From Olivibacter domesticus (GTDB lineage: Bacteria; Bacteroidota; Bacteroidia; Sphingobacteriales; Sphingobacteriaceae): a stretch of 64,000 nucleotides of DNA. The position numbers and the translations under genes are program-made. The first letter of the stretch is position 1; each line of letters starts with the position of its first letter. This document shows, piece by piece, positions 1 to 64,000 of the stretch. The stretch lies in assembly GCF_900109575.1 (NCBI RefSeq), contig NZ_FOAF01000001.1, positions 372,001 to 436,000 on the forward strand. Direction: 5' to 3'. Below the pieces are notes generated by a model that worked only from the letters and a program-made list of their open reading frames with translations, ran no database searches and was not told where the DNA came from.

Positions 1-2
1 GG

Positions 3-2006
3 ATGAACGATTATGCGGTGTTTTCATTGATGCCAGTATCGGGCGCTCTGAAAGTGAAGGAAGACGATCGGGCTAGTACATTTAAACATGAAAATGAGTT
101 GGGGAAGCCAAATTATTATCAGGTAACATTCGACAATGGGATAAAAACAGAGATCTCGCCCACGGAGAGAGGAGCGCATATGCGCTTTAGCTTTCCAAAA
201 AAAGACGAAGCACATTTGGTGCTGGATGGTTTCCTGAAAACGGCTGCGATCAAGATTATGCCGAAAGAAAAGAAAATTATCGGTTATGTTAAGAATGGCT
301 TGTTTACGCAGGAGAATTTTAAAAATTACTTCGTGATGGAGTTTGACCAACCTTTTAGCGCCTTTGGTACTTGGACGGCAAAAGGCGAAGGTGTAAATAC
401 AGGAGAAGTTACCATTGACGGTGAACAAGTGGGGGCTTATCTGACATTTAAAAAAGGAGCAAAGGTGCAGGTAAAAATGGCTTCTTCGTATGTCAGTGAA
501 GAGCAAGCGGTATTGAATTTACACCGCGAGTTGGGAGGTCATAAAAACTTGGAAGAGACAAAGCAAGAAGGGGCTGCTGTTTGGAACAAATTGCTGGGTA
601 GAGTGTTGGTAGAGGGCGGCACGGAGGAGGAAATGGCGACCTTCTACTCTTGTTTATTTCGGGCAAATCTCTTTTCGAGGAAGTTTTACGAGTTGGATGA
701 AACAAATAAACCCATTTATTTCAGTCCGTATGACGGAAAGATACACAAGGGATATATGTACACAGATAACGGCTTCTGGGATACCTTTCGCGCTCAATTT
801 CCTTTGAATAATATCTTGCATAGAGAAATGCAGGGGCGCTACATGCAGTCGCTTTTGGACGCATACGATCAGTCGGGATGGCTGCCCACTTGGTCAAATC
901 CGGGTATGTCGGGTGTAATGCTCGGTAATCACGCCATCTCTTTATTGGCAGATGCTTGGGTGAAGGGCGTGCGTACTTTCGATCCGGAAAAAGCATTAGA
1001 GGCTTACTTACATGAAGCAACAAACCGAGGGCCTTTTGGCGGATCTAATGGTAGAGAGGGATGGGAAAGTTATTTTATCAAAGGCTATATTCCTTATGGG
1101 AAGATTCATGAAACAACAGCCAAAACACTGGAGTATGCGTACGATGACTTTTGTGCCTACCAACTAGCTAAGGCTATTGGTAACGACTATTATGCTGGAA
1201 TATTTGAGCGGCAGCTATACAACTACCGCCATGTGTGGGATCCGGAGGTTGGATTTATGAGGGGGAAATTGGAAGATGGTAGTTGGATGCCGAATTTTGA
1301 CCCAATAGAATGGGGTGGTGCTTTTACCGAAGGAAATCCTTGGCAATATACGTGGTCGGTATTCCACGACTTAGGTGGTTTGGCTAATTTGATGGGAGGA
1401 ACCAAACAGTTTATTGCGAAGCTTGATACCTTTTTTAACATGCATAGTCGATTTAAGGTAGGTACCTATAAACAGGAAATACATGAGATGACCGAAATGG
1501 TATTGGCTAAAATGGGTCAATACGCACATGGCAACCAGCCTGTACAACATGTCGCTTATGCTTATAACTATGCAGGCGAACCCTGGAAAACACAGGCTCA
1601 AGTACGTAAAATTATGCGTCAGCTATACAATGCCTCTCCAAAAGGTTTTCCAGGAGACGAAGATCAAGGGCAAATGTCTTCTTGGTATGTAATTAGTGCA
1701 CTTGGTTTGTACAGTGTATGTCCAGGAACCTCACAATATAATGTAGGCAGTCCGGTTTTCAAGAAGGCTACAATTAGCTTGGAAAATGGGAAGAAATTTA
1801 TTATTGAAGCGGAAAATAACAATCGGCAAAACGTGTATATCGAGTCTGCCAATCTGAACGGGAAGCCTTTCGATCGCAATTGGCTTGACATGGGAGAGAT
1901 AGAACAAGGTGGCGTCTTTCAATTGAAGATGAGCAGTCAACCAAACAAACAACGCGGAAAAAGGGAAGAAGATAAACCATTTTCAATCAGCAAGATGAAA
2001 CCATAA
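3..2006 (+). CDS. GH92 alpha-mannosidase, 5' end cut by window edge
   Basis: Exo-acting, calcium-dependent inverting alpha-mannosidase (GH92), probably secreted and trimming mannose from glycoprotein-type glycans. The visible 667 residues carry the family's (alpha/alpha)6 core: EGNPWQYTW, HGNQPVQHVAY, and near the C-terminus PGDEDQGQMSSW (acidic residues about D552/E553/D554), the block that in characterised GH92 enzymes holds the general-base aspartates. Full GH92 proteins are about 750 residues and begin with a signal peptide and a V-x-P-x-I-G-T motif. Both are missing here, so the first visible ATG is almost certainly internal and the gene starts upstream of the window. It heads a plus-strand run with an esterase, a ricin/propeller lipoprotein and two sulfatases. 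Family assignment is firm; linkage specificity (alpha-1,2, 1,3 or 1,6) cannot be read from sequence. Confidence 0.93.
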   Translation: MNDYAVFSLMPVSGALKVKEDDRASTFKHENELGKPNYYQVTFDNGIKTEISPTERGAHMRFSFPKKDEAHLVLDGFLKTAAIKIMPKEKKIIGYVKNGLFTQENFKNYFVMEFDQPFSAFGTWTAKGEGVNTGEVTIDGEQVGAYLTFKKGAKVQVKMASSYVSEEQAVLNLHRELGGHKNLEETKQEGAAVWNKLLGRVLVEGGTEEEMATFYSCLFRANLFSRKFYELDETNKPIYFSPYDGKIHKGYMYTDNGFWDTFRAQFPLNNILHREMQGRYMQSLLDAYDQSGWLPTWSNPGMSGVMLGNHAISLLADAWVKGVRTFDPEKALEAYLHEATNRGPFGGSNGREGWESYFIKGYIPYGKIHETTAKTLEYAYDDFCAYQLAKAIGNDYYAGIFERQLYNYRHVWDPEVGFMRGKLEDGSWMPNFDPIEWGGAFTEGNPWQYTWSVFHDLGGLANLMGGTKQFIAKLDTFFNMHSRFKVGTYKQEIHEMTEMVLAKMGQYAHGNQPVQHVAYAYNYAGEPWKTQAQVRKIMRQLYNASPKGFPGDEDQGQMSSWYVISALGLYSVCPGTSQYNVGSPVFKKATISLENGKKFIIEAENNNRQNVYIESANLNGKPFDRNWLDMGEIEQGGVFQLKMSSQPNKQRGKREEDKPFSISKMKP

Positions 2007-2074
2007 TATAAACAAACACATTAAACTATAGTGTTTGTTTTGCCAAGTCGATAAAAATTATAATAACGGTTGTT

Positions 2075-3565
2075 ATGACGTGTTTGAAAAAAATTTATAT
2101 CAGTATTTTTTTAAGTGGAAGCTTGGTCAGTGCCGCAGGGCAGACGACGCATTTGCATATATCACCGGTTTTGCAAAATAAGATGGTGGTACAGCAGAAT
2201 AAACCTTTTAAAGTTTGGGGAACGGCAAAGGCCGGTGAAGAGATTGAGGTGAAGGCCGATTGGCTATCGAGTAAGGTGTCGGTCACAGCCACCGAAAAGG
2301 GACACTTTTTGGCAATATTAGATGTACCTGCTGCTAAAGCGGGTGATTTTAGAAATCACCAAGTGGAAATCCGCACAAGTGACGAAGTAGTCATGCTTGA
2401 CTCTTTACTCATAGGCGACCTGTGGTTTTGCTCTGGACAATCGAATATGCAATTTTCACTAAAGGAAGATAAACATGCGGCGGAAGAATTGCCGCATGCG
2501 GCTGATGCTAATTTGCGTCTGTTTAATGCTGGCCTTAATTTTAGTGAAGAACCATTAGATTCGATAGCCGGTAAATGGCAGCTTTGTACGCCAGAAACGG
2601 CAAAAGACTTCAGCGCGGTTGCTTACTATATGGCGAAGAAGCTACGGGATTCATTACGTTATCCAATTGGTGTGATTTTCACTGGTATTGGAGCATCGGC
2701 AGCACAGGCCTATGTTCCCAAGGATGTTTTGGCAACAGATTCGCAGTTGAACAAATCTTACTTGGCGCCATATTTAGCTAGCCCGAAAGCAAAAGAGGAA
2801 ATAGATGGTGGATTTTCTTTCGAAAAAGTAACACGTCCTTATTTGTTATACAATGCGATGATTCACCCTTTTCGAAATCTCTCTATAAAAGGCTTCTGTT
2901 GGTATCAGGGGGAAGCAAATCATTTTGAAAGGAAAATATATACTCATTTAACACAGACATTAATAAGTGCTTGGCGTCAAGTATTTAAGCAGGGTGATCT
3001 GCCCTTTTACTACGTGCAGATTGCTCCTTTCTATCATGAAAAAGAAGACCCTGCTTTGGCCTTTGATGCTTTTTTCAGGGAAGCGCAGGAAAGGATTGCC
3101 GATCTGAATAATACCGAAATGATTGTGAGTATGGATGTGGGAGAAGCGAGAGACTTACACCCCAAAGATAAACGGCCCTTGGGCGAGCGGCTAGCTTATA
3201 CGGCTTTAAACCGTACTTATGGGTACTTGAATGTAACCTATAAGGGGCCCAAAATGTTATATATACAGTATGAAGGTAATAAGGCAATTGTGCATTATGC
3301 AGCACAGACAATAGTAGGCGGACTGACCACTCGTAATGGTGAGTCGCCTGCTTTTTTTGCCTTGGCTGGTGATGATCAGGTGTTTTATCCGGCAAAAGCT
3401 AAAATTACAGAACATACTATTGAACTGACAGCGGATAGTGTAACGAACCCCGTAGCTGTTCGCTATGCTTTTTTCAACTATCCCGTCACTAACCTACAAA
3501 ATGGTGCTGGTTTCCCAGCCCTGCCTTTTCGAACCGACCATTGGCCTGAACCGCTAATCAAGTAA
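2075..3565 (+). CDS. Secreted SGNH sialate O-acetylesterase-like enzyme
   Basis: Carbohydrate O-acetylesterase of the sialate O-acetylesterase (SASA/DUF303) type, 496 residues, expected to remove acetyl groups from sugar hydroxyls in the periplasm. A signal peptide covers residues 1-22 (ending SAAGQ). The SGNH block GDLWFCSGQSNMQF places the nucleophile serine at S123. WYQGEAN follows in the middle, and DLHPKDKRPLGERLA near residue 365 supplies the Asp/His part of the triad. An N-terminal beta-sandwich precedes the esterase fold, as is usual in bacterial members. It lies 68 bases after the GH92 gene and 57 before a lipoprotein gene, all on one strand, so it probably removes acetyl groups that block the mannosidases. 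Substrate could be acetylated sialic acid or another acetylated sugar; no sialidase is visible in the window. Confidence 0.88.
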   Translation: MTCLKKIYISIFLSGSLVSAAGQTTHLHISPVLQNKMVVQQNKPFKVWGTAKAGEEIEVKADWLSSKVSVTATEKGHFLAILDVPAAKAGDFRNHQVEIRTSDEVVMLDSLLIGDLWFCSGQSNMQFSLKEDKHAAEELPHAADANLRLFNAGLNFSEEPLDSIAGKWQLCTPETAKDFSAVAYYMAKKLRDSLRYPIGVIFTGIGASAAQAYVPKDVLATDSQLNKSYLAPYLASPKAKEEIDGGFSFEKVTRPYLLYNAMIHPFRNLSIKGFCWYQGEANHFERKIYTHLTQTLISAWRQVFKQGDLPFYYVQIAPFYHEKEDPALAFDAFFREAQERIADLNNTEMIVSMDVGEARDLHPKDKRPLGERLAYTALNRTYGYLNVTYKGPKMLYIQYEGNKAIVHYAAQTIVGGLTTRNGESPAFFALAGDDQVFYPAKAKITEHTIELTADSVTNPVAVRYAFFNYPVTNLQNGAGFPALPFRTDHWPEPLIK

Positions 3566-3622
3566 ACTAATATGCGATGTGTTAAGTGGATTGATGCCTT
3601 TTAAACCATTAAATCTTAAATT

Positions 3623-5275
3623 ATGAGAAAACAATTAATGTTCACGAGCTTATGCTTATTGCTTTTTACCAGTGCTTGTCAGCGTGTTATGAAAGAAGTA
3701 GACCAGTCTGCCTCATTGCAGGTAGCATCCATCCCAGATTACGTTGTTGTGACGCTCAAGAACGTGGCAAGTAGTAAGTTGATGGAGGTGGCAGGAGACC
3801 CTCTGTATAATAAAAAATTTGGCGACCAAGCTAAATTGCAGCAATGGGAAACATCTTTATCGGATGGAAAGGTTAGTCGATGGCAGAAATGGCATTTGAT
3901 TTATCGCACGACCGTTGATAATGTTAAGTATTATCATATTAGAAATTTGCACAGCGGAAAGTTGATTGATGTACCCGGAGCATCTGATTCAATTGGCATG
4001 CAAATACAGCAATATGCTGCTTTTCCTTTTTTAGGAGATCAGCAGTTATGGCGTTTGGAGGAGCAATCAAGCGGAACTTCGTTTAAATTGGTGAACAAAG
4101 GAAATGGTTTAGCGTTGGCGGTAGCTAATGGAACAACAGCGAATGGTGCTGCTGTCATTCAGGAGAATGCGGCGAATGAAAGCCGGCAACTTTGGAACAT
4201 CGCCGTTGAAGAAGACGATACTTACCGTGATGACGAGGTAGTTCGCTTTTTCAACAGAAATGAGTCGGAGCAGGGTTCGGTGGCCTTTGATCAGGGAAAT
4301 AGTATTTTGTTGAGCTGGGGATCGAATAATGGTAAGGTATTATGGGTGACACAAGATGCGTGGGATGGCACTTCACTAACGGCAGATGATAAATTTCCCT
4401 GTAACTATTTCTTCAGCTACGGAAATTCTATGCTTTTACAACCGTCGCTTACGGACTGGAATAATCTACATACACCTAACGTAACCATCCCAGGAGGAGC
4501 GAATGGTCGACCGAGACAAGTCTGTACTATTCAAACGGATAATACCTTCGCTTGGCCTGGTGTAGGCGTAGAAATTGGTGATAAAATTTATGTACACTGT
4601 GGTGAGGGGTCTGGTTTAAATGCAACAAACCAGTCGCTCTACGTTTTTACACAAAGCGCCAGTACGACTTGGCAAACACAACGTACATTGCCCAGCGGAA
4701 TGAGTGGTCAAACGGCGATTCTTTATGCAACGGGTATGGCAAAGCCAGGAGATGGCTATGTGTATGCTTTTGGTAGTGAAACGGTGGGTTTTGGCTATGA
4801 AAGCTATATTCATGTCGCCCGTTTTTTGGAATCGAACCCGCAGCAATGGGAATTTTTTAATGGCACCACATGGACCGCTACTCCTAACACAGGAGCGGGT
4901 TCAAAAGTAGCCGACGGATTGGGATCTAGTGCGGTATCGTATCTTAATGGAAAGTACATCTTAATGACCATGGACCAAGGTTTTAATTGTGATGCAAATC
5001 GTCATATTTATTTAGCTACTGCTGACAGTCCGACCGGGCCCTTTACGGAGCGTAAGGCGGTGTATACCATCAATGAATACTTCTACGGCCAATATGCACG
5101 CTATTATACGCCCGCGATTCATCCTCATTTTGACAATGGACGGAATGAACTCCTGTTAACTTATTGTTTAAATTATTCTGCCTGCGGTTTAGATGGATGT
5201 CAGGAAGGAGTTATTGACCCATATTATTATCGTGTTAAAGGTATTCGTGTACCTTATGCCATGATTGGATTGTAA
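3623..5275 (+). CDS. Lipoprotein with ricin-type lectin domain and beta-propeller (DUF4185/DUF5005-like)
   Basis: Predicted lipoprotein of 550 residues with a lipobox (LLLFTSAC, Cys19). Residues about 40-195 look like a ricin-B-type lectin (beta-trefoil): repeated IRNLHSGKLIDVPGAS, QLWRLEEQSSG and RQLWNIAVEED units with the QxW pattern. Residues about 210-550 form a repeat-rich domain (SWGSNNGKVLWVTQDAWDG, ETVGFGYESYIHVARF) resembling the five-bladed propeller families DUF4185/DUF5005, which relate in fold to clan GH-F/J glycosidases. It sits between the acetylesterase and the sulfatases. It may be a surface glycan-binding protein or an uncharacterised glycosidase; the sequence alone does not decide. 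Domain fold confidence is moderate and catalytic function is unknown. Confidence 0.72.
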   Translation: MRKQLMFTSLCLLLFTSACQRVMKEVDQSASLQVASIPDYVVVTLKNVASSKLMEVAGDPLYNKKFGDQAKLQQWETSLSDGKVSRWQKWHLIYRTTVDNVKYYHIRNLHSGKLIDVPGASDSIGMQIQQYAAFPFLGDQQLWRLEEQSSGTSFKLVNKGNGLALAVANGTTANGAAVIQENAANESRQLWNIAVEEDDTYRDDEVVRFFNRNESEQGSVAFDQGNSILLSWGSNNGKVLWVTQDAWDGTSLTADDKFPCNYFFSYGNSMLLQPSLTDWNNLHTPNVTIPGGANGRPRQVCTIQTDNTFAWPGVGVEIGDKIYVHCGEGSGLNATNQSLYVFTQSASTTWQTQRTLPSGMSGQTAILYATGMAKPGDGYVYAFGSETVGFGYESYIHVARFLESNPQQWEFFNGTTWTATPNTGAGSKVADGLGSSAVSYLNGKYILMTMDQGFNCDANRHIYLATADSPTGPFTERKAVYTINEYFYGQYARYYTPAIHPHFDNGRNELLLTYCLNYSACGLDGCQEGVIDPYYYRVKGIRVPYAMIGL

Positions 5276-5465
5276 ATTGTCGTTATGAGTTGCTCGTTAT
5301 TCACATCACCAAGCTTGGTACAGCGTTCTTACGAAAAGAAAGTTGAGACAAATTTGCTAGACTTTGATTCAAAATGTATACCCGTTTTGGTTACTTTTGG
5401 TTAGTTGAAGGTTAACTGTGATATCGAGGAAGCCTGTATACTAGTCTAAATTATAAAGATTAAAT

Positions 5466-7145
5466 ATGAAGAAAAATTTATCGGTTATCCTTTTATTTAT
5501 TGTGTATACCGTTCATGCAAAAATACATGTCGATAATACACCGGAAAAGAAAGATACACGACCAAATATTATCCTCATTATGGCGGATGACCTTGGCTAT
5601 TCCGATCTAGGTTGTTATGGGGGTGAAATCAACACACCAAATTTAGATAAAATCGCAAAGCAAGGCTTACAGTTTACGCAATTCTATAATATATCTAGGT
5701 GTTGTCCCACACGTGCCGCACTGCTTACCGGAATGTATAACCATTCCGCTGGAATAGGGGATATGACAACGAAGCAAGATGATCAAGCTTACAAAGGCTA
5801 CCTGGGGGAAAATACAGTTACCATTGCGGAAGTGCTGAAAGAGGCAGGATATAGAACGGCTATGGCTGGTAAATGGCATGTGTCTAACACCTTAACGCAA
5901 TCCGATCCTAAGGAGCAATTACGTTGGTTGAACCATCAGGCTGCATATCCTTTGTTTTCTCCTTTGGAGCAATACCCAACCCAAAGAGGTTTTGAAAAAT
6001 TTTATGGAACGATCTGGGGCGTGATTGATTTCTTTGATCCTTTTAGCCTGGTGGAGGGAACAAGCCCTGTGAAAAATGTGTCGAAAAATTACTATCATAC
6101 TGATGCTATAAATGATAAAACCGCGGAATACGTGCGTGAGTTTAGCAAAGAGGATAAACCTTTCTTTTTATATGTAGCTCACAATGCGCCACATTGGCCA
6201 ATACAAGCACTTCCTGAAGATATTGCCAAATATGAGAATACCTACAAAGAAGGTTGGGAAACCATTAGACAGCGCCGTTATGAGAAAATGGTGCAGCTTG
6301 GGTTGATCGATTCGACAATAACCAAGTTATCTCCGCGGCATCCTGGGCAGATGAGCTGGGCTGATAATCCACATAAAGAATGGGATGCAAGGGCCATGGC
6401 TGTTCATGCGGCGATGATTGACCGAATGGATCAGGGTATCGGCAGAATACTAAAGACGCTGGAAGAAACCGGTGAAATAGGTAATACGATTATCGTTTTT
6501 TTGAGCGATAATGGGGCGAGCGCGGAGCGCAGCGATCAATATGGGCCGGGTTTCGATCGACCAAGTGAAACGCGTGATGGCCAGCATATCTCTTATGCTA
6601 CTGATAAAAGCGTTATGCCGGGAGCACAGACGACCTTTTTCTCCATCGGTCCGAATTGGGCTAATGTAGCCAATACACCCTATCGCTTATGGAAGTCGCA
6701 ATCAATGGAGGGGGGAATACATACACCTATGCTTGTTTCATGGCCAAAGGGTATAGCGCACAAGGGAAATAGAAGTGCACGTGTTAGCCATGTGATGGAC
6801 TTTATGGCTACTTTCATTGAGGTAGCCAGTGCTACTTATCCGCAAGAATATGCAGGAAAGTCAATATTGCCATTAGAAGGACAGAGTTTTGTTTCCGTGC
6901 TCAATGGTGAAAATGCTAAAGGACATAAAATTTTATTCAATGAACATGAGGGAAGTAAGTATGTACGCCAAAACGATTGGAAGTTAGTGATGACAAAAGA
7001 GGATGAAAAATGGCATCTTTATAATTTAACAAACGATCCTACGGAATTGAATGACTTAACGCAACAGTATCCCGATAAGACAAAATCCTTGATAAGCTTG
7101 TGGGATGATTGGGCACAAAAACATCATGTTTTACCAAAACCGTAA
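5466..7145 (+). CDS. Secreted type I sulfatase (arylsulfatase-like, S1 family)
   Basis: Formylglycine-dependent sulfatase of 559 residues with a cleavable signal peptide (residues 1-18, ending VHA). The metal-binding block RPNIILIMADDLGYSD (residues 32-47) and the maturation motif C79-C-P-T-R83 are intact, with C79 the residue converted to formylglycine. LSDNGASAE supplies the second metal ligand pair, and MEGGIHTPMLVSWPKG is the family's distal block. Length and order match arylsulfatase A-like S1 enzymes. It is followed after 38 bases by a second sulfatase, and lies with GH92 and an O-acetylesterase, so its substrate is probably a sulfated sugar in the same glycan. No sulfatase-maturating enzyme is encoded in the window, so activation must come from elsewhere. 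Subfamily and target position on the sugar are not determinable. Confidence 0.92.
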   Translation: MKKNLSVILLFIVYTVHAKIHVDNTPEKKDTRPNIILIMADDLGYSDLGCYGGEINTPNLDKIAKQGLQFTQFYNISRCCPTRAALLTGMYNHSAGIGDMTTKQDDQAYKGYLGENTVTIAEVLKEAGYRTAMAGKWHVSNTLTQSDPKEQLRWLNHQAAYPLFSPLEQYPTQRGFEKFYGTIWGVIDFFDPFSLVEGTSPVKNVSKNYYHTDAINDKTAEYVREFSKEDKPFFLYVAHNAPHWPIQALPEDIAKYENTYKEGWETIRQRRYEKMVQLGLIDSTITKLSPRHPGQMSWADNPHKEWDARAMAVHAAMIDRMDQGIGRILKTLEETGEIGNTIIVFLSDNGASAERSDQYGPGFDRPSETRDGQHISYATDKSVMPGAQTTFFSIGPNWANVANTPYRLWKSQSMEGGIHTPMLVSWPKGIAHKGNRSARVSHVMDFMATFIEVASATYPQEYAGKSILPLEGQSFVSVLNGENAKGHKILFNEHEGSKYVRQNDWKLVMTKEDEKWHLYNLTNDPTELNDLTQQYPDKTKSLISLWDDWAQKHHVLPKP

Positions 7146-7183
7146 TCAGAAAAACTCTTGAAGTAACAACGAAATGATATTTT

Positions 7184-8581
7184 ATGAAAAATGTTCAGAA
7201 AAAATTAGTTGGGTTGTTGTTGGCAACAGCCATAAGCACCTCGTTATATGCTAAACCAATTCATCATTATAAAGAAGAAAGGCCGAACATCATTATCATT
7301 ATGGCTGACGATCTCGATTCGCGACAGTTGAGCTGTTATGGAGGACAGAATATTCGTACCGAAAACATTGATCAGTTGGCTTCTGAGGGCCTGAAATTTA
7401 ATTCTATTATTGCGTCGGAAGCGATGTGTATACCTACAAGGGCTTCCTTGTTCACTGGCTTATATCCAGCGAAACATGGTGCTTATCAAAACCATAAGCC
7501 CGTATACGGACATTTGAAAAGTGTGGTTCACTATTTGAATGAAGCAGGCTATCGCGTGGGATTAACCGGTAAGAACCATGTCACTAAACCAACTTCCGTT
7601 TTTCCTTTTGATAGGATTGCTGGTTTTGAGCCGAATTGTGTGTCAAAAACGGATGATTATACCTTGGATAGTGTAAGACATTATATTCAACAAAAGGATC
7701 CTTTCTGTCTTTTTGTAATGAGTATTAACCCGCATGCGCCTTGGACCATGGGTAATCCTAGCGAATTTGACCCAGCTAAACTGAAATTGCCAGCACATTG
7801 GGTGGATACCAAATTAATAAGGGAGCAGTTCTGTAAGTATTTGGCAGAGGTGCGAAGGTTGGATAATCAGGTTGGCGATATCATGAAATTATTGAAAGAA
7901 ACAGGAACTGAAGAAAATACTATTGTTATTTTTCTGGGTGAACAAGGGCCGCAATTTCCGGGAGGTAAATGGACACTGTTTGATAATGGACAGAAAAGCT
8001 CGATGATTGTTAAATGGCCAGAAAATGTAAAAGCTCATACGGAAACGGATGCCATTGTACAGTATGAAGATATTACACCTACTTTGATAGATATCGTGGG
8101 TGGTAAACCCGTAACAGGTTTAGATGGATTGAGTTTTAAAGAGGTGCTGCAAGGAAAAACTGAAACACATAGGGAGGTGGCTTATGGTATTCACAACAAT
8201 ATACCCGAAGGGCCAGCGTATCCGATAAGAAGTATAAGAGACCTTCACTATAAATTTATCCGGAACTTAACACCCGATTCTACTTATTATATAAAGTACA
8301 TGATGAATACCAGCAATGAGCAATTGGCGTGGACTACCTGGGTGCATAAAGCTACAAGTAACGATCAAGCTAAAAGGCTCATACAAAGGATTCAACACCG
8401 CCCTGCGATAGAATTGTACGATTTACAAAAAGATCCATATGAGTTAGAAAATTTAGCCGACAAACCTGCTTATCAGGATGTGGTTGACAAATATGCAAAG
8501 CATTTGGATGCTTGGATGAAAGCACAGGGAGATAAGGGGGTGGCCATGGATATTCCAATTAATAAAAATGGAAAAGAATAA
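7184..8581 (+). CDS. Second secreted type I sulfatase
   Basis: Sulfatase of 465 residues, shorter than its neighbour. Signal peptide residues 1-23 (ending LYA), metal block RPNIIIIMADDLDSRQLSCYGG, and a complete C82-I-P-T-R86 formylglycine motif followed by ASLFTGLYP. The N-terminal blocks resemble the upstream sulfatase, but later ones differ (FLGEQGPQFPGGKWTLFDNG instead of a SDNGA block), placing it in another S1 subfamily, perhaps the heparan/glucosamine sulfatase-like group. Two different sulfatases in tandem imply two sulfated positions or sugars in the substrate. The stop codon is directly followed by the remains of a third sulfatase (8591-8701). Activity as sulfatase is well supported; substrate is unknown. 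Confidence 0.9.
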   Translation: MKNVQKKLVGLLLATAISTSLYAKPIHHYKEERPNIIIIMADDLDSRQLSCYGGQNIRTENIDQLASEGLKFNSIIASEAMCIPTRASLFTGLYPAKHGAYQNHKPVYGHLKSVVHYLNEAGYRVGLTGKNHVTKPTSVFPFDRIAGFEPNCVSKTDDYTLDSVRHYIQQKDPFCLFVMSINPHAPWTMGNPSEFDPAKLKLPAHWVDTKLIREQFCKYLAEVRRLDNQVGDIMKLLKETGTEENTIVIFLGEQGPQFPGGKWTLFDNGQKSSMIVKWPENVKAHTETDAIVQYEDITPTLIDIVGGKPVTGLDGLSFKEVLQGKTETHREVAYGIHNNIPEGPAYPIRSIRDLHYKFIRNLTPDSTYYIKYMMNTSNEQLAWTTWVHKATSNDQAKRLIQRIQHRPAIELYDLQKDPYELENLADKPAYQDVVDKYAKHLDAWMKAQGDKGVAMDIPINKNGKE

Positions 8582-8590
8582 TATGAAAAA

Positions 8591-8701
8591 ATGCAAAGGT
8601 TTTTAGCTAGGCTTTGCTTGTTATTGCAATCATTTTTCTTATCTGCACAAAATAAAAAACCGAACATCGTACTCAATATGGCGGATGAGATGATTTACTG
8701 A
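8591..8701 (+). pseudogene. Relic of a third sulfatase (signal peptide and first metal block only)
   Basis: A 36-codon frame reads as a signal peptide (MQRFLARLCLLLQSFFLSA) followed by QNKKPNIVLNMADEM and a stop. The KPNIVL-x-MAD segment is the first metal-binding block of type I sulfatases, in the right place after a signal peptide. Everything after it, including the CxPxR maturation motif, is missing. A further short in-frame stretch after the stop (about 8699-8769) does not match any sulfatase block I recognise. It lies 9 bases after an intact sulfatase gene on the same strand, so it is probably the stub of a deleted tandem copy. Confidence 0.72.
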
Positions 8702-8793
8702 TCAATATGGGTTTTTACCAGATACCACGTACAGCTTAAATAGGTATTTCGATTTTGGTTTGTTATCTTAGATAAATATTTAAGAAATATTTT

Positions 8794-9291
8794 ATGAACC
8801 TAAAGATAACATCCATCGTAGCAGCTATAGGCTTCATTATAATCTCGTGTGGCCAGCGCTCAATAAAACAAGAGGGAGAACATGCTAAGGACAGCACCAC
8901 AATAACATCTGTTGCTACTAATGCGGTTATTCCCTTTTTTGAAGCGAAAAACTATTTTGTTAAAAACACGTATAAAAATGAAGAGGTAGCAACCTTAAAA
9001 ATTACCTCTCAAGAAGAATTTGATAACGTTTTTGGCCCTGCTACTGTGATGGGAGAAAAGGGAAAACCAACCCAGCTTGATTTTTCTAAACAGTATGCCC
9101 TTGCAGTTATTACACCAGTTACGAATAAAGAGACCAGTTTGAGGGTCAATAGTTTAACTTATCGTAATACCGAAATCGTGCTTGATTACAAAATTACGGA
9201 AGATGAATCACAGTCATTTACTACCCAACCATTTTTATTGATTTTGGTAGACAAGGAATATAGTGGATCAGTAAATTTTGAAAAAGAGTAA
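8794..9291 (+). CDS. Small lipoprotein, weakly PrcB-like
   Basis: Lipoprotein of 165 residues with lipobox FIIISC (Cys19). The mature part has a compact pattern (TSQEEFDNVFG, then LDFSKQYALAVI, then PFLLILVDKEYSG) that resembles the PrcB C-terminal domain family, small beta-rich periplasmic proteins named for a protease-stabilising protein. The similarity is by eye and weak. It ends the plus-strand run and faces the minus-strand GH92 gene across a 60-base gap. No catalytic motif is visible. Function unknown; it may be a later insertion rather than part of the glycan pathway. Confidence 0.6.
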   Translation: MNLKITSIVAAIGFIIISCGQRSIKQEGEHAKDSTTITSVATNAVIPFFEAKNYFVKNTYKNEEVATLKITSQEEFDNVFGPATVMGEKGKPTQLDFSKQYALAVITPVTNKETSLRVNSLTYRNTEIVLDYKITEDESQSFTTQPFLLILVDKEYSGSVNFEKE

Positions 9292-9351
9292 AAGCGATTT
9301 CTTTTTTAACTAAAATGGTACTGAAAAGTCGGTCGTCCAAAAGTACTGATA

Positions 9352-11673
9352 CTAGTGCAATATTAATTTTCCACCTTTTACCAATTCTTTGAAGGGCAGT
9401 GTTAACGTTTTTAATGTTTTGCCATTGAGTTGGGCCTCTTTGGTATACCCGTTGCGGTTTTCTTCCTGATTTGCATAAATGATAAATTTTCCCTTTCTGG
9501 CAGTTTCTGGCAGTGCAATGGTAACCGTATCGAATAGGGGAGTTCCAATTTGAAAACCTGGATTGGGGGAAGTGAGTCCTCTCACGTCAAATATGCCCAT
9601 ACCTGCCAAAACATACCATGCCCCCAATTGGCCCTGATCTTCATCTTGGCCATAACCGTAGCCATGAATGCCATCTGTTCCATAAAATTCATTGCAAATA
9701 GCATGCACCCATTTTTTAGTAAGATCTGGTCGGCCAGCGAAATGAAAAAGCCAGGAAACATGCAAGTTAGGTTGGTTTCCATGATTATAGAGGCCTTGTA
9801 TGCCAGCAAAAGCATCAATTTGCTTACCACCGCCAAAAACATTTTTTTGCGATTCCATGAAGATGCTATCTAATCGTCGGTTAAAAGTCTCCTTGCCGAT
9901 CATATTCACTAATCCTACGGGATCTTGCGGCACATAAAAGGTGTATTGCCAGGCATTTCCTTCCTGAAAGCCTTTCCAAGGTGCAAGCGGATCAAAATCT
10001 TGTATGAATTGACCATTTACATCCTTCGGCCTGATGAATTTTGTGGAAGGATCATAAAGTGTTTTCCATGCACTCGCTAATCTCGAAAAGACCTGATAAT
10101 CATCTGCCTTACCCAGCGACTGTGCAAATTGTGCGGCGGCGTAACAGGAAAAGGCATATTCAAGCGTGTGGGATGCTCCAAATGCGGAACCTTCTCTATC
10201 TAATTCGGGCTTGCCCGTTTTGTCGGGAATAAAGGGTGAGAATCCATTTTTTACAAAGACACCGAGGTCTAATTTTCCTGCTCCAGGAATACGTTTTGCA
10301 GCAACCAATTCATTCTTGCGTACTGCTTCATAAGCTAAAGGAACATCGAAGTTTCTCAATCCTACGTTATAGGCTGCGGCAATTGCTAGACCTGTGTAGT
10401 TCGTTCCTACACCCGACACGTATTTACTGGTAGCTATACCATCGCCGAGCCAGTTGGCATCCTTATATACAAGAAGCTGACTTTGTATCCAGTCTTCAAA
10501 GTACTCTGGATAGGCGATCGACCATAGTTGAGTAAGGTTCCAAAAGGCTCCCCAGATCGCATCGGTATTATAGTGGGCATGGAGCGGTTTTCGATTAGGG
10601 CCCAAGGGAATTTGGCCGATGCTACCGTCATTTTTGGGATAAGAACCATTTACATCGCTTGCTAATCCTCTGCCTAACAAAGCATGGTATAAACCAGTAT
10701 AAAATTTAATTTTATCCGTTTCTTTACCACCTGTTACCTGTATTCTCCCCAAATAATCGTTCCATGTTTTAAAAGCTTGTTGTTTGGCGGTTTCGAAAGA
10801 GAGCTCTTTAGCTTCTGCTAACAAATTCTGCTTTGCATTCTCTACAGAGGTATATGACAAACCAACCTTTATCTGAATAGACTCTTTCTCCTGCGTTTTG
10901 AACCGAAGATATAAGCCAGCCCCCTTACCTGTTGCCTGTGCTTGCCCTTCTGAAGGTACACTATCGATAAAGGTGCCATATGCAAGGGGTTTCTTGTCTA
11001 CAACCGCATAAAAGTACATGTTCACCGTCGCATTCTCTTGGTATTTTTTTACATAGGCAGGTTTAGTGACCACATAACCTTCTATGCTATTGTCTTTATA
11101 TGTCACAGCGGCATCCAAAACGGGTCCGCTTTCGCCCATTTGGTGACCGATATCAAAAATGATATTGGATGAATCTGATGCAGGAAAGGTATAACGATGG
11201 AAACCAACCCGCGGCGTAGCCGTAAGCTCAGCTGTTATCTTATAATCTTTCAGTAGCACGCGATAATACCCGGCAGTAGCCCATTCATCTTTCTTGTCGA
11301 ATGCTGAGCGATATCCGGAAGCTGCGTCTTCTAGTTTACCCGCCTGTGTTTGCAGTTTGCCTGTTGTAGGAGCAAAAACTATCCCGCCAATTTGAAACTC
11401 ATGAAAGTTCGCGAACCCTTCAATAGAGGTATGCCGTTCGTCGTAGCCCACAGCTTCCCATCCGGAAGCATTTCCATAGCTCCCATTTGTGCTTGGGGCT
11501 AATTTGGCCATACCAAATGGTAGGGCAGCAGGTGTGTAGAAGAAATATCGGCTATGCGCTGTTCCGATGTTAGGTTTAACATAGTGAATAAGGTCGTTTG
11601 TCTCCTTTGGTTGGCCGGTAACATTTGTTGTAAGCAATATGCTTAACAACACAAAAATATAGTTAGTTCTCAT
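9352..11673 (-). CDS. GH92 alpha-mannosidase (complete)
   Basis: Complete GH92 enzyme of 773 residues with signal peptide (about 1-20, ending VTGQ). The N-terminal domain opens with YVKPNIGTAHSRYFFYTPAA and LPFGMAKLAPST, the typical family entry. EGNAWQYTFYVPQDP and HGNQPNLHVSW follow, and QDEDQGQLGAWY carries the acidic cluster D677/E678/D679. It is clearly divergent from the GH92 at the window start (for example GTAHSRYFFYTPA and the GQLGAWYVLAGMG variant), so it is not a recent duplicate and probably handles another linkage. A 20-bp palindrome 51 bases upstream (11724-11743) matches the operator-like site in front of the MFS operon, so it is probably co-regulated by the neighbouring GntR protein. 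The gene is monocistronic on present evidence. Confidence 0.93.
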   Translation of the reverse strand: MRTNYIFVLLSILLTTNVTGQPKETNDLIHYVKPNIGTAHSRYFFYTPAALPFGMAKLAPSTNGSYGNASGWEAVGYDERHTSIEGFANFHEFQIGGIVFAPTTGKLQTQAGKLEDAASGYRSAFDKKDEWATAGYYRVLLKDYKITAELTATPRVGFHRYTFPASDSSNIIFDIGHQMGESGPVLDAAVTYKDNSIEGYVVTKPAYVKKYQENATVNMYFYAVVDKKPLAYGTFIDSVPSEGQAQATGKGAGLYLRFKTQEKESIQIKVGLSYTSVENAKQNLLAEAKELSFETAKQQAFKTWNDYLGRIQVTGGKETDKIKFYTGLYHALLGRGLASDVNGSYPKNDGSIGQIPLGPNRKPLHAHYNTDAIWGAFWNLTQLWSIAYPEYFEDWIQSQLLVYKDANWLGDGIATSKYVSGVGTNYTGLAIAAAYNVGLRNFDVPLAYEAVRKNELVAAKRIPGAGKLDLGVFVKNGFSPFIPDKTGKPELDREGSAFGASHTLEYAFSCYAAAQFAQSLGKADDYQVFSRLASAWKTLYDPSTKFIRPKDVNGQFIQDFDPLAPWKGFQEGNAWQYTFYVPQDPVGLVNMIGKETFNRRLDSIFMESQKNVFGGGKQIDAFAGIQGLYNHGNQPNLHVSWLFHFAGRPDLTKKWVHAICNEFYGTDGIHGYGYGQDEDQGQLGAWYVLAGMGIFDVRGLTSPNPGFQIGTPLFDTVTIALPETARKGKFIIYANQEENRNGYTKEAQLNGKTLKTLTLPFKELVKGGKLILH

Positions 11674-11723
11674 TGCTCAGGTGTCTTTCGCTTTGAATTT
11701 AAATTATTCATGGATACCATTAC

Positions 11724-11743
11724 TTGTATGTATGTACATATTG
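11724..11743. promoter_or_regulatory. Probable GntR operator upstream of GH92
   Basis: TTGTATGTATGTACATATTG. The core TATGTACATA is a perfect palindrome. The 20 bases differ at one position from the site at 12860-12879 in the gntR/MFS divergent promoter. It lies 51 bases before the GH92 start codon, a position suited to repression. Assignment to the adjacent GntR/UTRA protein is inference from proximity, from the dyad symmetry and from the GT...AC pattern typical of GntR operators. Confidence 0.68.
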
Positions 11744-11877
11744 GGTAAATATATTTATAAATTCTGAAATATCAAGTGGTATTTTTCTTTTTAACGTAAA
11801 TCCATCGGAAGAAAGACGCACCTGTATATTCTAATTTTAACTAATAGATATTGAGATTTTCCGAGCTATCCTCTATA

Positions 11878-11887
11878 TGTATATACA
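11878..11887. promoter_or_regulatory. Secondary palindrome, possible GntR half-strength site
   Basis: TGTATATACA is a perfect 10-bp palindrome. It shares the TGTATATACA centre of the 12860-12879 site, but its flanks (CTATA upstream, ACATAC downstream) do not extend the symmetry. It lies about 205 bases upstream of the GH92 start, so it could be an auxiliary operator or chance in AT-rich DNA. Confidence 0.35.
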
Positions 11888-12067
11888 ACATACAAACATC
11901 GACCGTTGTAGAACGAGAAGTTATTAAATGCTTCTATTTGGGGGAAGTCTAGAGACTTATTTGCAGAGCTTGTTTTGAATAGTGTTACATGACCAAGCCC
12001 ATTCTACTACTTTGAGATCGGACTTAAAAAAGAAAGGAATAAACGAGGGTAAACTATTTTTACATCT

Positions 12068-12799
12068 TTAGTCCCGTCGACTTTCAACGGTAAATGTAAA
12101 GCTATCTGCTTTATAGTAACCCAGATTATATTCGATTGGACGACCTGCCTGATCGAATACGAAACGCTTTCTAAACAGAATCGGGTCTCCCTGGGTAATT
12201 TCGAGCTTGTCTGCTATAAATTTAGTTGCCGCTTTTGCATTTATCTCTTCTTGTGATAAATCGGCTATGATAAGGTAATCTTGTTCCAATATCTCATATA
12301 GCGGGCGCTTAAAATCTTCCTCTCCCGTAAGTCCCACACGTGGATGAAAGTAGGAAATGAAGTAGACAAATGGGTCATCTTTTTTTCCACGTAACCGTTC
12401 TAGTTTTAACACTTTACGATTTTCCTTTAGTTCAAAAAAATCAGCGATATGTTCCTCAGGAACAACCCAGCTAACATGCAATTCAAAATTTTTAACTTCA
12501 ATACCACGATTTTTCATTTCTTGCGAAAAACTTAGCCAATTTTTCGATTTAGAGCTAAATTTTGGGGAAGCAACTTTGGTACCGACACCTTTCTTTCTGA
12601 CCAACAGCTCCTCATAGACCAATTTATTGATAGCTAAGCGTAAGGTAGTGCGTGAAATGGCTAAGCGTTTTGCAAGTTCTACTTCATTAGGTAGCAATTT
12701 ACCATTTTGATATTCGGGCGACTTGATCAACTCTCGTAGAAGCATTTCTGCTTGCATATGTAGGGGGATAGCACTTTTATGATTTATCTGAAGATCCAT
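12068..12799 (-). CDS. GntR-family transcription regulator with UTRA domain (HutC type)
   Basis: DNA-binding regulator of 243 residues. Residues about 10-75 form the winged helix (IPLHMQAEMLLRELI, then LPNEVELAKRLAISRTTLR and KGVGTKVA). Residues about 95-240 are a UTRA effector domain (KLERLRGKKDDPFVYFISYF, ILFRKRFVFDQAGRPIEYNL), which in this family binds a sugar phosphate or related metabolite and releases the DNA. It is divergent from the MFS/SusC/SusD operon and shares a 108-base promoter region with it that contains the palindrome at 12860-12879, 61 bases before its own start. This suggests repression of the mannoside operon and autoregulation. The effector might be mannose-6-phosphate, given the isomerase in the operon, but that is a guess. 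Confidence 0.9.
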   Translation of the reverse strand: MDLQINHKSAIPLHMQAEMLLRELIKSPEYQNGKLLPNEVELAKRLAISRTTLRLAINKLVYEELLVRKKGVGTKVASPKFSSKSKNWLSFSQEMKNRGIEVKNFELHVSWVVPEEHIADFFELKENRKVLKLERLRGKKDDPFVYFISYFHPRVGLTGEEDFKRPLYEILEQDYLIIADLSQEEINAKAATKFIADKLEITQGDPILFRKRFVFDQAGRPIEYNLGYYKADSFTFTVESRRD

Positions 12800-12859
12800 G
12801 GTAACCGTTTAATGAGCTAATTTAAGATAATTTGTAGAATTTAAAAAATAGTTATATGT

Positions 12860-12879
12860 TTGTATGTATATACATATTG
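12860..12879. promoter_or_regulatory. Probable GntR operator in the gntR/MFS divergent promoter
   Basis: TTGTATGTATATACATATTG contains a perfect 14-bp palindrome (12863-12876). It sits 29 bases before the MFS start at 12908 and 61 before the gntR start. It matches the 11724-11743 site at 19 of 20 positions. A start further upstream for the MFS gene would place this site inside the coding sequence, which argues for the 12908 start. Confidence 0.72.
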
Positions 12880-12907
12880 TTTATATGTACTGTCAAACCA
12901 TAAAATT

Positions 12908-14263
12908 ATGAATGCGTCTTTTAAATTGATTATTGCTATTGTCTCGCTAGGTGGTTTACTTTTTGGTTTTGATATGGCGGTGGTTTCTGGAATTATCCCT
13001 TTGGTTAAAAGTGATTTCGGTTTGAGTCCTTTGCAAGAGGGCCTTTTCGTTTCATCCGCTTTGATCGGATGCATTTTAGGAGTTGCTTTCGCTGGAAAGT
13101 TGAGTGATAAGTATGGCAGGAAGTTATTGTTAATTGCTGCTGCCGCTCTCTTTTTTTTATCTGCTATCGGTTGTAGCTTAAGTCCGGGTTTTGAGCTGTT
13201 GCTGGTTGCTAGATGGTTAAGTGGTGTTGGTGTTGGTGTAGCGTCTATTGTGGTTCCACTTTACATTGCTGAAGTCGCTCCTTCCAAGATCCGGGGGCGT
13301 GCCGTTACCTTCTATCAATTAGCTGTAACGATAGGCATCTTGGTGGCTTACCTTAGTAATGCCCTGGTTTTACACTATGAATGGCATTGGTTTGATGGAA
13401 CTTATTGGCGAATGATGTTTTTAATAGGCGCGTTGCCAGCATTGCTGTTTTGGATTGGACTATATCGAATTCCGGAAAGTCCTCGTTGGCTGATGCAACA
13501 GGGAAATGACACAAAGGCATCAGCAATTATGCGGGAACTCGAGATCCATGAAATCGTTGTTACGCCCTCTTCTACTAAAGGAGCAAAAGTATCGCTTTTT
13601 ACGCCAGTATACCGACAAGCTCTGTTACTGGGACTGTTGCTGCCCCTCTTTTCTCAATTGAGCGGAATTAACGCCATCGTGTACTTTGGACCAACTATTT
13701 TATTGCAATCGGGCTTGTCATTAAGCGGGTCATTGCAAACGCAGATTTGGTTTGGCTTAGCAAATGTAATCTTTACCTGCATCGCTATTTGGAAAGTGGA
13801 TAGCTGGGGCCGTCGTCCATTATACCTTGTGGGTTCGGCCGGTGCAACGATTAGTCTGCTGTTAACAAGCTGGTTTATAAACTATAACATTCAATTGTAT
13901 GGTTGGCTTCTCGTGCTTACCATTCTGGGGTTTCTACTATGTTTTGCCTTCTCTATTGGTCCACTGAAATTTGTGGTGGCCTCCGAAATATTTCCAAGTG
14001 CCATTCGCGGACAAGCGATGGCTGTGAGTGTTTTAGTGATGTGGATTGCCGACGCATTAGTAGGTCAATTAACACCCTTGATGCTTTCAAGCTGGGGATC
14101 TGCCTGGACCTTCCGATTTTTCGCTGTCTGCTGCGCCATTGCTTTTTTTGCTGTCTTTTATTTGCTACCGGAAACAAAAGGTAAATCCCTAGAAGAAATA
14201 GAAGCATACTGGTTAAACAAATTTAAAAAGAAACAAAAAAATGAAAATACCAACTTAAAATAA
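12908..14263 (+). CDS. MFS sugar porter (XylE/GLUT-like), probable mannose importer
   Basis: Inner-membrane sugar:proton symporter of 451 residues with the twelve-helix pattern of the sugar porter family. Signature motifs are visible: DKYGRK after TM2, PESPRWLMQQ before the central loop, DSWGRRPLY in the second half and PETKGKSLEEIEAYW at the C-terminus. I chose the ATG at 12908 (MNASFKLIIAIVSLGG), directly before TM1, because the 16 extra residues of the longer frame overlap the operator palindrome. First gene of an operon with SusC, SusD, mannose-6-phosphate isomerase, GH92 and a second hydrolase; the gap to susC is 37 bases. The cargo is most likely mannose released by the GH92 enzymes, inferred from context. 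Confidence 0.9.
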   Translation: MNASFKLIIAIVSLGGLLFGFDMAVVSGIIPLVKSDFGLSPLQEGLFVSSALIGCILGVAFAGKLSDKYGRKLLLIAAAALFFLSAIGCSLSPGFELLLVARWLSGVGVGVASIVVPLYIAEVAPSKIRGRAVTFYQLAVTIGILVAYLSNALVLHYEWHWFDGTYWRMMFLIGALPALLFWIGLYRIPESPRWLMQQGNDTKASAIMRELEIHEIVVTPSSTKGAKVSLFTPVYRQALLLGLLLPLFSQLSGINAIVYFGPTILLQSGLSLSGSLQTQIWFGLANVIFTCIAIWKVDSWGRRPLYLVGSAGATISLLLTSWFINYNIQLYGWLLVLTILGFLLCFAFSIGPLKFVVASEIFPSAIRGQAMAVSVLVMWIADALVGQLTPLMLSSWGSAWTFRFFAVCCAIAFFAVFYLLPETKGKSLEEIEAYWLNKFKKKQKNENTNLK

Positions 14264-14300
14264 CCTACCAATATACTAACCATTAATAAACTTAAATGCG

Positions 14301-17300
14301 ATGAAAGAAACAAAGATGTACAAATGTTGGATATCCTATCTAATGGGATTATCGCTCCTACTAACGGTCCAATTGGATGCCGCTGCAAGGCAGGGCAATA
14401 TCGTAGTAAAAGGAGTTGTTTTTGAGAGACAGGACGGGGAAGTGCCTTTAGCAGGTGCAAGTGTAGTTGTAAAAGGAAGCGGGGATGGTACCATTACAAA
14501 CGCACAGGGGAGGTTTCAATTAACAGTGGCTAATGAAGACGTAACACTTGTTTTTAGCTACATTGGTATGACACCGCAGGAAATTGTCATTGGTAAGCAG
14601 CGCGACTTTAATGTTTATCTCGAGTCGGGTGATGAAACATTAGATGAGGTGGTTGTAACCGGCTATGGTACGCAGCGAAAATCCGATCTTACAGGTGCGG
14701 TAGCAGTAGTTTCTTCAAAGGAGTTACTCAAGGTTCCTGCAAACAATGCGCTGCAAGGCTTGAAAGGTAAAGTGTCGGGAGTCAATGTGTTTTTAAACTC
14801 CGGCTCACCAACCGGTAGCCCAAGGGTGCTGATAAGAGGGCTCGGTACTATTAATTCCTCTTCTAATCCACTTTACGTGGTAGATGGAGTAGTAATGGAA
14901 AATATCCAATTTCTAAATCCAAATGATATTGACCGTATGGAGGTTTTAAAAGATGCCTCTTCCACTGCAATATACGGCGCTCGAGGCGCTAATGGGGTGA
15001 TATTGGTTTCTACCAAGCGTGGTGCGCCAACGGAGGGATTGGTGATAGGATACGATGGATTTGTTAGCTTGGGTGTCTTGCCAAAAAAGCTTGATGTACT
15101 AAATTCAAATGAGTTTTTGGAAGTTATAGAAAGAGGTTTCCAAAATTATAGTAAATACAATACAAGTGGCACTCCTCCTGTTTTTACTAGGTCGGATCCA
15201 CGTTTATTCGATGCCGAGGGTAATCCATTGTACGATACCGATTGGCAGGAAGAAGCAACTCGTACGGCTGTTTCACATAACCATCAATTGTCTGTACTGG
15301 GTAAAGCGGAAAAGTCTTCTTTCGGAGCATTCATGAATTATGCAAAGACTGAAGGAATCATGCTTAACAACTGGCTGGAGCGGATAAATGGTAAGTTGGC
15401 GTATGATGCAAACCCAAAAAAATGGCTTTCTTTAGGAACGAATATATTGGTGAACTACAATCGTGGTAATGAATTTGAAGAAGGGGGGGGACATCAGATG
15501 CCAAGAAGATCAATGCTGGAAATGCCCCCTATATTTCCGGTTAAATTTCCAGATGGCACATGGGCACATAGTGGCATGATCAGCGATTCTTATTCATTAG
15601 AAGCAATACCAAACCCGGTACACGTATTAACAACACAAGATCGTTTGCGGAAACGTACGCAGATTTTTGGCAATAGTTATGTGACATTCCATATATTACC
15701 TGGATTGGATCTGCGTACGCAGTTCGGTTTTGATAAACAGGATAACATTATCCAAAATTATGATCCTACTGATTTGATTAATATTTCTTCACCATTAGGT
15801 TACGCCTATATTGAAAATCAGCATTCGTTTTATTGGCAAGAAGAAACTTATTTGAATTACAATAAAGAAATTGGTGACCATCGTATAAATGGCGTCATTG
15901 GCTTAAGCTGGCAAGAGCGGACGGCGGAAACAAATGCTATTTCTGCGCGAGGCTTTTCAGACAACTTTTTCCGCTTTAATAGTATTCAAGCAGCGAGTCA
16001 ACCGGGTGCGCCAACCTCTTCGTACGATAGATGGTCAATGAACTCTTATTTTTTAAGAGGTAGCTATAGTTATCGAAGTAAATACTTGTTGACCTTTACT
16101 GGCCGTATAGATGGATCGTCGCGTTTTGGCGCTAATAATAAATACGGAATTTTTCCATCCGTAGGTTTAGGATGGGTATTGTCGCAAGAACGCTTTCTTG
16201 CTGATATCGATGTAATCGACGAGCTGAAGTTACGTTCTAGCTATGGAATAACTGGAAATACCGAAATTCCTACCTATCAATCGTTGGCTACGATCTCTTC
16301 CGAAACAACGCTGATCAATGGGTCCCGGGTTTCGCAGAGCTACATCAACAGATTGCCCAATCCAAATTTAGAATGGGAGAAAACAAAGCAGTTTGACATC
16401 GGTATGGACCTTGTGCTCTTAAATCGACGATTGACACTTGGACTCGACTACTATCATAAACTAACCACAGACCTGTTGCTAGATCGACCAGTACCTACAT
16501 CTACTGGATTTGCGGCTGTTAGAGATAACATTGGTTCCGTTTCTAATAAGGGTATAGAAGTGTTAATTAGTGGTACACCAGTTAAATCGGCCGATTTTAA
16601 TTGGGAAACGACGCTTAACTTTAACTATAATAAAAACCGTATTGAGGCTTTGGGCCTAAACGATGAAGATATCTTTCCCGGACCTAACTGGGTGTCTGGT
16701 AGCCAGACCATCTTGAGAGTGGGAGAGAGTCTCAGCTCATTTTGGGGTTATAAACGGCTGGGTACCTGGAGTACGGCCGAAGCAGCTGAAGCAGCAAAGG
16801 TAGGAGCGATCCCCGGTGAAGCAAAGCGCAGCACCGAACGCACCATTATTGGCAATGGCTTACCAGATTGGACGGGTAGCTTTATAAATAATTTCAGGTA
16901 TAAGAATATTGACTTGAGCATAGATCTTCAATTCGTGATGGGCGTTGACATTCTTCAGCAATTCTTTCATTCTATGGAAGACCGGACTGGGTACTCTAAC
17001 GGACTTAAACGGACATTATATGACAGCTGGACCGAAGATCATCAGAATACCATGATTCAGCAGATACGGAATGGCCCTTATTCAGGTCAAAATAGTGAAG
17101 TAGACGACCACTGGGTAGCAAATGGATCTTATTTGAGAGCAAATGCTATCAGTATTGGCTACAACTTCGGTGTAGAGCAACTGAGCAAAATAGGATTGAA
17201 AAACTGGAGGGTTTATGCGAGTGTTCAGAATGCTTTTTTAATAACGTCTGACAGTTTTATGGGATACGACCCGGAGGCTACTTCTTGGGAAGGAGATCAA

Positions 17301-17375
17301 TGGGGACAGAATATTTTCTTCCATCAGTATCCACGGCCGAGAACTTTCACGTTGGGAACAAGCTTTCAATTTTAA
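14301..17375 (+). CDS. SusC-like TonB-dependent glycan importer
   Basis: Outer-membrane TonB-dependent transporter of 1024 residues. An N-terminal signal peptide ends near LDAAARQ. A carboxypeptidase-D-like beta domain follows (GVVFERQDGEVPLAGASVVVKG...), then DEVVVTGYGTQRKSDLTGAV at the plug entry, VLIRGLGTINSSSNPLYVVDG and the plug block MEVLKDASSTAIYGARGANGVILV. The barrel ends in aromatic TFTLGTSFQF, the usual C-terminal strand. A downstream start at 14316 (MYKCW) would also give a good signal peptide. With the SusD partner 7 bases downstream it imports oligosaccharides made at the surface. Context (three GH92 genes, mannose isomerase) indicates alpha-mannose-containing oligosaccharides. 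Confidence 0.95.
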   Translation: MKETKMYKCWISYLMGLSLLLTVQLDAAARQGNIVVKGVVFERQDGEVPLAGASVVVKGSGDGTITNAQGRFQLTVANEDVTLVFSYIGMTPQEIVIGKQRDFNVYLESGDETLDEVVVTGYGTQRKSDLTGAVAVVSSKELLKVPANNALQGLKGKVSGVNVFLNSGSPTGSPRVLIRGLGTINSSSNPLYVVDGVVMENIQFLNPNDIDRMEVLKDASSTAIYGARGANGVILVSTKRGAPTEGLVIGYDGFVSLGVLPKKLDVLNSNEFLEVIERGFQNYSKYNTSGTPPVFTRSDPRLFDAEGNPLYDTDWQEEATRTAVSHNHQLSVLGKAEKSSFGAFMNYAKTEGIMLNNWLERINGKLAYDANPKKWLSLGTNILVNYNRGNEFEEGGGHQMPRRSMLEMPPIFPVKFPDGTWAHSGMISDSYSLEAIPNPVHVLTTQDRLRKRTQIFGNSYVTFHILPGLDLRTQFGFDKQDNIIQNYDPTDLINISSPLGYAYIENQHSFYWQEETYLNYNKEIGDHRINGVIGLSWQERTAETNAISARGFSDNFFRFNSIQAASQPGAPTSSYDRWSMNSYFLRGSYSYRSKYLLTFTGRIDGSSRFGANNKYGIFPSVGLGWVLSQERFLADIDVIDELKLRSSYGITGNTEIPTYQSLATISSETTLINGSRVSQSYINRLPNPNLEWEKTKQFDIGMDLVLLNRRLTLGLDYYHKLTTDLLLDRPVPTSTGFAAVRDNIGSVSNKGIEVLISGTPVKSADFNWETTLNFNYNKNRIEALGLNDEDIFPGPNWVSGSQTILRVGESLSSFWGYKRLGTWSTAEAAEAAKVGAIPGEAKRSTERTIIGNGLPDWTGSFINNFRYKNIDLSIDLQFVMGVDILQQFFHSMEDRTGYSNGLKRTLYDSWTEDHQNTMIQQIRNGPYSGQNSEVDDHWVANGSYLRANAISIGYNFGVEQLSKIGLKNWRVYASVQNAFLITSDSFMGYDPEATSWEGDQWGQNIFFHQYPRPRTFTLGTSFQF

Positions 17376-17382
17376 GCACAGC

Positions 17383-19008
17383 GTGAAGATGACTAAATTA
17401 AATTTAAATCGTAGAAAAATGAAACCTATCATATTTTGTTTGATCATAGCAACGGTGTTCTTCAGTTCTTGTAAAAAGTTTCTCGATGAAGTTCCGAAGG
17501 ACGAAATTTCCGGTAGTCAATATTTTGCACAACCGGAGCATGCTACAAATGCTGTAAACGGACTTTACAGGACAGGTGCGCCCCAACTTTACGACGGAGC
17601 AGGCACCCACTACTCTGGCGCCAAAATGTTTTTTGGACCGTATTTAACAGGTTATATTGATAATGAATTTAAGGGACAAGAGGTGCACGTTCAGCATGCT
17701 CAAAACATGACATTCAACGCAACAAACCTATCAACTTATTTTCAGGACATTTGGAGTATTTTATACCGAGGGATTTCTAGAGCCAATAACGCTATTAAAT
17801 ATATCCCGACAACGCCGGGACTGTCTGATACGCAGCGTAACCAATTGTTGGGTGAATCTCGCTTTTTTCGAGCCATGGGTTATTTTCAATTGGCAAGGTT
17901 ATTTGGAGAAGTACCCTTAATTACCGAGCCATACGAAGGCTTGGAAAATCTAAATGTAACGAAGAGTTCGCTTGAAGAGGTTTATAACCTTATTACATCA
18001 GATTTGGAATTTGTGGTCAATGAAGCGGAATTGGCTTCCTCTACTATGGCCAATAATGCTGGCCGGATAACACAAGGTACCGCGGCAACGCTTTTGGCGG
18101 ATGTTTATCTGACCATGAGCGGTTATCCTTTGCAAAAAAATGAATATACTAAAAGCGCAGCGGTTGCCAAGTCGATTATAAATAGTGGTGTGTATCAATT
18201 GACGACACACGATCGGAACGCAGACGGAACAGTTAATCTGAATAGCACTGCTTACAACAAGTTGCGGCGGGTAGATAACAACAGCAGCGAATATATTTAC
18301 TATTTTGAATTTGCGATTGGCATTTCTACCTCTACGCATGTGCATTGGGCTTTCCCGAGCACAGCAGCGTCATTCACCGCCTTTGCAATAACTAATAATG
18401 CTTATGGTCCTTCTACAACCTTTTTGCGAGGTTATAATAGCGATGGCGACCTGCGTATACAGGAAAAGCAATATTTCCATTCATCTCTAACGAGACCAAA
18501 TGGCACGGTTCTTAATTTCGCTCCTTCTCCGTATATGTGGATGGATGACGAAGCAACATTTGAAACGGCGAGCTCGGGTAAGGATCTGGCCATTTACACC
18601 TACTCCGATGTGTTATTGATAGCTGCTGAAGCGATAGCGCTTTCTGAAGGTGTGACGGACGAAGCGCTAAACTACCTAACGCAGGTAAGAAGTCGAGCTT
18701 TTTGGAAAACCGATGCCAATCAATTGAAGCAATCGCTCGCAGGCCTGTCAGTAGAGCAATTTGTACAGGAAGTATGGAAAGAACGTTATAGGGAATTGGT
18801 ATTCGAGGGTCGTCAATGGTTCGATGTACAACGAACGAGGATGTTTCCGGTACCGGTTGGCAATGCAAGTGGAGAAATCCGTTTCGAACCTGTTGTGGGA
18901 CATGCGAATGGCAAAGGGGCTATTATACAGGAAAAGCATTTATTACTACCCATCCCAACAGATGAGATACAGAGAAATCCGAGTTTGGTACAAAATCCCG
19001 GTTACTAG
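17383..19008 (+). CDS. SusD/RagB-like surface glycan-binding lipoprotein
   Basis: Lipoprotein lid of the SusCD transporter, 541 residues from the first ATG. An internal ATG at 17419 gives a shorter protein of 529 residues beginning MKPIIFCLIIATVFFSSCKKF, a better lipoprotein signal with the lipobox FFSSC, so 17419 is the more likely start. The TPR-like RagB/SusD fold is shown by ANNAIKYIPTTPGLSD, LLGESRFFRAMGYFQLARLFG and the C-terminal WKERYRELVFEGRQWFDVQRT and IPTDEIQRNPSLVQNPGY blocks. It lies 7 bases after susC. It should capture the mannoside oligosaccharide at the cell surface. Confidence 0.94.
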   Translation: MKMTKLNLNRRKMKPIIFCLIIATVFFSSCKKFLDEVPKDEISGSQYFAQPEHATNAVNGLYRTGAPQLYDGAGTHYSGAKMFFGPYLTGYIDNEFKGQEVHVQHAQNMTFNATNLSTYFQDIWSILYRGISRANNAIKYIPTTPGLSDTQRNQLLGESRFFRAMGYFQLARLFGEVPLITEPYEGLENLNVTKSSLEEVYNLITSDLEFVVNEAELASSTMANNAGRITQGTAATLLADVYLTMSGYPLQKNEYTKSAAVAKSIINSGVYQLTTHDRNADGTVNLNSTAYNKLRRVDNNSSEYIYYFEFAIGISTSTHVHWAFPSTAASFTAFAITNNAYGPSTTFLRGYNSDGDLRIQEKQYFHSSLTRPNGTVLNFAPSPYMWMDDEATFETASSGKDLAIYTYSDVLLIAAEAIALSEGVTDEALNYLTQVRSRAFWKTDANQLKQSLAGLSVEQFVQEVWKERYRELVFEGRQWFDVQRTRMFPVPVGNASGEIRFEPVVGHANGKGAIIQEKHLLLPIPTDEIQRNPSLVQNPGY

Positions 19009-19096
19009 GGATAAGGTATAAAACGCTTATTCGCCATCACAAAGGGCAGCTCATTAATTTAGAAGATAGAAGAGAAGAAAATCAGAATAAATATAT

Positions 19097-20869
19097 ATGG
19101 AACAAGAAAACAAGGAAATGGAACTAAGCAACAAAAATGAGCACCTGAATTATGAAATATGTCCGACTTACCCGGCAAAAGGCGAAATTTTTAAAGGCTT
19201 CGATACATTAGCTGCCAGTATGCGCGATCTTCCTATATGTCTCTTAGACGGTTACATAGGGGTAGATTGGAAAGAGCTTGTACATAAACTGGGCTTAGCT
19301 TTCGAAAAGCTGAACAAAAAGGTGTACTTTGTCTCTGTGGCGGATAGCATGTTGCCAACAGCTAAGATTGATGCTATGGTGAATCCTTTTCTCGGGGGCG
19401 ACGACCCGCTTATTGGTTCAAAAACGACCTTATCATTAGCTGACTTTTTTGATGGCGAAAAGTTATCTGAAATTATTCCTGAGCCAGATGAGTCACTTGT
19501 GGTGATTTACGGCTGTGGGGCAGCACTTTGCCATACCACAGCGCCGATTATCTATTTTGATCTACCTAAAAACGTGATTCAACAAAGAATGCGTGGAGGT
19601 CTCGTTCGTAACATCGGCAGTGACCTTAAACAGGATAATAAGCAGATCTACAAACGTTTTTACTTTGTGGATTGGGTTATCTTGAATAAGCACAAAAAGG
19701 ACGTACTGCCTCGCATAATGATAATGGTAGACCAACAAATTGGCGAAACCATTACCTGGATGTACGGTGATGTTCTAAGGAGAACACTCAATGCCATGTC
19801 GCAAAGTTATTTTAGGGTAAGACCTTGGTTTGAATCTGGCGTTTGGGGCGGACAATGGCTGAAGAAACATCTGGCCGATTTGGATCAGACAGTCGCAAAC
19901 TACGCTTGGTCTTTTGAGATGATTGTTCCGGAAAATGGTATCGTGTTAGCCGATGGAGAAAATAAGTTGGAGGTTTCTTTTGATCAACTGATGTTTTTAG
20001 AAGGCGAACAGGTACTTGGGAAAGCCTTTGAACGATTTGGTGATGAATTTCCTATCCGTTTTGACTTTCTAGATACGTATGATGGTGGAAACTTATCGAT
20101 TCAATGCCATCCGAGTACAACCTATATCAAAGAGCATTTCGGTGAAAATTTCACGCAAGATGAAACTTATTATATTGTTGACTGTGAGCAAGATGCTGTG
20201 GTGTACCTAGGTTTTCAAGAGGATATTAATCCTACAGGCTTCAAAAAAGTCTTGGAAGAGAGTTTTGAGCAAAACCGTAAAATACCTATTGAACAATATG
20301 TGCAAAAATTTCAAGCAGAAAAGCATGGATTGTACCTTATACCAAATGGTACAGTCCACGCTTCTGGTAAGAATAATTTAGTGTTAGAGATCAGTGCGAC
20401 ACCTTATATCTTCACTTTCAAAATGTACGATTGGCTAAGACCCGATTTGGATGGAAATCCGAGGCCATTGAATATCGACAGGGCTTTTGATAACCTCGAT
20501 TTTTCTAGAAAAGGAAAAGTGGTCCCAGATACATTGATTGCTCAACCGGCAACGAAAGTGATAGATGAACAGAGCTGCGTTGTGCATTTGCCTACGCATC
20601 CTGAACATTTTTACGACATATTCCGTTATGAGTTTGACGATCGTGTTGATATATTAACGAATGGACAATGTCATATCCTTATGTTGGTTGAGGGAGAAAC
20701 GATTGAGTTAACCACGGCTGATGGATCTCAACAGCTGTTTCATTTTGTGGAAACCTTCGCTGTTCCCGCAGCCGCCAATAGCTATACGCTTCGTAACATA
20801 GGAAATAGCAAAGCGAAAGTGATAGTCGCATTTGTGAAAGAGGAAGCTTGTTTCATTAAAAAAAATTAA
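19097..20869 (+). CDS. Class I mannose-6-phosphate isomerase with N-terminal kinase-like domain
   Basis: Cytoplasmic enzyme of 590 residues. The C-terminal half (about 240-590) is a zinc cupin isomerase of the ManA class: GGNLSIQCHPSTTYIKEHFG gives metal-ligand candidates Q336 and H338, and LIPNGTVHASGKNNLVLEIS gives H421. It interconverts mannose-6-P and fructose-6-P. The first 235 residues resemble the uridine-kinase fold, but the P-loop position reads DGYIGVDWKEL (51-61), where the GK[ST] of active kinases is lost. The later segment CHTTAPIIYFDLPKNVIQQR resembles the kinase lid region. It lies between susD and the large GH92 in the mannoside operon. The isomerase role is strong; whether the kinase-like domain binds nucleotide, senses a metabolite or is only structural is unknown. 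No separate mannokinase gene is in the window. Confidence 0.88.
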   Translation: MEQENKEMELSNKNEHLNYEICPTYPAKGEIFKGFDTLAASMRDLPICLLDGYIGVDWKELVHKLGLAFEKLNKKVYFVSVADSMLPTAKIDAMVNPFLGGDDPLIGSKTTLSLADFFDGEKLSEIIPEPDESLVVIYGCGAALCHTTAPIIYFDLPKNVIQQRMRGGLVRNIGSDLKQDNKQIYKRFYFVDWVILNKHKKDVLPRIMIMVDQQIGETITWMYGDVLRRTLNAMSQSYFRVRPWFESGVWGGQWLKKHLADLDQTVANYAWSFEMIVPENGIVLADGENKLEVSFDQLMFLEGEQVLGKAFERFGDEFPIRFDFLDTYDGGNLSIQCHPSTTYIKEHFGENFTQDETYYIVDCEQDAVVYLGFQEDINPTGFKKVLEESFEQNRKIPIEQYVQKFQAEKHGLYLIPNGTVHASGKNNLVLEISATPYIFTFKMYDWLRPDLDGNPRPLNIDRAFDNLDFSRKGKVVPDTLIAQPATKVIDEQSCVVHLPTHPEHFYDIFRYEFDDRVDILTNGQCHILMLVEGETIELTTADGSQQLFHFVETFAVPAAANSYTLRNIGNSKAKVIVAFVKEEACFIKKN

Positions 20870-20873
20870 AATA

Positions 20874-23800
20874 ATGCAGATAACAAGATATTTTTGGTTT
20901 TTGCTTGTGATGTTTATCCCAACAATTGGATTTGCTTCGGATGAAGCCCACCTGCTTTGGGAGATTGGTAAAAAAGACAATAGTCCGCAGGGTATGGCCC
21001 TGGCTCCTGATGGATATCAGCAATTTATAAAAAATGATTTCGGCTTTGAAGATCGCTTTTTTCTCGTTGGCCATTCAGATGCTGGTACCGAATGGCCCTA
21101 TGTGTTGCCAGGTCCGGCAACAAAATGGGGAGGCACAGGACCTACTGCCGGTATACGCTCTCACATTTTGAATATTGATTTCGAACTCGAAAAAGTAAGT
21201 AGCAAGTCGAGCTTCTATTTCGAAGTAAATGTATTGCAAACCGATCCACACCAGGCTCCTGTGGTGAAGGTGTTGATTAATGGAAACGCCCATCAGGTTG
21301 CGCTTGAAAAAGGAAACGGTAAAGAAGAACCAACAGGTTCTTTTGATAGTGGTAAGGCACAACGTATTTATATAGAAGTGCCAGATGGACAGTTGAAAAA
21401 TGGTTTTAATGAAATCCAGCTAACGAGCCTTCAAGGAGGATGGCTGGTGTTCGATAATTTAAGTTTGAAAGGACCTGCTTCGGTAGAGATAAAGACAAGT
21501 AAAAATGCTCTGCTGCGAGGAGTAAAGGCAGCAAATTATGAGTTTGAGCAAAATGGACACAATTTTCAACCGCTGTTGGTAGACGTTTGCCATCTGAAGG
21601 GGCAGCCGCTTATAGAAGTCAAACTAGCTGGGCAATCTATTTTCAAACAACAACTTGATTCGGGCAGGTATGTTTTTGAAGCACCGATGCCTGCAGTACA
21701 ACGCCAAGAAGAAAGCATCTATGCCGTTTATATTGACGGGCAGTTAGCAACAAGAGAGAAGATTGTAAGAGCTCCTCAACAAGTTGTAAGCCCTTCGGAT
21801 TATGTTAATACAATGATAGGCGCAGGGCATTCCCGTTGGATGATAGCACCAGGGCCGTGGATGCCCTTTGGTATGGTGAAGCTAAGTCCAGATAACCAAA
21901 ACAGCGGGTGGCAGGCAGGTTACGATCCTACTATTGAATCTGTTGGTACCTTTAGCCATATCCATGAATGGACTATGGCTGGTTTAGGGACCTTTCCCGT
22001 TACTGGCCCTTTGGAAACTACCATTGGAGATGAACATCAACCGGATAGTGGCTATCGATCTCGAATGGATAAGTCGAGTGAAAATGCAGCACTGGGGTAT
22101 TATCGTGTTGACCTCACAGATTACCAGATCACAGCCGAATTAACAGCCGGTACAAGAAGCAGTTTTCAACGCTATACATACCATAAAGGTGATACGGGAA
22201 GAATTATGATAGATCTGCAAATTCCGAGTGAGTATCCCTACGCTATAGAAGAAGCAAGCATCAAGCAAGTTAGTGCAAACCGTGTTATAGGCCATAGCAA
22301 ACAACTATCAAAGAATGTTTGGTCTGGAGGTGTTGACCAGGCTTATACCGTATATTTTGTAATGGAATTCGATCAGCCTATACGTGATTTCGGCAGCTGG
22401 AGAGATAATGTGGTAGCTAAGGGTCGCAATTTAGAGACCGATAAAATAGGGCAGGCGGGCATGTTCGTTGAGTTTGATACAAGGAAAACACGTACAGTTC
22501 AAGTGAGGACAGGTATCTCTTACGCTGGCATTGAGCAAGCCGAAGAAAATCTGCAACAAGAGATAAGCACTCCGTTTGGATGGTCATTTGAAAAGGTTTT
22601 TAAGGCACATAAAGATGTATGGAATGAATTATTAGGTCGTATAAAAATTGAATCAAGCGACTTTCTTGAAAAACAACGTTTTTATACTAATATGTATCGT
22701 TCGCTGGCTAGTAGAAATACATTTAGTGACGTCGGTGGAAGTTGGATATCGGCAGATGAGCAGATACGTCGCTTTGCAGATAAGGAAGATCGCGCTTTAG
22801 GCTGTGACGCCTTCTGGAATACCTTCTGGAACCTAAATCAGTTTTGGAACCTGGTAACACCCGAATGGTCCAACAAATGGGTGAGGTCTCAGCTGGCGAT
22901 GTATACGGCCAATGGATGGCTTGCAAAAGGGCCTGCTGGTATGGAATATGTGCCGGTGATGGTTGCTGAGCATGAAATACCGCTCATTGTTGGCGCCTAC
23001 CAAATGGGTATCCGCGATTATGACGTAAATAAAGCCTTCGAGGCAGTATATAAGATGCAGACAACATTGCCAGCTGCAGTAGAAGGTGGCTATGCTGGAA
23101 ATCGAGATTTAGCTACTTATCTTAAACATCAATATGTGCCTTATGATGAAGGACGTTTTTCCAATTCATTGGAGTACAGTTTTGATGATTGGACGGTAGC
23201 TCAGTTTGCAAAAGCGCTTCATAAAGACAAAGAATACAACCTTTTTTCTCAGCGAGGTTCATGGTGGAAAAATGCTATCGATACAGCAACAGGCTATGCT
23301 AGAATGCGCGATAAGTCCGGAAATTGGTTGCCAGACTTCGATCCATTTAAGTCCGGTGCCAACAAGCATTATGTGGAAGGAAACGCTTGGCAGCTTACCT
23401 ATTTTGTTCCTCAGGATGTTGCCGAGCTGGCTACCTATGTAGGTGAAGAAACTTTCAGAAAGCGCTTGGAATGGGGATTTAATGAAAGTTATAGATGGCG
23501 TTTTAATGGACCAAATGATCAATATTGGGATTATCCGGTTGTACAGGGTAATCAGCAATCTATGCACTTTGCCTTTCTATTTAACTGGGTCAAATACCCT
23601 TGGTTGACACAAAAATGGAGCCGGGCAATTATGGAACGCTATTATGGGCACGGCATTGCCAACGCCTATTTGGGAGATGAGGATCAAGGTCAGATGAGTG
23701 CTTGGTTTGTGATGAATGCACTAGGTTTATTTCAGACGGACGGTGGTACACGCGTAAACCCCATATACGAAATTGGGAGCCCACTTTTCCAAAAGGTTAC

Positions 23801-24026
23801 CATTGACCTTGGCAATCGCTACGGCAGGGGTAAATCTTTTGTCATTGAAGCCCGAAATAACAGCAAGAAGAATATTTATATACAAAGCGCTTATTTAAAT
23901 GGTGAACCATGGAATAATTGTTGGCTCTCGGCAGCCGATTTATTAAAGGGAGGTACGCTCGTATTTGAGATGGGGCCCACACCGAATAAAACATGGGGTA
24001 TAACTGGTATACCTGCCGCAAAATGA
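20874..24026 (+). CDS. GH92 alpha-mannosidase with N-terminal PL4-like beta-sandwich
   Basis: Multidomain secreted enzyme of 1050 residues with signal peptide ending IGFAS. Residues about 22-200 (HLLWEIGKKDNSPQGMAL, WPYVLPGPATKWGGTG, FEVNVLQTDPHQAPVVKVLI, WLVFDNLSLKGP) resemble the C-terminal CBM-like domain of PL4 rhamnogalacturonan lyases. A small beta domain follows to about 300. The GH92 part starts at DYVNTMIGAGHSRWMIAP and PFGMVKLSPDNQNSG, with EGNAWQLTYFVPQD, QGNQQSMHFAFL and GDEDQGQMSAWF (D935/E936/D937). The start codon lies 4 bases after the isomerase stop, so the two are co-translated. It is about 280 residues longer than the other complete GH92 in this window. The extra domain may add carbohydrate binding. 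Confidence 0.92.
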   Translation: MQITRYFWFLLVMFIPTIGFASDEAHLLWEIGKKDNSPQGMALAPDGYQQFIKNDFGFEDRFFLVGHSDAGTEWPYVLPGPATKWGGTGPTAGIRSHILNIDFELEKVSSKSSFYFEVNVLQTDPHQAPVVKVLINGNAHQVALEKGNGKEEPTGSFDSGKAQRIYIEVPDGQLKNGFNEIQLTSLQGGWLVFDNLSLKGPASVEIKTSKNALLRGVKAANYEFEQNGHNFQPLLVDVCHLKGQPLIEVKLAGQSIFKQQLDSGRYVFEAPMPAVQRQEESIYAVYIDGQLATREKIVRAPQQVVSPSDYVNTMIGAGHSRWMIAPGPWMPFGMVKLSPDNQNSGWQAGYDPTIESVGTFSHIHEWTMAGLGTFPVTGPLETTIGDEHQPDSGYRSRMDKSSENAALGYYRVDLTDYQITAELTAGTRSSFQRYTYHKGDTGRIMIDLQIPSEYPYAIEEASIKQVSANRVIGHSKQLSKNVWSGGVDQAYTVYFVMEFDQPIRDFGSWRDNVVAKGRNLETDKIGQAGMFVEFDTRKTRTVQVRTGISYAGIEQAEENLQQEISTPFGWSFEKVFKAHKDVWNELLGRIKIESSDFLEKQRFYTNMYRSLASRNTFSDVGGSWISADEQIRRFADKEDRALGCDAFWNTFWNLNQFWNLVTPEWSNKWVRSQLAMYTANGWLAKGPAGMEYVPVMVAEHEIPLIVGAYQMGIRDYDVNKAFEAVYKMQTTLPAAVEGGYAGNRDLATYLKHQYVPYDEGRFSNSLEYSFDDWTVAQFAKALHKDKEYNLFSQRGSWWKNAIDTATGYARMRDKSGNWLPDFDPFKSGANKHYVEGNAWQLTYFVPQDVAELATYVGEETFRKRLEWGFNESYRWRFNGPNDQYWDYPVVQGNQQSMHFAFLFNWVKYPWLTQKWSRAIMERYYGHGIANAYLGDEDQGQMSAWFVMNALGLFQTDGGTRVNPIYEIGSPLFQKVTIDLGNRYGRGKSFVIEARNNSKKNIYIQSAYLNGEPWNNCWLSAADLLKGGTLVFEMGPTPNKTWGITGIPAAK

Positions 24027-24049
24027 GCATCTACTAAAAAAATATTAAA

Positions 24050-25366
24050 ATGAAGAATTTACCTATAAGTTTACTAATCGGGGCTGTTGTGTTTTTAATA
24101 GCTTGCAGGTCAGGTGATAAGAGTAGGAGTCAAGACAATGCTTTACGTGAAAAAATCGCTTCAGATACCTCATTAAATGTTGTGAAAGAGCGTGCCCTGA
24201 AAGTGGTAAGCACGGGCTTTAATGCAGGAGATGGCTACCGCGAAGTATGGATTCGTGATTATAATACTTTTATCAACCTGGCAGCCCAGGTTCATCCCAG
24301 CGATACGTTAAGGGATAACTTGATTATCTTTTTTCAGTTACAAGGTTCGGACGGCAATATTGTAGACGGATTTGTTCCAAAATCTACTGTTAAACCTACC
24401 AAAGGGGGTTATGATTATATTTACAATGATTTGGCCCCACATTATGCCGGGCATAAAAATACGGTGGAAACTGATCAGGAAACTTCATTAATCCAAGCCG
24501 TTTATAAGTATGCGAAAGCTACCAATGATACAGCCTTCCTGCATAGCAAAGTAGGGCAGTTTTCGATGATCGATCGGATGGAACAGGCCTTGTCTTTTCT
24601 GATGAAAGAGCGTTACAATGAAAAATATGGATTACTCTGGGGTGCTACCACAGCTGATTGGGGAGATGTACAGCCAGAGCATGATTGGGGCGTGTATTTA
24701 ACGAATGATTCGCATTTGGCTATTGATATTTACGATAATGCGATGTTTCTGATAGCGCTGGATAATTTTATGCAGATGGCACCTGAGCGTGCTAAAAAAT
24801 GGAAACCTATTCATGCGCAAATCGCTAGCAATGCGATGAAGTATCTATGGGATGAGAAAAATCAAAAGTTTATCCCACATATCTACTTGAAGGGTTCTCC
24901 TTTTGACAATACCTTCGATGAAAATGCTATTTTTTACCATGGCGGCACAGCAATAGCCATTGAGGCTGGCTTATTGTCTAAAGAACAGATTAAAAGCTCA
25001 CTCAATAAAATGATAGCCAATGTAAAAGCATCAGGAGCAGCAACTATTGGATTGACAGTCTACCCAACCTATCCGGAGGGATCTTTCAAAAACAAAGGAA
25101 TGTACCCTTATGGCTATCAAAATGGGGGCGATTGGACGTGGTTTGGTGGGCGGATGATTCAGCAGCTGGTAATAAATGGTTTTGAAGAAGAAGCTTATGA
25201 GCAACTGAAACCTATGGTGGGTAGGGTGTTGAAAAATAATGGCTTTTTTGAATGGTATACACGCGATAATAAACCCGAGGGTTCCGGAACGTTCAGGGGA
25301 GAAGCAGGTGTATTATATGATGCCATCATTTTATTAGAGGAGCGTATAAAAGAGCAAAAAATGTAA
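24050..25366 (+). CDS. Six-hairpin glycosidase-like lipoprotein, family not assigned
   Basis: Lipoprotein of 438 residues (lipobox VVFLIAC, Cys19), probably periplasmic or surface. The sequence has an (alpha/alpha)6 glycoside hydrolase look: [92 protein letters not shown] and [16 protein letters not shown]. Acidic residues that could be catalytic are abundant in [14 protein letters not shown] and in ETDQE, similar in style to clan GH-G/GH-L enzymes (GH63, GH37, GH125), but I could not place it in one family. It is the last intact gene of the mannoside operon, 23 bases after GH92, so a mannoside or glucosylated-mannoside substrate is plausible. Confidence 0.7.
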
Positions 25367-25373
25367 TACTCAA

Positions 25374-25472
25374 GCTTGGCGCTTGATCGATTGCTTGCGT
25401 AATGGCTTGCCTTTGGATCAGGATGTGTACGACGCGGCGGTTTGGAGCGTTATTGCCCCACTAAGCGAATGA
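25374..25472 (+). pseudogene. C-terminal relic of a Gfo/Idh/MocA oxidoreductase (possibly GH109-like)
   Basis: Reading in frame gives [20 protein letters not shown], then [12 protein letters not shown] and a stop at 25470-25472. This is the conserved C-terminal segment of a branch of Gfo/Idh/MocA oxidoreductases that includes the NAD-dependent GH109 N-acetylgalactosaminidases. No start codon or Rossmann fold precedes it; the relic begins right after the stop of the hydrolase gene at 25366. It implies that a downstream gene of the mannoside operon was deleted nearly completely. Confidence 0.68.
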
Positions 25473-25529
25473 TATGGTGTGTCCTTCAGTATTGAGTTAA
25501 TCAGGATCCAATAGGTAGGCACACCATAT
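25472..25529. repeat. 10-bp inverted repeat with 38-base loop
   Basis: ATATGGTGTG at 25472-25481 pairs perfectly with CACACCATAT at 25520-25529. It lies between the end of the plus-strand mannoside operon (and the oxidoreductase relic) and the convergent antiporter gene. It could act as a weak terminator or be a remnant of a deletion junction; there is no T-run directly after it. Confidence 0.35.
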
Positions 25530-25570
25530 AAGAAGGTGCTTTTGCGCAGCCCTATAGACAAGCGCCAAAA

Positions 25571-27145
25571 TTAAGTGAATTTGAGCTTTTCTTCCTCTAA
25601 ATCCAGCAAAAGCAGATGCTGGCGGATGACCTCTTCATCCAATTGTTCCTCTACCTTGTTTTTATTCAAAAGCCATTGTCGCTGGTGGTCGAGGATATTT
25701 AGATAGATCAATTTACATTCCGCGGAAATTAATACATCTTCTGCTATGCGACTATTGTCTTCCCACTTGCGGGCAATAAGTTGTAAAACAGGCTGACTAC
25801 CTAGCTCTTCGCTGTAGTTATTCTTAAGATGTTGCAAGGCGTAAGTGGCCAGTTGCTTTCGGATAGAAAGGTAAACTTCTTCTTCTGGAAGACTTTCATC
25901 AAGATTAGGTATTTTTATTTTCTTGATTAAATAGGGAAGCGTTAAGCCTTGTAGTAAGAGGGTTAATAAAATAACGACAAAGGTAATGAAGAGAATAAGG
26001 TTACGTTGTGGAAAGGCTGAACCGTCACTTAATTGTACCGGTATAGATAGGGCTGCTGCTAATGAGACCACACCCCGCATTCCAGTCCAACCCAATACGA
26101 AAGGTATTTTATAACCAGGATTCCTGCTATCAGCAACAGTTATAAAATTGCGTGCAATAAGCGTAACGATTACAGCACCATAAGTTGATAAAATTCTTCC
26201 TATTATCAATACCCCCGTTATGAGTATGCCATAACCAATAGCCGATGAAACACTTACCCCCTCCAGTCCGGCAGTAATTTCAGGTAAATCAAGCCCAATA
26301 AGCATAAAAACGAGTCCGTTCAATACAAAACATAAGCTCTCCCAAACGTTAACTCCTCTCAGACGTGAGGTACTGCTCAGAAAAAAGTGTCTTTTATTGG
26401 ATAAAAATAGCCCCCCACTTACCACCGCCAATACACCGGAGCTATGCACTTCTTCTGCTGCAATATAGATAAGGTAAGGTGTTACAATAGAGAGCACGAT
26501 ATCTATATTTGCATCTGTTGGCAGAAATTTGTGGGCTTTCATAAAAATCCAGCCAATCAATAGACCAATACCTATACCGCCAATCAACATCCACCCAAAA
26601 CTTAGGGCGGCTTCATGCCAGATAAACTGACCTGAGGCAACGGCAATGAGGGCAAAACGAAAAATGATGAGTGACGATGCATCGTTTAACAAGCTTTCCC
26701 CTTCTAAAATGGAAGCCATTCGTTTGGGTACTTTTACAAATTTTAAGATCGCACCGGCACTAACTGCATCCGGTGGCGAAACAATACCCCCCAAGAGAAA
26801 GCCCAATGCCAATGAAAAGCCCGGAATAAAGTGATTCGCTACAAATGCTACAGACATGGCTGATAGAAATACAACAATAAATGCAAAACTGCTGATGATA
26901 CGGCGCCAACGCCAAAGTTCTTTCCATGATATGGCCCAGGAAGCTTCGTATAATAAAGGTGGTAGAAAAATAACAAAAATAAGCTCGGGATCGATGTGTA
27001 TCACTGGGATACCCGGAATAAAGCTAATAAGTAAGCCTGCTAGTACCAGGAGCACCGGATAGGCCACTTTTAATTTATTAGCCAACATTATAAGCAGTAG
27101 GATAGTGACAATAAGACCAAGGTAAAACGGAAAATGATCCAACAT
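25571..27145 (-). CDS. CPA1-family Na+/H+ antiporter
   Basis: Inner-membrane cation:proton antiporter of 524 residues with about twelve hydrophobic helices and a soluble C-terminal tail of about 110 residues. CPA1 (NhaP-type) signatures are visible: FLPPLLYEASW, LGGIVSPPDAVSAGAIL with the membrane aspartate, and ILEGESLLNDASSLIIF with the ND transport motif. GWTGMRGVVSLAAALSIP is the distal conserved helix. It exchanges sodium or potassium for protons to hold cytoplasmic pH. It lies between two halves of the glycan locus, convergent to the mannoside operon, with no obvious functional tie. The tail (RKQLATYALQHLKNN... to EEEKLKFT) is likely regulatory. Confidence 0.92.
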   Translation of the reverse strand: MLDHFPFYLGLIVTILLLIMLANKLKVAYPVLLVLAGLLISFIPGIPVIHIDPELIFVIFLPPLLYEASWAISWKELWRWRRIISSFAFIVVFLSAMSVAFVANHFIPGFSLALGFLLGGIVSPPDAVSAGAILKFVKVPKRMASILEGESLLNDASSLIIFRFALIAVASGQFIWHEAALSFGWMLIGGIGIGLLIGWIFMKAHKFLPTDANIDIVLSIVTPYLIYIAAEEVHSSGVLAVVSGGLFLSNKRHFFLSSTSRLRGVNVWESLCFVLNGLVFMLIGLDLPEITAGLEGVSVSSAIGYGILITGVLIIGRILSTYGAVIVTLIARNFITVADSRNPGYKIPFVLGWTGMRGVVSLAAALSIPVQLSDGSAFPQRNLILFITFVVILLTLLLQGLTLPYLIKKIKIPNLDESLPEEEVYLSIRKQLATYALQHLKNNYSEELGSQPVLQLIARKWEDNSRIAEDVLISAECKLIYLNILDHQRQWLLNKNKVEEQLDEEVIRQHLLLLDLEEEKLKFT

Positions 27146-27231
27146 TTTATGTAAGGTTTAAATAAATTACATAAAGATATGAATTAGGTCATTTATATGG
27201 ATACGAACATCGATACAAAAGTTGACTTACT

Positions 27232-27621
27232 TCAAAAACTATTGCCGCTTATAGCTGTGTCTTTTACTCTTTCAAATAAAAGAGGCGATCGGTTCCAATG
27301 GAAAGCCTTATAATTGTGATTATGTTTTATTGTGTTTCCTTTAAATGTAAAACCAGCTACTGATTTTGCATAAACAATTGGCTGGTCAAATGTGTCAAAT
27401 TGATTGTTGACAATAACAATGTTCTTATGAAAATACTTCTTCTGATTGACTAAGTCAGGTATTTCCGGGTAAATGGAAATAATCGCGTTTGTAAACTGAA
27501 ACATGTTGGTGAGTGCGTTTACAAAACGGTTATTGCGTATAATAACGTCGGTGCAGGCCCCAGTTTCGAACTCATCGGCATGACCTATATCAATCAGATT
27601 AAAATGGACTTTTTTTACCAA
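27232..27621 (-). pseudogene. Fragment of a right-handed beta-helix protein, GH110-like
   Basis: A frame of 129 codons from a TTG, reading DIGHADEFETGACTDVIIRN, then FTNAIISIYPEIPDL, YFHKNIVIVNNQFDTFDQPI and KGNTIKHNHNYKAFHWNRSP. The regular IVNNxF / FKGNxI pattern is a parallel beta-helix, and the style recalls GH110 alpha-galactosidases (about 600 residues). Signal peptide, N-terminal catalytic portion and C-terminal coils are missing, so it is a broken internal piece. Its frame opens directly after the stop of the fucosidase gene (27635), with an AGGAGG-like run before the TTG that may be coincidence. It may still be translated, but a functional enzyme is unlikely. Confidence 0.6.
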
Positions 27622-27634
27622 TGTGTCCTCCTCC

Positions 27635-29881
27635 TTATTTTTTTATTAGGAAATCCAGCTCGGCAATAGCAAAGCTTTTGCCCTTAGCGGCGATCATTTC
27701 TGATTCAATTCGTACAAAACGAGCGCTAGCTGCTTGATCAAAATAATGTGTTCTAGCCGTTGGATCGTTGATCAAGTTTCCAAATGTGACTGTTCCGAGT
27801 GTCTTCCAGTTTTGTCCGTCGCTGCTGATTTTAATGACACCTTTTTCGAGCATGCCCTCGGGGTACAGGTTTTGAGGCGTATAAATGAGTCCTGTTAACG
27901 AATAGGATTTTCCCAAATCTATTGTTATGGTATGTGTTCCGGCTTGTTCTTCCGACTGCCAATAGGTTCTCGGATCGGCATCGATAGCCAATGAGGCTGG
28001 ATGTTTTGCCATTTCACTGCTTGCTTCAAGCACTCTCCAATCTTGCTTTGAGATACCTAAGGTCTGCGATACGATGGAACCCTTCAGGTTGTTTTTATCG
28101 ATGGCAATGGCTTTGATCTCTCCCGGCGATGCTAAGAACGGACCTTGGTAGTGCATGGATTTTTCGGTAGGTTCGGTGCCGTTCAAGGTATAAAATATCC
28201 TATAATCGGCGCTGAGATTCTTGGTTGCATCTTCACCATGCGGTTTCCACCCAAAGTTGCTTGCTTTTGGCATGATACTAACCAGTCCCTTCATATCCCG
28301 GACGATTTCTAATTGGGGTGGTCTAGCGGGATAATAATAGGCTTCAATGCTGCTAATGGCAGGTATAAAGCGACCCTCGAGCACCCGTATTCTAAACTTG
28401 TTAGAGGTGACTTCTGGAAACCGTAAGATGCGCTTATAGCCCACGTTAGTTGCGCTGGCAACATCCTTCCATTGATTATCAATCCAGGCATCGAGGATAA
28501 GCTTCTCGATGCGTTCGCTGTGCGTGGCAACTGCTTCTTGTAATAATAGCCTATTTAGGGTAATCGTTTTCGGTGTTGAAATGATAATTTCGCCGGGTAT
28601 AACCGGCAGCAAGGTATAGGAGGAGGCATCGTGGTCGAGCACTTCTTTAGGACCTGAAGCTTTTGCAAAGAGATCGTTTTGATAAGTTTCGTTGATCCGT
28701 TTACCCACTTCTTTCAATACCGCTACATCAGCAGGTGAAAATTTACCGTCGCGATTCGGGGGAATGTTTAGTAAAAAGGTTGAATTCCCACCAACGGAAC
28801 GTTCGTAAATATCAAATACATCGTCGGCACTTCTAACCTTTTGGTAGTTATCATCGCGGTAAAACCATCCTTCGCGTATGGAGGTATTGGTTTCCGCTTG
28901 CTGATAATGTAAAAAATTTGCCTTGTAAAGCGCTTCCCGGCCACCGAGGGATTCGGCAGTTAAATCACCGAAATTATTCATAAGGGCTGGGTCTTCGGCG
29001 TAAGGAAGAACATTCCATTCTGTAGCACGTGTTTTACCGGCTTCATTGCCACACCAGCGAATGTCCTCTTTACCGAAAATGACCGCCTGCGGAGCCAACG
29101 TTTTAATCAGTTTTTTCCAAGCTTGGTAATTATACTTTTGGCCTCCCTTTGTTTTGGGGTGTGCACCATCAAACCACACTTCGTGAATAGGGCCATATTC
29201 GGTTAGTAACTCAAACAGCTGATTCAGAAAATATTCATTATAGTCGTCTACCTCAAACTGAAAGGTCGTTTTATTTTTAAAGGGGCGACCTGTTACCTGG
29301 CGCGGAATAGTCCGTTTGGTATATTTACTGAGGTTGCCATATAAGCCTTCGGGATTTTCAATTTGATACAGATCTGCAGGGGAGAGGTATACACCTACTT
29401 TTAAACCGTATTTTTGGCAGGATGTCACAAGCTCTTTTAAAACATCGCCTTTACCTTGTTGAAAGAGTGTAGACATGATGCCGTGTTTGGTATAACGACT
29501 TTGCCATAAAACAAATCCGTCATGGTGTTTAACAGTGAGAATGACCATCTTCATTCCGGCGGCTTTCATGGCTTCACACCATTGGTCTGTATGTAATTCC
29601 TTCAAGTCAACTATTTTAGGGTCTTCTTTTCCGCTGCCCCATTCCATGCGGGTAAAGGTGTTGGGACCGAAGTGGATGAAAGCAATAAATTCATTGCGTA
29701 AGGCGCTATATTGATTAGCGGTGGGAACTACATGTGCTGCTTTCTGAATGATCGTTTCGTTGGAATCTCCTTCCTCGACTTTTATAGTTCTTTGTACAGG
29801 CATAAGTGTGCCTGTCTCTTGGGCAATCCCATGCTGTATGAGGGTAAATAATAAGGGTGCTAAAAGAAATTTTTTATTCAT
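27635..29881 (-). CDS. GH29 alpha-L-fucosidase with C-terminal CBM32-like domain
   Basis: Secreted exo-alpha-fucosidase of 748 residues with signal peptide ending HGIAQ. The GH29 barrel spans about 55-400: FIAFIHFGPNTFTRMEWG, KMVILTVKHHDGFVLWQSRY and PIHEVWFDGAHPKTKGG, where D238 is the expected nucleophile. GGNSTFLLNIPPNRDGKFS closes the domain. A middle beta domain includes a chitobiase-like YTLNGTEPTEKSMHYQGPF, and residues about 610-748 are an F5/8C (CBM32-like) discoidin module (LAIDADPRTYWQSEEQAGTH, SARFVRIESEM). This architecture fits GH29 subfamily B, often specific for alpha-1,3/1,4 fucose on branched glycans. It is followed by the beta-helix fragment and preceded, 36 bases upstream, by a phosphoesterase on the same strand. 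Confidence 0.93.
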   Translation of the reverse strand: MNKKFLLAPLLFTLIQHGIAQETGTLMPVQRTIKVEEGDSNETIIQKAAHVVPTANQYSALRNEFIAFIHFGPNTFTRMEWGSGKEDPKIVDLKELHTDQWCEAMKAAGMKMVILTVKHHDGFVLWQSRYTKHGIMSTLFQQGKGDVLKELVTSCQKYGLKVGVYLSPADLYQIENPEGLYGNLSKYTKRTIPRQVTGRPFKNKTTFQFEVDDYNEYFLNQLFELLTEYGPIHEVWFDGAHPKTKGGQKYNYQAWKKLIKTLAPQAVIFGKEDIRWCGNEAGKTRATEWNVLPYAEDPALMNNFGDLTAESLGGREALYKANFLHYQQAETNTSIREGWFYRDDNYQKVRSADDVFDIYERSVGGNSTFLLNIPPNRDGKFSPADVAVLKEVGKRINETYQNDLFAKASGPKEVLDHDASSYTLLPVIPGEIIISTPKTITLNRLLLQEAVATHSERIEKLILDAWIDNQWKDVASATNVGYKRILRFPEVTSNKFRIRVLEGRFIPAISSIEAYYYPARPPQLEIVRDMKGLVSIMPKASNFGWKPHGEDATKNLSADYRIFYTLNGTEPTEKSMHYQGPFLASPGEIKAIAIDKNNLKGSIVSQTLGISKQDWRVLEASSEMAKHPASLAIDADPRTYWQSEEQAGTHTITIDLGKSYSLTGLIYTPQNLYPEGMLEKGVIKISSDGQNWKTLGTVTFGNLINDPTARTHYFDQAASARFVRIESEMIAAKGKSFAIAELDFLIKK

Positions 29882-29917
29882 TTTCGGATATGGATTGGCA
29901 AAATAAATTTAATGAGC

Positions 29918-30901
29918 TTATACTTTTGATGTTGGTTTATTGATGTGCCGTGCTGATATGTAGGGTACAACTTCCTGATTTGCCATGAGACCGGATTCGT
30001 CATTATAGCCTAAATCTATCGGAGACTTGCCCTGCCAATGGCTAGTTTTCCCTTGTATTTTAATGTTCGACGTTGTTGGATCTATCTCTAAGATAGTGAA
30101 CAGCGAATTCTGATAAGGAAAGGTATAGGCTATCCAGGGATGTTCTTTATGAACAGCCTCTGAGTAGCTGTTATGTTTAAATCTTTCGCCTGCCCAAAAA
30201 TAAGATGCAGAATTTATATGTACATAGGTAACGCCTTCAATGGTGACCGAAGCATCTATATGGGTATGTCCGTTTATGGCCAATAATATTTTATCTGAAG
30301 CAGTTGACAGTATTTCCTGCACTTCGCGCGCATTGTCTATCGCTCCGGGACCAGCAAGCGGTTGATGTGATACAATAATAATGGGCTCTCGTATGGTGGT
30401 TAGTTGCTCTTTTAGCCAGGCTACCTGTTCGGGATTTATATAGGAAGGATACCCCCCTTTATAGGTTGGTGAACCTTTATCATTACCATCAAGTATGATA
30501 AAGCAAACACCATTAACCTGTTTGGTGTAATAGCGTGCGGGCATGCCCCAATGTTCAATACATTCTTCTTTTGTATGATTATTGTCTGTATCATGGTTGC
30601 CAATGACATGTAAATGCGTTTCATGCGCCTGATTAAATAGCGAGATCAGTTCTGCATTTTTTTGGGAAGGATAGGCGAAGTCGCCCAATTGCATAAGGGC
30701 ATCGGGCTTCGCTTTTGCCATTTCCGTTAGGAATTCTTCCAATCGTGCTGGTGCATCATGCATAATGTCATGATGTAAATCGGTAATCAAGCCAATTTTA
30801 ACTTTTCTCTTAAACGTTTTTGGTAGTTTACCGAAAGCGATGGGCATCTGTAGGGCCATGCAAAGGCCGATGCCCTGTTGAATAAAGGTTCTCCGTTTCA
30901 T
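29918..30901 (-). CDS. Exported calcineurin-like metallophosphoesterase
   Basis: Dinuclear-metal phosphoesterase of 327 residues. The five family motifs are present: GLITDLHHD (DxH), QLGDFAYP (GD), VIGNHDTDN (GNHD), IIVSHQPLAGPGA (H) and INGHTHID (GHTH). The N-terminus MKRRTFIQQGIGLCMALQMP has a twin-arginine start, suggesting Tat export, although the RR-x-F-x-x pattern is short. It is upstream of the GH29 fucosidase on the same strand with a 36-base gap, so the two are probably one transcript. It may release phosphate from phosphorylated sugars such as mannose-phosphate glycans, but the substrate is unknown. Confidence 0.85.
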   Translation of the reverse strand: MKRRTFIQQGIGLCMALQMPIAFGKLPKTFKRKVKIGLITDLHHDIMHDAPARLEEFLTEMAKAKPDALMQLGDFAYPSQKNAELISLFNQAHETHLHVIGNHDTDNNHTKEECIEHWGMPARYYTKQVNGVCFIILDGNDKGSPTYKGGYPSYINPEQVAWLKEQLTTIREPIIIVSHQPLAGPGAIDNAREVQEILSTASDKILLAINGHTHIDASVTIEGVTYVHINSASYFWAGERFKHNSYSEAVHKEHPWIAYTFPYQNSLFTILEIDPTTSNIKIQGKTSHWQGKSPIDLGYNDESGLMANQEVVPYISARHINKPTSKV

Positions 30902-31210
30902 TTACTGAATTAGGTTGGTTTCTGATTTTTTGTTCATAAGCTTCTATCAAAGAAAAATACACATAATTTTCTTTGCAGCTTCTAAGTGTTGTGGATGGAA
31001 TTGGTTTTTAAATATAGACGTTACTTTTCGGATTTCACAGTATATGTTAACATAATTGTCAAACTAGCTAATAAAGTTTTAACGCCTATCTTTTTTTCTT
31101 TCGTTCTTTGGAAACAAACAAAATCTTTTGAAAAACGGGTGTTTTGCAGTATCTTAGATATGAAAAGCCTGAATGATTGAGAACCAAGATTAAAAACCAT
31201 AAAAAGGGAC
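30902..31210. other. Divergent promoter region, no gene seen
   Basis: 309 bases of AT-rich DNA separate the minus-strand phosphoesterase from the plus-strand DUF1549 operon. A short open frame at 30986-31180 has no recognisable features and no coding bias, so I treat it as chance. A promoter-like pair for the plus-strand operon is given separately. Confidence 0.55.
31127..31157 (+). promoter_or_regulatory. Candidate Bacteroidota -33/-7 promoter
   Basis: TTTG at 31127-31130 is followed after 19 bases by TATCTTAG at 31150-31157, which matches the TAnnTTTG -7 consensus at all but one fixed position. The distance to the DUF1549 gene start at 31211 would give a leader of about 45-50 bases. In AT-rich DNA such matches occur by chance, hence low confidence. 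Confidence 0.35.
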
Positions 31211-33946
31211 ATGAACATATTCCGGAATAAAAAGCTGCTTGTTGTGTTGGTGGTTGTTTTAACGATATTGGTAGCGGTATTTGCTTTTCCGCACGAAGAA
31301 CCGATTGATTTCAATACGCAAGTAAAGCCTATTATCAATAAAAAATGTATATCATGCCATGGTGGTGTGAAACAGCAGGGGGGATTTAGTCTGTTATTCA
31401 AAGAGGAGGCTATGGCGGCAACCAATAGTGGTAAACCGGCAATTATTCCTGGAAATCCAGGTGATAGCGAATTTATAAAGCGTCTATCTGCAAAGGATCC
31501 AGAAGAACGAATGCCTTATAAACACGAACCGCTAAGTGAAGAAGAGATCGCTATCTTTAAGAAATGGATAAAGCAGGGCGCGAAATGGGGCAATCATTGG
31601 GCTTATTTACCTGTAAAAGAAGTACCAATTCCTTCAGAAGGGGCAGAATGGTCGCAAACCGATGTTGATCCTTTTATTTACGAGAAATTGAAGGAAGCTA
31701 AATTAACACCATCAACTGAAGCAGATAAAGCTACATTGTTGAGACGATTGAGTTTAGATCTGATTGGCATGGCTCCCCCAATTGAGCTCGCTAAACAGTA
31801 TCTGGATGGAGCCCATCCGGATCAGGACTATGAAAATTTGGTGGATACTTTATTGGCCTCACCTGCTTTTGGAGAAAAATGGGCATCGATGTGGCTTGAT
31901 GTGGCACGTTATGCCGACACGAAAGGCTATGAATCTGATGGCGAACGAAATATATGGAAGTACCGTGATTGGGTTATCCGTGCATTTAATGAAGATAAAC
32001 CTTACGATGAATTTATTAAGGAACAGATTGCAGGTGATTTTTATGTAAACCCTACTGACGAACAATATATCGCGACGGCTTTTCATCGCAATACAATGAC
32101 GAATGATGAGGGAGGTACCAGTAATGAAGAGTTTCGCGTGTCGGCCGTAATTGATCGGGTAAATACAACTTGGGAGGGTTTGTTGAGCACTACTTTTGCT
32201 TGTGTACAATGCCATAGCCATCCCTACGATCCGGTAAAGCATGATGAGTATTATAAGTTTATGGCCTATTTTAATAATACAAGGGATGAAGATTTGGCCA
32301 GCGAATACCCGTTACTGAAGCAGTATGATCCCGTTATGGAAGGGAAACTAGGGCAGTTGACTGCTTGGTTAAAGGAGAATGTTTCGGAAGCAAAATCAAG
32401 GGCGGTGTATAAATTTTTGAAAACAGGGCAACCAACAATCAACTCTACTACTACCGATAGTTTACGTAATGCGGTGATTGGTAATAATAACATTGCACTT
32501 TTTTTTCGGAACAATGGGGTTGCAAGGATTGCAGCGGTAGACCTGAATGGGGTTGACCAAATGCTCTATCATTTCGCTTCAAAGAGTCGTGGTGGCAAGA
32601 TGCAATTGCATTTGGATAGTGCCAATGGCCCTGTTATTGGCAATTGGGCTGTACCGGGGAAAGATGGTTACCAGATCCAGGCGGTCGATGTGACGTCCCA
32701 ACAAGGAATTCATGATCTCTATATCACCTATCAAAACCCAACAATAAAGGGCAACGAAAACGTGTTAGTATCTTTTGACTGGTTCTATTTTACGAATCAA
32801 TTTCCTGGAAAGGGTAAACCTGATTACGAAAAACAGAAGGAGATTTTCTGGACGCTTCTGCAAGCACCGGCTAGTACAACGCCCGTAATGGTTGAAAATC
32901 CATCTAATCGCCTTCGTAAAACCTTTGTTTTTGAAAGAGGTGCTTGGACTTCGCCCGGCAAGGAGGTGGAGGCAGATGTACCTGCAGCTTTTAAATATGC
33001 AATGCCTAAAGGTGCTCCGAAGAATAGAATGGGATTGGCCATGTGGTTAACCGACAAACGAAACCCACTGCTTTCCAGAACGATGGTGAATCGTGTGTGG
33101 GAGCAGCTGTTCGGAACTGGTATTGTTGAAACCTTGGAGGACATGGGTACGCAAGGTATGGATCCCACACATAGGGAGCTTTTGGATCATTTGTCGTGGC
33201 AGTTTATGCATGATTATCAATGGAGCGTGAAGACCTTAATTAAGGAGATGGTCATGAGTGCTACTTATCGACAAGATTCCCGTCTGAGCGAGGAGCTTAA
33301 ACAGAAAGATTTGTTTAATAAATTTTATGCCCGTGGACCAAGGATACGATTGAGCGCCGAACAGTTACGTGATCAGTTTTTATCGGTCAGTATGGCGCTT
33401 AGCCCCACAATGTACGGTAAAGGCGTTATGCCTTGGCAACCGGAGGGAATTTGGAACTCCCCCTATAATAGTGCAAAATGGCAAAATGCAACTGGTGAAG
33501 ACCGTTATCGAAGAGCTATTTATACGTATTGGAAACGATCGGCACCATATCCTTCTATGATTAATTTTGATGGGGCACAAAGAGTGGTCTGTAGTCCGCG
33601 GCGAATTCGTACCAATACACCGCTGCAAGCCTTGGTGACCTTAAATGATTCGGCATACATAGATCTTGCGAGACATTTCGTAAATCGAATGCAGGATGAA
33701 GGAGGAGAGCAGGTAGAGCAACAAATTGCTAAGGGCTACGAATGGATGATGTATAAACCCATCCCAAAGGCGAAACTACAAATTTTCTCCAATTTATATC
33801 AAACCGCCCTGAACGATTATAAAGCGCATCCCGACCGTGTAGATAGCTTGTTGCGGGATGATAAAGAAAATGGTGCACAGCGTGCCGCTTTGTTGGTGGT
33901 GGCCAATACGTTGTTCAATCTAGATGAGGTAGTTACCAAAAATTAG
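31211..33946 (+). CDS. Cytochrome-domain / DUF1549 / CBM6-like / DUF1553 protein (PSD1 type)
   Basis: Exported protein of 911 residues with an N-terminal membrane anchor (about 8-27). Domains in order: a planctomycete-type cytochrome c domain with C46-I-S-C49-H50 and MPYKHEPLSEEEI; DUF1549 about 145-350 (DVDPFIYEKLKEAKLTPST, WASMWLDVARYADTKGYES, CVQCHSHPYDPVKHDEYY with a second CxxCH); a segment at about 435-528 resembling CBM6 (ARIAAVDLNGVDQMLYHFAS, HDLYITYQNP, SFDWFYF); and DUF1553 about 605-860 (RTMVNRVWEQLFGTGIVETL, CSPRRIRTNTPLQALVTLND). The second CxxCH inside DUF1549 gives two possible haem sites. It heads an operon with a DUF1501 protein 4 bases downstream. Function is unknown; the CBM6-like module suggests it acts on a polysaccharide or oligosaccharide. 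Confidence 0.85.
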   Translation: MNIFRNKKLLVVLVVVLTILVAVFAFPHEEPIDFNTQVKPIINKKCISCHGGVKQQGGFSLLFKEEAMAATNSGKPAIIPGNPGDSEFIKRLSAKDPEERMPYKHEPLSEEEIAIFKKWIKQGAKWGNHWAYLPVKEVPIPSEGAEWSQTDVDPFIYEKLKEAKLTPSTEADKATLLRRLSLDLIGMAPPIELAKQYLDGAHPDQDYENLVDTLLASPAFGEKWASMWLDVARYADTKGYESDGERNIWKYRDWVIRAFNEDKPYDEFIKEQIAGDFYVNPTDEQYIATAFHRNTMTNDEGGTSNEEFRVSAVIDRVNTTWEGLLSTTFACVQCHSHPYDPVKHDEYYKFMAYFNNTRDEDLASEYPLLKQYDPVMEGKLGQLTAWLKENVSEAKSRAVYKFLKTGQPTINSTTTDSLRNAVIGNNNIALFFRNNGVARIAAVDLNGVDQMLYHFASKSRGGKMQLHLDSANGPVIGNWAVPGKDGYQIQAVDVTSQQGIHDLYITYQNPTIKGNENVLVSFDWFYFTNQFPGKGKPDYEKQKEIFWTLLQAPASTTPVMVENPSNRLRKTFVFERGAWTSPGKEVEADVPAAFKYAMPKGAPKNRMGLAMWLTDKRNPLLSRTMVNRVWEQLFGTGIVETLEDMGTQGMDPTHRELLDHLSWQFMHDYQWSVKTLIKEMVMSATYRQDSRLSEELKQKDLFNKFYARGPRIRLSAEQLRDQFLSVSMALSPTMYGKGVMPWQPEGIWNSPYNSAKWQNATGEDRYRRAIYTYWKRSAPYPSMINFDGAQRVVCSPRRIRTNTPLQALVTLNDSAYIDLARHFVNRMQDEGGEQVEQQIAKGYEWMMYKPIPKAKLQIFSNLYQTALNDYKAHPDRVDSLLRDDKENGAQRAALLVVANTLFNLDEVVTKN

Positions 33947-33950
33947 TGTT

Positions 33951-35459
33951 ATGACCCGAGAAGAACTGAATTTACGACGCTTGATGAAAGAAGCGAACCA
34001 TACCCAATTGAATGCCTATACACGCCGCCACTTTTTGAAGGAAAGTGCAATGGGATTGGGCGCACTTGCTTTTGGATCATTGTTGGGAAGCTGTGGTTCT
34101 AAGCCGAATGAACCGAAACAGATTGTATTCGATCCGGCACATCCACTTTTACCTAAGTCACCTCCCTTTTTGGGAAAGGCTAAAAGTGTGATTTACTTAC
34201 ACATGGCGGGCGCCCCCTCGCAGTTGGAACTGTTTGATTACAAACCGGAGCTGGAGAAGATGAGCGGACAGGATTGTCCGGAGTCGCTATTGAAAGGAAA
34301 GAAGTTTGCTTTTATCACCGGTGTTCCGAAAATGCTGGGGCCGCAAGCGAAGTTTGCTCAACATGGCCAAAGTAGGGCCTGGGTAAGTGATAACCTTCCT
34401 CACTTTTCGACGATGGTGGACGAGGTAACCTTTCTAAAGGCGGTAACAACAGACCAGTTTAATCATGCGCCTGCCCAATTACTCATGCATACGGGTAGCG
34501 CACGTCTAGGCAAGCCAAGTATGGGTAGTTGGGTCACCTACGGCTTGGGAACCGAAAATCAGAATTTGCCTGGTTTTGTGGTGCTTACCAGTGGTGGTAG
34601 TTTTCCGGACGCAGGGAAAAGTATTTGGGGCAGTGGTTTCTTGCCTTCTGTTTACCAAGGTGTTCAATGTAGGAGTGAAGGAGATCCTGTACTATTCATA
34701 AAAGATCCAAATGGCATGGAACGGGATTTACGAAAAGCGACCATTGATGCGATCAATGCAGCTAATGAGCAGGAATATGCTTATTATAATGACCCGGAGA
34801 TCCTCTCGCGGATATCGCAATATGAAATGGCTTTTCGCATGCAGGTAGCAGCACCTGAGGTGATGAATATTGATAACGAACCGCAATATATTCATGATAT
34901 GTATGGAACGCAGCCCGGAAAAGCTTGCTTTGCCAATAATGTATTGCTGGCCCGCAAACTTGTGGAGAAGGGGGTTCGTTTTGTGCAGCTTTTTGATTGG
35001 GGGTGGGACGCGCACGGCGATGGACCGCAGAATTCGTTGAATATTGGTCTAAAGAATAAATGCCGTAGTACCGATAAGCCTATTACTGCCCTGTTACTCG
35101 ATCTAAAGCAACGTGGACTTCTGGAAGACACCTTAGTTGTTTGGGGAGGTGAATTTGGGAGGACACCCATGTTGGAAAACAGAAACGGGGTGAAAAGTCC
35201 TTATAATGGCCGTGATCACCATACAGAAGCATTTACGATGTGGATGGCCGGTGGTGGTATAAAAAAAGGCTTTACCTATGGTGAAACGGATGAAATTGGC
35301 TATAGTGCCGTTAGCGGGAAGGTGGAGGCCTTCGATATTCAAGCAACTATTTTAAACCAGTTGGGTTTTAATCATGAAAAATTTACTTACGACTTTCAAG
35401 GCAGGCCTTTCCGATTAACGGATGTATTTGGGAAGGTAATCCATGATATTATTGCTTAA
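33951..35459 (+). CDS. Tat-exported DUF1501 protein
   Basis: Protein of 502 residues with a twin-arginine signal, RRHFLKESAMGLGALAFGSL, residues 25-44. The rest matches DUF1501, a branch of the alkaline phosphatase/sulfatase superfamily: FLGKAKSVIYLHMAGAPSQL, VTTDQFNHAPAQLLMHTG, FVQLFDWGWDAHGD, VVWGGEFGRTPMLENRNG and GRDHHTEAFTMWMAGGGIKK. The conserved His/Asp residues in these blocks could bind metal, but no enzymatic activity is established for the family. It is almost always found beside a DUF1549/DUF1553 protein, as here, where the two genes are 4 bases apart. It probably works with the cytochrome-like partner in the periplasm or at the surface. Confidence 0.88.
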   Translation: MTREELNLRRLMKEANHTQLNAYTRRHFLKESAMGLGALAFGSLLGSCGSKPNEPKQIVFDPAHPLLPKSPPFLGKAKSVIYLHMAGAPSQLELFDYKPELEKMSGQDCPESLLKGKKFAFITGVPKMLGPQAKFAQHGQSRAWVSDNLPHFSTMVDEVTFLKAVTTDQFNHAPAQLLMHTGSARLGKPSMGSWVTYGLGTENQNLPGFVVLTSGGSFPDAGKSIWGSGFLPSVYQGVQCRSEGDPVLFIKDPNGMERDLRKATIDAINAANEQEYAYYNDPEILSRISQYEMAFRMQVAAPEVMNIDNEPQYIHDMYGTQPGKACFANNVLLARKLVEKGVRFVQLFDWGWDAHGDGPQNSLNIGLKNKCRSTDKPITALLLDLKQRGLLEDTLVVWGGEFGRTPMLENRNGVKSPYNGRDHHTEAFTMWMAGGGIKKGFTYGETDEIGYSAVSGKVEAFDIQATILNQLGFNHEKFTYDFQGRPFRLTDVFGKVIHDIIA

Positions 35460-35481
35460 CAAAATTAAATGAGAACCTAAG

Positions 35482-36402
35482 ATGGCGCATAACCGACGAC
35501 ATTTCTTAAAGGCGGCAACTGCCGGCTTATTTTTACCTATGGAAAGCCTTTTAACTGATTTACATATGCCGATCCTCTCAAGTGTTGGTTATTCGCTTAC
35601 CTTTATGGCCACAGATTGGGGTTTTCAAGGAAGTGTTGAAGCTTTTTGTGCGGCGGCAAAGAAAGATGGTTACGACGGCATCGAAGTATGGTGGCCCGGT
35701 AATATCGACGCTCAAAAGGCTTTATTTTCAGCGCTTGAGCAACACGGATTACAGGTCGGCCTAATGTGCGGTGGTGCCGGTTCCGATGCTGAACGACACC
35801 TGACCGGTTTTGTCCAACAAATTGATGCTGCCTCCAGCAACACTTATCAAAGGCCGCTTTATATTAACTGCCATTCGGGTAAGGATTATTTTACCTTCGC
35901 TGAAAACGCAGCCTTTATTGACTACACCGTGAAAAAGTCGAAAGAAACAAAGATTCCGATCTATCACGAAACCCATCGCGGTCGCATGTTGTTTGCTGCT
36001 CCTGTTGCACGACAATTTATCGAAAAGCATCCCGATTTGCGTCTTACATTAGATATTTCGCATTGGTGCGTAGTGCATGAAAGTTTACTGGAAGACCAGG
36101 AGGAGACGGTTAAGCTGGCACTCGCCCGAGCAGACCATATTCATACTCGTATTGGACATGCCGAAGGCCCGCAAGTGAATGATCCACGGGCGCCTGAATG
36201 GAAACGTACGCTAGAAGCGCATCTTCATTGGTGGGACCAAATTGTAGCGCGAAAGAAACAGAGCGGCGAACCCATGACCATGCTCGCCGAATTTGGACCT
36301 CCAGATTACCTACCTACCTTACCCTATACGCGGCAACCCTTGGCCGATCAATGGGCAATCAATGTTTATATGATGCAATTACTTCGAAAAAGATACCAAT
36401 AG
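35482..36402 (+). CDS. Tat-exported TIM-barrel sugar isomerase/epimerase-like protein
   Basis: Protein of 306 residues of the xylose isomerase-like TIM-barrel family (AP endonuclease 2 fold). N-terminal RRHFLKAATAGLFLP is a twin-arginine signal, so the protein is exported although most relatives are cytoplasmic. Fold blocks: GYDGIEVWWPGN, GLQVGLMCGGAG, IPIYHETHRGRMLFA, LRLTLDISHWCVVHES, ADHIHTRIGHAEGPQVND and MTMLAEFGPPDYLPTL. These give an E-H-D-H-R-E set of candidate metal ligands. It lies 22 bases after the DUF1501 gene and 4 before the DUF2231-cytochrome gene. It may rearrange an oxidised sugar produced by the neighbouring cytochrome proteins, which is speculative. Confidence 0.82.
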   Translation: MAHNRRHFLKAATAGLFLPMESLLTDLHMPILSSVGYSLTFMATDWGFQGSVEAFCAAAKKDGYDGIEVWWPGNIDAQKALFSALEQHGLQVGLMCGGAGSDAERHLTGFVQQIDAASSNTYQRPLYINCHSGKDYFTFAENAAFIDYTVKKSKETKIPIYHETHRGRMLFAAPVARQFIEKHPDLRLTLDISHWCVVHESLLEDQEETVKLALARADHIHTRIGHAEGPQVNDPRAPEWKRTLEAHLHWWDQIVARKKQSGEPMTMLAEFGPPDYLPTLPYTRQPLADQWAINVYMMQLLRKRYQ

Positions 36403-36406
36403 GCAG

Positions 36407-37807
36407 ATGCAGCTTCTTAAAATTTCACAATTCTTAGGGCATTTTCATCCGGTTCTTGTGCACTTGCCAATCGGTATATTGGTGCTTGGTGGGCTATTTC
36501 ATTTACTGAGCGCAAGCAATAGATACGCTTTTCTCTACCCAGCTGTTCGTATTACCTATTTATTGGGTGCGATTGGAGCCATTGTATCTTGTATTAGTGG
36601 CTATTTGCTCTCGCAAACGAGTGATTATGATGCAAAACTGGTAGGTTTACACCAGTGGTTGGGCATTGGCGTCGCCATGGTGGCTCTGTTGCTTTATGTA
36701 CTGCTAACACTTCGTGTAAATGAGCTGCTTTTGCGTTTGCTGACTGTGGTGGTACTAATTAGTATCACGATTACAGGGCATTACGGAGGATCACTTACCC
36801 ATGGTTCGGATTATCTGTTCACAGCCTTGACAGCAGACGTTTCCAGCGGCGTGGCCATACCTCCTGTGGCCAATATACAACAAGCAAAAGCATACCCGCA
36901 GCTCGTTGAACCCTTGCTTAAGAATCGATGCTATAGCTGCCATGGCGCCGAGAAGCAAAAAGGTAAACTTCGGTTAGATAGTAAGGATTTCATGATAAAA
37001 GGCGGAGAGGGAGGACCGTCACTTGTGGAAGGGAAGGCCGATGAGAGTGAGCTTATTAAGCGCCTGTTATTGCCTTTAGATAATGATGATCATATGCCGC
37101 CGAAGGAGAAGCCACAGCTTAGTCAAGAAGAAATTGCACTGTTGAAATGGTGGGTCAATCAAGGTGCTGATACCCATAAAACTGTTATGGATCTGAAGCC
37201 GACGCCGGAAATGAGCGCCATACTTCCTCTTTTCCAGTCGGGTGCCGTTAAACCAAAGGAAACAAAAAGCAGCCTGCTGGATAAAGAAGTGGAAGCAGCA
37301 GCAACTGAAGCCTTGAAAAAATTGAAAGATGCCGGCGTTGTGGTGCTGCCCATACATCAAACAAGTAATTATCTATCGGTAAATTTCGTTACAACAGATG
37401 TGACACCCGCTTTACTGGATGAACTTAAAAAATTAGATAAACAATTAGTTTATCTAGAACTAGCTTATACATCTCTAAACGATGAGGGTATGAAAACATT
37501 ATCATCACTTAAAAATTTACTGCAGCTTAATTTGAGAGGAACGGCTATTACAGATAAGGGACTCGCTCACTTGAAAGACTTAAAACAATTGACTTTGCTT
37601 AATTTGGTTGAAACGAAGGTGAGTGCACAGGGTATAGCCCAATTAAAGGATTTTAAGAACCTAAAAAGTATTTATCTTTATAAAACGGGTGTCGATAAAC
37701 AGGGACTGACATCTTTGAAGACCGTGTTTCCTAATAGCTCGCTTGATACCGGGGGATACCGTGTACCTACGTTAGCTAGCGACACTACAGTTGTTAAGGT
37801 ACCTTAA
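36407..37807 (+). CDS. Membrane DUF2231 / cytochrome c-like / leucine-rich-repeat fusion
   Basis: Fusion protein of 466 residues. Residues 1-135 hold four hydrophobic helices of the DUF2231 type (HFHPVLVHLPIGILVLGGLF at the start, LHQWLGIGVAMVALLLYVL, ITGHYGGSLTHG). Residues about 160-255 form a planctomycete-type cytochrome domain with C175-Y-S-C178-H179 and a possible distal ligand in DDHMPPKEKPQLSQEE. The C-terminal part about 335-455 has leucine-rich repeats (LLQLNLRGTAITDKGLAHLK, LTLLNLVETKVSAQGIAQLK). The membrane part probably passes electrons between the inner membrane and the cytochrome domain. It ends the operon and is 12 bases from the convergent AraC gene. The combination suggests an electron outlet for the DUF1549 protein. 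Confidence 0.84.
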   Translation: MQLLKISQFLGHFHPVLVHLPIGILVLGGLFHLLSASNRYAFLYPAVRITYLLGAIGAIVSCISGYLLSQTSDYDAKLVGLHQWLGIGVAMVALLLYVLLTLRVNELLLRLLTVVVLISITITGHYGGSLTHGSDYLFTALTADVSSGVAIPPVANIQQAKAYPQLVEPLLKNRCYSCHGAEKQKGKLRLDSKDFMIKGGEGGPSLVEGKADESELIKRLLLPLDNDDHMPPKEKPQLSQEEIALLKWWVNQGADTHKTVMDLKPTPEMSAILPLFQSGAVKPKETKSSLLDKEVEAAATEALKKLKDAGVVVLPIHQTSNYLSVNFVTTDVTPALLDELKKLDKQLVYLELAYTSLNDEGMKTLSSLKNLLQLNLRGTAITDKGLAHLKDLKQLTLLNLVETKVSAQGIAQLKDFKNLKSIYLYKTGVDKQGLTSLKTVFPNSSLDTGGYRVPTLASDTTVVKVP

Positions 37808-37819
37808 ATAACAATGAAA

Positions 37820-38668
37820 TTATCCAATACGCTGTACTGATTTCGGACTGGTGCCATTATACTTTTTATATATTTTATTAAAATGGCTAGCGTCCGTGAA
37901 ACCTAATCTGCTAGCTATCTCATTCACGTTATACCTGCCATTTTTTAATAATTGATCTGCCACTTTCAGCTTCGTTTGGATAATATGTTGTTGTATGGAT
38001 AAACCGCTATGCTTTTTTACATAGATACTGATATAATTGGCTGACATCGCAAAGTGTTTAGCAATATGCTCCACGCGCATTTTTTCTGCATCCAAGGCAT
38101 GAAGTCGTGTATAACTTAGAATCTGACTTAGTTTGTCTAATTCCGTGTTAATGGGACATTGCTCGCCAAATTGTGTGGTAGCTTGCGCTTTGGCAATCAT
38201 CATCATTACTGCACCAAAAAGTTCAAGTAGCAGTTCACGGCTATATGAACATTTATTAGAAAATTCAGATAATAGGATTTGTAATAAGTTCTTCAACTTC
38301 TCTCTGTCGCTATTATCTGTTATTAGGTCTCCATTCGCCATAGAGGGAGCTTGTAGTAATGTTTTGACAATATTGAGCCACTTGGCTGTTTTGCTTCCTT
38401 CGAGCTTCTCTATGAATAATTGTTCTGTGAACTTCATAAATATGAATTGAGAGGGCGCCGCTATTTCAAAAGAATGAGCATCTTCTGGCCGTAGCAAAAA
38501 CACATCTCCCGGACTGTATGGAATCAATGCATCATTCAGTATATGGTTACCACTACCTTGCTCTACAAAAATTAGTTCGTAAAAATTGTGATTATGTTTA
38601 GTAAATTCCCAGGTATCGCTATGGTACCGGAATATATTTAATGAATGATAGCTATTGAATCTTTCCAT
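37820..38668 (-). CDS. AraC-family transcription regulator
   Basis: Regulator of 282 residues when started at the ATG at 38668 (MERFNSYHSL); ten further upstream codons are open but unlikely. Residues about 10-100 form a cupin-type ligand domain (HNHNFYELIFVEQGSGNHIL, SPGDVFLLRPEDAHSFEI). The C-terminal 100 residues hold two helix-turn-helix motifs: HIAKHFAMSANYISIYVKKH and VNEIASRLGFTDASHFNKIY, followed by KYNGTSPKSVQR. It is divergent from the alcohol dehydrogenase/DoxX pair with a 150-base shared region, so it probably regulates that pair. The ligand is not predictable. Confidence 0.87.
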   Translation of the reverse strand: MERFNSYHSLNIFRYHSDTWEFTKHNHNFYELIFVEQGSGNHILNDALIPYSPGDVFLLRPEDAHSFEIAAPSQFIFMKFTEQLFIEKLEGSKTAKWLNIVKTLLQAPSMANGDLITDNSDREKLKNLLQILLSEFSNKCSYSRELLLELFGAVMMMIAKAQATTQFGEQCPINTELDKLSQILSYTRLHALDAEKMRVEHIAKHFAMSANYISIYVKKHSGLSIQQHIIQTKLKVADQLLKNGRYNVNEIASRLGFTDASHFNKIYKKYNGTSPKSVQRIG

Positions 38669-38803
38669 TGTAAACAATATATTTTTACAAACATACAATG
38701 AAATGATACCATACTTTATCGTGTGTTAGTCATAATTTTGTTTAAATGATTTTAGATGAATGGTACATCATGAACATGTTTGCCATATCACATTTTATTA
38801 GAT

Positions 38804-38810
38804 AAAGGAG
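38804..38810 (+). promoter_or_regulatory. Shine-Dalgarno site fixing the alcohol dehydrogenase start
   Basis: AAAGGAG lies 8 bases before the ATG at 38819. Such sites are rare elsewhere in this window, and it makes 38819, not the in-frame ATG at 38780, the likely start. Confidence 0.6.
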
Positions 38811-38818
38811 AATTTATT

Positions 38819-39829
38819 ATGAAAGCAATAGGATTTAAAACTTCATTACCCATAACTGATAACGACAGCTTTATCGAATTTGAAACAGCAAAACCAATAC
38901 CCGCCGGCCGGGATCTTTTAGTAAAGATCGCTGCGGTTTCTGTGAATCCCGTCGATTTTAAAATACGTCAAAACAGTGCTAAAGATATGGTTTTAGCATC
39001 TCCGAAGATTATCGGATGGGATGCTGTAGGGGTGGTGGAAGCAGTGGGAGAGGAAGTTAGTTTGTTTAAGATAGGCGATGAAGTATATTATGCTGGTGAC
39101 ATTACACGATCGGGAAGCGATGCCGAATACCAGCTTATTGACGAGCGTATTGTTGGTGAAAAACCAAAACCGTTAAGTATCGAAGAAGCTGCTGCTATGC
39201 CACTTACGGTACTTACTGCTTGGGAGATTATGTTCGATCGTCTTCGAATCAATGAGAAAGACAGAGGAAAATCCATTTTGATAATTGGGGGAGCTGGCGG
39301 CGTCGGATCAATCGCCATACAGATTGCCAAAAAAGTAGCGGGTCTTACCGTGATTACTACAGCATCAAGACCAGAAAGTGTAGCGTGGTGCGAGCAACAG
39401 GGTGCAGATTATGTGGTTAATCATAAAGATCTATTAAATGAAATACGTAAGGCTGGTTTTCGGTATGTAGATTTTATACTTGATTTTGTTGATACTAATT
39501 TATATTGGGATAGCATGGTAGAATTGATCAAACCACAGGGACACATTGCCTCCATTACAGGATCTTCCACACCGGTGATGCTCAATAAGCTTAAGAATAA
39601 GAGTGCAAGTTTCTCTTGGGAACTGATGTATACCCGTTCGACTTTTCAAACAGACGATCTAATTGAACAGCACTATATTTTAAATAAAGTAGCGGAGCTA
39701 CTCGGTGACGGTACATTGAAAACAACGTTGAAAGAAACGCTTTCGGGCTTCACAGTTGATAATTTCAAAAGAGCACACCAGCAATTGGAAAGCGGAAAAA
39801 CGATTGGAAAAATTGTAATAAAGTTTTAG
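38819..39829 (+). CDS. Zinc-type alcohol dehydrogenase-like / quinone oxidoreductase
   Basis: Cytoplasmic NAD(P)H-dependent medium-chain reductase of 337 residues. The start at 38819 is set by the AAAGGAG site and gives the usual MKAIGFKTSLP. The GroES-like N-terminal domain has LVKIAAVSVNPVDFKIRQ and IIGWDAVGVVEAVGEEVSLF. The Rossmann domain has the nucleotide loop ILIIGGAGGVGSIAIQIAKK. The catalytic zinc cysteine is not obvious, which fits the zinc-free quinone-oxidoreductase/ADH-like subgroup. Next gene starts directly at the stop codon (TAGATG), so DoxX is co-translated. It probably reduces a reactive carbonyl or quinone; the exact substrate is unknown. Confidence 0.86.
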   Translation: MKAIGFKTSLPITDNDSFIEFETAKPIPAGRDLLVKIAAVSVNPVDFKIRQNSAKDMVLASPKIIGWDAVGVVEAVGEEVSLFKIGDEVYYAGDITRSGSDAEYQLIDERIVGEKPKPLSIEEAAAMPLTVLTAWEIMFDRLRINEKDRGKSILIIGGAGGVGSIAIQIAKKVAGLTVITTASRPESVAWCEQQGADYVVNHKDLLNEIRKAGFRYVDFILDFVDTNLYWDSMVELIKPQGHIASITGSSTPVMLNKLKNKSASFSWELMYTRSTFQTDDLIEQHYILNKVAELLGDGTLKTTLKETLSGFTVDNFKRAHQQLESGKTIGKIVIKF

Positions 39830-40240
39830 ATGGAAAATAATAAAGCATTGGCCTATCTATTTTTAAGGTTAGGTATAGGCATCAGTTTTTTGGGACATGG
39901 TATTGTTCGATTGTCAAAAATCCCGGCATTCCGTAGTTGGATGATCGGCTTGTTTAACACCTCACTCATGCCAGAGATATTTGCATATTGGTTTGCTTCG
40001 GTATTACCCTTTGTAGAATTACTGTTGGGTATACTGCTCATTATTGGTTGGCACACGAGGGTAGCCTATATCTTGGGCTCTGCGGTTATTTGTACATTAA
40101 TATTTGGATCCTGTCTTATTGAAAACTGGGAAGCTGTTGCTTTCCAGTTAATATATGGGCTGTTGTTCTTCATCCTATTGTTTTACATGGAATACAATAA
40201 ATATGCCCTTGAAAAATCTTTCAGTGGTAGAAAGGAATAA
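39830..40240 (+). CDS. DoxX-family membrane protein
   Basis: Small inner-membrane protein of 136 residues with four hydrophobic helices. The N-terminal LFLRLGIGISFLGHGIVRLSK and the third-helix LPFVELLLGILLIIGWHTRV match the DoxX family, which is often linked to redox or thiol stress. Its ATG follows immediately after the dehydrogenase stop. The pair likely responds to electrophile stress under the divergent AraC regulator. A strong inverted-repeat terminator follows. Confidence 0.84.
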   Translation: MENNKALAYLFLRLGIGISFLGHGIVRLSKIPAFRSWMIGLFNTSLMPEIFAYWFASVLPFVELLLGILLIIGWHTRVAYILGSAVICTLIFGSCLIENWEAVAFQLIYGLLFFILLFYMEYNKYALEKSFSGRKE

Positions 40241-40244
40241 AAAC

Positions 40245-40280
40245 AAAGAACCTGTATGATAATCATGATACAGGTTCTTT
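40245..40280. terminator. Bidirectional terminator hairpin
   Basis: AAAGAACCTGTAT (40245-40257) pairs perfectly with ATACAGGTTCTTT (40268-40280) around a 10-base loop. It lies between the convergent doxX-like and susD-like genes and gives A/T-rich flanks on both strands. Confidence 0.8.
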
Positions 40281-40311
40281 ATATTAATCAGGTAATGTTT
40301 TGTTGTCAATA

Positions 40312-41796
40312 TTAGTTAACACCTGTTCTGGTATCCCACCACATTTGTTGGCCCCAAACATAATCTTTTACATTGGTTAACGGTACATCTAGATTTTCTT
40401 TATTGAATAGATATTCATTGTTCGGATAGGGGAGCCGGAAAGGCTGATCATTGTGGGCATCCCCATATATAGAATTCAATGAAGGGTAGTTTGTTGAAGG
40501 TATGCCTGTTCGACGATATAACGCCCAAGCCTCGAAATTATCTTTGAAAAGTGCTACCCACTCGTCCCACCAGATACGCTCTTTTGTATTATCCCATTTA
40601 CCTTTTCCAGCCAGATAGGCATCAGTGGCGGTTTGGTTAATGCCGTTATCTTCCATGGATAATCGTACGGCTTTTTCGTATGCCTCTTGCGCACTGATAC
40701 CAACGGAATACCCTAACATCGCCGCTTCTGCCATGATATAATAACTTTCGCAGGATTTAAAGAAGGGTGTAAAGCCCGCAGCATTATTCATATATCGATC
40801 TCCTATATAAGAAATACGGGTTAATACTGGTGGAGGGGTTTTTGCACCATTCTGATAACCACGATATTCGCCATCTGACGCAGTATTGGCCACACTGGCG
40901 ATACGGGGATCTTCCATTTCTTTTAGATGATCAATAAAGATATCGGCCATACCAAAATTGTTTACACGTGAATCTCCTGTATATCCTGTTTCATACCATG
41001 GTTCATAATAAGGTGCCGCACCAGGCCAATATAGGTAGCAATTCTCTGCATTCGAAGTAATTACGGGATATTTATCAGGCTGGGTGCAAATTTCTTCGAT
41101 CGTGCTTTTGGCCATTTCGGGAGAAACACCAGCTATATGGATGGCCATCCGAAGTCGTAGCGAATTGCAAAAACGCTGCCATTTCTCCATGTCGCCCCGA
41201 TAAATGAAATCTCCTTCTCCAACTTCATCGGTGCCGAAACCAGCTGCCATTTCATCGGCAATCGTTTTTAAACTAGTCATCACTGCAGGATAAATATCTT
41301 CTTGTTTGTCGTATTTTGCTTTTAGTATTCCACCCTCTTCTTCCCCTCCCTGAAGTGCTTCTGAATAGGGCACATCACGCCAGCCATCTATTAAATACTG
41401 CCACATATAGCATTGCCATAATCGGGCAACCAAACGAATGTTTTTGTAGGCGTCCGCAGCTTCTTCCGTTTTGGCCAGCAGATCCTTTAATTGTGTGTTG
41501 TTATAATAACACGCATACCAACGATTACCATAAGTATTGTTGGTAGGTACAAGTCCGCCCATATAATCCAAATACTGTATCTTAACGATATACCCGGCAA
41601 AAGTGCCATACCCATCAATATCACCTCCAAATTGTTCTCCGGAATTCCGTAAGACGTTTGCTAACATATTTGTTGGCGGTACGTCCGGTAGTGCATCTGG
41701 ATCCGTGTTAACTTCGTCAAAAGTCCTGGAGCATCCACTTATCGCTGCAAATAAAGCAACAATAGCTATTGTCATCAATCTATTTTTTATTTTCAT
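40312..41796 (-). CDS. SusD/RagB-like lipoprotein (SusD_2 type)
   Basis: Lipoprotein of 494 residues with lipobox FAAISGC (Cys22). The pattern EVNTDPDALPDVPPTNMLAN near the N-terminus, ARLWQCYMWQYLIDGWRDVP, YPAVMTSLKTIADEMAAGFG and RLRMAIHIAGVSPEMAKSTI mark the SusD-and-RagB type-2 family. FAGYIVKIQYLDYMGGLVPT and the C-terminal FRLPYPNNEYLFNKEN agree. It follows its SusC partner by 11 bases. No enzyme gene accompanies this pair, so the substrate cannot be inferred; peptides or a glycan processed elsewhere are both possible. Confidence 0.92.
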   Translation of the reverse strand: MKIKNRLMTIAIVALFAAISGCSRTFDEVNTDPDALPDVPPTNMLANVLRNSGEQFGGDIDGYGTFAGYIVKIQYLDYMGGLVPTNNTYGNRWYACYYNNTQLKDLLAKTEEAADAYKNIRLVARLWQCYMWQYLIDGWRDVPYSEALQGGEEEGGILKAKYDKQEDIYPAVMTSLKTIADEMAAGFGTDEVGEGDFIYRGDMEKWQRFCNSLRLRMAIHIAGVSPEMAKSTIEEICTQPDKYPVITSNAENCYLYWPGAAPYYEPWYETGYTGDSRVNNFGMADIFIDHLKEMEDPRIASVANTASDGEYRGYQNGAKTPPPVLTRISYIGDRYMNNAAGFTPFFKSCESYYIMAEAAMLGYSVGISAQEAYEKAVRLSMEDNGINQTATDAYLAGKGKWDNTKERIWWDEWVALFKDNFEAWALYRRTGIPSTNYPSLNSIYGDAHNDQPFRLPYPNNEYLFNKENLDVPLTNVKDYVWGQQMWWDTRTGVN

Positions 41797-41807
41797 GATT
41801 TTCTTTA

Positions 41808-44800
41808 TTAAAATGTAACCCCTAACTTCAATCCAAAACTACGGGATGTAGGTACAGACGCCTGTTCAAAGCCTACACCGCGACTATCGCTCGACACACC
41901 TCCTGTTTCAGGATCAAGGCGCATGGTATTTGATTTATGTACCCAGAGTAAGGCCAAATTTGATCCAATGAGTGATATATTAGCTCGTTTAATACCTTTA
42001 AAGCGTTGTAGATATTTCTGTGGAACCGTGTAAGTAATAGATGCTTCTCTTAACTTTAAAAAGGATCCATCAAACACATACATTTGGTCAATGCCGCCAG
42101 ATTCATACCAAGTTTGAGCATCCGTAGCGATGGTGTTTTCTACCCAGGAGCCGTCTGCTGCTTGCATGGCAAAGCGTTCTTCAGGCATTACATCTACACC
42201 GGCAACGATTGCCCGTTCGCGTACACCGTTTTCAGCGGTAATTTCTGCAGTTCCCGCTACATAGCTATGGCTCATGGTTTGCGACCAGATATCGCCTCCT
42301 TTACGCATATCCAGCATAAAGCCGAAAGAAAAGTCTTTAACGGTAAAATCGTTACGCCAGCTTAGTAAGAAGTCTGGATTGATATTTCCCAAATTCTGAC
42401 TTGCTTTACTTCTGACTAAACCATCGGAAGTTACTTTGATGGCACCTGCCATTGGACCGTCCTCCACGCGATCATATCCAGGACCAACCAACATTCCCCA
42501 GGGTTCACCGGCTCTAGCCATTGTAGCAATACCCCAAGTCCAGCCAATTTGATAATCGTTAACACCTAATTGTGGATACAGCTCGATTACTTTACTTTGA
42601 TTTTTGGCGAAATTGACTGTGCTTCGCCAATTTAAACCAGTCTCTTTTTTAATAATATCACCATACACCATTATCTCAACACCCTTGTTTTGTATCTCGC
42701 CGGCGTTTAAAACCATCCTATTAAACCCTACAACATTGGAAGTACTCACACTCAAAATCTGATCCGTTGTTTTTTTGTAGTAGTAGGTGAAATCTGCGTG
42801 TAAGCGATTATTTAAAAAACCTAGTTCCGTTCCTACCTCCCAAGTAGCAGTGTTCTCGGGCGTTAAATTTCTGTTTGGATAGGTCATACTTTTGTACATC
42901 TGCGCTACACCACCAAAAGAATTGGTTTGGGCATAATAATACAACTGATTCTGATAAGCGTCCGTTCCAGCACCTATCTCAGCCCAGCTAGCCCGTAATT
43001 TCCAAAAGGATAAAGCTGTTCCGCTTAAACTCGGGAAACTTGTTGTTGGTAACCAACTTAAACTAATCGAAGGATAGAAAAAATCGTCTTTAACAGTTGA
43101 ACTCCAATCATTACGCAGGCTGGCGTCTAAGTATAGTTGATCTCTCCATCCCAAAGATCCTGAAGCATACACAGAATTGGACCGGACGTGGGTGTGATCC
43201 ATTTCGGTAATGGCATCTCCTTTTTTATTAGCAATGGTATAGACTCCCAACACCGTTAATGCGTCGGCCCCCTGCATTGTTCTTGACCATTTTGCGTCTC
43301 GATAGTTGACCCCTGCCATAGCAAATACGCTGAAATCCTTTAGCTGTTTATTGAAAGATGTAATAAAATCAAGGTTTAACTCCGTGTTATCCTGTTTAAT
43401 GTCTCTGAACATTCCCTCCCGATAAGAGGTATTATAATAATTCTTTTCCAATGCTTTTGACCCGTAGTAATCAAAACCCATTCTACCTTCGAATTTTAAA
43501 AATTCAAAAGGTTGATAATACATCGATGTTTTTCCAAAAAAACGATCTCGCTGGAAGCTATTAGTATTTTTATATACATTAAAAAAAGGATTGATATGGT
43601 AACTTTGATTCCAATTATAATAGGTATAATCGCCTTTTTCATCCCGCTGATCCCAGTTGGCTTTTAAGCTGGCCATATCAACCTGACGACCGGACCAAAT
43701 GAACCCATTGATTGGGTTATTTCCATCGTAACCTTGGTTTAATAAATTATCACTCTCGGTTCTTGAATAATTTCCCATCACGTCATAAGAAACCTTATCG
43801 CTAATGTTTGTGTTATTATTCAATTGTAGACCGTACCTTCGTTGGTCCGTATTTGGAACAGTACCTTGCTGGTCTCTGTACGACATTGATACACGAGTAC
43901 TTGATTTATCCGTACGGGAAAGTAATGATACATTATGATTCATCGAATAGCCGGTACGCAAAAATTCCCTCACATTATTTGGATGCGAAATCCAGTCGGT
44001 TGCCTGACGCACCCCATCAATTACCGGACTATCAAACTGGGGTAATTTTAAGCCCATATCCAGACGAGGGCCCCAAGATTCATCAAAACCATCATTGACA
44101 CTGTTTTCATCATTTCCAGTACCATCCACATACCTAAAGCTCTTTTGAGCGGCATAATCCTGATAGCTTAAACCGTCTTCATCCAGTCCATAATGATATT
44201 CATCACCATCATGCCCTTGTCCATATAAATTTTGTAGTTTTGGGTAAGTGTAAGCTCGATCTATAGTGAAATTGCCGTCATAAGCTATACTTACTCCATT
44301 ATTGGCATTTTTTCCAGATTTGGTGGTAATTAAAATAACACCATTTCCAGCACGCATACCATAGAGTGCCGCGGAACCTCCCTTTAATACTGTTATCGTT
44401 TCGATATCTTCTGGATTGATATCATTTAAACCCGAACCATAATCGACGCCTTTATAGGTATTATCCCCTGAACGCTGACTATCACCGTTAATCGGCACCC
44501 CATCTACTACGATAAGTGGTTGTTGATCGGATTTCAATGACGAGTTCCCGCGGATCGAAATACGCGAAGAAGCGCCTACGGTTCCACCAAACTGATTCAC
44601 TTGAACGCCTGCCACTTTCCCAGAAAGGGATCCCGTGACGCTTAGTTGTCCTGCTTTTGTGAGGTCTTCAGATTTCACTTCTTGAAGTGCATATCCTAGG
44701 GATTTCCGTTCCCTGGATATACCCAAGGCCGTTACCACCACTTCATCAAGCGATTCAGCATTATCACTCAAAACGATTTGCAGCGTTGTTTGCTTAGAAA

Positions 44801-45044
44801 TCGGAAGCTGTTGTTTTTCATACCCGATAGCGGATACGTTAAGTAGGCTAGGCCCATCGTAAGTAATGGAGAACTCTCCATTAGGCCCTGTAGAGGTGCC
44901 TTTGCCATTTTCTAGGGTGATCGAAACCCCTGGGATTGGTTTTTTTTCTTTATCTACAACCGTTCCACGCAAAACAGTTTGTGCGTAGAGGACAGTAGAT
45001 AAGAAAAAACTAGAAACCAAAAGAGTAATGGTTCTTTTTTTCAT
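41808..45044 (-). CDS. SusC/RagA-like TonB-dependent receptor
   Basis: Outer-membrane transporter of 1078 residues with signal peptide ending LYAQ. The carboxypeptidase-D-like domain is at 22-100 (LRGTVVDKEKKPIPGVSITL). The plug contains DEVVVTALGISRERKSLGYA, ISIRGNSSLKSDQQPLIVVD and ITVLKGGSAALYGMRAGNGV. The barrel ends SFGLKLGVTF. The VTALGI/RERKSLGYALQEV variant is the subgroup paired with SusD_2 lipoproteins. The pair forms a two-gene operon transcribed leftward from the AT-rich spacer 45045-45432. Substrate unknown. Confidence 0.94.
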   Translation of the reverse strand: MKKRTITLLVSSFFLSTVLYAQTVLRGTVVDKEKKPIPGVSITLENGKGTSTGPNGEFSITYDGPSLLNVSAIGYEKQQLPISKQTTLQIVLSDNAESLDEVVVTALGISRERKSLGYALQEVKSEDLTKAGQLSVTGSLSGKVAGVQVNQFGGTVGASSRISIRGNSSLKSDQQPLIVVDGVPINGDSQRSGDNTYKGVDYGSGLNDINPEDIETITVLKGGSAALYGMRAGNGVILITTKSGKNANNGVSIAYDGNFTIDRAYTYPKLQNLYGQGHDGDEYHYGLDEDGLSYQDYAAQKSFRYVDGTGNDENSVNDGFDESWGPRLDMGLKLPQFDSPVIDGVRQATDWISHPNNVREFLRTGYSMNHNVSLLSRTDKSSTRVSMSYRDQQGTVPNTDQRRYGLQLNNNTNISDKVSYDVMGNYSRTESDNLLNQGYDGNNPINGFIWSGRQVDMASLKANWDQRDEKGDYTYYNWNQSYHINPFFNVYKNTNSFQRDRFFGKTSMYYQPFEFLKFEGRMGFDYYGSKALEKNYYNTSYREGMFRDIKQDNTELNLDFITSFNKQLKDFSVFAMAGVNYRDAKWSRTMQGADALTVLGVYTIANKKGDAITEMDHTHVRSNSVYASGSLGWRDQLYLDASLRNDWSSTVKDDFFYPSISLSWLPTTSFPSLSGTALSFWKLRASWAEIGAGTDAYQNQLYYYAQTNSFGGVAQMYKSMTYPNRNLTPENTATWEVGTELGFLNNRLHADFTYYYKKTTDQILSVSTSNVVGFNRMVLNAGEIQNKGVEIMVYGDIIKKETGLNWRSTVNFAKNQSKVIELYPQLGVNDYQIGWTWGIATMARAGEPWGMLVGPGYDRVEDGPMAGAIKVTSDGLVRSKASQNLGNINPDFLLSWRNDFTVKDFSFGFMLDMRKGGDIWSQTMSHSYVAGTAEITAENGVRERAIVAGVDVMPEERFAMQAADGSWVENTIATDAQTWYESGGIDQMYVFDGSFLKLREASITYTVPQKYLQRFKGIKRANISLIGSNLALLWVHKSNTMRLDPETGGVSSDSRGVGFEQASVPTSRSFGLKLGVTF

Positions 45045-45432
45045 GTTGTTTAGTTTTTTGTTGAATTGGGTTGATGTTCTTTAATTTTTTGAAAAGTTTT
45101 AATCAAATTTATCGTTCTGTTGTTGCTGTTTGTTGTCGGATTTTATCTTAATCTTGCCTTATTTTAACCTGTTTTTAATTTTATTTTAATTTAGATATGA
45201 TAATTATGCTGTTTAATGCGCTAATCTAACTGAATCCAATACGTAGTTGCAAACGCTAAAATCATGTTGTGCATTTTCTCATTCAAATGGTCTATTGGCG
45301 TTGATAAATAAATTAAGATAAAAAAGTCTTTTATTGTTTATCTTTTATATATTTGCTTATATATTGAATGTGTAGAGTGGTGGGCATTTACTTTTTTGAA
45401 GTGCATAAACATCCTCTTTATTGATTTTTATC
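45045..45432. other. Divergent promoter spacer between susC and rrf2
   Basis: This 388-base, very AT-rich spacer separates the leftward SusC/SusD pair from the rightward Rrf2 gene. TAAATTTG on the minus strand (45104-45111) and TATATTTG on the plus strand (45348-45355) match the TAnnTTTG -7 consensus. Neither has a clean TTTG at -33. No gene relic seen. Confidence 0.45.
45348..45355 (+). promoter_or_regulatory. Candidate -7 element for the Rrf2 gene
   Basis: TATATTTG is an exact TAnnTTTG match about 78 bases before the Rrf2 start. The expected TTTG about 19 bases further upstream is only weakly matched, so this is a tentative call. Confidence 0.3.
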
Positions 45433-45873
45433 ATGGGCGTTTTTTCCAAAACCTGCGAGTATGCGATGAGGGCAGTGTTTTACATTGCGAGCAGTACCAT
45501 TTCTGGCAACAGGGTTGGCATAAAAGAAATTGCATCAAAAATAGATTCGCCTGAGTATTTTTTAGCTAAAATATTACAAGACCTGAGTAGAAAAGGACTG
45601 ATCAGTTCCGTAAAAGGGCCTAACGGCGGCTTTTATATAGAGGGTGAAGCATTGAACAGGCCCTTGGCCGATATTGTAACAGCCGTTGATGGAGATGAGA
45701 TTTTCAATGGCTGTGGAATGGGGCTTGCACATTGTTCTGAAACCAATCCCTGCCCACTGCACCATGAGTTTAAGAAGGTGCGTAATCAGATTACTCATAT
45801 GTTAACCATTACTACGATTGGACAGTTCAATAAGGAGCTAGGTAACGGTTTGATTAGCCTGAAAAAGAGCTGA
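45433..45873 (+). CDS. Rrf2-family iron-sulfur regulator, NsrR-like
   Basis: Regulator of 146 residues when started at the ATG at 45433 (MGVFSKTCEYAM). The winged helix is at about 10-70 (VGIKEIASKIDSPEYFLAKI, LISSVKGPNGGFYI). Three cysteines C94, C101 and C107 in the segment NGCGMGLAHCSETNPC are spaced CX6C X5C and could hold a [2Fe-2S] or [4Fe-4S] cluster, as in IscR/NsrR. The next gene, 76 bases downstream, is flavohaemoglobin, the classic target of NsrR. It is therefore probably a nitric-oxide-sensing repressor of hmp. IscR-like function is less likely, because no iron-sulfur assembly gene is nearby. Confidence 0.85.
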   Translation: MGVFSKTCEYAMRAVFYIASSTISGNRVGIKEIASKIDSPEYFLAKILQDLSRKGLISSVKGPNGGFYIEGEALNRPLADIVTAVDGDEIFNGCGMGLAHCSETNPCPLHHEFKKVRNQITHMLTITTIGQFNKELGNGLISLKKS

Positions 45874-45949
45874 TTTTTTTATAATAATAAAAGATAAAAA
45901 GGTATTAATATATTTAAATAACATACATACATTTTAAACAATAATAGCA

Positions 45950-47164
45950 ATGAAAACAGAACAGAAAGATCTCATTAAGGCAACCGTTCCCATTTTAAAA
46001 GAACATGGCGTTTTATTGACTACTCATTTTTATAATCGCATGTTTTCCCATAATCCCGAGTTGAAAAATATGTTCAACATGGGCAATCAGCAAAATAAAA
46101 AACAACAGACTGCTTTAGCAATGGCCGTTCTTGCCTATGCAGAAAATATCGAAAATCCTTCTGCATTATTTCCAGTAGTGGATAGTATTGGACATAAACA
46201 CACGAGTCTTGATATCAGACCGGAACATTATCAGATAGTGGGCAAACATTTAATAGCGTCTATTGCAGAGGTGCTTGGAGACGCCGCTTTACCCGAAATT
46301 CTAGACGCATGGTCGGCCGCTTATAGTCAATTAGCACAGCTAATGTCAGGACATGAAGCTTCATTGTACAGTAATCAGGTAAAAAAGACTGGCGGGTGGA
46401 CCGGATGGCGTCCTTTCTTAGTGAAGGATAAGACAGAAGAGTCTGCAGAGATAACATCTTTTTATTTATATCCAACTGATGGCGGAGCGGTTGCAGATTT
46501 CACACCTGGGCAGTACATTAGCGTGCGATTATTCCTTCCGGAACTAAATTTGTTGCAACCAAGGCAATACAGTCTTTCTAATACGCCTAATGGAACCTAT
46601 TATCGCATTTCTGTAAAAAAAGAAAAAGGAAGTGTACATCCTGATGGTATTATCAGTAATAGGTTGCATGATACCATAAAGGTGGGTGATGTAATAGATG
46701 TTTCGGCGCCTGCAGGAAATTTTGTACTAAATGTGACGGTAGATACCCCCGTTGTATTTATAAGTGGTGGGGTAGGACAGACTCCTTTGGTTTCTATGTT
46801 GGAGACTTTAATAAAACAAGAACATCAGCAGCCTATAACGTGGATACACGGCTGTAGAGGCGAACATGTACATGCATTTAAAGAAACAATAGCTGCTTGG
46901 TCAGAAAAAAGTAATCAACTCAATAGCCATATTTTTTATGATGTGCTGGAGTCAGATTCAACTGATTCAAATATACACGAAGGATGGGTGAATTTAGATC
47001 TATTGGATGAAACGATATTGCAGGCAAAGACAAAGTATTACATATGTGGTCCGGCTACTTTTATTAGAAAACACTTTGAATTTCTCACAGCTAAGGGGGT
47101 CGATAAAAGTACCATTCACTTTGAAGAATTTGGCCCTGCATCATTGCAATTGCATGGCAACTAG
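45950..47164 (+). CDS. hmp: Flavohaemoglobin, nitric oxide dioxygenase
   Basis: Cytoplasmic enzyme of 404 residues that oxidises NO to nitrate with O2 and NAD(P)H. The globin domain (1-140) has the proximal histidine H84 in GHKHTSLDIRPEHYQIVGKH and the distal pocket near FYNRMF. The FAD domain (about 150-260) contains FTPGQYISVRLFLP and LLQPRQYSLSNTPNG. The NAD domain (about 265-400) has VFISGGVGQTPLVSMLETL and YYICGPATFIRKHFEF. Domain order and length match bacterial Hmp. It is downstream of an NsrR-like gene. AT-rich sequence at 45930-45949 just before the start may hold the operator, but I could not define one. Confidence 0.95.
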   Translation: MKTEQKDLIKATVPILKEHGVLLTTHFYNRMFSHNPELKNMFNMGNQQNKKQQTALAMAVLAYAENIENPSALFPVVDSIGHKHTSLDIRPEHYQIVGKHLIASIAEVLGDAALPEILDAWSAAYSQLAQLMSGHEASLYSNQVKKTGGWTGWRPFLVKDKTEESAEITSFYLYPTDGGAVADFTPGQYISVRLFLPELNLLQPRQYSLSNTPNGTYYRISVKKEKGSVHPDGIISNRLHDTIKVGDVIDVSAPAGNFVLNVTVDTPVVFISGGVGQTPLVSMLETLIKQEHQQPITWIHGCRGEHVHAFKETIAAWSEKSNQLNSHIFYDVLESDSTDSNIHEGWVNLDLLDETILQAKTKYYICGPATFIRKHFEFLTAKGVDKSTIHFEEFGPASLQLHGN

Positions 47165-47207
47165 CATGTCATTTCATTAGAAATATTGAACGTACAGGTT
47201 CTGATAG

Positions 47208-47319
47208 ATCAAGCTCCGTGTTGTTAGATAGCTCTTTTATTGAAGGAACAAAAAGCTTATCTTAACAACCAATGGCAAGAAATTATATACCGTTGATGAA
47301 ATATAATTAGGAGCTTGAT
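47208..47319. repeat. 10-bp inverted repeat upstream of the PLP gene
   Basis: ATCAAGCTCC at 47208-47217 is repeated in inverse as GGAGCTTGAT at 47310-47319, 92 bases apart. It ends 29 bases before the PLP gene's start codon. Possible long-loop leader structure or relic of an insertion; no known riboswitch fold could be recognised. Confidence 0.3.
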
Positions 47320-47348
47320 TTATTGATTTTGAAATAAAAATTATATTG

Positions 47349-48497
47349 ATGAAAAACTTTAAGACATTATGTATCCATCCGTTTGATAATAATCAGCGTG
47401 ATGAAAATGCAGCCACTGTAGCTGTTCATCCAACAACAGCTTATAACTATTTGGACCAGGAAGAGCTGCAATATCCGGGCTTTTATTCTACTTATAATCA
47501 GAAAAGGCTTGCAAAAATAATTGCTAAGCTGGAGGAAGGGAATTGGGGGTTGGCATTTAGTTCCGGAATGGCTGCGATCAGCACGGCAATCCTATCAATG
47601 GTAAAACAGCACGAACATGTCATTTTTTCGAGGGACTTATATGGCGGTACTTGGCGATTTGCCGAAGAAGAGCTTCCAAAAAGGACCATCTCTTTTGATT
47701 ATGCGAATAATTCATTTGATAGTTTTAAAGAGCTGATAAGGCCGAATACTAAACTGATTTATTTGGAGACTCCTTCAAATCCTTTATTGCGCCTTGTTCC
47801 ATTAAAAGAGATTGCAGCTTTTGCACGTAAACATGGGATCATAACGGTTGTTGATAATACTTTTTCTTCACCGATTAATCAACGGCCACTATCATTGGGT
47901 ATAGATATCGTGGTACACAGTGGCACCAAATATCTTGGCGGTCACAATGATCTCCCTTATGGAGCATTGGCCTCTGGAAATGATACACTTGAAGCTTCTG
48001 TGCTGTCTACTGCTAAAATGTACGGTGGGTCTTTATCTCCTTATCAATGCTACCTTGCTGAACGCAGCCTGAAAACACTCGCCATCCGTATTCAGCAACA
48101 GAATCAGAATGCATTGAAAATTGCGGAATATTTGAATGGTCACACACTCGTTGATCAAGTGTATTATCCTGGACTTACCTCACATCATGACCATCAACTT
48201 GCGTTGGACCAAATGGACGGTTTTGGTGGCATGCTGTCTTTCGAACTTAACATGGAGGCAGATAGGATTTATAAATTCTTAAAAAGTCTTTCGCTCATTC
48301 GCCCGGCTTTAAGTTTAGGTGGAGTAGAGAGTCTCATCTGCTCACCGGCTGAAACCTCGCATAAATCGATGTTAGCGCGTGATCGGTTGGAGCTTGGTAT
48401 TAAGGATAACCTATTAAGACTGTCGGTGGGCATTGAAGATCAGCATGATTTAATTGCCGATCTAAAACTTGCGATGTCCCAAGCTGTGGCGGATTGA
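47349..48497 (+). CDS. PLP-dependent Cys/Met metabolism enzyme (cystathionine gamma-synthase/lyase-like)
   Basis: Cytoplasmic PLP enzyme of 382 residues from the ATG at 47349. The family motifs are intact: AFSSGMAAISTAILSM, RDLYGGTWRFAEEE, YLETPSNPLLRL, VVDNTFSSPINQRPLSLGID and HSGTKYLGGHNDLPYG, where K194 is the Schiff-base lysine. The C-terminal SLGGVESLICSPAETSHKSM block is typical of cystathionine gamma-synthase, cystathionine gamma-lyase and methionine gamma-lyase; sequence alone does not separate these. It is a single gene; its 3' end overlaps the convergent CHAT gene by 36 bases. Confidence 0.88.
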   Translation: MKNFKTLCIHPFDNNQRDENAATVAVHPTTAYNYLDQEELQYPGFYSTYNQKRLAKIIAKLEEGNWGLAFSSGMAAISTAILSMVKQHEHVIFSRDLYGGTWRFAEEELPKRTISFDYANNSFDSFKELIRPNTKLIYLETPSNPLLRLVPLKEIAAFARKHGIITVVDNTFSSPINQRPLSLGIDIVVHSGTKYLGGHNDLPYGALASGNDTLEASVLSTAKMYGGSLSPYQCYLAERSLKTLAIRIQQQNQNALKIAEYLNGHTLVDQVYYPGLTSHHDHQLALDQMDGFGGMLSFELNMEADRIYKFLKSLSLIRPALSLGGVESLICSPAETSHKSMLARDRLELGIKDNLLRLSVGIEDQHDLIADLKLAMSQAVAD

Positions 48498-51185
48498 GCG
48501 CAGAGCGAACCAAATTCCTCCTAATAGCAGAAAAATGGCAGCAGTATAAAGGAACCATCTATTATTGTGTGGTTCTTCAGGCAAAGCATTACTAGATCCT
48601 AATAAGATAATACCTGCCCAAGCATTAGGAAGCAAGCTGCTCCGATCGGCTTTGCGAAGCCATTCTTGTTGCGTTTTTTGCAGGGCAATATCTAATGGTA
48701 TTTGTTTACTGGCCTTGCTTAGGATTTTATGGGAAAAGATATAGGCGTCTTGATCATTTATATCCCACAGCGTGCTGAAAATGCTTGGTACACCAGTGCC
48801 CATGAAACCTCGGGATAGACTAAACACGCCTTCGCCTTTATAGGCTTTGCCTATGCCGGTGCGGCAGGCGGAAAGCATGAGTAACTGTGTTCGTACTTGT
48901 TGTTGACTAATATCTTTCAACGACAAACTGCTATCAGCCAAGTAAATGGCTGGTTCGGCAGACTTTTGGTCGGCATAAGCATGACTGATCAATTGTACCA
49001 CTTTAGCCTGTGGCCATTGGTTTTCAAAACTTGATTTCCTTGCTTCTTCATTAGTTAAAAGCGAAGTAGAGTAAAACAATTTCCGATTGGCGTTTAAGGC
49101 ATTTTCCGATGTAGACAAGCTGGCTAAGCTGCTTTTATAGGGGAAATGTACCGGTGCAACACCCAAAAAGTAAATACCCTCATTTTTTGCGGAGGACCGC
49201 CCCGAATTATTTATTAGGACCCTTGCCGAATAGGTATAGCTGAACGCATAGTGATTTACCAAATAGTCCGCTTGCTTTGCAGAAACACTTAATGCTGCAA
49301 AAGGAATAATGGCATTGCTAGTAGCAATAATTACGCGGGATGTTAAATAGGGTTTAAGTGGCGCAAATAATAATTGATAAAAGTAGTTAGAGATTTTTAG
49401 ATATTCAGGGTATTGCTGATTAAGCAAGTGCCTATCACTAAGGAAAGCTGTCAACTGCTGCCCCTGTTTATTATATACATCAAGATCAATCTTTTTTAAC
49501 AAACTAGTCTTTGGATTAATAACAAGGACATAAACACCATTCTTGCCCTCGTAATAGGAAAGCAAGCTCTGTTGGCCTCGTGCCAAATACGCTCGTACGA
49601 CTGAAAGTTTTGGTACGTGATTATTATACCTATATTCATAATAACGAGGATAACGTTGTTCTAAACTCTTTACGTATTCGTCCAATGTTGCCTGCGCTTG
49701 GAGAAAATCGTTGAGGCGCTCGTTTGTTTCTTCACTATTTTGATAGTAACTTACTTGCATGCGCAATGCAGCTTCCTTTTCGGCTTCTTCTTTCGACAAG
49801 AAGCTCTTTGCAGCATTACTGTTGAGTTGATCGAGCAGCAAAACTGCCCGGCTTTTTTCTAAAAAGTAAAAAGCCTTTTCAAGATCATTTAAATGAAAAC
49901 AGGTTTCAATGGCCCGCTCATACAAGCTGTTTAATTTTTCTCTCCAAAATAGTTTTGTGCCCATACCTTGATGCTGCCAGCGGATATAGTCTACTAAGGT
50001 GTCGAGTAGGAGATAAGTGTTTAGGGCGTAATCTAGATGTATTTTATTGTTTTTATCTAAGGATAGTATTTCCGCTTTATCTAAAAGAGGGGTAAAAGCA
50101 TAGTCTTTTTGGGATAAATTTTTAAGTTGTTGTGCCGTTGGATTTTTAAAAGAATCTGTAGGGTTAAACACTATAGGAAGTAAAATTATTGCCTGTTGCA
50201 GATATTCTTGTGCCTTTACAAACTGTCTTAATTTTTTACATTGGGAAGCCTTTATATTCTGCAACCTGGACAGCGCATATTGATCACGATTATATGTTAA
50301 AGCTAATTGCTCAAAGCGTTGGGCATTTACTTTGTCATTTAGTAATCCCGAAGTGTAATACAAATCAACATATATTGGTCCAAGCTCGGCATAGTATTCC
50401 GTTTTTTTATAAAGTTTCGCTGCTTTCAAAAAATATAATAGTGCAGTATTATAACGTTGTTTTTTAATATTTATATCGCCAACTAATTTATAGTAAATGC
50501 CTTTTTCATAATCGGTGGCGTATGATTTAGCTAAATCTAGTAGCTTAGGTAATTTTAACTCTACCTCTCTTACGCTATCCAAAGCGTTTAGATTAATGCA
50601 CTCCTCGTAAATGTTTTTAGTTAAATTAATGGAATCACCTGCTTGTTTAGCGATGCGTATACCATTTAACGCATATTCTAATCCTCTTTTGTAATCTTGG
50701 CTCTCATAGTATAAATGTGCCAGCGCTTGACATGCCAGCGCCGGAATTCCCCATTTATTAGGTTGCTCTAATCCCAATCTGTACGCTTGGTCATAATGCT
50801 TAATAGCCAACTCGAAATGGCCTTGTCGAGCTTTATAATATCCCAGATAAAAATGATATTTTGATAAGTAAGATACGGGTGTTCCTTTTGGATACCTAAC
50901 ACTGATCACAATGGCTTCCTCTAATAAAGAGACAGCTTGTTTGGTATTATTAGTAGCAAATAATGCTCCTGCATATAAAAAGAGCAAATTTGTGTAAGTG
51001 GTATCGTTCGTTATTTTTTGTTGAATACATTTGTTTTTAAGTTTTTCAAAACCAGCTACTTGATCTTTATAAGGTAAACTTACTAATTCATGAAAATGCT
51101 TCCAAACTTCTTGGTTAAAAGAAGTCTGGCATTTACTATGAAGAGTTACAGATAAGAATACCAAAATAAAGATCAGCCGGCGCAC
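48462..51185 (-). CDS. Exported TPR-CHAT protease-like protein with C-terminal membrane anchor
   Basis: Caspase-like CHAT protein of 907 residues. It has a signal peptide (about 1-19, ending SKCQ) and TPR-like helical repeats over about 55-460 (AISVRYPKGTPVSYLSKYHF, LAHLYYESQDYKRGLEYALN). The CHAT domain lies at about 590-870. The catalytic dyad is intact: H735 in LISHAYADQ and C774 in LLMLSACRTGIGKAYKGEGV. A hydrophobic helix at about 880-898 (WFLYTAAIFLLLGGIWFAL) and a basic tail (RKF) anchor it in the inner membrane, so the protease faces the periplasm. It is the last gene of an operon headed by a sigma factor and a single-TM TPR protein, hinting at regulated proteolysis of the sigma regulator. 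Confidence 0.88.
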   Translation of the reverse strand: MRRLIFILVFLSVTLHSKCQTSFNQEVWKHFHELVSLPYKDQVAGFEKLKNKCIQQKITNDTTYTNLLFLYAGALFATNNTKQAVSLLEEAIVISVRYPKGTPVSYLSKYHFYLGYYKARQGHFELAIKHYDQAYRLGLEQPNKWGIPALACQALAHLYYESQDYKRGLEYALNGIRIAKQAGDSINLTKNIYEECINLNALDSVREVELKLPKLLDLAKSYATDYEKGIYYKLVGDINIKKQRYNTALLYFLKAAKLYKKTEYYAELGPIYVDLYYTSGLLNDKVNAQRFEQLALTYNRDQYALSRLQNIKASQCKKLRQFVKAQEYLQQAIILLPIVFNPTDSFKNPTAQQLKNLSQKDYAFTPLLDKAEILSLDKNNKIHLDYALNTYLLLDTLVDYIRWQHQGMGTKLFWREKLNSLYERAIETCFHLNDLEKAFYFLEKSRAVLLLDQLNSNAAKSFLSKEEAEKEAALRMQVSYYQNSEETNERLNDFLQAQATLDEYVKSLEQRYPRYYEYRYNNHVPKLSVVRAYLARGQQSLLSYYEGKNGVYVLVINPKTSLLKKIDLDVYNKQGQQLTAFLSDRHLLNQQYPEYLKISNYFYQLLFAPLKPYLTSRVIIATSNAIIPFAALSVSAKQADYLVNHYAFSYTYSARVLINNSGRSSAKNEGIYFLGVAPVHFPYKSSLASLSTSENALNANRKLFYSTSLLTNEEARKSSFENQWPQAKVVQLISHAYADQKSAEPAIYLADSSLSLKDISQQQVRTQLLMLSACRTGIGKAYKGEGVFSLSRGFMGTGVPSIFSTLWDINDQDAYIFSHKILSKASKQIPLDIALQKTQQEWLRKADRSSLLPNAWAGIILLGSSNALPEEPHNNRWFLYTAAIFLLLGGIWFALRSIRHSLGHRKF

Positions 51186-51186
51186 T

Positions 51187-51576
51187 TTATCTATTTCTAA
51201 TAGTATCAGCTTTAAAGAGAACCAAATTTTTTAATCCGATTTGCTCAATAGTTATAGTGTTTTTGGATATAAAAACGGGATAAATGGGAGGAGGTGGCGG
51301 TGGAATGGGTCTGGAACCCATTGGCTTATTGGCAACTTCATCTTCTAATAAATGTGCCCCCGGAGCAGCAATTAAAAAAATATGTTTATTTTTATTCAAT
51401 TCTTTCACCTCCACAGTAGCGTTCAATGCCCTTTTTCCTAGCAGGTAATTTACTTGCGCCTTTACTTGTTTGGCAGTAATTGCTTCCGAATACTGAAAGA
51501 TGATCTGATCTTTAACCAGAAATTCGCTGTTTTTTCGGATTAAAGCATTTGGTAGCGTAGTTGTCAGGCTTTTCAT
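51187..51576 (-). CDS. Small polyproline protein of unknown function in the CHAT-sigma operon
   Basis: Hypothetical protein of 129 residues between the TPR protein and the CHAT gene, with one base between its stop codon and the CHAT start codon. No signal peptide or clear membrane segment; a short hydrophobic stretch KHIFLIAAPGAH is at about 64-75. A run RPIPPPPPPIYP lies at residues 89-100 and may link the N- and C-terminal parts. The first 60 residues look alpha/beta (IIFQYSEAITAKQVKAQVNY). It matches no family I recognise. Tight spacing suggests a stoichiometric partner, substrate or inhibitor of the CHAT protein. Whether it is exported is unknown. Confidence 0.7.
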   Translation of the reverse strand: MKSLTTTLPNALIRKNSEFLVKDQIIFQYSEAITAKQVKAQVNYLLGKRALNATVEVKELNKNKHIFLIAAPGAHLLEDEVANKPMGSRPIPPPPPPIYPVFISKNTITIEQIGLKNLVLFKADTIRNR

Positions 51577-51601
51577 AATTTAGGATTTAAGGTTATATTC
51601 T

Positions 51602-52318
51602 TTATTGCAATAATTTCAAGGCTTCTTGTTTTCCTTCCAGATTCTTTTCGATTACCTCATTTAACAGTTTTTTGGCTGCTTCTTGATCGCCCGGTTGATC
51701 GCGCAACAAATAGGTAATCGCTTTGTAGTATTTCCCCGGATTACTATAAAGCTGTGTTTTTGCAGCTAATTGCTGAAAATAGGGTAAGGCTTCATCATAT
51801 TTTTGAAGCTGTAACTGTGCTAAACCAACCACTTTTAGCGCTTCAGCATCCGAAGGGTGCTGAATAAGGTAAATGACGGCTGAAGCAATCGATTCCTTGT
51901 ATTTTTGCTGATTATAATTCTGTATTGCTCCCTGTAAAGATTGCTCTTCATCGCTCAAATGTAGGGGCAGTTCTTTTAGATTGTTGGCCAAGTAGTTTTC
52001 AGCGCGTACGGATAAATCTTTCTGAAAGGAGTTATTGAAATAGAATATGGAAAGGATAATCAGTAATACCGCTGCAGCGATCCCTATCCAACTGTTTCGC
52101 GACAAAGTTTTAGATGAATCCTTAGTAAGGGCGCTCCATTGTTGATGTTTCTTCTTTAATAAATCCTCATGGGCTGCTCGTTGTGCCGCCACACGTGCCT
52201 GTAGGTAAAAAGCGGTGTCGTCCGCTAAATCCGTATTAGCCGCCAAATCGGACTCAAACTGTTGCTTTTCTGCTCCCGTCAGTTTGGTATTGAAGTAGTG
52301 TTCAATCCGCTCTTCCAT
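51602..52318 (-). CDS. Single-TM TPR protein in the anti-sigma position
   Basis: Protein of 238 residues. The first 70 residues (MEERIEHYFNTKLTGAEKQQ, ending in SSKTLSRNS) resemble the cytosolic part of Bacteroidota anti-sigma-like proteins, which start with a short acidic helix and the L[T/S]xxE pattern. A transmembrane helix spans about 77-94 (WIGIAAAVLLIILSIFYF). The remaining 140 residues carry TPR-like helices (EALKVVGLAQLQLQKYDEAL, FQQLAAKTQLYSNPGKYYKA) and should be periplasmic. Its start overlaps the end of the sigma gene by 17 bases, so translation is coupled. Role as the sigma factor's membrane tether is inferred from position and topology; it lacks a recognisable zinc-binding anti-sigma motif. 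Confidence 0.78.
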   Translation of the reverse strand: MEERIEHYFNTKLTGAEKQQFESDLAANTDLADDTAFYLQARVAAQRAAHEDLLKKKHQQWSALTKDSSKTLSRNSWIGIAAAVLLIILSIFYFNNSFQKDLSVRAENYLANNLKELPLHLSDEEQSLQGAIQNYNQQKYKESIASAVIYLIQHPSDAEALKVVGLAQLQLQKYDEALPYFQQLAAKTQLYSNPGKYYKAITYLLRDQPGDQEAAKKLLNEVIEKNLEGKQEALKLLQ

Positions 52319-52928
52319 TTGTCGTTATTGTTAAGTCCTTAACTGTTTGATACGACTTCTTTAGCTTTTCCAGGCAACGAAGCCGGGATGTCTTCGCTAC
52401 GGCTGCCGACTGATAGCCTAGCTCTATAGCAATTTCCTTATCATGATAACCGTCTCCCCATGCCGATATAATCTGCCGGCAACGATCATCCATCAATTGA
52501 ATTCTCCTTTTTAGTGCAGCGACTTCATATTTTTCACACAATTGACGTATCGTGTCCTGTTGTCGATCTGGTAACAATTCCAAGTAATGATCTAGCTCTT
52601 CTTGGTTTCCTGTTCTTTTTTTATTTGCTTGTATTGCCCTCAAACTGTCAATACATTTATTTCGATAGATATTGTAAACATATGTTTTTAAAGAACTCCG
52701 TTGTTCAAATGTGCCTGCATATATATGTTTGATGGTTGCCAGTATTGTGTCTGAATAGGCCATAGCCGCTTCATCTTCCTGTAGTTTATGCTTCCACACA
52801 GCCTCTTTTATCAAATAACGGAATTTCAAATAAAGCTTATTTTCCCAAACTTGCCGCTGTGGATAGCCTTGTTGAATGCCTGTTATAAGATCTTCATCGG
52901 TTGCTTGTTTAGCAAATGTAAGCCACAT
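52302..52928 (-). CDS. Sigma-70 family RNA polymerase sigma factor (ECF-type)
   Basis: Sigma factor of 208 residues. Region 2 covers about 20-85 (YLIKEAVWKHKLQEDEAAMA, FEQRSSLKTYVYNIYRNKCI), with the SLKTYVYNIYRNKCID core. Region 4 covers about 130-195 (RQIISAWGDGYHDKEIAIEL, SAAVAKTSRLRCLEKLKK). The linker of about 45 residues lacks region 3, as in ECF factors. It is the first gene of the operon that ends with the CHAT protein. It probably transcribes its own operon and other targets when released; no promoter motif for it could be recognised upstream. It overlaps the next gene by 17 bases. Confidence 0.9.
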   Translation of the reverse strand: MWLTFAKQATDEDLITGIQQGYPQRQVWENKLYLKFRYLIKEAVWKHKLQEDEAAMAYSDTILATIKHIYAGTFEQRSSLKTYVYNIYRNKCIDSLRAIQANKKRTGNQEELDHYLELLPDRQQDTIRQLCEKYEVAALKRRIQLMDDRCRQIISAWGDGYHDKEIAIELGYQSAAVAKTSRLRCLEKLKKSYQTVKDLTITTNGRAD

Positions 52929-53114
52929 GTTTATTAGCTAAATAACTGATTTAAAGTTAATAATAATCTTGATTTAAAAAAAGAATTTTCTTTGCAGCTT
53001 TTTTCTTGATTAGCCTTTTTGGTTGAAAATAAGTAATCTGATGCTAACAGCGGTTATCGTATATACTTAGTTGAAAGAATTCACTTATGTTAACTAAGTT
53101 TATTTTTCTTATAC

Positions 53115-53194
53115 AAAGGAGGCCGCTCCAAAGGTGAAGTAAATTATCCTCAAAAGTTGGACACTATAGAGTACACTTCAAAAAGACGGCCTCT
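53115..53194. repeat. Imperfect long hairpin, possible terminator or IS/MITE remnant
   Basis: AAAGGAGGCCG at 53115-53125 pairs, with one bulged base, with CGGCCTCTTT (about 53187-53196). An inner TGAAGT at 53134-53139 pairs with ACTTCA at 53175-53180. The loop contains AAAAGTTGGACACTATAG, which recalls the ends of some Bacteroidota insertion sequences. It lies directly downstream of the Cys-rich gene (minus strand) and upstream of the sigma operon. It may be a terminator for the former or a leftover of a transposon. Confidence 0.45.
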
Positions 53195-53199
53195 TTAGT

Positions 53200-53544
53200 T
53201 TAAATGACATGGGTCATTTCCTCACAGGCCTCAGCGCATTTTCGGCAGGCCTCAGCACATTCGCGGCAGTGTTCCATGCCCATTACGGCGTGTTTTTCAC
53301 ATTCTTCGGCGCAGGCTATACAAATTTCAGCGCAGATCTTACATAGTTCCTCGCTGTAATTACTTCTTAAGCTCATAACTTCTGCTGCTGAGCGGCAGAT
53401 GGCCGCGCATTCCAAATCTAGTTGAATACACCTTTTAAGATGACCAATTTCTTCCTCATTTAAACATGAAATAGCACAATGACTGCACGTCACTGCACAG
53501 GCATTACAGGCCTCGATGCAGTGTTGATAATGTTGGCGTAACAT
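53200..53544 (-). CDS. Cys-rich four-helix copper-storage-like protein (DUF326)
   Basis: Protein of 114 residues with at least 17 cysteines arranged on amphipathic helices (CIEACNACAVTCSHCAISC, LDLECAAICRSAAEV, LCKICAEICIACAEECEKHA, HCRECAEACRKCAEACEEM). The CxxxCxxC spacing on four helices matches DUF326 and the copper storage protein (Csp) fold, which binds many Cu(I) ions inside a helical bundle. No signal peptide, so it is probably cytosolic like Csp3. It stands alone between the sigma operon and the GH2 PUL, with no copper pump or sensor nearby. Metal identity is inferred from family. Confidence 0.88.
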   Translation of the reverse strand: MLRQHYQHCIEACNACAVTCSHCAISCLNEEEIGHLKRCIQLDLECAAICRSAAEVMSLRSNYSEELCKICAEICIACAEECEKHAVMGMEHCRECAEACRKCAEACEEMTHVI

Positions 53545-53813
53545 AGTTAAACTGTTTAAGGGTTTAAAAAACTATTCATTACTCCGATTTGCCTATATCT
53601 GATTTTTTAATTTTGCTGATTTCTTTCTAGAACAATCGCACAGCTTCTCTCTCTAAATTTTAATACATTGGCTTATCCCGTATATAGTCTGGAAGAAGTT
53701 CGGGAATTCTAAATAATTCATTCAAGCTTATGCAATAGCGTGAAATAATCGATATAGCACTCATCTGATATTAATATTACATAACAGAAAAAGTTTTGTT
53801 TGAAAGAAATGAA

Positions 53814-53834
53814 AAAGCCGGTTTAACCAGCTTT
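53814..53834. terminator. Short hairpin near the 3' end of the GH2 PUL
   Basis: AAAGCCGGTTTAACCAGCTTT folds into a stem of AAGC and GGTT paired with AACC and GCTT with one mismatch. It lies about 60 bases downstream of the GH2 stop on the minus strand. With the stronger hairpin at 53845-53875 it may form a tandem terminator. Confidence 0.45.
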
Positions 53835-53844
53835 GATCAAAGAA

Positions 53845-53875
53845 AGATAATCTATTCTATATAAATAGACTATCT
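53845..53875. terminator. Terminator hairpin downstream of the GH2 gene
   Basis: AGATAATCTATT (53845-53856) and AATAGACTATCT (53864-53875) form a 12-bp stem with one mismatch and a 7-base loop, 18 bases after the GH2 stop codon on the minus strand. A T-rich tract follows on that strand (TTTCTTTG). Confidence 0.6.
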
Positions 53876-53892
53876 TCTCTGTAGTGAGTAAT

Positions 53893-56289
53893 TTATAAAT
53901 CTACTGTGATTGCCGGAAAGGATTTGCTTTTAATATGTAGCTGAATTTTTTTATCTGCTGCTTTTTTATAAATGTATATTAACAGGTTGCCTTTGAATAA
54001 ACAATTAGTAGGTGAGAGGTAGCTTGCTAGATTTTGATGATCGCTGTTTTCCATTCCCCGAAATTCAGCCTGTCCGTCAATTTGAACCTCGATAGTGTCA
54101 TTTGCTGAATATACGGGATTATTATTTTCATCTACAGCAGTAATCAATATCTCCTTCAGCAGTGCAGATGGGTCAGTTTCTAAATCCTGATAAGTTAGTT
54201 TTACAGCCTTTTTTGAAGTTCGTATCTCATCTTTTGCAACTTCCACACCTTGGTTATAAGCTTTTGCTTCTAGCTTCCCTTCCTCAAATGGAATATCCCA
54301 ATAAATAAAACCCGTGTTCACTATTTTCTTACTCTTTTTTCCAAGTGATTTTCCATTCAAAAAGAGTTCTACTTCCGCCGCATTCGAGAAAGCCGTCACC
54401 CGTTGTTGAGCACCAAAGTCCTTACTCCATACAGGATCAGCCTTCTTATGGCTCCAAATACCATTATCGTCACCATGAGGAACAGGCGAAGTTCCGATGT
54501 AGACCATTGGTTTTTCTGCCCATAAACTCTGCCTGAAATAATATTCAGGCTTCGGAAATCCAGCGAGATCTAATAAACCTGCTCCGTTACTTCTATTGGG
54601 CCATTTTCCTGCTTCTCCAAGATAGTCAATGCCTGTCCATAGAAATTGACCAGAAATATATTCATTGGTATCAACGGCGAGCCAGGCTTTATACTGCATG
54701 CCATTCTCACTACCATAGATAATACGCGCTGGATATTTGGCATGATCTTCCGCATATCGATATTCTTGATAATTATACCCTACAACGTCTACATTCGTAG
54801 GGTAGGAGGTTGTATTCGACATTACTACCCCGGCAAGAGCCGCAGTAATAGGGCGTGTAGTATCAATACTTTTTGCCGCATCAACTAAGCTTTTTGAGAG
54901 TGATCCGAGCCGACTCGCTGGTGGATGATCGGGCAGGTGGCCTTTTCCGTAGATCTGCGGGTTGTTGCCACCACTTAATACTTCGTGGCTATATGGATCG
55001 TTTGGATAGTCTACCTCATTACCAACACTCCATAAAATAATCGAAGGCTTATTACGATTGCGTAGGATCATATCTTTGACATCCTTCGTAGCCCAGTCTT
55101 TAAAGTGTTTATGATACCCGTCTTTTCCTGGAGTCCCGACATTCCAACCAGCGATCCATTTGTTTTTTCCGAACTCCCATTCATCAAAGGCTTCATCCAT
55201 TACTAAAAAACCGAGTTCATCACACAAGGTATAAAAGAAGTCGGCATGTGGATTATGACTCATCCGTATAGCATTTACACCTCCATCTTTAAGGGTTTTT
55301 AGACGACGGCGCCATACGTTCTCAAATGTTGCCACGCCCAGTGCACCTGCATCATCATGAATACAAACACCCTTGAGCTTCATGCTTCGATCGTTTAAAA
55401 AGAATCCTTTATCGGCATCGAAACGAAACGTTCGAAAGCCAACTTTCTCTTGATATTCATCTACTGCTTTGCCATTAACCCTAACTTTTATCGCCAATGT
55501 ATAAAGGTAAGGCCTATCGACCGACCAGCGTTGTGGCTTAGCTAAGGTAAAGGCCGTTTGTATTTCCTGTTGTTTATTTCCCGATAGCATTACTTCTTTC
55601 TTTTCCTGAGCAACCACCTTACCGCTTCCGTCGAGCAGTGTAACTTCCATCTCAGCTGAAGCTTTAGCAGCATGATCATTTTCTAGGTTTACGCGTACAT
55701 GTCCTTTAGCTTCCTGATCAGTTACCTGTGGCGTAGTGAATGCTACTCCCCATGTGGCAATGTGCAGAGGATTTTGCTTCAACAGGTACACGTTGCGGTA
55801 GATACCTGAGCCGGTATACCATCGAGCGTCGGCGAATTCACGGTGATCTACTTTGACGGCAAGTACATTATTGCCGCTCTTTAAATAAGGACTTAAATCG
55901 TAGTAAAAGGAAATAAAACCATTAGGTCGTTTACCGAGATGATGGCCATTGACCCAGACTTCCGCATTTTTGTATACACCATCAAAATAAATAGTCCATT
56001 TAGTTTTTTCATCTTCTTTGGGAAGCTGAAAAGTTTTCCTGTACCAACCAATACCACCCGGTAAATAGCCTGTCGCGCTAGCCCACTGCTGTGCAAAAGG
56101 GCCTGCAACGGTCCAATCATGTGGCAAGCTTACGTCTTTCCATTTTTGGTCGTTAAAAGAAAGGGCAGCACCGTTGGTGACATCACCCAAATGGAATTTC
56201 CACTGATCATTGAACAGAATTTTGTTCTGTTGACCAATTGCCGGTAACCATATAAGGAAGCCTATGAGTAGGCTGATGAGCTGTTTCAT
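53893..56289 (-). CDS. Secreted GH2 glycosidase (beta-galactosidase type, DUF4982-containing)
   Basis: GH2 enzyme of 798 residues from the ATG at 56289, which gives a signal peptide MKQLISLLIGFLIWLPAIGQ; 38 upstream codons are open but would overlap the SusD gene. Domains in order: sugar-binding beta-sandwich (SLPHDWTVAGPF, GGIGWYRKTFQLP, FDGVYKNAEVWVNGHHLG), immunoglobulin-like domain, and TIM barrel about 310-580 with acid/base E425 in SVGNEVDYP and nucleophile E528 in IYGSENGMQ. A C-terminal DUF4982-like domain is suggested by AFSNAAEVELFLNGKSLG. It is a retaining exo-enzyme; beta-galactosidase is the commonest activity for this layout, but beta-glucuronidase or other activities are possible. 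It closes the PUL after SusC and SusD. Confidence 0.9.
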   Translation of the reverse strand: MKQLISLLIGFLIWLPAIGQQNKILFNDQWKFHLGDVTNGAALSFNDQKWKDVSLPHDWTVAGPFAQQWASATGYLPGGIGWYRKTFQLPKEDEKTKWTIYFDGVYKNAEVWVNGHHLGKRPNGFISFYYDLSPYLKSGNNVLAVKVDHREFADARWYTGSGIYRNVYLLKQNPLHIATWGVAFTTPQVTDQEAKGHVRVNLENDHAAKASAEMEVTLLDGSGKVVAQEKKEVMLSGNKQQEIQTAFTLAKPQRWSVDRPYLYTLAIKVRVNGKAVDEYQEKVGFRTFRFDADKGFFLNDRSMKLKGVCIHDDAGALGVATFENVWRRRLKTLKDGGVNAIRMSHNPHADFFYTLCDELGFLVMDEAFDEWEFGKNKWIAGWNVGTPGKDGYHKHFKDWATKDVKDMILRNRNKPSIILWSVGNEVDYPNDPYSHEVLSGGNNPQIYGKGHLPDHPPASRLGSLSKSLVDAAKSIDTTRPITAALAGVVMSNTTSYPTNVDVVGYNYQEYRYAEDHAKYPARIIYGSENGMQYKAWLAVDTNEYISGQFLWTGIDYLGEAGKWPNRSNGAGLLDLAGFPKPEYYFRQSLWAEKPMVYIGTSPVPHGDDNGIWSHKKADPVWSKDFGAQQRVTAFSNAAEVELFLNGKSLGKKSKKIVNTGFIYWDIPFEEGKLEAKAYNQGVEVAKDEIRTSKKAVKLTYQDLETDPSALLKEILITAVDENNNPVYSANDTIEVQIDGQAEFRGMENSDHQNLASYLSPTNCLFKGNLLIYIYKKAADKKIQLHIKSKSFPAITVDL

Positions 56290-56302
56290 AATAGCCTTTT
56301 GT

Positions 56303-58003
56303 TTAATAACCTGGATTTTGTTGCAATGTATTGTTAGATGCCTGAATTTCCTCCCTTGGTATCGGTAACCAATAATGTTTAGCGACAAAGCTCCTACCAT
56401 CAAGTGCTACTTTCCGTGTGTAAGTCAAGGTATTACCGCTTTTGATAACATCTATGCCATATGCTGGTACATTTTCGGTCTGCTCCGCGATTTTCCAACG
56501 ACGAACATCGTAAAAACGATGCTCTTCAAAGGCAAGTTCAATCTGCCGTTCATTGCGTATGAGTTCTCTAAATTCCTGTTGACCTACACCAGCGGGTACG
56601 GCAGGCATTCCCACACCTGTGCGGGTCCGAATCTGGTTAATCGCATCGCGAGCGGAAAGACTTGCGCCGGCCGGCACAGCATCCGGCCCTGATAACTCAT
56701 TGGCCGCTTCGGCAAAGTTTAACAAAACTTCTGCATAGCGGAAATAGATCCATGGTTGTAAGCCTGCAATATTCCATGGATTATTGATAGGCATATCTTC
56801 ATCCGTAAATTTCATTAAGTAATATCCGGTGCGACTGGTATTCCAATTAGAAGGACCATCTTTGCTGTCGCGTCCACCTGGGGTGAAAGTTTCTATATTT
56901 CGTTCCCGGTAACTGGCTCCATTGAATAAAATTGTTTGATAAAAACGGGGATCGCGATCAACATAAGGGTTTTGCGGATCATAACCTGATGTAGGATCAC
57001 TAATAGCTTTACCATTCGCCATGCGATAGGCATCTACTAGATTCTGCAAAGGTACATTGCCACCCCAGCCATCATAACCATTTGGACCGTTAGCAATTTC
57101 TAAGGGCACGTGACGCGCACCAACCGAGTAGTAACGGGCAAAAATGATCTCGTTATCATCGCTGGTTTTGCGAAATAGCTGTCGGTAACCACTTTGCGAA
57201 ATCGCATAGCGATTTAATGTGATGACCGCATTTGCTGCGCTTACCGCCGCTTCCCAAGTACCGGCATTGTACAGCGGACTGGCAGCATAAAGTGCTAATC
57301 GTGATTTAAGTGCTAGAGCGGCTCCTTTAGTTGCCCTACCACGTAACCAACTACCATTGTTACTTTCGGGTAGTACGGCAGCAGCCTCATCTAGCTGTGC
57401 GAGCACGTAAGCCAAGCTTGTTGCAATATCTTCTCTTTTAAAGAGAGAGGGGTCGCTAAAATCATCGGTGAGCTCCGTTACCTTATCGCCAATAAGCACC
57501 ACACCTCCATAATTACGGATCAGGTCGTGATAACGGAATGCCCTAATAAATTTCAGCTCGGCTATAATGAGATTTTTATGTGCATCGCTCATGGGTACTT
57601 CATTGATATGTGTTAAGGCATAATTGCATTCGCGAATACTGCGATAACTTCGTTTCCATAAGGTGCCTGCTATACCGGTGTTTTCCGGTAATAGCTGTCC
57701 ACGCTGAATGAACCAAGTATTATCATCATTGTTGTAAACAGATTCATCCGACAAGGATGACCACATCGCATATTCAAATCCTCTTCCGAAGCCGGGGGGG
57801 GTGCCTTCATTTTCTTTGTTAACAATTCGTACCCCAAGATAGCGATTTACAACAAAGGCTTCAAACAATACGGAATCGGCCAAGACGGCGGCATCAGATA
57901 CTTTATCCGTAGGGGTTACATCAAGAAAATCCTTTTTGCAGGCGGTTGTTGTGAAAGCCAGAGCGGCTAAAACAAACAAATGTATTTTATTTATGGTATT
58001 CAT
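56303..58003 (-). CDS. SusD/RagB-like surface lipoprotein
   Basis: Lipoprotein of 566 residues with lipobox FTTTAC (Cys22). The RagB/SusD core is shown by RSIRECNYALTHINEVPMSD, IAELKFIRAFRYHDLIRNYG, KSRLALYAASPLYNAGTWE and the C-terminal RNERQIELAFEEHRFYDVRR and IPREEIQASNNTLQQNPGY. It lies 18 bases after its SusC partner and 13 before the GH2 gene. It binds the glycan at the surface; the sugar is not predictable, although GH2 suggests a beta-galactoside or related linkage. Confidence 0.93.
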   Translation of the reverse strand: MNTINKIHLFVLAALAFTTTACKKDFLDVTPTDKVSDAAVLADSVLFEAFVVNRYLGVRIVNKENEGTPPGFGRGFEYAMWSSLSDESVYNNDDNTWFIQRGQLLPENTGIAGTLWKRSYRSIRECNYALTHINEVPMSDAHKNLIIAELKFIRAFRYHDLIRNYGGVVLIGDKVTELTDDFSDPSLFKREDIATSLAYVLAQLDEAAAVLPESNNGSWLRGRATKGAALALKSRLALYAASPLYNAGTWEAAVSAANAVITLNRYAISQSGYRQLFRKTSDDNEIIFARYYSVGARHVPLEIANGPNGYDGWGGNVPLQNLVDAYRMANGKAISDPTSGYDPQNPYVDRDPRFYQTILFNGASYRERNIETFTPGGRDSKDGPSNWNTSRTGYYLMKFTDEDMPINNPWNIAGLQPWIYFRYAEVLLNFAEAANELSGPDAVPAGASLSARDAINQIRTRTGVGMPAVPAGVGQQEFRELIRNERQIELAFEEHRFYDVRRWKIAEQTENVPAYGIDVIKSGNTLTYTRKVALDGRSFVAKHYWLPIPREEIQASNNTLQQNPGY

Positions 58004-58021
58004 GTTTTTAGCGTTTAAAGG

Positions 58022-61000
58022 TTAGAAACGTACATTAGCTCCTATGTTGATGATACGTTGCTGCGGGTAAAACTGGCCACTCTCACTCGATCCTTCCGGA
58101 TCAAAGTCCTTTAATTTGGTAAGGGTGAAAAGATTAAATCCGCTAGCAAATACCCGAACGGATTTTAGGCCAACTTTACTCAAGAGTGTTTCCGGCAAAG
58201 TATAACCTAATTCTACACTTTTCAGACGAACAAAAGCTGTGTTAAACAACCAAAAATCATTCTTATATAATCCACCACTAATAGAAGAGGATGCTCGTTC
58301 GTCTACGCGGGGGTAGGAGCCATTCGGGTTTTCAGGGCTCCAGCGATTTTCGGCCCAGGTATTAAAGTAGTTGCCAATGGTTCCTACTTCGGCTAATATA
58401 TATTGGCGTACTCTGCCTTGGCCTGCAAACACAGCCGAAAGATCAAATTGCTTATAAGAAGCGTTCAATGTTAAGCCAAAAGTGATCTGTGGAATATTAC
58501 CGAGATCAGTCTGTACCATATCATCAGCCGTGATTACACCATCCTGATTGTAATCTTCCAATATTAAATCGCCAACTTTTGCTCCAGCAACATGCGGATA
58601 GGCATCTAAGTCTTCCTGACTACGGAAAATACCCATATTTCGATAAAGGAGATAACTGTTTAATGGACGACCTGTTAAACTTTGATAAGGTAATACGGCA
58701 GGCGACTCATCCCTAAATACGACATTGCTCTTAACATAGGTGATATTACCGGCTATGCCGAAGCTTACCGTTCCGCTACGTTGATAACCCAAGGTGGCTT
58801 CGATACCCTTATTATCTACTTTGCCGATGTTTTCGGATGGTACCAAGGGAATGTCAGATTCGTCTGCACTTGGTGTTGATGGGTCAGGATCATAAGGGTT
58901 AACAATACCTGTACTGCCAGGGATAGAGGCATTTCTAGGCAGTAAGATCTTCGACCTTTTTTCCATAAAATAAATGAATTCCAAGTTGAAGTTTTTCAAA
59001 AACTGTGCGTTGAAGCCAACATCCGTCTTCTTCGAAACTTCCCAAGTAATATTCGGATTGGCTAATTTAATTAAGTCGACTCCGGGGTAAATTCCACTAC
59101 CCAAGGTGTAGTAGTTTCTAAGCTTGTAGTTGTTAATAAACTGATTTGCCCCTACATTATCACCACCTAGTTCTCCATAAGAAGCCCGTAATTTCAAATC
59201 ATCTATAAAGTGTACCTGATCTTTAAACCAGTCTTCTTGTGAGATACGCCATCCTGCCGAGATACCAGGGAAATAGCCATTGCGCTTACCTTTAGGAAAA
59301 ATAGAGGAGGCGTCAATCCGTAACTGTGCTTCTATTAGGTATTTTTCGTTGTAGTTGTAGTTAACCCTACTGATAAAGCTACTACGGCTTTCTCTCCAGC
59401 TTAAACCCGCATTTGTGCGATCTTCCAATGAAGTACCTCCTTGCGATAATTCTGGCGTCAGTGATGAAGGGAAATTGCGACGCCCTGCTTCCATTCTACT
59501 CAAGGTTCTTTCACTTTGTTCATAGGCTGCGAAAGCTTTAACATTATGCGCACCGAAACTACGTTCATAGTTCAATTTGATATGGGAGGTGGTTAAAGAA
59601 GTATTCTCCTGAAATTGATTTAACTGTGCTTTGGGTTCACCCACCGTGCGGGGTTCATAGATACCGTTGGTTGCGTTGTAGTTATATACAAGATAGGGTG
59701 TGATGAAATTCTTTCCTGACTCTTGTGAACGGTCGATTGCAAAAAAACCGTCCAACATCAATCCTTCCACCGGCAATTGGTAGGAAGCACGTAAGATACC
59801 ATTGAAAATCTGTTTAGGGTTTTGGTTGGTTCCCCCTGCATCGGTAGCCATCATCACCGGGTTGTTGTTTTCAATGCCGGTAGTAGGCAAGCCATTGGCA
59901 TAGCGCGGTAATACGGTGGGATAGGCACGATACAGGTTACGGAAAATGTCACCCGCCCCAGTTGTGGGGAATAAGCGCTTTTCTTCACGGCCTGCGAGCG
60001 ACATGCCTACTTTAAAGCGATCCGTTACATCCAGATCAATATTGGAGCGGAAATTGTACTGCTTAAAATTGGTGACACCGTTTTTGAAAATACCATCTTG
60101 CTTAAGTGTACCTGCGGAAACGAAGTATTTAACTTTTTCCGAACCACCATTTACAGATAAATTATGCTGATTCTGAAGGGCTGTGTTGTCCAGCACTTCT
60201 TTCTGCCAGTCGGTATTAGGAAAATTTTCGGGATCTGAGCCATTTCTAAACTTTTCTATATCTTCTGCCGAGTAGAATTGAAAGAGGCCTCCTGCGGGAT
60301 TGTTATAGTAATTGATCTCATTACGGATGGTGGCGTAGGTAGCCGCATCTGCCATCTTTGGTAAGCGGGTAGGAGAGGCAAAGCCTTGGTTAAAACTATA
60401 GGAAACGGTTGGCTTACCAGTACCTCCTTTTTTGGTAGTTACCAAAATAACCCCATTCGCAGCGCGACTTCCATAGACAGCTGCTGATGCATCTTTCAGT
60501 ACACTTACACTTTCTATATCATTGGGATCGAGTCGTTCCAGACCACCAACCTGTCCGGGTACTCCATCCACTACAACTAGCACATCGGTGTTGCCTGTTG
60601 TAGATATACCGCGAATGCGTATTTGTGAGCCGTCGTATCCAGGCTCACCACCTCTATTGGTAGCTACTAAGCCTGAAAAGCGACCCGCCAGTGAATTCGA
60701 TACGTTGGGTTGTGGACTTTTAACTATATCGGCTCCTTTTACTTCCGATATAGAACCGGTGACAGTGGCTCTCTTCTGCGTACCATAACCTACTACCACC
60801 ACTTCATTCAATGCTTGCGCATCAGGTTGCAGAACGATCCGCATAGCTTGATTACGGACGATGTTTACTTCATGTGTAAGATAGCCGACATAGCTGATGA
60901 CCAATGCCGTTTCGGTATTAGGTAGCTGGATACTGAACCTTCCCTGTGCATCGGTACTGCCACCGCCTTGCCCTCCTTTGCCCCGAATACTTACCCCTGG

Positions 61001-61189
61001 AAGAGGCATGCCTTTCTCATCTAACACGGTGCCTACGATAGGACTTTGTTGCTTCACGCCGACCTGCCTCGTTTTAATAAACGGATTGGCAGGAGCCGCT
61101 TGTACGTCGTAGCTAACTAAACTATAAATAGCCGCTAAAGTAAAGCATACACGTACAATTCCTCGTTTTTGATTGTAAATAGAATTCAT
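58022..61189 (-). CDS. SusC-like TonB-dependent glycan importer
   Basis: Outer-membrane transporter of 1055 residues. A signal peptide ends near VQAAPAN. The carboxypeptidase-D-like domain has GTVLDEKGMPLPGVSIRGKG. The plug has NEVVVVGYGTQKRATVTGSI, IRIRGISTTGNTDVLVVVDG and VSVLKDASAAVYGSRAANGV. The barrel ends in RIINIGANVRF. It is the first structural gene of the GH2 PUL and lies 152 bases downstream of the sensor gene on the same strand. A promoter responding to the sensor should lie in 61190-61341. Confidence 0.94.
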   Translation of the reverse strand: MNSIYNQKRGIVRVCFTLAAIYSLVSYDVQAAPANPFIKTRQVGVKQQSPIVGTVLDEKGMPLPGVSIRGKGGQGGGSTDAQGRFSIQLPNTETALVISYVGYLTHEVNIVRNQAMRIVLQPDAQALNEVVVVGYGTQKRATVTGSISEVKGADIVKSPQPNVSNSLAGRFSGLVATNRGGEPGYDGSQIRIRGISTTGNTDVLVVVDGVPGQVGGLERLDPNDIESVSVLKDASAAVYGSRAANGVILVTTKKGGTGKPTVSYSFNQGFASPTRLPKMADAATYATIRNEINYYNNPAGGLFQFYSAEDIEKFRNGSDPENFPNTDWQKEVLDNTALQNQHNLSVNGGSEKVKYFVSAGTLKQDGIFKNGVTNFKQYNFRSNIDLDVTDRFKVGMSLAGREEKRLFPTTGAGDIFRNLYRAYPTVLPRYANGLPTTGIENNNPVMMATDAGGTNQNPKQIFNGILRASYQLPVEGLMLDGFFAIDRSQESGKNFITPYLVYNYNATNGIYEPRTVGEPKAQLNQFQENTSLTTSHIKLNYERSFGAHNVKAFAAYEQSERTLSRMEAGRRNFPSSLTPELSQGGTSLEDRTNAGLSWRESRSSFISRVNYNYNEKYLIEAQLRIDASSIFPKGKRNGYFPGISAGWRISQEDWFKDQVHFIDDLKLRASYGELGGDNVGANQFINNYKLRNYYTLGSGIYPGVDLIKLANPNITWEVSKKTDVGFNAQFLKNFNLEFIYFMEKRSKILLPRNASIPGSTGIVNPYDPDPSTPSADESDIPLVPSENIGKVDNKGIEATLGYQRSGTVSFGIAGNITYVKSNVVFRDESPAVLPYQSLTGRPLNSYLLYRNMGIFRSQEDLDAYPHVAGAKVGDLILEDYNQDGVITADDMVQTDLGNIPQITFGLTLNASYKQFDLSAVFAGQGRVRQYILAEVGTIGNYFNTWAENRWSPENPNGSYPRVDERASSSISGGLYKNDFWLFNTAFVRLKSVELGYTLPETLLSKVGLKSVRVFASGFNLFTLTKLKDFDPEGSSESGQFYPQQRIINIGANVRF

Positions 61190-61341
61190 AATACTATTGG
61201 TTAGGATAAACAGAACAGATTGAGCCGTTATATAAGGTTATGCTCTACCTGAAGGTTTATGAGGTACAAATCTCGTTTATCCCCCCTTAGTATGGTGAGG
61301 GGTAAAATAGAAAAAAAGAGGGGGCAAATATAATGATGGCC

Positions 61342-63999
61342 TTATTTTACATGATAAATGTTGTGAAAGGGTTTCCGATATTTTTTAATATATTCAGAAG
61401 GATTCATTTGATACTGCTTAGCAAATTGTTCTCGGAAATATTTAAGATCGCGCATCCCTACTTGGTAGGCTACCTCATAGATAGTAGCATCAGAGCTCAG
61501 GAACATGCGAGCAGCGATGTCAAGTCTAACGGTGCGGATAAAACTGTTTAGTGTAAGGTTGTGTATATCTTTAATTCGATTGCTTAGCGTCGCATAGGTG
61601 AGGCCACAAGCATCGGCTAATTTATGTACGTTGAAGTTGGTGTCGGTTAAGTGTTTTTCCACAATCTGCAAACATTTGTCGTGCAACTCTTGATCTTCGG
61701 CATTGATTCGCTGGAATTTGGCATTATCAGTGATATGGTGGAAAAAGTAATCTTTAAGATCATTCCTGTTTTTTAATACACCTTGTATTTTGGCAATTAG
61801 TACTTCCATATCAAAGGGCTTTGTAATATAGTCGTCCGCTCCACTCTGAATACCCTCCAGCTTTGTTTCGGTGTTATGGGAGGCCGTCAGCAGAATAATC
61901 GGAATATGTTTTCTAGTAAGGTCGTTTTTCAATTGTCTGCAAAAATCGATTCCATTACTCTCCTCCATTACAATATCACAAAGTATAAGGTCGGGCAAAT
62001 TATCTTCTAGCAAATCGACCGCCCCTTGTAGCTCATTTTGAACATATACTTCAAAGTAGGGTGATAGCATCTTTTTAAGATAATCGGTTAAGCTGATGTC
62101 ATCATCCACTACAAGTATTTTGTTAAAGGAATTGGCAGTTTTTGTTGTCTTGAAAGCCGGTGGAAATACTTCACGTTCGGTGATTGGAATGGCTGTAGAT
62201 CCATGAGTCATCTCTTGAGTTGGCGTATCTGCCGGGTTTGTTTCAACTTCTTTTACAGGGAGTTCCACGTAAAAGGTGGTGCCTTTGTTCAATTCGCTTT
62301 CATAACGTATGCTTCCATCGTGTAATTGAATCAACGATTTTACCATCCACAAGCCAACTCCAAATCCAGATCCTAAGCTACTTTTAGCATACGATTCATG
62401 GTGCGCAAAGGGTTCGAATAGTTTATCACCTATACGTTTGTCTATCCCGCAGCCGCTATCCTGTATGCTGAGGAAGACCTTATTCATCTTATGATCAAGT
62501 ATTAAATTAATTTCTAGACTACCTTCTTTAGTGAATTTAATAGCATTGAAAACGAGATTAAATAACACCATTTCCATTTTTTCACGGTCAATTAATAAGC
62601 AAAGCTCTTCCTGGCGGGTATGAAAAGTTACTATAAGGTTCTTTTGTTGTACTTGATGGTTAAAACAATTCAACACTTCTAGGATTAGGTTTACCAAATC
62701 AGTTGGCTGTAAATGCAGGTTCTCTTTGGTTAAATTATCTTTTCTAAAGGTAAGTGCTTGGTTAGCCAACCTTAACAGGCGGTTGGTATTTACATATAAC
62801 GTATTAACAGAAGGATCTTGATTTAAATGGGAATCTTTTTTATTAAGCAATTCTTTAACAGGTTGAAGAATGAGTGTTAAGCTGGAACGAAACTCATGTG
62901 ATAATCGTGTATAATAATTGATTTTCAACGAATTGATTTCCTGTTCTTTTGTCCGTTCAAGTTGACTAAGCTTTAGCTGATAATCTAGATACTGCTTTTG
63001 CAACTGATGGCGTCTATAATAGTATAAAGCACCCCCAACTAACAGTATGTACATAGTATAAGCCCACCAGGTTTTATACCAAGGCGGTAAAATCTCCAAA
63101 TCGATGTTCTTTAAACTTTTGGGAAGAATATTACCTCCTTGCTCAAGGGCTACCTGAAACGTGTAATTGCCCGGTGGCAGATAACGATAAGTGACAGATT
63201 GTTCGTTACCAACATAGTTCCAATGTTGATCCAGTCCTACTAATTTATAGGCAAAGCGATGATCGTCTGACTGGCCGTATTTTAAGGAAGCATAATGCAA
63301 GGTAAAGGTCGATAAATTATAAGGCAAGGTGAGTTTCTTGGTATCGTTTAGCGATTGGTTTAACTCGTATATATCCTTTTCTTTACCTAATAAATCTAAA
63401 CCTGTTAAGGTTATTTCTTGTTGAGGGGTTCTATATTTGACTAAGTTGGGATCAAAATAAGTGAGGCCACCTGTACCGGCAAAAAATAATTGATTCCGAT
63501 GCTTACTAAAAATGGCCGCTCGCGGATTGAACACTCCCGCTTGGATTCCTGTTGTTGGACCATAATTGACAATAGCTTTTGAATGCAGGTCGATACTCGA
63601 TAAACCTTTGATTGTACTTATCCAGCAACGTTTGTTTTGATCCTGCTGAATGGCTAGTACGGTGTTGCTAGCCAATCCGTTTTTTTCCTGAAAAGTATGA
63701 ACTATGCGCCTTTTATTCATATCATATACCAAGAGCCCATTGCTTTCGGTAGCAATCCATAAATTGCCGTCTTCCAAGATCGCTAAATCGTATATTACTT
63801 CTGATTTGAGTTTATCGAAGACTGTTCCATCCGGCAAATAGGCATAAAATAGTTCTTTTTGTTGCTCAAAGTAAGTGATGCCAGCACCATAAGTACCAAT
63901 GATGAGATTTCCCTTTTTATCCTCAGCAATTGATCGAATATCATTAGAGGGGATTGTGCTGTTTTGCGGCACATAGGTGCTGAATTGACGTGTTGATGG
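61342..63999 (-). CDS. Hybrid two-component sensor/regulator (HTCS), 5' end cut by window edge
   Basis: Hybrid regulator open to the window edge; about 886 residues visible of an expected 1300-1400. Numbering from the GTG codon at 63972: remaining two-component propeller blades to about 180 (IRSIAEDKKGNLIIGTYGAG, IQQDQNKRCWISTIKGLSSI), Y_Y_Y domain about 235-300, TM helix about 305-325 (TWWAYTMYILLVGGALYYY), histidine kinase with H359 in RLSHEFRSSLTLI, HATPase about 455-575, receiver about 615-735 with D666 in LILCDIVMEESNG, and an AraC helix-turn-helix about 775-875. HTCS proteins sense an oligosaccharide in the periplasm and activate the adjacent PUL, here SusC, SusD and GH2. No break in the domains is visible. 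The GTG is not the true start, since the frame continues upstream to the edge. Confidence 0.93.
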   Translation of the reverse strand, partial: PSTRQFSTYVPQNSTIPSNDIRSIAEDKKGNLIIGTYGAGITYFEQQKELFYAYLPDGTVFDKLKSEVIYDLAILEDGNLWIATESNGLLVYDMNKRRIVHTFQEKNGLASNTVLAIQQDQNKRCWISTIKGLSSIDLHSKAIVNYGPTTGIQAGVFNPRAAIFSKHRNQLFFAGTGGLTYFDPNLVKYRTPQQEITLTGLDLLGKEKDIYELNQSLNDTKKLTLPYNLSTFTLHYASLKYGQSDDHRFAYKLVGLDQHWNYVGNEQSVTYRYLPPGNYTFQVALEQGGNILPKSLKNIDLEILPPWYKTWWAYTMYILLVGGALYYYRRHQLQKQYLDYQLKLSQLERTKEQEINSLKINYYTRLSHEFRSSLTLILQPVKELLNKKDSHLNQDPSVNTLYVNTNRLLRLANQALTFRKDNLTKENLHLQPTDLVNLILEVLNCFNHQVQQKNLIVTFHTRQEELCLLIDREKMEMVLFNLVFNAIKFTKEGSLEINLILDHKMNKVFLSIQDSGCGIDKRIGDKLFEPFAHHESYAKSSLGSGFGVGLWMVKSLIQLHDGSIRYESELNKGTTFYVELPVKEVETNPADTPTQEMTHGSTAIPITEREVFPPAFKTTKTANSFNKILVVDDDISLTDYLKKMLSPYFEVYVQNELQGAVDLLEDNLPDLILCDIVMEESNGIDFCRQLKNDLTRKHIPIILLTASHNTETKLEGIQSGADDYITKPFDMEVLIAKIQGVLKNRNDLKDYFFHHITDNAKFQRINAEDQELHDKCLQIVEKHLTDTNFNVHKLADACGLTYATLSNRIKDIHNLTLNSFIRTVRLDIAARMFLSSDATIYEVAYQVGMRDLKYFREQFAKQYQMNPSEYIKKYRKPFHNIYHVK

Positions 64000-64000
64000 A

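Follow-up and report, generated by a model that had tools for sequence, protein, structure and literature searches.

In Bacteroidota, a family of caspase-like CHAT proteins, periplasmic and anchored in the inner membrane, probably acts as a set of site-1 proteases dedicated to TPR anti-sigma factors, and their specificity would follow a readable code (Glu696 and Asp811 in the protease going with Arg in the substrate, a non-acidic residue 696 with Met or Leu, and Met or Val696 combined with Glu811 with Lys) that would have been switched in at least four lineages. This proposal arises from the window, i.e. a stretch of 64,000 nucleotides from Olivibacter domesticus, in which an ECF-type sigma factor, a TPR protein with a single transmembrane (TM) helix, a small polyproline protein and an exported TPR-CHAT protein are encoded side by side. 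Since the pocket of the protease and the cutting site of the TPR protein have changed together in several separate lineages, the CHAT protein very probably cuts the TPR protein that would hold the sigma factor.

Genetic organisation of the window locus

The four open reading frames lie on the minus strand within 48462-52928, as do all the features of the operon given below, with the limits assigned to them in a preliminary description of this DNA; the four-gene group, the 17-base overlap between the sigma and TPR genes, the His735/Cys774 dyad, the export signal and the C-terminal anchor claimed there were all recovered. The sigma factor (52302..52928) is a divergent member of the ECF type, as TIGR02937 is matched over residues 31-191 (E 2e-10), regions 2 and 4 being spanned, with 40.5 bits, just below the cut-off of 42.9. 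The one-TM TPR protein (51602..52318), the likely anti-sigma factor and proposed CHAT substrate, is matched by TPR families and was modelled as three N-terminal helices followed by a TM helix and TPRs (mean pLDDT 90.6). Its N-terminal domain (residues 1-72, 52103..52318), predicted to be cytoplasmic, belongs to a kind common to neighbours of sigma factors; the TM helix was located by hydropathy at about residues 76-95 (52034..52093), within a model helix covering residues 74-113, and the proposed cut site, Leu121-Ser122 (51953..51958), falls at a conserved position of the presumably periplasmic linker that covaries with CHAT residue 696.

The exported TPR-CHAT protein (48462..51185, 907 aa, GTG start), here proposed as the site-1 protease, is matched by the Pfam CHAT family (PF12770) over residues 602-864 (E 1.8e-34, 119.9 bits against a curated cut-off of 24) and by TPR families over its N-terminal part. 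It starts with a stretch resembling a signal peptide in sequence (about residues 1-20, 51126..51185) and ends with a hydrophobic helix, identified by hydropathy as a membrane anchor (about residues 875-895, 48501..48563), and a basic tail. The catalytic His735 (48981..48983) and Cys774 (48864..48866) were assigned from the sequence and from the alignment of relatives. Covariation points to residue 696 (49098..49100), an Ala in the window and a Glu in Arg-type relatives, as part of the proposed S1 pocket, and comparison of relatives to Asp811 (48753..48755) as a proposed second S1 acid. This protein is the sole CHAT match in the O. domesticus genome, and no Cas family was listed in a Pfam search restricted to the four operon genes and one neighbour. 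Upstream of the operon and on the same strand, a cysteine-rich DUF326 protein is encoded at 53200-53544, which we take to be possibly a copper-binding four-helix protein.

Distribution and gene-order variants

The CHAT protein was matched in 79 of the 301 genomes searched in the family, that of O. domesticus included. Besides, a locus set was assembled from 40 CHAT neighbourhoods, 42 named loci (from a pattern-limited scan of species genomes) and the window, which left 79 loci once 4 duplicates had been removed; it includes Sphingobacterium, Pedobacter, Spirosoma, Runella, Cyclobacterium, Maribacter, Zobellia, Kriegella and Saprospiraceae. Within 9 kb of CHAT, a sigma factor is present in 67/79 loci, a TPR protein in 69/79 and both in 66/79. 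The association exceeds chance, considering these 66/79 loci against a genome (6.78 Mb for O. domesticus) with 71 Sigma70_r2 matches and in which only 2 of the 11 matches of the TPR-protein profile are full-length. When sampling started from the TPR protein instead, a CHAT protein was found inside the fetched stretch at 25/40 loci. Among 40 control CHATs, which are the best scorers of a phylum sample and no random draw, 14/40 neighbourhoods contain a sigma match and 8/40 both sigma and TPR; a sigma factor or TPR protein is near in 6/8 of the controls with a C-terminal TM helix vs. 5/32 of those without (P 0.003). Regarding the CHAT relatives themselves, His735 and Cys774 are intact in all 78 aligned proteins (locus L094, with a split CHAT frame in which the catalytic residues are not covered, is outside this count), a C-terminal TM helix is present in 76/79 and an N-terminal hydrophobic stretch in 72/79. 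The proteolytic switch conceived in the preliminary description was to be abandoned if the genes did not co-occur in other genomes or if orthologues lost the dyad; it withstood the former test with 66/79 loci, and the latter loss was not seen in 78/78 relatives.

A four-gene order conserved across Bacteroidota was confirmed only in part, as the three-gene association is wide (66/79) but, of the other loci examined, only that of Sphingobacterium endophyticum repeats the exact order sigma-TPR-small-CHAT, named here architecture A, and the four-gene order was rejected as a conserved unit. In architecture B, encountered in many Cytophagales, Pedobacter, Flavobacteriaceae and some Saprospiraceae, the locus comprises a sigma factor, a TPR protein, a subtilase and CHAT. 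In architecture C, sigma-TPR is divergent from a lipoprotein, an outer-membrane-like protein (DUF7619/DUF7849) and CHAT, and in architecture D, lipoprotein-CHAT faces sigma-TPR-lipoprotein. A subtilase is encoded at most 9 kb from CHAT in 38/79 loci; judged by eye, these subtilases have an N-terminal domain, the triad can be recognised in most of them and many are lipoprotein-like, whereas no signal peptide was seen in those of Pedobacter.

The small polyproline protein of the window (51187..51576, 129 aa) is probably, on sequence grounds, a subtilase that has lost its catalytic domain, with a remnant prodomain and a polyproline tail, because it stands at the place where relatives have the subtilase and resembles the subtilase N-terminal domain in profile. 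Together with its S. endophyticum relative, it gives the best non-subtilase matches of that profile (E 0.028 and 0.01), the next unrelated match having E 0.8, and hhalign returned P 3e-4 with a probability of 39%. An earlier comparison with two and three sequences only had given P 0.015, and a profile still holding the lipoprotein signal peptides E 0.027 among noise. No subtilase (S8) catalytic domain was found in the protein by Pfam search or alignment. Its model is poor (pLDDT 58.7), with weak and unspecific fold matches of alpha/beta, RRM/ferredoxin-like type. A role as protease target is unsupported, place and profile fitting a subtilase prodomain, and the polyproline protein, once counted in the core of the switch, is more probably a leftover that is replaced in other loci.

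The TPR protein as a likely anti-sigma factor

A profile of residues 1-72 of the TPR protein gave 84 matches at E <=0.1 after removal of duplicates, 77 of which have a same-strand sigma match within 200 bp; outside the TPR family, this holds for 12/14 matches. As exceptions, the proteins of L135 and the second copy of L070 lie away from a sigma gene and that of L050 at 265 bp from it, the remaining ones having no sigma match in the stretch or one just above threshold (L148). It is likely that the TPR protein is an anti-sigma factor holding the sigma factor via residues 1-72, although this binding is inferred only from profile matches with sigma neighbours. The preliminary description had seen in it a tether for the sigma factor, a view that is supported here with the correction that the tether itself is the likely anti-sigma factor. 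Fold comparison matched the TPR half alone and listed no known anti-sigma fold, which excludes nothing.

Elsewhere in the O. domesticus genome (L155 6443-8110, i.e. G000:C10 about 896.9-898.6 kb), a sigma gene is followed by a gene for an anti-sigma-like domain, a TM helix and a trypsin-like domain (Trypsin_2, E 1.5e-25), the N-terminal domain, one of the above profile matches, being of the same kind as in the TPR protein; it is considered a cis version of a protease-linked anti-sigma factor. A second TPR anti-sigma-like protein of this genome (L154 7060-7791, contig C9), with no CHAT or sigma gene adjoining, has Glu-Gly at the position of the proposed cut site, and its linker resembles those of genus relatives without CHAT match (G015, G052 and G063).

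Covariation of the linker site and the CHAT pocket

The linker between the TM helix and the first TPR is variable, Leu121 of the window and the next residue standing out among its few conserved positions. At a distance of about 25 aa from the membrane, the residue is Arg, Met/Leu or Lys, and the one after it mostly Gly, Ser, Asp or Ala (G 64, S 20, D 9 and A 7 in 109 rows). R predominates at TPR position 121 (44 of 63 loci), followed by M (14), L (4) and S (1), so that the Leu that would be P1 in the window represents a minority state. When CHAT-domain columns were ranked by their difference in acidity between R and M/L loci, position 696 came first and 811 next: residue 696 is Glu in 44/44 R loci and Ser, Ala or Val in 17/18 M/L loci, and residue 811 is Asp in 44/44 of the former vs. 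9/18 of the latter. The sole M/L locus with Glu696, L070, has two TPR copies, the other of which carries Arg. By normalised mutual information, with and without correction, the pair 121/696 ranks first out of 84,802 column pairs.

The rule was then confronted with loci not used for its discovery. Among 46 new pairs, 33 combine R with E, 12 combine a non-R residue with the absence of E, and a single one, L231, is discordant, with R but without E (Fisher 3e-10); a further 9 pairs all agree (R with E in 3, M without E in 6), this third set having been judged by eye and the second one aligned. Overall, the correspondence between R and Glu696 holds in 117/118 pairs, L070 having been relabelled by, and counted with, its first TPR copy. 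Of these 118 rows, L096 and L204 are not meaningful, since in the former the TPR match is no anti-sigma protein and in the latter the CHAT frame is cut by the end of the stretch or contig; L074 and L087 are outside the TPR alignment and hence outside the pair counts. Because of a one-position shift of the column, seven non-R rows were reassigned to the Met type, which leaves the R/non-R division unaffected.

A tree was computed from 105 CHAT domains after masking of columns 696 and 811; the R and E labels are concordant in all its leaves, and parsimony places five changes on it, each common to both labels. L214, of a non-R lineage, keeps an acidic Asp at 696, and counting it as an acid leaves four in-step switches. 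Some of the nodes separating the switches are weak (support 0.11-0.64), and the tree excludes the discordant L231 as well as L096, L199 and L204, the CHAT frame of L199, like that of L204, being cut by the end of a stretch or contig. This joint switching of pocket and linker residues supports the suggestion of a periplasmic cut made by CHAT in the TPR tether, even though cleavage itself has not been demonstrated.

In L164 and L170, Lys occupies the proposed P1 position and Met or Val696 is combined with Glu811 in CHAT, which by sequence would make a possible Lys-specific pair. Three genomes (G735, G493 and G566) have 39, 29 and 17 CHAT matches, respectively, along with several TPR anti-sigma proteins each, and provide a rich set for pair specificity within one cell.

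Regarding TPR proteins without CHAT, a locus-level control was negative: R, M, L or K is present at the column in 13/16 TPR proteins without CHAT in the stretch vs. 17/25 with it (P 0.48). This control is not clean since all 13 lie in genomes with 2-39 CHATs. In genomes without any CHAT match, the site is gone in G015, G052 and G063, which belong to one genus, and, by comparison with relatives, in G461; G724, G558 and G375 are ambiguous by eye, and the longer linkers of G506, G628, G588, G640 and G656 were left unjudged. No such site was recognised in the TPR proteins of L250 and L251, though their genomes carry CHAT elsewhere.

Comparison with characterised S1 pockets

The CHAT-domain profile matches PDB chains 8d9f and 7x8a, named CHAT domain protein, with E about 1e-8. 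These chains are presumably type III-E proteins. In the profile alignment, these CRISPR TPR-CHAT chains show a gap and a Ser at positions 696 and 811, both acids being missing. A PDB search with the window CHAT domain alone gave E 0.73 at best, with separase among the matches. In the other CHATs of the phylum that were aligned, Glu696 and Asp811 are kept in 36/36.

As far as the accessible text of the sources goes, P1-Arg is held by an acid of helix alpha-1 in gingipain R (Asp163) and MALT1 (Asp365), and by Glu917 in a separase model, with a second acid provided by Glu500 in MALT1 and Asp1082 in separase (PMC4626109, PMC4357240). CHAT residue 696 sits 39 residues before His735 and residue 811 in an LWxxxD stretch. 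From this order along the chain, without any structure, it is proposed that 696 and 811 may correspond to the P1-Arg-holding acids of gingipain R, MALT1 and separase. For Desulfonema ishimotonii Csx29, the available part of the report describes a cut of Csx30 between residues 427 and 429 that is stopped by deletion of Met427, and no single alanine change that abolishes cleavage (PMC10028731), so that Met at P1 is not strictly required there. Acid-free chains on the one hand and Met427 of Csx30 on the other indicate that an acid-free pocket beside a Met site occurs in a tested system, with the caveat that the CRISPR chains aligned may come from species other than the one assayed.

Promoter motifs and putative sigma regulon

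Motif searches (40 restarts on real and 12 on shuffled sequences, with 4 shuffles each) recovered GGGGTAAC-N14-TGATAT upstream of 20/23 type C CHAT operons (log-likelihood 255 vs. 44-55 for shuffled sequences) and GGTTACA-N14-TTTACTAA in 14/15 type D upstream regions (137 vs. 42-47), the latter being those of the sigma gene and of both lipoprotein genes, one of which leads the CHAT operon. Only a weak motif was obtained for architecture B, and no convincing one for architecture A (in a set of 19, log-likelihood 66 vs. 41-47 shuffled, carried by Pedobacter sequences). All these scores are inflated because the sequences are related. The motifs suggest that the sigma factor may drive CHAT in both C and D, and in D its own gene as well; with an ECF-like promoter before the CHAT operon in two architectures, the sigma factor probably drives CHAT in a feed-forward loop. 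In the type D loci L043, L066, L069 and L071, only 10-12 bases separate a -10-like motif from the start codon of the sigma gene, and the sigma mRNA may then be nearly leaderless.

Proposed mechanism and alternative explanations

In the mechanism considered most plausible, in which topology and order of steps are inferred, the module would be a transmembrane signalling switch. The N-terminal domain of the TPR protein, on the cytoplasmic side, would retain the ECF sigma factor at the inner membrane, in which the TPR-CHAT protein would also be anchored, its TPRs and protease domain facing the periplasm. Upon an envelope signal, which is inferred and unknown in nature, CHAT would make a cut in the TPR protein at a distance of about 25 residues from the membrane, after Leu121 in the window by inference from relatives. 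The stump would then presumably be degraded, one M50 (RseP-type) protease being encoded in the O. domesticus genome, and the sigma factor freed, which in turn would probably drive the CHAT operon in a feed-forward loop. That CHAT is the site-1 protease of the TPR anti-sigma factor is held with good, though not full, confidence, cleavage remaining an inference.

Whether the linker is cut or merely docks in the pocket as a pseudosubstrate cannot be told from covariation alone, and the main rival, improbable but deserving attention, is an inhibitory docking of the linker, which would keep the protease off or CHAT and anti-sigma factor together, CHAT cutting something else, e.g. the subtilase, a lipoprotein or a target of the sigma regulon. 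Such docking predicts the same covariation, and the genes between TPR protein and CHAT indeed vary and often encode envelope proteins. The small residue that follows the site in most of the 109 rows is nonetheless cut-site-like, and its distance of about 25 aa from the membrane is as for a site-1 cut, neither of which amounts to proof.

The joint change of linker residue and CHAT pocket is left unexplained if CHAT is only an output, i.e. an effector of the sigma regulon, and another protease, e.g. of HtrA type, controls the anti-sigma factor; this explanation is deemed very unlikely, notwithstanding the ECF-like promoters upstream of CHAT operons in architectures C and D, the occurrence of TPR anti-sigma proteins without CHAT in the stretch (15/40 loci) or in the genome, and the anti-sigma-like domain fused to a trypsin-like domain in O. 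domesticus itself. Least credible of all, and given next to no weight, is that the four genes are merely neighbours without common function. Gene order does differ between architectures, and control CHATs of the phylum are often without sigma factor (sigma match in 14/40), but the presence of sigma factor and TPR protein near this kind of CHAT in 66/79 loci, and of CHAT in the stretch at 25/40 TPR-protein loci, already makes such a coincidence unlikely.

Implications and known systems

If cleavage of the TPR anti-sigma factor by CHAT holds true, a site-1 protease would be provided for many sigma/anti-sigma pairs of Bacteroidota, as well as a function and a predicted substrate site for a large group of uncharacterised TPR-CHAT proteins, and caspase-fold proteases, beyond their presence in CRISPR and cell-death systems, would have a place in transmembrane signalling. 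The wiring of type III-E CRISPR would then follow an ordinary principle of envelope signalling, from which the CRISPR version may have branched off into the cytosol. Thanks to the Arg/Glu696 rule, the idea is open to direct testing, with one residue to be considered in the protease and one in the substrate.

Protease-controlled anti-sigma switches are already known in kind, and what would be new here is the periplasmic CHAT version. Also known is a type III-B system in which SAVED-CHAT occurs together with a caspase and a sigma factor. Among the matches listed in the openly licensed literature on CHAT with sigma or anti-sigma factors, a periplasmic CHAT/anti-sigma module is not named; these matches concern CRISPR systems and, in the accessible part of one article, a remark on ECF54 (PMC8999054). 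Like the system proposed here, the type III-E CASP (Csx29, Csx30 and CASP-sigma) is described, in the available portion of the source, as combining a CHAT protease and an inhibitor that binds an ECF-like sigma factor and is relieved by cleavage (PMC10028731), but Csx29 is activated by Cas7-11 with target RNA. The type III-E TPR-CHAT chains are without both S1 acids, as are in part the M/L-type CHATs (no Glu696, Asp811 partly missing), whereas the window CHAT has a signal peptide and a membrane anchor and its proposed substrate is a one-TM TPR protein. With RseA/DegS/RseP (sigma E) are shared a one-TM anti-sigma factor with a cytoplasmic domain, a near-membrane periplasmic site-1 cut, here only proposed, and an M50 protease; unlike the HtrA-type serine site-1 protease of that system, the one proposed here is a caspase-like CHAT, and the periplasmic part is made of TPRs. 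CalpL/CalpT/CalpS likewise has a dedicated protease, whose target is an anti-sigma factor in complex with an ECF sigma factor (PMC11417357), but it is a Lon-SAVED protease activated by cA4, with no CHAT domain. As for ECF54 sigma factors, a subtilase and a CHAT protein are conserved in their genetic context and proteolytic control has been proposed, the accessible text discussing them as acting without an anti-sigma factor (PMC8999054), whereas the window locus encodes a membrane anti-sigma candidate.
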